Source: Actinomycetota bacterium
Lineage (GTDB): Bacteria > Actinomycetota > Actinomycetes > Nanopelagicales > Nanopelagicaceae
Assembly (NCBI GenBank): GCA_009701085.1
Contig: WLKV01000004.1
Location: forward strand, 1 to 14,010
DNA length: 14,010 bases
Reading direction: 5' to 3'
Notes under the pieces: model-generated
What the model was told of the DNA's origin: nothing
The model's input: only the letters and a program-made list of their open reading frames with translations
Databases searched by the model: none
Shown here: positions 1 through 14,010 of the stretch, one piece after another
Numbering within the stretch: the stretch's first letter is position 1
Layout: the number at the start of each line of letters is the position of its first letter
Made by a program: the position numbers and the translations under genes

Positions 1-39
1 ATACCAAAGCGAGGCGCTATCCAAGAGCATCAGTGTCAT
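1..39 (-). CDS. 5'-3' exonuclease-like protein, N-terminal 13 codons only (partial)
   Basis: An ATG at 39-37 overlaps the helY stop as ATGA and opens a frame that runs off the window edge, reading MTLMLLDSASLWY. The hydrophobic strand followed by LLDSASLWY resembles the start of actinobacterial 5'-3' exonuclease / PIN-FEN family proteins (such as M. tuberculosis Rv2090), where this Asp is the first metal-binding acid. Those proteins act on flapped or nicked DNA in replication and repair. A gene of this family near helY is also seen in other actinobacteria. The 4-nt overlap suggests translational coupling as the last visible gene of the operon. Only 13 residues are visible, so the family call rests on a short motif plus context. 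Confidence 0.62.
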   Translation of the reverse strand, partial: MTLMLLDSASLWY

Positions 40-2411
40 AGATCGCCCAACATATATGAGATGACGCCTCTATCCAAGCGCTTGATTCCCTCGCGACAAG
101 CAGGGCGAAGTTCTTCAGCGGCTCCACCGATTTGTGTAAGAAGATCGATGAGTTGCTTGATGCTTCGAACAAAGTCGCCGACTGTCATATCAGTGCCTTT
201 GAGAACGCCGCTGAGTGAATGGCCATTAGCCCATCGAAATGCTGCATAACAGAAACCGAAATCTGGTTCGCGTTGAGTCTTGACATCAAATTCATTCTCT
301 ATCGCCTCTAACTCAATCCAAATCTTGGAAACGGCAACGAGTGCGTTTGCAACATTATCGTTCGGCATCTTAGGGGCGTATGGTTCGGAACTTCTTCCTT
401 GATAAATCATCGCTGAAGCTACAGAGAGCAATTCAGGTGGTGTCAACGAATCAAAGACTCCACGTCGAATAGATTCCGTGAGGAGTAAATCCGATTCAGC
501 GAAGATCTTGGCAAGAATCTTGCCTTGCTCAAGAGGCTTCTCCCCCTCGATATAGCCTAGATGTGTAAGAACATCACAGATGCGATCAAATGTCTTTGCA
601 ATGACGTGTGTGCGGTTCTCGACTCGAGAACGAAGACCATCGGATTCCCTATTGAGTCGATCAGCCTTTTCAGCGAATCGCGCATGTGTTTCTCTATCGT
701 TACATGAGTGACATGAGTGCTGGCGCAAGGATCGACGCATTCCATCCAGTTCATTTTCAAGCTTGACACGTTGACGTTGGTCGATACTTCGACGACCATC
801 TCGCTTACTAAGTAAGCGTTCTAGCTCTTTAATATCGATACGCATACGCGAATACTCAGAGAAGTCGCCTAAGTGGCATTGGGCCGAATCTGTGAGTTCT
901 GCAGCGGCAGAGTTATTCTTCTTAATCTGACGGACAAGGCCAACCACGGCTCGGTCAGCCTGGAATTGCGCAAAGGAAGATTCAAGACTTCCGTGTGCTC
1001 TTTCGCGACCAAAACGAGCAATGAGGTTGATCGACATGTTGTATGTCGGAGTAAACGACGAACGAAGTGGATATGTTCGCGTCGATGCAAGTCCCGCAGC
1101 CGTTGCAGAATCTACGGTCGGAGACCATTGAACAACGGCATTGCCTTCAATATCGATTCCCCGACGTCCAGCGCGACCTGTGAGCTGGGTGTACTCCCCC
1201 GGGGTGATTGAAACGTGTGCCTCACCATTCCACTTCGTCAGCTTTTCAAGGACAACTGTTCGCGCCGGCATATTAATTCCTAGTGCGAGAGTTTCAGTAG
1301 CAAATACAGCCTTTACCAATCCACGTTTGAAGAGATCCTCTACCGCACCTTTAAAGCTCGGTAAGAGACCTGCATGGTGCGCAGCTATTCCGCGCTCGAG
1401 AGCAATGAGCCAATCGCGATAGCCAAGAACTTCGAGATCCTCTTCAGCGAGATTCTGCGTATATCGGGCTGCTGTCTGGGCAATTTCGAGGCGTTCTTCG
1501 GTGTTGGTGAGTTTGATACCGGCTGCCAGACATTGCTTCACTGCAGCGTCACAACCCGCACGCGAAAAGATAAAGGTAATTGCTGGCAGCAAATTTTCAC
1601 GTTGAAGTTTCTCGATAATGTCCGGACGTGTGAGGCGACTATCGCCATCTCCGAATCTCTCACGACGATGTCGAGGTGTTCGCACCTGACGGAGCGCTTC
1701 GCGCTCGAGCCCCAAAATCTCGGGATTGATTCTTCCTTGCTCACGGAAGAGGTCAACGAGGCGATCACCAATCAATACATGTTGATAGAGCGGAATAGGT
1801 CGAATTTCAGAGACGATGACTTCGGTAGAACCGCGCACTTCACCGAGCCAATCACCAAACTCTTCCGCATTGGAGACCGTTGCAGAGAGCGAAATAACTT
1901 GAACACTCTCCATGAGGTGGATCAATACCTCTTCCCACACCGCACCACGTGATTTATCGGCGAGATAGTGGACCTCATCCATCACTACAGAGCCAAGATT
2001 CTTCAGCGTTGTCGAATTGGCGTAGAGCATGTTTCGCAATACTTCGGTAGTCATGACCAACACATCTGCTTCAGAGTTGATATTGGTATCGCCGGTGAGA
2101 AGGCCTACTCGATCCTCACCAAAACGTTCTACAAACTCTTGAAACTTCTGATTCGAGAGGGCCTTAATCGGTGTCGTGTAGAAACATTTCTTTCCCTGAG
2201 CAAGTGCGCTGAAAGCGGCAAATTCACCGACAACTGTCTTTCCCGCGCCAGTGGGAGCGGCGACAAGGACGCCCTTGCCATCTTCAACAGCTTGGCAGGC
2301 TTTGATCTGGAATTCATCGAAACCAAAATCGAATTGCTCGATAAATTCAATCGTGAGTGGATGCTTTCCGCGTTGCTTTGCTGCGGCGTAGCGCTCGGCA
2401 GGTGTTGTCAT
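36..2411 (-). CDS. helY: HelY-type Ski2-like DEAD/DEVH-box helicase
   Basis: A 791-residue superfamily 2 helicase of the Ski2/Mtr4-like HelY group, presumed to unwind RNA or DNA using ATP in the cytoplasm. Visible motifs: Walker A APTGAGKT at 52-59, TTPIKALSNQK (motif Ia) at 79-89, DEVH Walker B at 145-148, SAT (motif III) at 176-178, and TGRAGRRG (motif VI) at 411-418. A helical arch-like insert carries HSCHSCNDRETH at 565-576, a Cys/His cluster typical of actinobacterial HelY. A DSHCT-type helical domain ends the protein. It is shorter than the roughly 900-residue mycobacterial homologue. The ATG at 2411 is chosen because it gives an ATGA overlap with the upstream kinase gene and starts the typical TPAERYAAAK sequence. 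An ATG 33 nt further upstream would add an atypical basic leader. There is no clear Shine-Dalgarno, so reinitiation after the upstream stop is likely. The cellular substrate is not established. Confidence 0.93.
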   Translation of the reverse strand: MTTPAERYAAAKQRGKHPLTIEFIEQFDFGFDEFQIKACQAVEDGKGVLVAAPTGAGKTVVGEFAAFSALAQGKKCFYTTPIKALSNQKFQEFVERFGEDRVGLLTGDTNINSEADVLVMTTEVLRNMLYANSTTLKNLGSVVMDEVHYLADKSRGAVWEEVLIHLMESVQVISLSATVSNAEEFGDWLGEVRGSTEVIVSEIRPIPLYQHVLIGDRLVDLFREQGRINPEILGLEREALRQVRTPRHRRERFGDGDSRLTRPDIIEKLQRENLLPAITFIFSRAGCDAAVKQCLAAGIKLTNTEERLEIAQTAARYTQNLAEEDLEVLGYRDWLIALERGIAAHHAGLLPSFKGAVEDLFKRGLVKAVFATETLALGINMPARTVVLEKLTKWNGEAHVSITPGEYTQLTGRAGRRGIDIEGNAVVQWSPTVDSATAAGLASTRTYPLRSSFTPTYNMSINLIARFGRERAHGSLESSFAQFQADRAVVGLVRQIKKNNSAAAELTDSAQCHLGDFSEYSRMRIDIKELERLLSKRDGRRSIDQRQRVKLENELDGMRRSLRQHSCHSCNDRETHARFAEKADRLNRESDGLRSRVENRTHVIAKTFDRICDVLTHLGYIEGEKPLEQGKILAKIFAESDLLLTESIRRGVFDSLTPPELLSVASAMIYQGRSSEPYAPKMPNDNVANALVAVSKIWIELEAIENEFDVKTQREPDFGFCYAAFRWANGHSLSGVLKGTDMTVGDFVRSIKQLIDLLTQIGGAAEELRPACREGIKRLDRGVISYMLGDL

Positions 2412-3274
2412 AGTGACCACGTAAGACCGGCGTCTTTGACGCAATCAGCAGAGACCGGTGCTGGACCTATTCGCTCACCATCGGCATATGCAATCGCATC
2501 AGCAATGAGCTTCACCCTCTTCGAACGATAAATCTTCACCTTCGGGTGGGTTATATGGGAACCGGAGTAAACCTTCGGAAAGACTTTTAAGAACTCTACT
2601 TTGGAGACCGGTTCAAGAACCATGACATCAAATAGCCCGTCATGCATCTGTGCTTGAGGACAGACATACATTCCCCCACCGTACGAACGTCCGTTACCGA
2701 TCGCAATCAGCATTGCTTCAGTGGTGAAGGAATGTGTATCCAAAGTGATTTCATATGTCAGAGGTCTAAATTTTGGGAGTTCGAGTGCAATAGCGACGTT
2801 ATATCTCTGGGGACCTTTGGGCCATGCAAGAGAGTTAGCTCGTTCGTTAACCACAGAATCAAAACCAGTGGAGAGGATTGCTGCAAACCATTCTCCATCG
2901 ACATTTCCAAGATCTATCGGTCGCGCAGCAACTGTTGTGACACGGTCTAAATAACCATCAATCTCATCGAGCGACCATCCCAATGTTCGAACGATGTCAT
3001 TACCTGTGCCTGCGGGCATGACTGCGAATGGAATATGACGCGGAACGGTGAGCTGAAGAATGAGATGAGCTAAACCATCTCCCCCAACGCTTACTACCCC
3101 TTCGCAATTTCGCGAGTCGAGGAAGACTTCAAGGTGCGATTTAAGTTCCAGTGCAGAATGTGCAGAAAAAACTTGATAATCAAGTTCGTGATCTGAAAAG
3201 TATTGAACAACCTTTTCGCCTACAGAGATCCCTCTACCGTGGCCAGACGTTGGGTTGATTGCTATCGCCCACAT
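2408..3274 (-). CDS. Diacylglycerol kinase / YegS-like lipid kinase family protein
   Basis: A 288-residue member of the DAGK catalytic family, which phosphorylates diacylglycerol, sphingoid bases or related lipids at the inner membrane face. Motifs: NPTSGHGRG at 7-15, the nucleotide-binding SVGGDGL at 62-68, PAGTGNDIVRTLG at 87-99, DGLFDV at 212-217 and a DGE motif at 265-267. Length is normal for the family. The ATG at 3274 forms TAATG with the tatC stop (1-nt overlap), and the gene's own stop overlaps the helY start as ATGA, so it is embedded in the operon. GAAAG about 6 nt before the ATG may serve as a weak ribosome site. The lipid substrate cannot be read from sequence. A role in recycling diacylglycerol from cell-envelope synthesis is plausible but inferred. 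Confidence 0.9.
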   Translation of the reverse strand: MWAIAINPTSGHGRGISVGEKVVQYFSDHELDYQVFSAHSALELKSHLEVFLDSRNCEGVVSVGGDGLAHLILQLTVPRHIPFAVMPAGTGNDIVRTLGWSLDEIDGYLDRVTTVAARPIDLGNVDGEWFAAILSTGFDSVVNERANSLAWPKGPQRYNVAIALELPKFRPLTYEITLDTHSFTTEAMLIAIGNGRSYGGGMYVCPQAQMHDGLFDVMVLEPVSKVEFLKVFPKVYSGSHITHPKVKIYRSKRVKLIADAIAYADGERIGPAPVSADCVKDAGLTWSL

Positions 3275-4062
3275 TAGATGCTTTCTAATAATTCATTAGC
3301 TCGTGACCTACGTTCACGACGTCGATCATTGAGTAGAGCTATTCCACCTGCAAGGAGATAGAGAAGAATCAGTGGAACTGCCAGCGCAAGCATGGAGAGA
3401 GGATCTGCGCTGGGTGTGAATCCTGCAACGAAGAGACAGATCGCAAAGACCCAAATGCGCCATGGCTTGAGAATTGCTTTGCCAGATAGGAAGCCGATTA
3501 AGTTAAAAGTCACAAGGAAGACTGGAAGCTCGAAGGCGATACCGAAGAGAAGAATCGCTCGCATCACGAAATCGAGGTAATCATCGAACTTCACCAAGTT
3601 TGCAAGAGATGTAGGCGTGAATCCAAAGAGGACTCTGACCGCGATGGGAAGAATCGAGTAACCCAGATATGCGCCTACTGCGAAGAATGGAGTAGCTGCA
3701 ATGAAGAAGAGGATTGAGTTTCGCTTCTCCTTGCGATGGAGCGCAGGTGCAATGAATGCCCACAATTGATAGAGCCAGAGAGGGGCGGTAATGATGATGC
3801 CGCTCAGGATTGCAACTTTAATTTGAAGATTTAGTGGGCCAAGTACGCCGTTGATATAGAGAGCTCCGCAACTTGCAGCTCCGCTCTCTTGTGCAGCGCG
3901 CAGATCGCACACTGGTTCAGCTAATTTGGTGATGATCTCGTTATAGAAGAACCAACCAACAATGGATCCAAGGCTGATTGCAAGAGCCGATTTAACTACT
4001 CGATTACGTAGCTCTCGGAAATGTTCTAAAAGCGGCATACGACCGCCAGAGGTGGCCGCCAT
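3274..4062 (-). CDS. tatC: Sec-independent protein translocase TatC
   Basis: A 262-residue polytopic membrane protein, the twin-arginine signal-peptide receptor of the Tat pathway, which exports folded proteins. The N-terminal cytoplasmic motif HFRELRNR (14-21) holds the conserved Glu. FELP at 177-180 carries the second conserved Glu in a membrane segment. PLWLYQLWAFIAPALHRKEK (94-113) is the family's first cytoplasmic loop. About six hydrophobic segments are visible, near 25-41, 83-104, 117-145, 166-190, 202-214 and 225-244. It starts 5 nt after the tatA stop, with AGAAG about 8 nt upstream as a possible ribosome site. A later ATG at residue 9 is also possible. Only TatA and TatC are encoded here. 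A TatB, if present, lies elsewhere. Confidence 0.96.
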   Translation of the reverse strand: MAATSGGRMPLLEHFRELRNRVVKSALAISLGSIVGWFFYNEIITKLAEPVCDLRAAQESGAASCGALYINGVLGPLNLQIKVAILSGIIITAPLWLYQLWAFIAPALHRKEKRNSILFFIAATPFFAVGAYLGYSILPIAVRVLFGFTPTSLANLVKFDDYLDFVMRAILLFGIAFELPVFLVTFNLIGFLSGKAILKPWRIWVFAICLFVAGFTPSADPLSMLALAVPLILLYLLAGGIALLNDRRRERRSRANELLESI

Positions 4063-4067
4063 AGAAA

Positions 4068-4250
4068 TTACTTCTCGTCAGAGCCTTTATCTGGATCCTT
4101 TGACTCGTCCTTCATCTCTTTCATCTCGCTCTTGAAGATGCGCATTGACTTGCCGAGTGAACGGGCTGAGTCTGGAAGACGCTTAGCTCCAAAGAGGACG
4201 ACTACTACGAGTAGGAGAAGCAGGATGTGGCTAGGTTCGCGTAAAAACAT
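4068..4250 (-). CDS. tatA: Twin-arginine translocase subunit TatA
   Basis: A 60-residue pore-forming component of the Tat export system. It has one short N-terminal membrane helix (about residues 8-20, leucine/valine rich), the FGAKRLPD hinge at 20-27, an amphipathic helix with [16 protein letters not shown] at 31-46, and a charged Lys/Asp/Glu tail. The ATG at 4250 is preferred. The frame extends 60 codons further upstream, but that part overlaps pafC antiparallel-free in another frame and does not look like a Tat protein. It lies 28 nt after pafC, the largest gap in this operon, without a strong Shine-Dalgarno. At 60 residues it is at the short end for TatA. The gene pair pafC-tatA-tatC is the usual actinobacterial order. 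Confidence 0.94.
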
Positions 4251-4278
4251 GCCGTAACAGTATCGCAAAGGCGAAGAT

Positions 4279-5175
4279 TCAGCGATATTCCTTGAGGGTT
4301 CGGGTGGCGATATCGGCGATGCGGCCACGTATTTCTGCGGACTCTGTGACCTCGATGGCTCCGGCTGCCGAGATAACGGTTCGTGACAACCACTCGGAGT
4401 TGTAGCTAGAAACAGAAACTTCAGCGCCATCGCCTGTCAAGAAGCTCCCTAACATCTCGCGAGACCTACGAATATTTCGCGAAATTATGAGCGCCGTCTT
4501 TATCAATTCTTGATTCGAAGTAGAGGGAGCAGTTACGGCAGCCTGTGCGTCAAGGAGAACTGCGCTCTGAATTCGGTCGACCCTAAATGTTCTCTGCGCC
4601 GATGCGCTGTCGCAGAATGCTGTGACGAAGTCACGTCCATCAGAGACTGAGAGATGTAAGGGAGTGATATCTCGTTCAGTGATTTCATCATCGGTAGGCG
4701 AGAAATATGAGATATGAATCTTCTTCTGCTCGACCATCGCCTTCTTGATAACCGCAACAATCTGTCCATCCTGAGCAGGAGTAGCATCGAGAATTCGGGA
4801 AGTGCCCTGGCCTAATTTTAGACGAAGAGCCGCAATTTCACCGACAATGTCTAATCGCTCGGCAGATAAATTCTTCTCAATGAGATCGAGGCCGATAAGG
4901 ATTGAAATAATCTCTTGCTGGGATAGTGATCGAATCAAGTTCAGCGTTTGCGCATTTCGAATCGTCACATATCCTGAATCAAATTGAAGATCGATGAGAT
5001 CAAATCTGTTATCACCGCACATCCAGAGAGAGTTGAGATCGCTTAAGAGTTCATCTTCAGTGATTCCGAATTGCGAAGCTAAATCCTTTGTAGAGATGCC
5101 TTGATGAGACGTGATGAAAGGGACGAGATCGAGCATTCGGGCCGCCTTCTCGAGAGGCGTCGATTTCTTACCCAT
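4279..5175 (-). CDS. pafC: PafC, WYL-domain DNA-damage transcription activator subunit
   Basis: A 298-residue partner of PafB. In mycobacteria PafBC is a heteromeric activator of the LexA-independent DNA-damage regulon. The N-terminal part (about 1-75) is a winged-helix-like DNA-binding region with [21 protein letters not shown]. The WYL core spans about 135-215 (IHISYFSP at 153-160; [19 protein letters not shown] at 170-188; TFRVDRI at 196-202), and a WCX-like C-terminal domain follows. The signature site is degenerate: DFV (182-184) stands where related proteins have a Trp/Ser-Tyr-Leu arrangement. The ATG at 5175 overlaps the pafB stop by 8 nt and yields the expected N-terminus [16 protein letters not shown] start 27 nt upstream adds an unlikely leader. 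Without a visible Shine-Dalgarno, translational coupling to pafB is likely. Confidence 0.92.
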
Positions 5176-6109
5176 GACGTTGGACAATCTCTGTAAGGGC
5201 ATTTATTGCAGATTGACGAATTTTCTCGGGTGCAAGGATTACTGCATCAGCCCCATGCCAGAGTACATCGCTCAAAAGTTCAGATTCTCGAACGAAAGGT
5301 ATTTCCAGAGTCGTCCAATCATCGCCCTCTGCAATCGACACCGCCTTCAAACGCAAGGAATGTGCCTTATCTCGGCGGACCTTTATCGTTGCAATCTCTC
5401 GCTCTTCTGGAACTGAGAGTGCGCTACTCATCAGAAATGTCTCGGGAATCTCATACGCCGATGGCTTACCTTGAACTGCGACCTCAGAATCAAAACGGTC
5501 GAGACGGAAGAGCCTCTCTTCTTTACGATCGAGATCTCGTCCCGCCACATACCAGTAACCGGATTTCGTTCCGGCCCCGAAAGGTTCAATCACTCGACTC
5601 TCGGACTCGAACTCAGCATTGAGGTATGAGAAGGAAATTACTTGTCGTTGTGCAATGGCATTGATGATGGTGAGAAAGTTGGTATCTGAAATATGTACCG
5701 ATGGCGCAATGGCAGGAATTGAATCAAAATCCGAATCGATTCCGAGCGACTTAAGCTTTACCAAAGCTGAGAGCGCTGTCGAGTCGAGAATCGCACCTTG
5801 CCACGCCTGGGTAGCGAGAGAGATGAGCGAAAGCTCTCTTGGTGAGATGGATGAGATATGCGCCTTGTAGCTCTCTGGTCGAATGCGATAACCAACCTCA
5901 TCTTCGAAGAGCGGATCGAATGAACCCACTTCAATCGTTATTCCTAGATTGCGGAGGTCATCTTTGTCGCGTTCAAACATACGTTCCATCGCATCTGGTT
6001 CACCTTCGTAACCATCGATGGAGGTAAAAATCTGAGACTTGGTCAACCAGCGTTTGGTAGCAAGGAGCGCGATTGTTAAATTGACTAAGCGCTCACTCTT
6101 CCGTGACAC
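5168..6109 (-). CDS. pafB: PafB, WYL-domain DNA-damage transcription activator subunit
   Basis: A 313-residue subunit of the PafBC activator. Family knowledge: it works with PafC at promoters of the type TTGTCRGTG-N8-TANNNT after DNA damage, independently of proteasomal degradation despite its name (proteasome accessory factor). Residues 1-78 are a winged helix (SERLVNLTIALLATKRWLT at 5-23, MERMFERDKDDLRNLGI at 41-57). The WYL core has ISFSYLNAE at 158-166, GYWYVAGRD at 184-192 and RLFRLDRF at 199-206. A WCX-like domain follows. The frame is open back to 6151, but the GTG at 6109 is chosen because it gives the standard N-terminus and has AAAGG 9 nt upstream. It overlaps the trmI end by 17 nt. 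The usual upstream neighbour pafA is absent. Confidence 0.92.
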   Translation of the reverse strand: MSRKSERLVNLTIALLATKRWLTKSQIFTSIDGYEGEPDAMERMFERDKDDLRNLGITIEVGSFDPLFEDEVGYRIRPESYKAHISSISPRELSLISLATQAWQGAILDSTALSALVKLKSLGIDSDFDSIPAIAPSVHISDTNFLTIINAIAQRQVISFSYLNAEFESESRVIEPFGAGTKSGYWYVAGRDLDRKEERLFRLDRFDSEVAVQGKPSAYEIPETFLMSSALSVPEEREIATIKVRRDKAHSLRLKAVSIAEGDDWTTLEIPFVRESELLSDVLWHGADAVILAPEKIRQSAINALTEIVQRHG

Positions 6110-6944
6110 CGTATGCACCCTTTGCAGGACGTCGGCGTCGAGGAAGAACATCTACACCCGGGGCCATACGTCGACTCTGAATCAAAAATCCAGTGTGTCC
6201 GATCATTCTTTGTTGTGGACGCACCGCGAGACCTTCATGATGCCATCCACGAACAATCGTTTCAGAGCTCTCTGGTTCAGTGAAATGGCCATCTTCCTTA
6301 AGCGCCTCAGCCGTTGCTGACAATTGTGTCGTGGTTGCGACATAGGCAAGGAATACACCACCTGGGCGCAATACCTTCGCAGCCATCTCCACGCACTCCC
6401 ATGGAGCGAGCATGTCGAGAATAACGCGATCAAATTCGTGGCTGAACTCTTTCTCTTGCACCGAACCAACTTCAAGTGACCAGTTGGTTGGTTTCTCGCC
6501 AAAGTAATCGGTGATATTTGCTGTTGCATTATCAGCAAAATCTTGGCGACGTTCGACTGAGTGAACTGAACCTTCGGAACCAACTGCTCGTAAAAGAGAG
6601 AGAGTGAGTGCTCCACTTCCTACTCCAGCTTCAAGAACGCGCGCGCCAGGATAGATATCGGCAACGCCCACGATCATTGCCGCATCTTTAGGATAAACAA
6701 TCGTTGCGCCGCGCGGCATAGAAAGAACATAATCTGCAAGAAGGGGAATAAATGCTGTGAATTTCAGACCAGCTGTTGTGCTGACAACAGAACCTTCGGG
6801 AAGACCGATGAGATCATCGTGAGTGATCCAACCCTTATGGGTATGCCACTCTTTTCCTGGAGTTATTGTGAAGCTATAGAGCTTTCCCTTGGGATCGGTA
6901 AGTTGGATTCGATCACCGGCTTGGAAATACCCTTGTTTAGACAC
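6093..6944 (-). CDS. trmI: tRNA (adenine-58-N1)-methyltransferase TrmI
   Basis: A 283-residue SAM-dependent enzyme making 1-methyladenosine at position 58 in the T-loop of tRNAs, of the Rv2118c type. A small N-terminal beta domain (1-75) is followed by YPKDAAMIV at 84-92, a Rossmann methyltransferase core with motif I EAGVGSGAL at 105-113, the ribose-contact Glu130 in SVER, and catalytic-site LDMLAPW at 176-182. GWHHEGLAVRPQQRMIGHTGFL (233-254) is also family typical. Length matches the mycobacterial enzyme. The start is GTG at 6944: an in-frame TAA lies 10-12 nt upstream and no ATG is available. No Shine-Dalgarno is present and a -10-like box ends 6 nt before the GTG, so translation is probably leaderless. 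It is the first gene of the long minus-strand operon. Confidence 0.95.
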   Translation of the reverse strand: MSKQGYFQAGDRIQLTDPKGKLYSFTITPGKEWHTHKGWITHDDLIGLPEGSVVSTTAGLKFTAFIPLLADYVLSMPRGATIVYPKDAAMIVGVADIYPGARVLEAGVGSGALTLSLLRAVGSEGSVHSVERRQDFADNATANITDYFGEKPTNWSLEVGSVQEKEFSHEFDRVILDMLAPWECVEMAAKVLRPGGVFLAYVATTTQLSATAEALKEDGHFTEPESSETIVRGWHHEGLAVRPQQRMIGHTGFLIQSRRMAPGVDVLPRRRRPAKGAYGVTEE

Positions 6945-6950
6945 AAGCGC

Positions 6951-6979
6951 ATCTTAGGTGAAAGTCACCTCGCTGTCGG
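6951..6979 (-). promoter_or_regulatory. Candidate leaderless promoter for trmI-pafB-pafC-tat-helY operon
   Basis: Read on the minus strand: CCGACA (-35-like, 6979-6974), a 17-nt spacer, then TAAGAT (-10-like, 6956-6951, fitting the actinobacterial TANNNT), and the trmI GTG begins 7 nt later at 6944. This geometry predicts a transcript starting at or next to the GTG. It is the only evident promoter for the visible part of the operon. No transcription data are available here, so this is a sequence-based prediction. Confidence 0.5.
6956..6970. repeat. Inverted repeat AGGTGA-AAG-TCACCT (possible operator)
   Basis: Perfect 6-bp arms (AGGTGA / TCACCT) flank a 3-nt centre. The repeat covers the spacer and touches the upstream edge of the trmI -10-like box, a position suited to a dimeric repressor. 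It also lies just upstream of the divergent nuclease promoter. A 15-bp dyad of this kind fits an operator better than a terminator, since no U-run follows and it sits before both genes. The binding protein is unknown. Confidence 0.4.
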
Positions 6980-6995
6980 CATCGCGCTGTATCGT
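6973..6995 (+). promoter_or_regulatory. Candidate PafBC-dependent (RecA-NDp-like) promoter for the RecB-like nuclease
   Basis: CTGTCGGCA (6973-6981), exactly 8 nt, then TATCGT (6990-6995). The published mycobacterial damage promoter is tTGTCRgtg-N8-TAnnnT, with the less conserved positions in lower case. All upper-case positions (TGTCR) match, one of the weaker positions matches, spacing is exact and the -10 fits TANNNT. The -10 ends 7 nt before the ATG at 7003, as expected for a leaderless start. The regulator's genes pafB/pafC lie in the divergent operon. Binding is inferred, not shown. Confidence 0.5.
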
Positions 6996-7002
6996 CCGTG
7001 TG

Positions 7003-7755
7003 ATGGAACCGTTACGCCTCTCCCCTAGCCGTATGAACGATTTCACCAACTGTCCACAGTTATACAAATATCGCGCTGTCGACCAATTACCCGAACCACC
7101 GAGCATCGATGCCGAACGCGGCAAGTTGATCCACGCTGTCCTTGAAGACCTCTTTGAACTTCCCGCTCCTCAGCGAACTTTTGAGTCCGCGCTCGAAATT
7201 CTGCCCACAAAATGGAGCGAACAATTAGAAGGGAAGCCAGAGCTAGCAGCCCTCGTTCTCGACGAGAAAGAGTGGTTTGACCGAGCTCATTCACTCTTGA
7301 CCAATTACTTCTCATTAGAAAAGCCATCCTCTTTTGAATCCACTTATCGCGAACTTCACTTAGAGCGAGATATCTCCGAAGAAATCTATCTCCATGGTTA
7401 TGTCGATCGCCTCGATGTTGCACCCACTGGAGAAGTTCGAATCGTTGATTACAAGACCGGCAAGTCTCCAAAACCGGGCTGGGAAGAGAAGGCGCTCTTT
7501 CAATTACGCGTCTATGCGCTTCTCTATTGGCAGAATGAAGGTGTCTTACCGAAGCTTCTCCAATTGATTTATCTCGGAGATTCACGTGTAGTTAGGAGCG
7601 AACCGACTGAAGCTCAGCTCAAATCTACTGAAAAGATTCTTAAAAATATTGGGGATGAAATTCTGACTGCTCTTGAGACAGGTGATTTTCCAACAAAGAA
7701 GTCACGACTCTGTGATTGGTGTTTCTTTAAAGCAATCTGCCCAGCACATAACTAA
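7003..7755 (+). CDS. RecB/Cas4-like PD-(D/E)XK nuclease with probable Fe-S cluster
   Basis: A 250-residue single-domain nuclease of the RecB family (PDDEXK_1; Rv2119-like), presumed to act on DNA ends during repair. Active-site elements: GKLIHAVLEDLF with His44, GYVDRLD with Asp135, IVDYKTGK with Asp149 and Lys151, and the Q-motif FQLRVYALLY with Gln167. Cys17 (NCPQLYKYR) plus Cys237-x2-Cys240-x5-Cys246 at the C-terminus form the C...CxxCx5C arrangement seen in AddB and Cas4 iron-sulfur nucleases. No helicase domain is present. The ATG at 7003 is chosen because it gives the family start LRLSPSRMNDF and sits 7 nt after a -10-like box. A GTG directly before it, and one at 6958, are alternatives. 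It is divergent from trmI and ends 4 nt from the metH stop. Confidence 0.88.
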   Translation: MEPLRLSPSRMNDFTNCPQLYKYRAVDQLPEPPSIDAERGKLIHAVLEDLFELPAPQRTFESALEILPTKWSEQLEGKPELAALVLDEKEWFDRAHSLLTNYFSLEKPSSFESTYRELHLERDISEEIYLHGYVDRLDVAPTGEVRIVDYKTGKSPKPGWEEKALFQLRVYALLYWQNEGVLPKLLQLIYLGDSRVVRSEPTEAQLKSTEKILKNIGDEILTALETGDFPTKKSRLCDWCFFKAICPAHN

Positions 7756-7759
7756 GAAG

Positions 7760-10700
7760 TTAGTTGGCGTTGAAGTACTTCGCTTCCGGGTGATGCACGA
7801 TTATTGCTGACGTCGATTGTTCTGGATGAAGCTGGAACTCCTCCGAAAGCTCAACTCCGATTCGACCTGGTTCAAGCAGCTCACATAGTTGAGTCTGTTG
7901 TTCGATATCAGGACATGCCGGATACCCGAATGAGTAACGAGAACCTCGGTATCCCTGATCAAGAATTCCTTGAAGGTCGGGTGAATCATCTCCACGGACA
8001 GCCATCTCCTCGCGGATACGTGCATGCCAGTGTTCAGCTAACGCTTCAGTTAATTGAACTGAGAGACCATGTAACTCAAGATAATCACGATAGGCATCTG
8101 CGGCAAAGAGCTCATTAGCTGCCTTGCTGACCGTGTTGCCCATCGTGACAACATGGAATGCAACGACATCGGTCTTACCCGAATCTTTCGAGGCGAAGAA
8201 ATCTGCAAGACATAATCTGCGATCGCGAGATTGACGTGGGAATGAGAAACGGGTGCGCTCTTTTCCTGCATCGGGTCCTTCATGATGAAGAATAATCAGA
8301 TCATTGCCATCAGAGACACATGGGAAGTAGCCATAGACAACAGCTGCTTCTAGCCACCCGTTGGATTGAACTTCATTGAGCAATTTACGAAGTCGTGGAC
8401 GACCTTCAGTTTCAGCCATCGCTTCGAATTCTCCGCGTGCACCTTTGAGGCCCCACTGACCCATGAAGAGTGCGCGTTCATCGAGCATGCCAACATAATC
8501 TGCGAGAGGAATTCCTTTAACAATTCGTGAACCGAAGAAGGGAGCTTTTGGAATTTCAATGTCTAGCGCAACATCACTTCGCACTGTATCGAGTGGACGA
8601 TCTTCTGCTTTACGTGCGACAGCCTTCACCTTACGTTCGCGCAGTGCAGGAAGTTCAGCTCCCTCGTCTCCGCGCTTAACCGCCATGATTGCATCCATAA
8701 GTCGTAGACCTTCAAAGGCGTCACGGGCGTAACGAACTTCTCCGGGGAAGATCGAGGCAAGATCTTGTTCTACATAAGCACGAGTAAGGGCTGCTCCCCC
8801 AAGTACTACCGGCCACTTATCCGATAAACCACGTGAAGTAATCTCTTCAAGATTCTCCTTCATGATTACTGTTGATTTCACAAGGAGTCCAGACATACCA
8901 ATAGCATCCACTTCATTTTCAAGTGCTGCATCGATAATTTGATTGATTGTCTGCTTAATTCCAATATTAACTACTTGATATCCATTATTAGAAAGGATGA
9001 TATCTACCAGGTTCTTGCCAATATCGTGTACGTCGCCCTTTACCGTTGCAAGCAACATACGCCCGCGGCCAGCATCGCTCGTCTTCTCCATATGGGGTTC
9101 GAGATAAGCAACTGCTGATTTCATTACTTCTGCGCTCTGAAGAACGAATGGGAGTTGCATCTCGCCCTTACCGAAGAGCTCGCCGACGACCTTCATGCCC
9201 TCGAGAAGATGGTCGTTAATGATAGAAAGTGGAGCGATACCTTCCGACATAGCGGTATCGAGATCGTCGGTAAGACCCACTTTTTCGCCATCGATGATTC
9301 GACGCTCTAAACGTTCGCGCAATGGAAGGGCTGCAAGCTCTGAGGCTCGAATGTTGCGGGAGGCGGCGAGCTCTACTCCTTCAAATAACTGGAGGAACTC
9401 TTGGAGGGGATCGTAAGTACATGTGTCACCGTCGTAGATACGACGATCATAGATGAGGTCGAGGGCAACTTCCTTCTGACGAGCTTCGATACGTGCCATA
9501 GGCATAATCTTTGAAGGATGAACGATGGCCGAATCGAGACCAGCTTCCACACATTCGTGCAGGAAGACTGAGTTGAGAACGACTCGGGCTGCGGGATTAA
9601 GACCGAATGAGACGTTACTGACGCCGAGAGTTGTCTGGACTCCTGGATATTCAGTCTTCAGAGTTTTGATTGCACTAATCGTTTCAATTCCATCGCGACG
9701 AGTCTCTTCTTGACCCGTGGCTATTGGGAAAGTGAGCGTATCAATCAAGATATCTCCCACGTTCATTCCCCAATTGCCGGTGAGATCTTCAATGAGTCGA
9801 CGAGCTACGCGCAATTTCCAATCTGCAGTTCGAGCTTGTCCCTCCTCATCAATCGTGAGAGCAACAACCGATGCGCCATGCTCCTGAACCAAAGGCATGA
9901 TGCGAGCAAACCGTGAAGTGGGTCCATCACCATCTTCGTAGTTAACGGAGTTGATCACACAGCGTCCACCAAGGGCTTCAAGACCAGCTTTCAGAACAGC
10001 AGGCTCGGTCGAGTCGAGAACTATCGGAAGTGTCGAGGCAGTTGCGAAACGCGAAGCGATTTCATACATGTCGCGTGCGCCGTCGCGACCTACATAATCG
10101 ACAGAGAGATCAAGCATGTGTGCACCATCGCGAATTTGATCACGTGCGATTTCAACACATGTTGCCCAATCTTCAGCAACGAGTGCATCGCGGAAGGCTC
10201 GTGAACCATTGGCATTAGTACGTTCACCGATTGCTAGATAGGTCTTATCTTGTCTAAAGGGAACGTATTGATAGAGAGATGATGCACCTGGATCCAATTC
10301 AGGAATGCGACTCTTTACAGCATGACGATCAAGGCGAGAAACAACAGCGGCTAAATGTGCTGGCGTAGTTCCGCAGCAACCACCAATCAAAGAAATTCCG
10401 TAATCATTGACGAAAGTTTCCAGCGCAGTGGCAAGCTCTTCAGGGCCTAATGGGTACTCAGCTCCCTTAGCTCCAAGGATGGGAAGACCAGCATTAGGCA
10501 TTACTGAGATGGAACAGGTTGCATTCTTGGAGAGATAGCGGAGATGTTCTGACATCTCGGCAGGACCTGTTGCACAGTTGAGGCCGATGAGATCAATAGT
10601 GAGAGGTTCGAGGGCATTGAGAGCTGCACCGATTTCAGAACCGAGCAACATGGTTCCGGTTGTTTCAACCGTTACTTGTGCAATCAGAATGACATCGCGC

Positions 10701-11272
10701 TCTGACTCATCAATTGCTTGTCGTGCGCCATTGACTGCAGCTTTTGCTTGAAGCAAATCTTGTGTTGTCTCGATGAGAAGTGCATCAGAACCAGAATCTA
10801 CGAGCCCCTTCGACGCCGTGTAGTAAGCCTCTTTCAGGTGCGCATACGTTGTATGGCCCAAGCTGGGGAGCTTTGTTCCCGGCCCAAGCGAACCTAAAAC
10901 AAAGCGTGGCTTGTCGGGAGTACTAAATGCATCAGCGGCTTCACGCGCAATCTTTCCACCAGCAAATGCAAGTTCGTAGATTCGATCTTCAATTCCATAT
11001 TCAGCCAAGTTTGCCCAGTTGGCTCCGAAGGTATTCGTTTCAACGGCATCTACTCCGACGGCAAGGTAGGCATCGTGAACTGAACGAACTAGATCCGGTC
11101 GGGTGATGTTGAGAATCTCGTTGCAGCCTTCGTGGTTTTGGAAATCTTCGAGCGAAGGATCTGCTGCCTGCAGCATTGTGCCCATGGCCCCATCGGCAAT
11201 TACGGTGCGGGATGCAAGGGCTTGACGGAGCAGACCTTCGGCTACTGGATGTGCCTTCTTATCGCTCGTCAC
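7760..11272 (-). CDS. metH: Cobalamin-dependent methionine synthase (5-methyltetrahydrofolate-homocysteine methyltransferase)
   Basis: A 1170-residue full-length MetH transferring the methyl group of 5-methyl-THF via methylcobalamin to homocysteine. All four modules are present in order. The homocysteine/zinc domain (about 1-325) has GAMGTML at 28-34, NCATGP with Cys232/233 region at 232-237 and GGCCGTTP at 297-304. The pterin-binding domain (about 340-610) has IGERTNANGS at 348-357. The B12 cap and binding domains (about 650-890) have GDVHDIGKN at 746-754, with axial His749, SGLLVKS at 794-800 and GGAALTR at 825-831. The SAM-binding reactivation domain (about 910-1165) has RYSFGYPACPD at 1112-1122. 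The start is GTG at 11272; the frame stays open upstream but offers no ATG. It stands alone between a convergent nuclease and a divergent PAC2 gene. No cobalamin riboswitch fits in the 20-nt leader space. Confidence 0.97.
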   Translation of the reverse strand: MTSDKKAHPVAEGLLRQALASRTVIADGAMGTMLQAADPSLEDFQNHEGCNEILNITRPDLVRSVHDAYLAVGVDAVETNTFGANWANLAEYGIEDRIYELAFAGGKIAREAADAFSTPDKPRFVLGSLGPGTKLPSLGHTTYAHLKEAYYTASKGLVDSGSDALLIETTQDLLQAKAAVNGARQAIDESERDVILIAQVTVETTGTMLLGSEIGAALNALEPLTIDLIGLNCATGPAEMSEHLRYLSKNATCSISVMPNAGLPILGAKGAEYPLGPEELATALETFVNDYGISLIGGCCGTTPAHLAAVVSRLDRHAVKSRIPELDPGASSLYQYVPFRQDKTYLAIGERTNANGSRAFRDALVAEDWATCVEIARDQIRDGAHMLDLSVDYVGRDGARDMYEIASRFATASTLPIVLDSTEPAVLKAGLEALGGRCVINSVNYEDGDGPTSRFARIMPLVQEHGASVVALTIDEEGQARTADWKLRVARRLIEDLTGNWGMNVGDILIDTLTFPIATGQEETRRDGIETISAIKTLKTEYPGVQTTLGVSNVSFGLNPAARVVLNSVFLHECVEAGLDSAIVHPSKIMPMARIEARQKEVALDLIYDRRIYDGDTCTYDPLQEFLQLFEGVELAASRNIRASELAALPLRERLERRIIDGEKVGLTDDLDTAMSEGIAPLSIINDHLLEGMKVVGELFGKGEMQLPFVLQSAEVMKSAVAYLEPHMEKTSDAGRGRMLLATVKGDVHDIGKNLVDIILSNNGYQVVNIGIKQTINQIIDAALENEVDAIGMSGLLVKSTVIMKENLEEITSRGLSDKWPVVLGGAALTRAYVEQDLASIFPGEVRYARDAFEGLRLMDAIMAVKRGDEGAELPALRERKVKAVARKAEDRPLDTVRSDVALDIEIPKAPFFGSRIVKGIPLADYVGMLDERALFMGQWGLKGARGEFEAMAETEGRPRLRKLLNEVQSNGWLEAAVVYGYFPCVSDGNDLIILHHEGPDAGKERTRFSFPRQSRDRRLCLADFFASKDSGKTDVVAFHVVTMGNTVSKAANELFAADAYRDYLELHGLSVQLTEALAEHWHARIREEMAVRGDDSPDLQGILDQGYRGSRYSFGYPACPDIEQQTQLCELLEPGRIGVELSEEFQLHPEQSTSAIIVHHPEAKYFNAN

Positions 11273-11283
11273 GGCGCTGAGGT

Positions 11284-11290
11284 TACCGTA
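11284..11290. promoter_or_regulatory. Candidate overlapping divergent -10 boxes for metH and PAC2
   Basis: The gap between the metH and PAC2 starts contains GGTTACCGTAAGG. On the minus strand it reads TACGGT (11290-11285) and on the plus strand TACCGT (11284-11289). Both fit TANNNT and they share five bases. The minus box would start metH transcription a few bases before its GTG. The plus box fits better if PAC2 begins at the GTG at 11302 rather than 11293. TANNNT is a loose pattern, so confidence is low. Confidence 0.28.
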
Positions 11291-11292
11291 AG

Positions 11293-12165
11293 GTGTCCGA
11301 TGTGGAGATTCATCAAATACCTGCGCTCCGTTCGCCCGTCATGGTTATCGCATTTTCGGGCTGGAACGATGCAGGCGAGGCTGCAACGGGCGCTGCATCC
11401 CATCTCTTAGCTTCATGGACTGACTCTTCTACTGATGTTGTTCCCGAATTGATTGCTGATGTCGACCCAGAGGATTTCTATGACTTCCAAGTCAATAGAC
11501 CGATGGTGGAAGTCGATGATTCAAGTATTCGTAGCCTCACATGGCCCGGTACTCAAGTCTTTGGTTTACGTACACCGAACCTTGACCATGACTTCGTCGT
11601 AGTCCGTGGTGTTGAACCATCGATGAAGTGGAAGACTTTTGCTGCAGACATTCTCGATCTGGCAGATGATCTCGAAGTAGATATGGTGATCACTCTTGGA
11701 TCTATGTTGGCTGATACCCCTCACACTCGCCCCATCACGGTGAGTGGAAGTGGCGCACACCCTGAGATTGCACGTCGCCTCGGAGTGGAAATTAGTAAAT
11801 ATGAAGGCCCCACTGGAATTCTAGGCGTCATTCAAGATGCATGCGTTCGTCGTGGGATAGATGCAGTATCTCTCTGGGCTGGGATTCCTCACTATGCATC
11901 AAATTCACCTTCACCTAAGGCGACACTCGCCCTCGTTAATGCTCTCGAAGATTTCCTTGAAATTTCTCTTCCACAAGGAGATCTACCCGAAGAGTCAGCA
12001 ACATGGGAAGAAGAAGTAACAGAGATGGCCAAGGAAGATTCCGACGTAGCCGAATATGTGAAAGCACTTGAAGAGAGCAAAGATTCCTCCGAGTTACCTG
12101 AAGCCACCGGAGAATCAATTGCTCGCGAGTTGGAAAGATTTTTACGCCGACAAACGGAGAATTAA
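11293..12165 (+). CDS. PAC2 family protein
   Basis: A 290-residue protein of the PAC2 superfamily (Rv2125-like). The eukaryotic namesake is a proteasome assembly chaperone, while the bacterial function is unestablished. Visible family features are AFSGWNDAGEAATGAASHL at 20-38, LRTPNLDHDF then VVVRGVEPSMKW near 92-113, VITLGSMLADTPHTRP at 132-147 and SLWAGIPHYASNSPSPKA at 193-210. The last 70 residues are acidic and probably helical. It is a soluble protein without a signal peptide. Start: the GTG at 11293 has TGAGG 10 nt upstream. A second GTG at 11302 with AAGG 8 nt upstream is equally credible and would remove three residues. It diverges from metH and overlaps the mshC stop tail-to-tail by 4 nt. 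Proteasome genes are not found at this locus, so a proteasome role should not be assumed. Confidence 0.88.
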   Translation: MSDVEIHQIPALRSPVMVIAFSGWNDAGEAATGAASHLLASWTDSSTDVVPELIADVDPEDFYDFQVNRPMVEVDDSSIRSLTWPGTQVFGLRTPNLDHDFVVVRGVEPSMKWKTFAADILDLADDLEVDMVITLGSMLADTPHTRPITVSGSGAHPEIARRLGVEISKYEGPTGILGVIQDACVRRGIDAVSLWAGIPHYASNSPSPKATLALVNALEDFLEISLPQGDLPEESATWEEEVTEMAKEDSDVAEYVKALEESKDSSELPEATGESIARELERFLRRQTEN

Positions 12166-13403
12166 AGGGCGATTCCAAGCAAAGTATCGAGCGCACGTGA
12201 AAGCTCTCCCGCAACTCCCCCGGTGGCCCCAGATTCTGTTGATTCCATCCATCTCTTAATTGCCGCAAGTGCCCGTGGCGTATCTAAGTTCTGTGAGAGA
12301 GCTGCGATGACTTCTGTAATGACATCGTCAGTCGGAGCAACTTCCATACGTGCAAGGTTGAGTTGAAGTCGATCAATATCAACTGACGCTTGAGCCAGGA
12401 GTGAACCAGTCCACATGAGATCGGCGGCGTAAGGGTGGCCCATGAGCGCCCAACGAATTGCTGCTGGATTTACACCAGATGAGATGAGTTTGGAGACAAA
12501 GACCAAGTTGCCGAGAGATTTACTCATCTTCTCACCATCAAGGCCGATCATTCCGGCATGAACATAGCTACGCGCAAATTTCTGGCTGTTAATACTGCGA
12601 CTCTGCGCAGCTGACATCTCATGATGAGGGAAGACGAGATCGCTTCCACCTCCTTGAATATCAATAGCATATTCATCGTTTGCATCTGGACTTAAGTAAT
12701 GCAAGGCGATTGCGCAACATTCGATATGCCAGCCGGGTCGACCTGCTCCAAATGGACTTGGCCAACCTGGCTCGCCTCCACGTTGCGAGAGCCAAACAAG
12801 TGCATCGAGAGGATCTTCCTTCCCTGGCTTCTTGGGATCCCCGCCGCGTTCTGCAAAGATTTCGAGCATCTTCTCTTGCGAATAGTGAGAGCGTTCGCCG
12901 AACTCTGAATCTGAATGAACTCTGTAATAGATATCCGAACCCACTTCATATGTGGTTCCAGCATCGCGCAACTTTTGAACAGCATCAACGACAAGCGGCA
13001 TAGCTTCCACAACCCCGATGTAATCCTTGGGCGGGATGATATGGAGATCTGTCATATCTCCCATAAATAGATCAACTTGCGATTGGGCGAGATCCTTCCA
13101 ATCGACACCATCACGATGTGCTCGTTCGAGAAGTGGATCATCGATATCAGTGATGTTTTGAACGAAATCCACCCTCGCACCTGTAGCGCGCAAAAATCGG
13201 TTGATGAGATCGAAGGTCAAATAGGTTGCAGCATGTCCTAAGTGCGTCGCATCGTATGGCGTGATGCCACAGACATACATTCTGTAGTGGGATTTTTTTG
13301 GAAGAGTCTCTACTTTCTGTGCTGCAGTGTTGAAGAGCGCAAGCTCAGGTACCTGAAAACGCGAATGCAGCTGTGGGATGTAGAGATCAGGCCAGGCGCG
13401 CAT
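12162..13403 (-). CDS. mshC: L-cysteine:1D-myo-inositol 2-amino-2-deoxy-alpha-D-glucopyranoside ligase (mycothiol biosynthesis)
   Basis: A 413-residue class I synthetase homologue that attaches cysteine to GlcN-inositol using ATP, the third dedicated step of mycothiol synthesis. It is told from cysteinyl-tRNA synthetase by its length (about 414 for MshC) and the MshC signature YVCGITPYDATHLGHAATY (43-61), with HLGH at 54-57. Other features are the nucleotide loop KMSKS at 292-296 and likely zinc ligands Cys45, Cys229 (GWHIEC) and His260/261 (GGGSDLVFPHH). The truncated C-terminus lacks a tRNA anticodon-binding domain. The start is ATG at 13403, 15 nt after the upstream kinase-like gene, with no clear Shine-Dalgarno, so the two are probably cotranscribed. 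Its presence implies that the organism makes mycothiol as its main low-molecular-weight thiol. Confidence 0.95.
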   Translation of the reverse strand: MRAWPDLYIPQLHSRFQVPELALFNTAAQKVETLPKKSHYRMYVCGITPYDATHLGHAATYLTFDLINRFLRATGARVDFVQNITDIDDPLLERAHRDGVDWKDLAQSQVDLFMGDMTDLHIIPPKDYIGVVEAMPLVVDAVQKLRDAGTTYEVGSDIYYRVHSDSEFGERSHYSQEKMLEIFAERGGDPKKPGKEDPLDALVWLSQRGGEPGWPSPFGAGRPGWHIECCAIALHYLSPDANDEYAIDIQGGGSDLVFPHHEMSAAQSRSINSQKFARSYVHAGMIGLDGEKMSKSLGNLVFVSKLISSGVNPAAIRWALMGHPYAADLMWTGSLLAQASVDIDRLQLNLARMEVAPTDDVITEVIAALSQNLDTPRALAAIKRWMESTESGATGGVAGELSRALDTLLGIAL

Positions 13404-13418
13404 ACGTCAAACTCTAAC

Positions 13419-14010
13419 TTAAAACGGAGGCCAAGGAACCGCTGGCCATTCATCGCTCGGCGTTGGGAATTTCTTCTCCACTAACAATCTATTGATGCGG
13501 GCTAGGAGCGCGGAATATTCACTCTCTGAAATAAGTTCTAGCAATTGCACTGATGATTCGATCACGGACTTCTCAAGTAGCAAGAGTCGCTCAATCTCTT
13601 CATGCGTCAGCGACTTGTCCGCCCACTGCCAAAGAACGGTGCGCAACTTATCTTCCTCATGGAAGGTAACTCCATGGTCGCAGCCATGTACCAAATCAGT
13701 TCTTATCGGAAGTAGGTGGCCAATCTTGCGATCAGTATTATTCACAACTGCATCGAAGAGAGCCATCTTCCGAAGCTCTGAATTATCTTGACGGTAGAAC
13801 TCTGCAAGATCGATTTCTTCATCGATATGAATCCATTGCTGGACCATTCCTATGCCAAATGGACCATCTCGCAACACTGTTGGGGGAACAACTCCGAAAT
13901 TGCCAAGTTCACTTATCAAGTAGGCAGCGAATTCGCGTTGGGCAAGGTTGCCATCTTGAAAATCCCATAGCGGCCTCTCACCCGCGACTGGTTTATAGAT
14001 CACGGGAATA
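13419..14010 (-). CDS. Actinobacterial PI3/4-kinase-like conserved protein (TIGR03843-type), 5' part missing
   Basis: The frame is open to the window edge, so the N-terminus lies outside. About 196 of an expected 250-270 residues are visible. It begins IPVIYKPVAGERPLWDF, with the Lys in YKP a likely ATP contact, then VVPPTVLRDGPFGIGMVQQW. FDAVVNNTDRKIGHLL is a catalytic-loop-like segment with Asn and Asp, and CDHGVTFHEEDKLRTVLW is a DFG-like metal-binding site. This matches the actinobacterial family distantly related to phosphatidylinositol 3-/4-kinases (Rv2133c-like), whose substrate is unknown. The family usually sits next to mshC, and here the gap is 15 nt. A protein or small-molecule kinase role is inferred from motifs only. 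The GTG at 14003 within the window is internal, not the true start. Confidence 0.85.
   Translation of the reverse strand, partial: IPVIYKPVAGERPLWDFQDGNLAQREFAAYLISELGNFGVVPPTVLRDGPFGIGMVQQWIHIDEEIDLAEFYRQDNSELRKMALFDAVVNNTDRKIGHLLPIRTDLVHGCDHGVTFHEEDKLRTVLWQWADKSLTHEEIERLLLLEKSVIESSVQLLELISESEYSALLARINRLLVEKKFPTPSDEWPAVPWPPF

Follow-up and report, generated by a model that had tools for sequence, protein, structure and literature searches.

PafBC appears to work without the proteasome after which it is named in a family of freshwater Actinobacteria

Introduction

A 2021 review describes the Pup-proteasome (PPS) locus as universal in Actinobacteria. Passages of PMC4255298 call proteasomes nearly universal in actinobacteria, and a portion of PMC6466877 states that about half have lost the genes for the core subunits and retained the pupylation enzymes.

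Two described systems come closest to the locus reported here. The first is that of the prcBA-less Actinobacteria with pupylation, such as Corynebacterium, which, going by excerpts of PMC8223512, PMC3511204 and PMC6466877, resemble the present locus in a secondary loss inside the PPS locus. However, in the family under study the locus is also without pup, pafA, dop and mpa, and the genomes searched, apart from the five given below, are without Pup ligase/Dop. The second is the mycobacterial PafBC regulon, in which, according to parts of PMC8223512 and PMC11804915, recA-type genes stand under both PafBC and LexA. The likeness here extends to the PafBC residues, to a GTCRGTG-N8-TANNNT element and to an SOS box at recA, whereas the family under study has no Pup-proteasome to clear RecA, and in 9 of the 12 loci from the genus concerned a gap of 2 nt separates the element from the SOS box. 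The terms proteasome, pupyl and PafB do not occur in the main text of PMC5301498, which deals with acI genomes. No earlier report of whole-locus loss in the family, or of PafBC without pupylation, was found in a literature coverage that is partial and does not prove novelty.

Results and discussion

The trmI-pafB junction

Along the window, that is the whole 14,010-nt stretch of DNA analysed, the minus strand carries genes for a DEAD/DSHCT helicase (36..2444), a diacylglycerol-kinase-like protein (2408..3274; DAGK_cat and YegS_C domains), TatC (3274..4062), TatA (4068..4250), PafC (4279..5175; HTH_PafC and WYL), PafB (5168..6109) and the tRNA methyltransferase TrmI (6093..6944; TrmI-like_N and GCD14). 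Upstream of trmI lie a PDDEXK nuclease gene on the plus strand (6958..7755) and, on the minus strand, metH for methionine synthase (7760..11272) and mshC for the mycothiol cysteine ligase (12162..13403). The listed tatA ORF extends to 4430, and a shorter start is assumed. The pafC ORF is open to 5202 with ATG 5175 as the likely start, which would give an 8-nt overlap with pafB.

The gene for the transcriptional activator subunit PafB, with its WYL and WCX domains, has a frame open to 6151. This position is the longest-ORF start and probably not the one used; sequence comparison favours the GTG at 6109-6107, which is the start common to relatives (one of the nine compared has ATG). An SD-like AAAGGG lies ahead of this GTG, within trmI (6118..6123, minus strand), and the corresponding site in the nine relatives reads AAAGG or AAGGG. 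With trmI ending at 6093 and pafB beginning at the GTG at 6109, the two genes overlap by 17 nt (6093..6109, minus strand), with no gene between them, just as the initial annotation of this DNA had described. This is the place that the PPS block occupies in PPS-bearing relatives.

The junction is identical over 62 of 62 nt to that of strain IMCC25003 (CP015603, a complete genome), which is the nearest named relative (PafB 97% identical) and is assigned to acI-A1 in a passage of PMC5301498; around the junction the two sequences show 95.3% identity over 451 nt, gap-free. Since the same junction is present in relatives and is identical in the complete genome of IMCC25003, it does not represent an assembly join, an artefact against which the initial annotation had cautioned for positions of about 6093-6151. 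The recurrence of the junction was surveyed in 80 named loci. These are the best-ranking of 528 confirmed relatives, so that near kin dominate among them. Within these best 80, both trmI and pafB are present in 79, and 73 show a trmI/pafB overlap of 14 or 17 nt, the lengths being extrapolated from tblastn ends. In six of the best 80, trmI and pafB are separated by an FKBP gene of opposite orientation, and none of the 80 gave a PPS gene by tblastn, pup and mpa included. The comparison across related genomes that had been proposed at the outset thus returns the same PPS-free junction. Ca. Planktophila lacus and Ca. P. versatilis are among the sources of the loci surveyed, and from these names we infer for the window a position within or adjacent to Ca. 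Planktophila (family Nanopelagicaceae). Several genome records of the family are titled Bifidobacterium breve or Streptomyces griseus (L224, L226, L227, L247 and others) and are apparently mislabelled.

The flanking genes, all of which were at first thought to keep the ancestral order, do so for the most part. The exceptions are an FKBP gene next to pafB, which has likewise disappeared, and metH, whose position is taken in the PPS-bearing loci examined by a HAD gene alone.

It is highly probable, in our judgement, that an ancestor of most genera of the family, including the Ca. Planktophila lineage, deleted the whole PPS block from the trmI-pafB site, most likely in one event, and that PafBC stayed in place as a DNA-damage activator. 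The leftover FKBP gene would then have been lost in the lineage of the window, which would have produced the trmI/pafB overlap and probably the translational coupling of the two genes. PafBC would still sense single-stranded DNA via the WYL residues of PafB. Acting at GTCRGTG-N8-TANNNT promoters next to LexA boxes, it would switch on recA and a dnaE2-like operon, and the gene products would be removed by a non-proteasome protease or not actively. The observed basis of this explanation comprises the junction, the distribution of two marker families, synteny, a locus tree, residues and a promoter motif, from which PafBC activity, translational coupling and the mode of product clearance are presumed. 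In what follows the 17 genera drawn from the family are designated g1 (the genus of the window) to g17. All five family genomes positive for PF03136, the Pup ligase/depupylase family, fall in g6 and g15.

A PafBC-type promoter element at recA and other genes

The sequence TTGTCRGTG-N8-TANNNT, which we take to be the RecA-NDp (PafBC-type) consensus, was reportedly set out by Gamulin in 2004. The existence of a RecA-NDp motif, and the action of PafBC through it, are described in passages of PMC8223512. Of 38 usable recA loci, nine that had been drawn by the motif itself were excluded; the 29 loci counted come from the 30 with the highest recA scores, one of which lies at a contig edge and was dropped. 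The core GTCRGTG-N8-TANNNT, taken from the consensus above, occurs at most 600 nt upstream of recA in 24 of these 29 loci, namely 20 of the 25 PPS-less loci and four from the PPS-bearing g6. None of 419 permuted cores reached 24 (the highest gave 8), Markov shuffles gave 0.0 and the opposite strand gave 1. An SOS box is found upstream of recA in all 29. The five loci lacking the core belong to g5, to G028 of the window's own genus g1, to g13 (both loci) and to g10, where there is one mismatch. The window's own assembly contains no recA match and no motif match.

A YY-relaxed form of the motif gave 51 matches in 25 genomes. Its scrambled version gave 5, but the reversed motif gave 22 and the reversed scrambled one 19, which makes the excess across whole genomes a modest one. 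Eighteen of the 51 matches, from 17 of the 25 genomes, precede a recA frame by no more than ~190 nt; for two of the 18 that frame is an upstream-extended one. In most recA loci outside g1, those of the PPS-bearing g6 included, the element is situated downstream of the SOS box. A copy of the element ends 2 nt before that box in 9 of 12 g1 loci (seven exact, two with one mismatch); eight of the 12 had been drawn by motif matches, and three of the other four are exact. Three of the 25 genomes, each from another genus (G018, G007 and G051), likewise have motif and SOS box 2-3 nt apart, followed there by a small ORF, recognised by eye, and a gene of the DNA polymerase III alpha type. This polymerase is called dnaE2-like because NCBIfam ranks an error-prone polymerase first or second among its matches, these matches being below cut-off and in pieces truncated by the locus ends.

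It might be argued that the element ahead of recA is a conserved leader, or the site of some other regulator, and not a PafBC promoter. Most of the genera examined outside g1 do carry CCGTCRGTG-N8-TACCTT downstream of the SOS box and not the exact TTGTC form, but we consider this reading improbable. In those 9 of 12 g1 loci 2 nt separate TTGTCRGTG-N8-TANNNT from the SOS box that follows it, the dnaE2-like operons repeat this arrangement in three genera, and PMC8223512 places recA under the control of a RecA-NDp promoter as well as an SOS/LexA one.

Other genes also lie behind the motif and are candidate targets. These were taken as the longest ORF starting within 350 nt of the motif, a crude rule by which some may be wrong, and include RadA (G015), RecR (PPS-bearing G005, G020) and CarD (G040). 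Among 14 genomes of the genus that were searched, the window's own incomplete one included, six have behind the motif a gene for a CPBP/Rce1-like membrane protease, an identity for which Pfam was run on four of the six genes. Many other matches have no clear target. The motif ahead of the CPBP genes lies at most 8 nt from the ORF start, as for a leaderless transcript (L111, L112, L113, L119, L139 and L143).

Conservation and divergence of PafBC

A PafB-like protein is encoded in 97 of 101 family genomes, with open frames, and LexA in 87 of the 101, the window's own genome included. The PafB and PafC proteins are of the tandem HTH-WYL type, with WYL and WCX in PafB and HTH_PafC and WYL in PafC, and they match the solved chains of 7p5x (in which PafC is so named and PafB is given as a regulator-like protein), of 9fnd and of the 6sj9 PafBC. 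Residues R181, Y196, R204, R208, R211 and R214 of 7p5x chain AY, the numbering of which fits the M. smegmatis residues in a passage of PMC11804915, correspond to R172, Y187, R195, R199, R202 and R205 of the window PafB. According to the same paper, mutants of those six PafB residues no longer bound single-stranded DNA; for R204 and R208 this holds only for a triple mutant that included them. The PafC arginines R201 and R204 align with R195 and R198 of the product of window:4282-5166; the aromatic WCX residues W250, Y254 and Y255 fall outside the aligned part. The PafC arginines are weaker evidence, because the R201/R204 mutant still bound single-stranded DNA (passage of PMC11804915).

Judged from its sequence, PafBC looks functional. 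The PafBC genes of the window are neither in nor beside a PPS locus. The suggestion in the initial annotation that PafBC has a function separate from the proteasome finds indirect backing, in that the residues and promoter sites are conserved in genomes that appear to be proteasome-less.

Within the window's family, relative to the mean for TrmI and the helicase, PafB diverges ~2-5 times and PafC ~3.5-7 times as fast, which could indicate loose constraint. The median ratio of PafB distance to TrmI/helicase distance is 5.20 in the PPS-bearing g6 (3 pairs) and 4.24 in the PPS-less g1 (36 pairs), as compared with 1.78 and 1.63 in f36, a second PPS-less family described below (3 pairs each), and 1.55, 1.89 and 2.28 in PPS-bearing outgroup genera; missing genes led to the exclusion of 9 of 70 pairs, and with them of three whole PPS-bearing outgroup genera. 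Because the PPS-bearing g6 is as fast and the PPS-less f36 is slow, the speed of divergence does not follow from the loss, and the idea that PafBC has evolved faster since the PPS block was gone was rejected.

The same rates bear on the view that PafBC is a decaying or repurposed remnant, which gives no damage response and persists by chance or in another role. Such a remnant would fit the divergence of PafB and PafC in most PPS-less family pairs, which is several times faster than that of TrmI and the helicase, as well as the five of 29 recA loci without the core, but it is hard to reconcile with open frames, with the retention of the residues checked, with a promoter core that is kept and, in 9 of the 12 g1 loci, is separated from the SOS box by 2 nt, or with the equally fast g6 and slower f36, and we regard it as quite unlikely.

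When window positions 3274-6109 are compared with the closely related L039, L300 and L037, pafB, pafC and tatC are seen to be far more divergent than their flanks. Against L300 the values are 0.95 for TrmI and 0.96 for the helicase, and 0.50 for PafB, 0.37 for PafC and 0.68 for TatC. The pattern looks like replacement of the pafB-pafC-tatC block by homologous recombination.

Absence of PPS genes from the genomes

The genome to which the window belongs is 56.5% complete, in 132 contigs. Of the full-genome search suggested at the outset, the parts for Pup, Pup ligase/Dop and the 20S subunits were carried out with profiles, and found none of these in this 56.5% complete assembly. Since the genome is incomplete, its own absences alone prove nothing, and it is the relatives that decide. 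Among 151 family genomes PF03136 is present in five and absent from 146. PF00227, the proteasome/HslV family that includes the 20S subunits, is present in the same five and in none of the other 146. An order-level draw of 251 genomes gave PF03136 in the same five. In the class as a whole PF03136 is present in 250 of 296 genomes drawn; the 46 misses are made up of 28 genomes already drawn in the family or order and 18 new ones, 13 of which belong to f36.

Although the own genome is only 56.5% complete, it is very improbable that the block has been relocated or is missing merely through incomplete assemblies, as PF03136 is absent from 80 of the 83 family genomes of at least 90% completeness and at most 5% contamination (three carry it), and 13 listed one-contig genomes of the same genus have neither PF03136 nor PF00227 anywhere. 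For these two marker families relocation is refuted, and marker distribution, the tblastn searches of named loci and junction identity together led to the rejection of both relocation and assembly error. The choice between loss and relocation that the initial annotation had left thereby comes down, on these two marker families, on the side of loss.

The filled site and the history of the block

Three of the five PPS-bearing family genomes were examined at the site (L044 and L045 of g6, and L054 of g15). All three show the order trmI-mpa-dop-pup-prcB-prcA-pafA, two FKBP genes on the other strand and then pafB-pafC, and the same neighbour genes flank the filled site in g6 and g15. The Pup C-terminus is GGE in L044 and L054, and the PafA, Dop and Mpa proteins of L044 exceed the NCBIfam cut-offs. 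Outgroup loci spanning the site, from other families of the class, have the same PPS gene order, in agreement with the order that the initial annotation gave for M. tuberculosis. The block was present earlier at this exact site, as two genera of the family and other families of the class carry it there.

The PPS-less site was surveyed in one locus per genus, and four in g1. An FKBP gene is found there in g2, g7, g8, g9, g11, g14, g16 and g17; there is no gene in g1, g3, g4 and g5, nor in g12, where 46 nt intervene. In g10 and g13 an ORF named by eye as a cyclophilin-like isomerase, and not FKBP, lies between trmI and pafB (L049 7383-8234; L052 7632-8483).

A maximum-likelihood tree was built from up to six locus proteins of 33 loci and rooted by eye with outgroups; L051 (g12) and L059 were left out for missing data. 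All 14 PPS-less genera that could be placed fall into a single clade (support 100), with g6 and g15 outside it. The outgroups are split from the family with a support of 100, the nodes within the outgroups being partly weak (16-60), and the relative order of g6 and g15 has little support (61). The tree is one of locus genes only, including pafB, pafC and tatC, which may recombine. The existence of one PPS-less clade suggests one deletion, and the loss is old and common to the clade, and probably a single event. That the clade never possessed the PPS block, and that g6 and g15, the only PPS-bearing genera of the 17, gained it by transfer, is scarcely credible and was rejected, since these two genera share site, order and neighbours with other families of the class and branch outside the PPS-less clade.

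A second family without the block

PF03136 was found in none of the 13 genomes drawn from f36, which at a guess is Microbacteriaceae, and an HTH_PafC match was found in all 13. The six f36 loci examined (of 13) each show trmI, at most an FKBP gene and then pafB, with no PPS gene; the FKBP gene was detected by tblastn in five of the six and lies on the same strand. Thus f36 resembles the window's family in keeping PafBC and in having no PPS gene in 6 of 6 loci. As f36 falls among the outgroups on the tree, its loss is independent of the Nanopelagicaceae-type loss, and it differs from the lineage of the window in this independence, in the same-strand FKBP gene and in its high GC content (0.68-0.72). 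Five further genomes from outside the family lack PF03136, and HTH_PafC is present in three of them. The loci of these three contain no PPS gene, and because two of them reach a contig edge near pafB, only G494 is informative on the site.

Implications

In one freshwater family, 15 of the 17 genera sampled keep PafBC with no Pup ligase found, and a second family does so independently. The freshwater group consists of abundant bacteria, in which the PPS block is gone and the adjoining PafBC and its likely promoter sites are kept. PafBC appears, on this comparative evidence, to work without the proteasome after which it is named. The situation amounts to a natural knock-out that separates the activator PafBC from the degradation arm, and it makes testable how, and whether, RecA must be cleared without a proteasome.

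A more tentative and rather doubtful proposal is that the damage response was rewired after the loss of the PPS block. A second PafBC promoter would have arisen against the LexA box at recA and the older downstream one would have decayed in many strains; lineage-specific targets, such as the CPBP (Rce1-like) protease, would have been gained; and the response would be ended by other proteases and not by pupylation. If this were true, the Ca. Planktophila response would end via other proteases in place of pupylation.

A PAC2-family gene (11293..12165, plus strand) is still found near the emptied site of the window despite the loss of the proteasome. In eukaryotes, according to a passage of PMC4255298, PAC2 proteins are assembly chaperones of the 20S proteasome.
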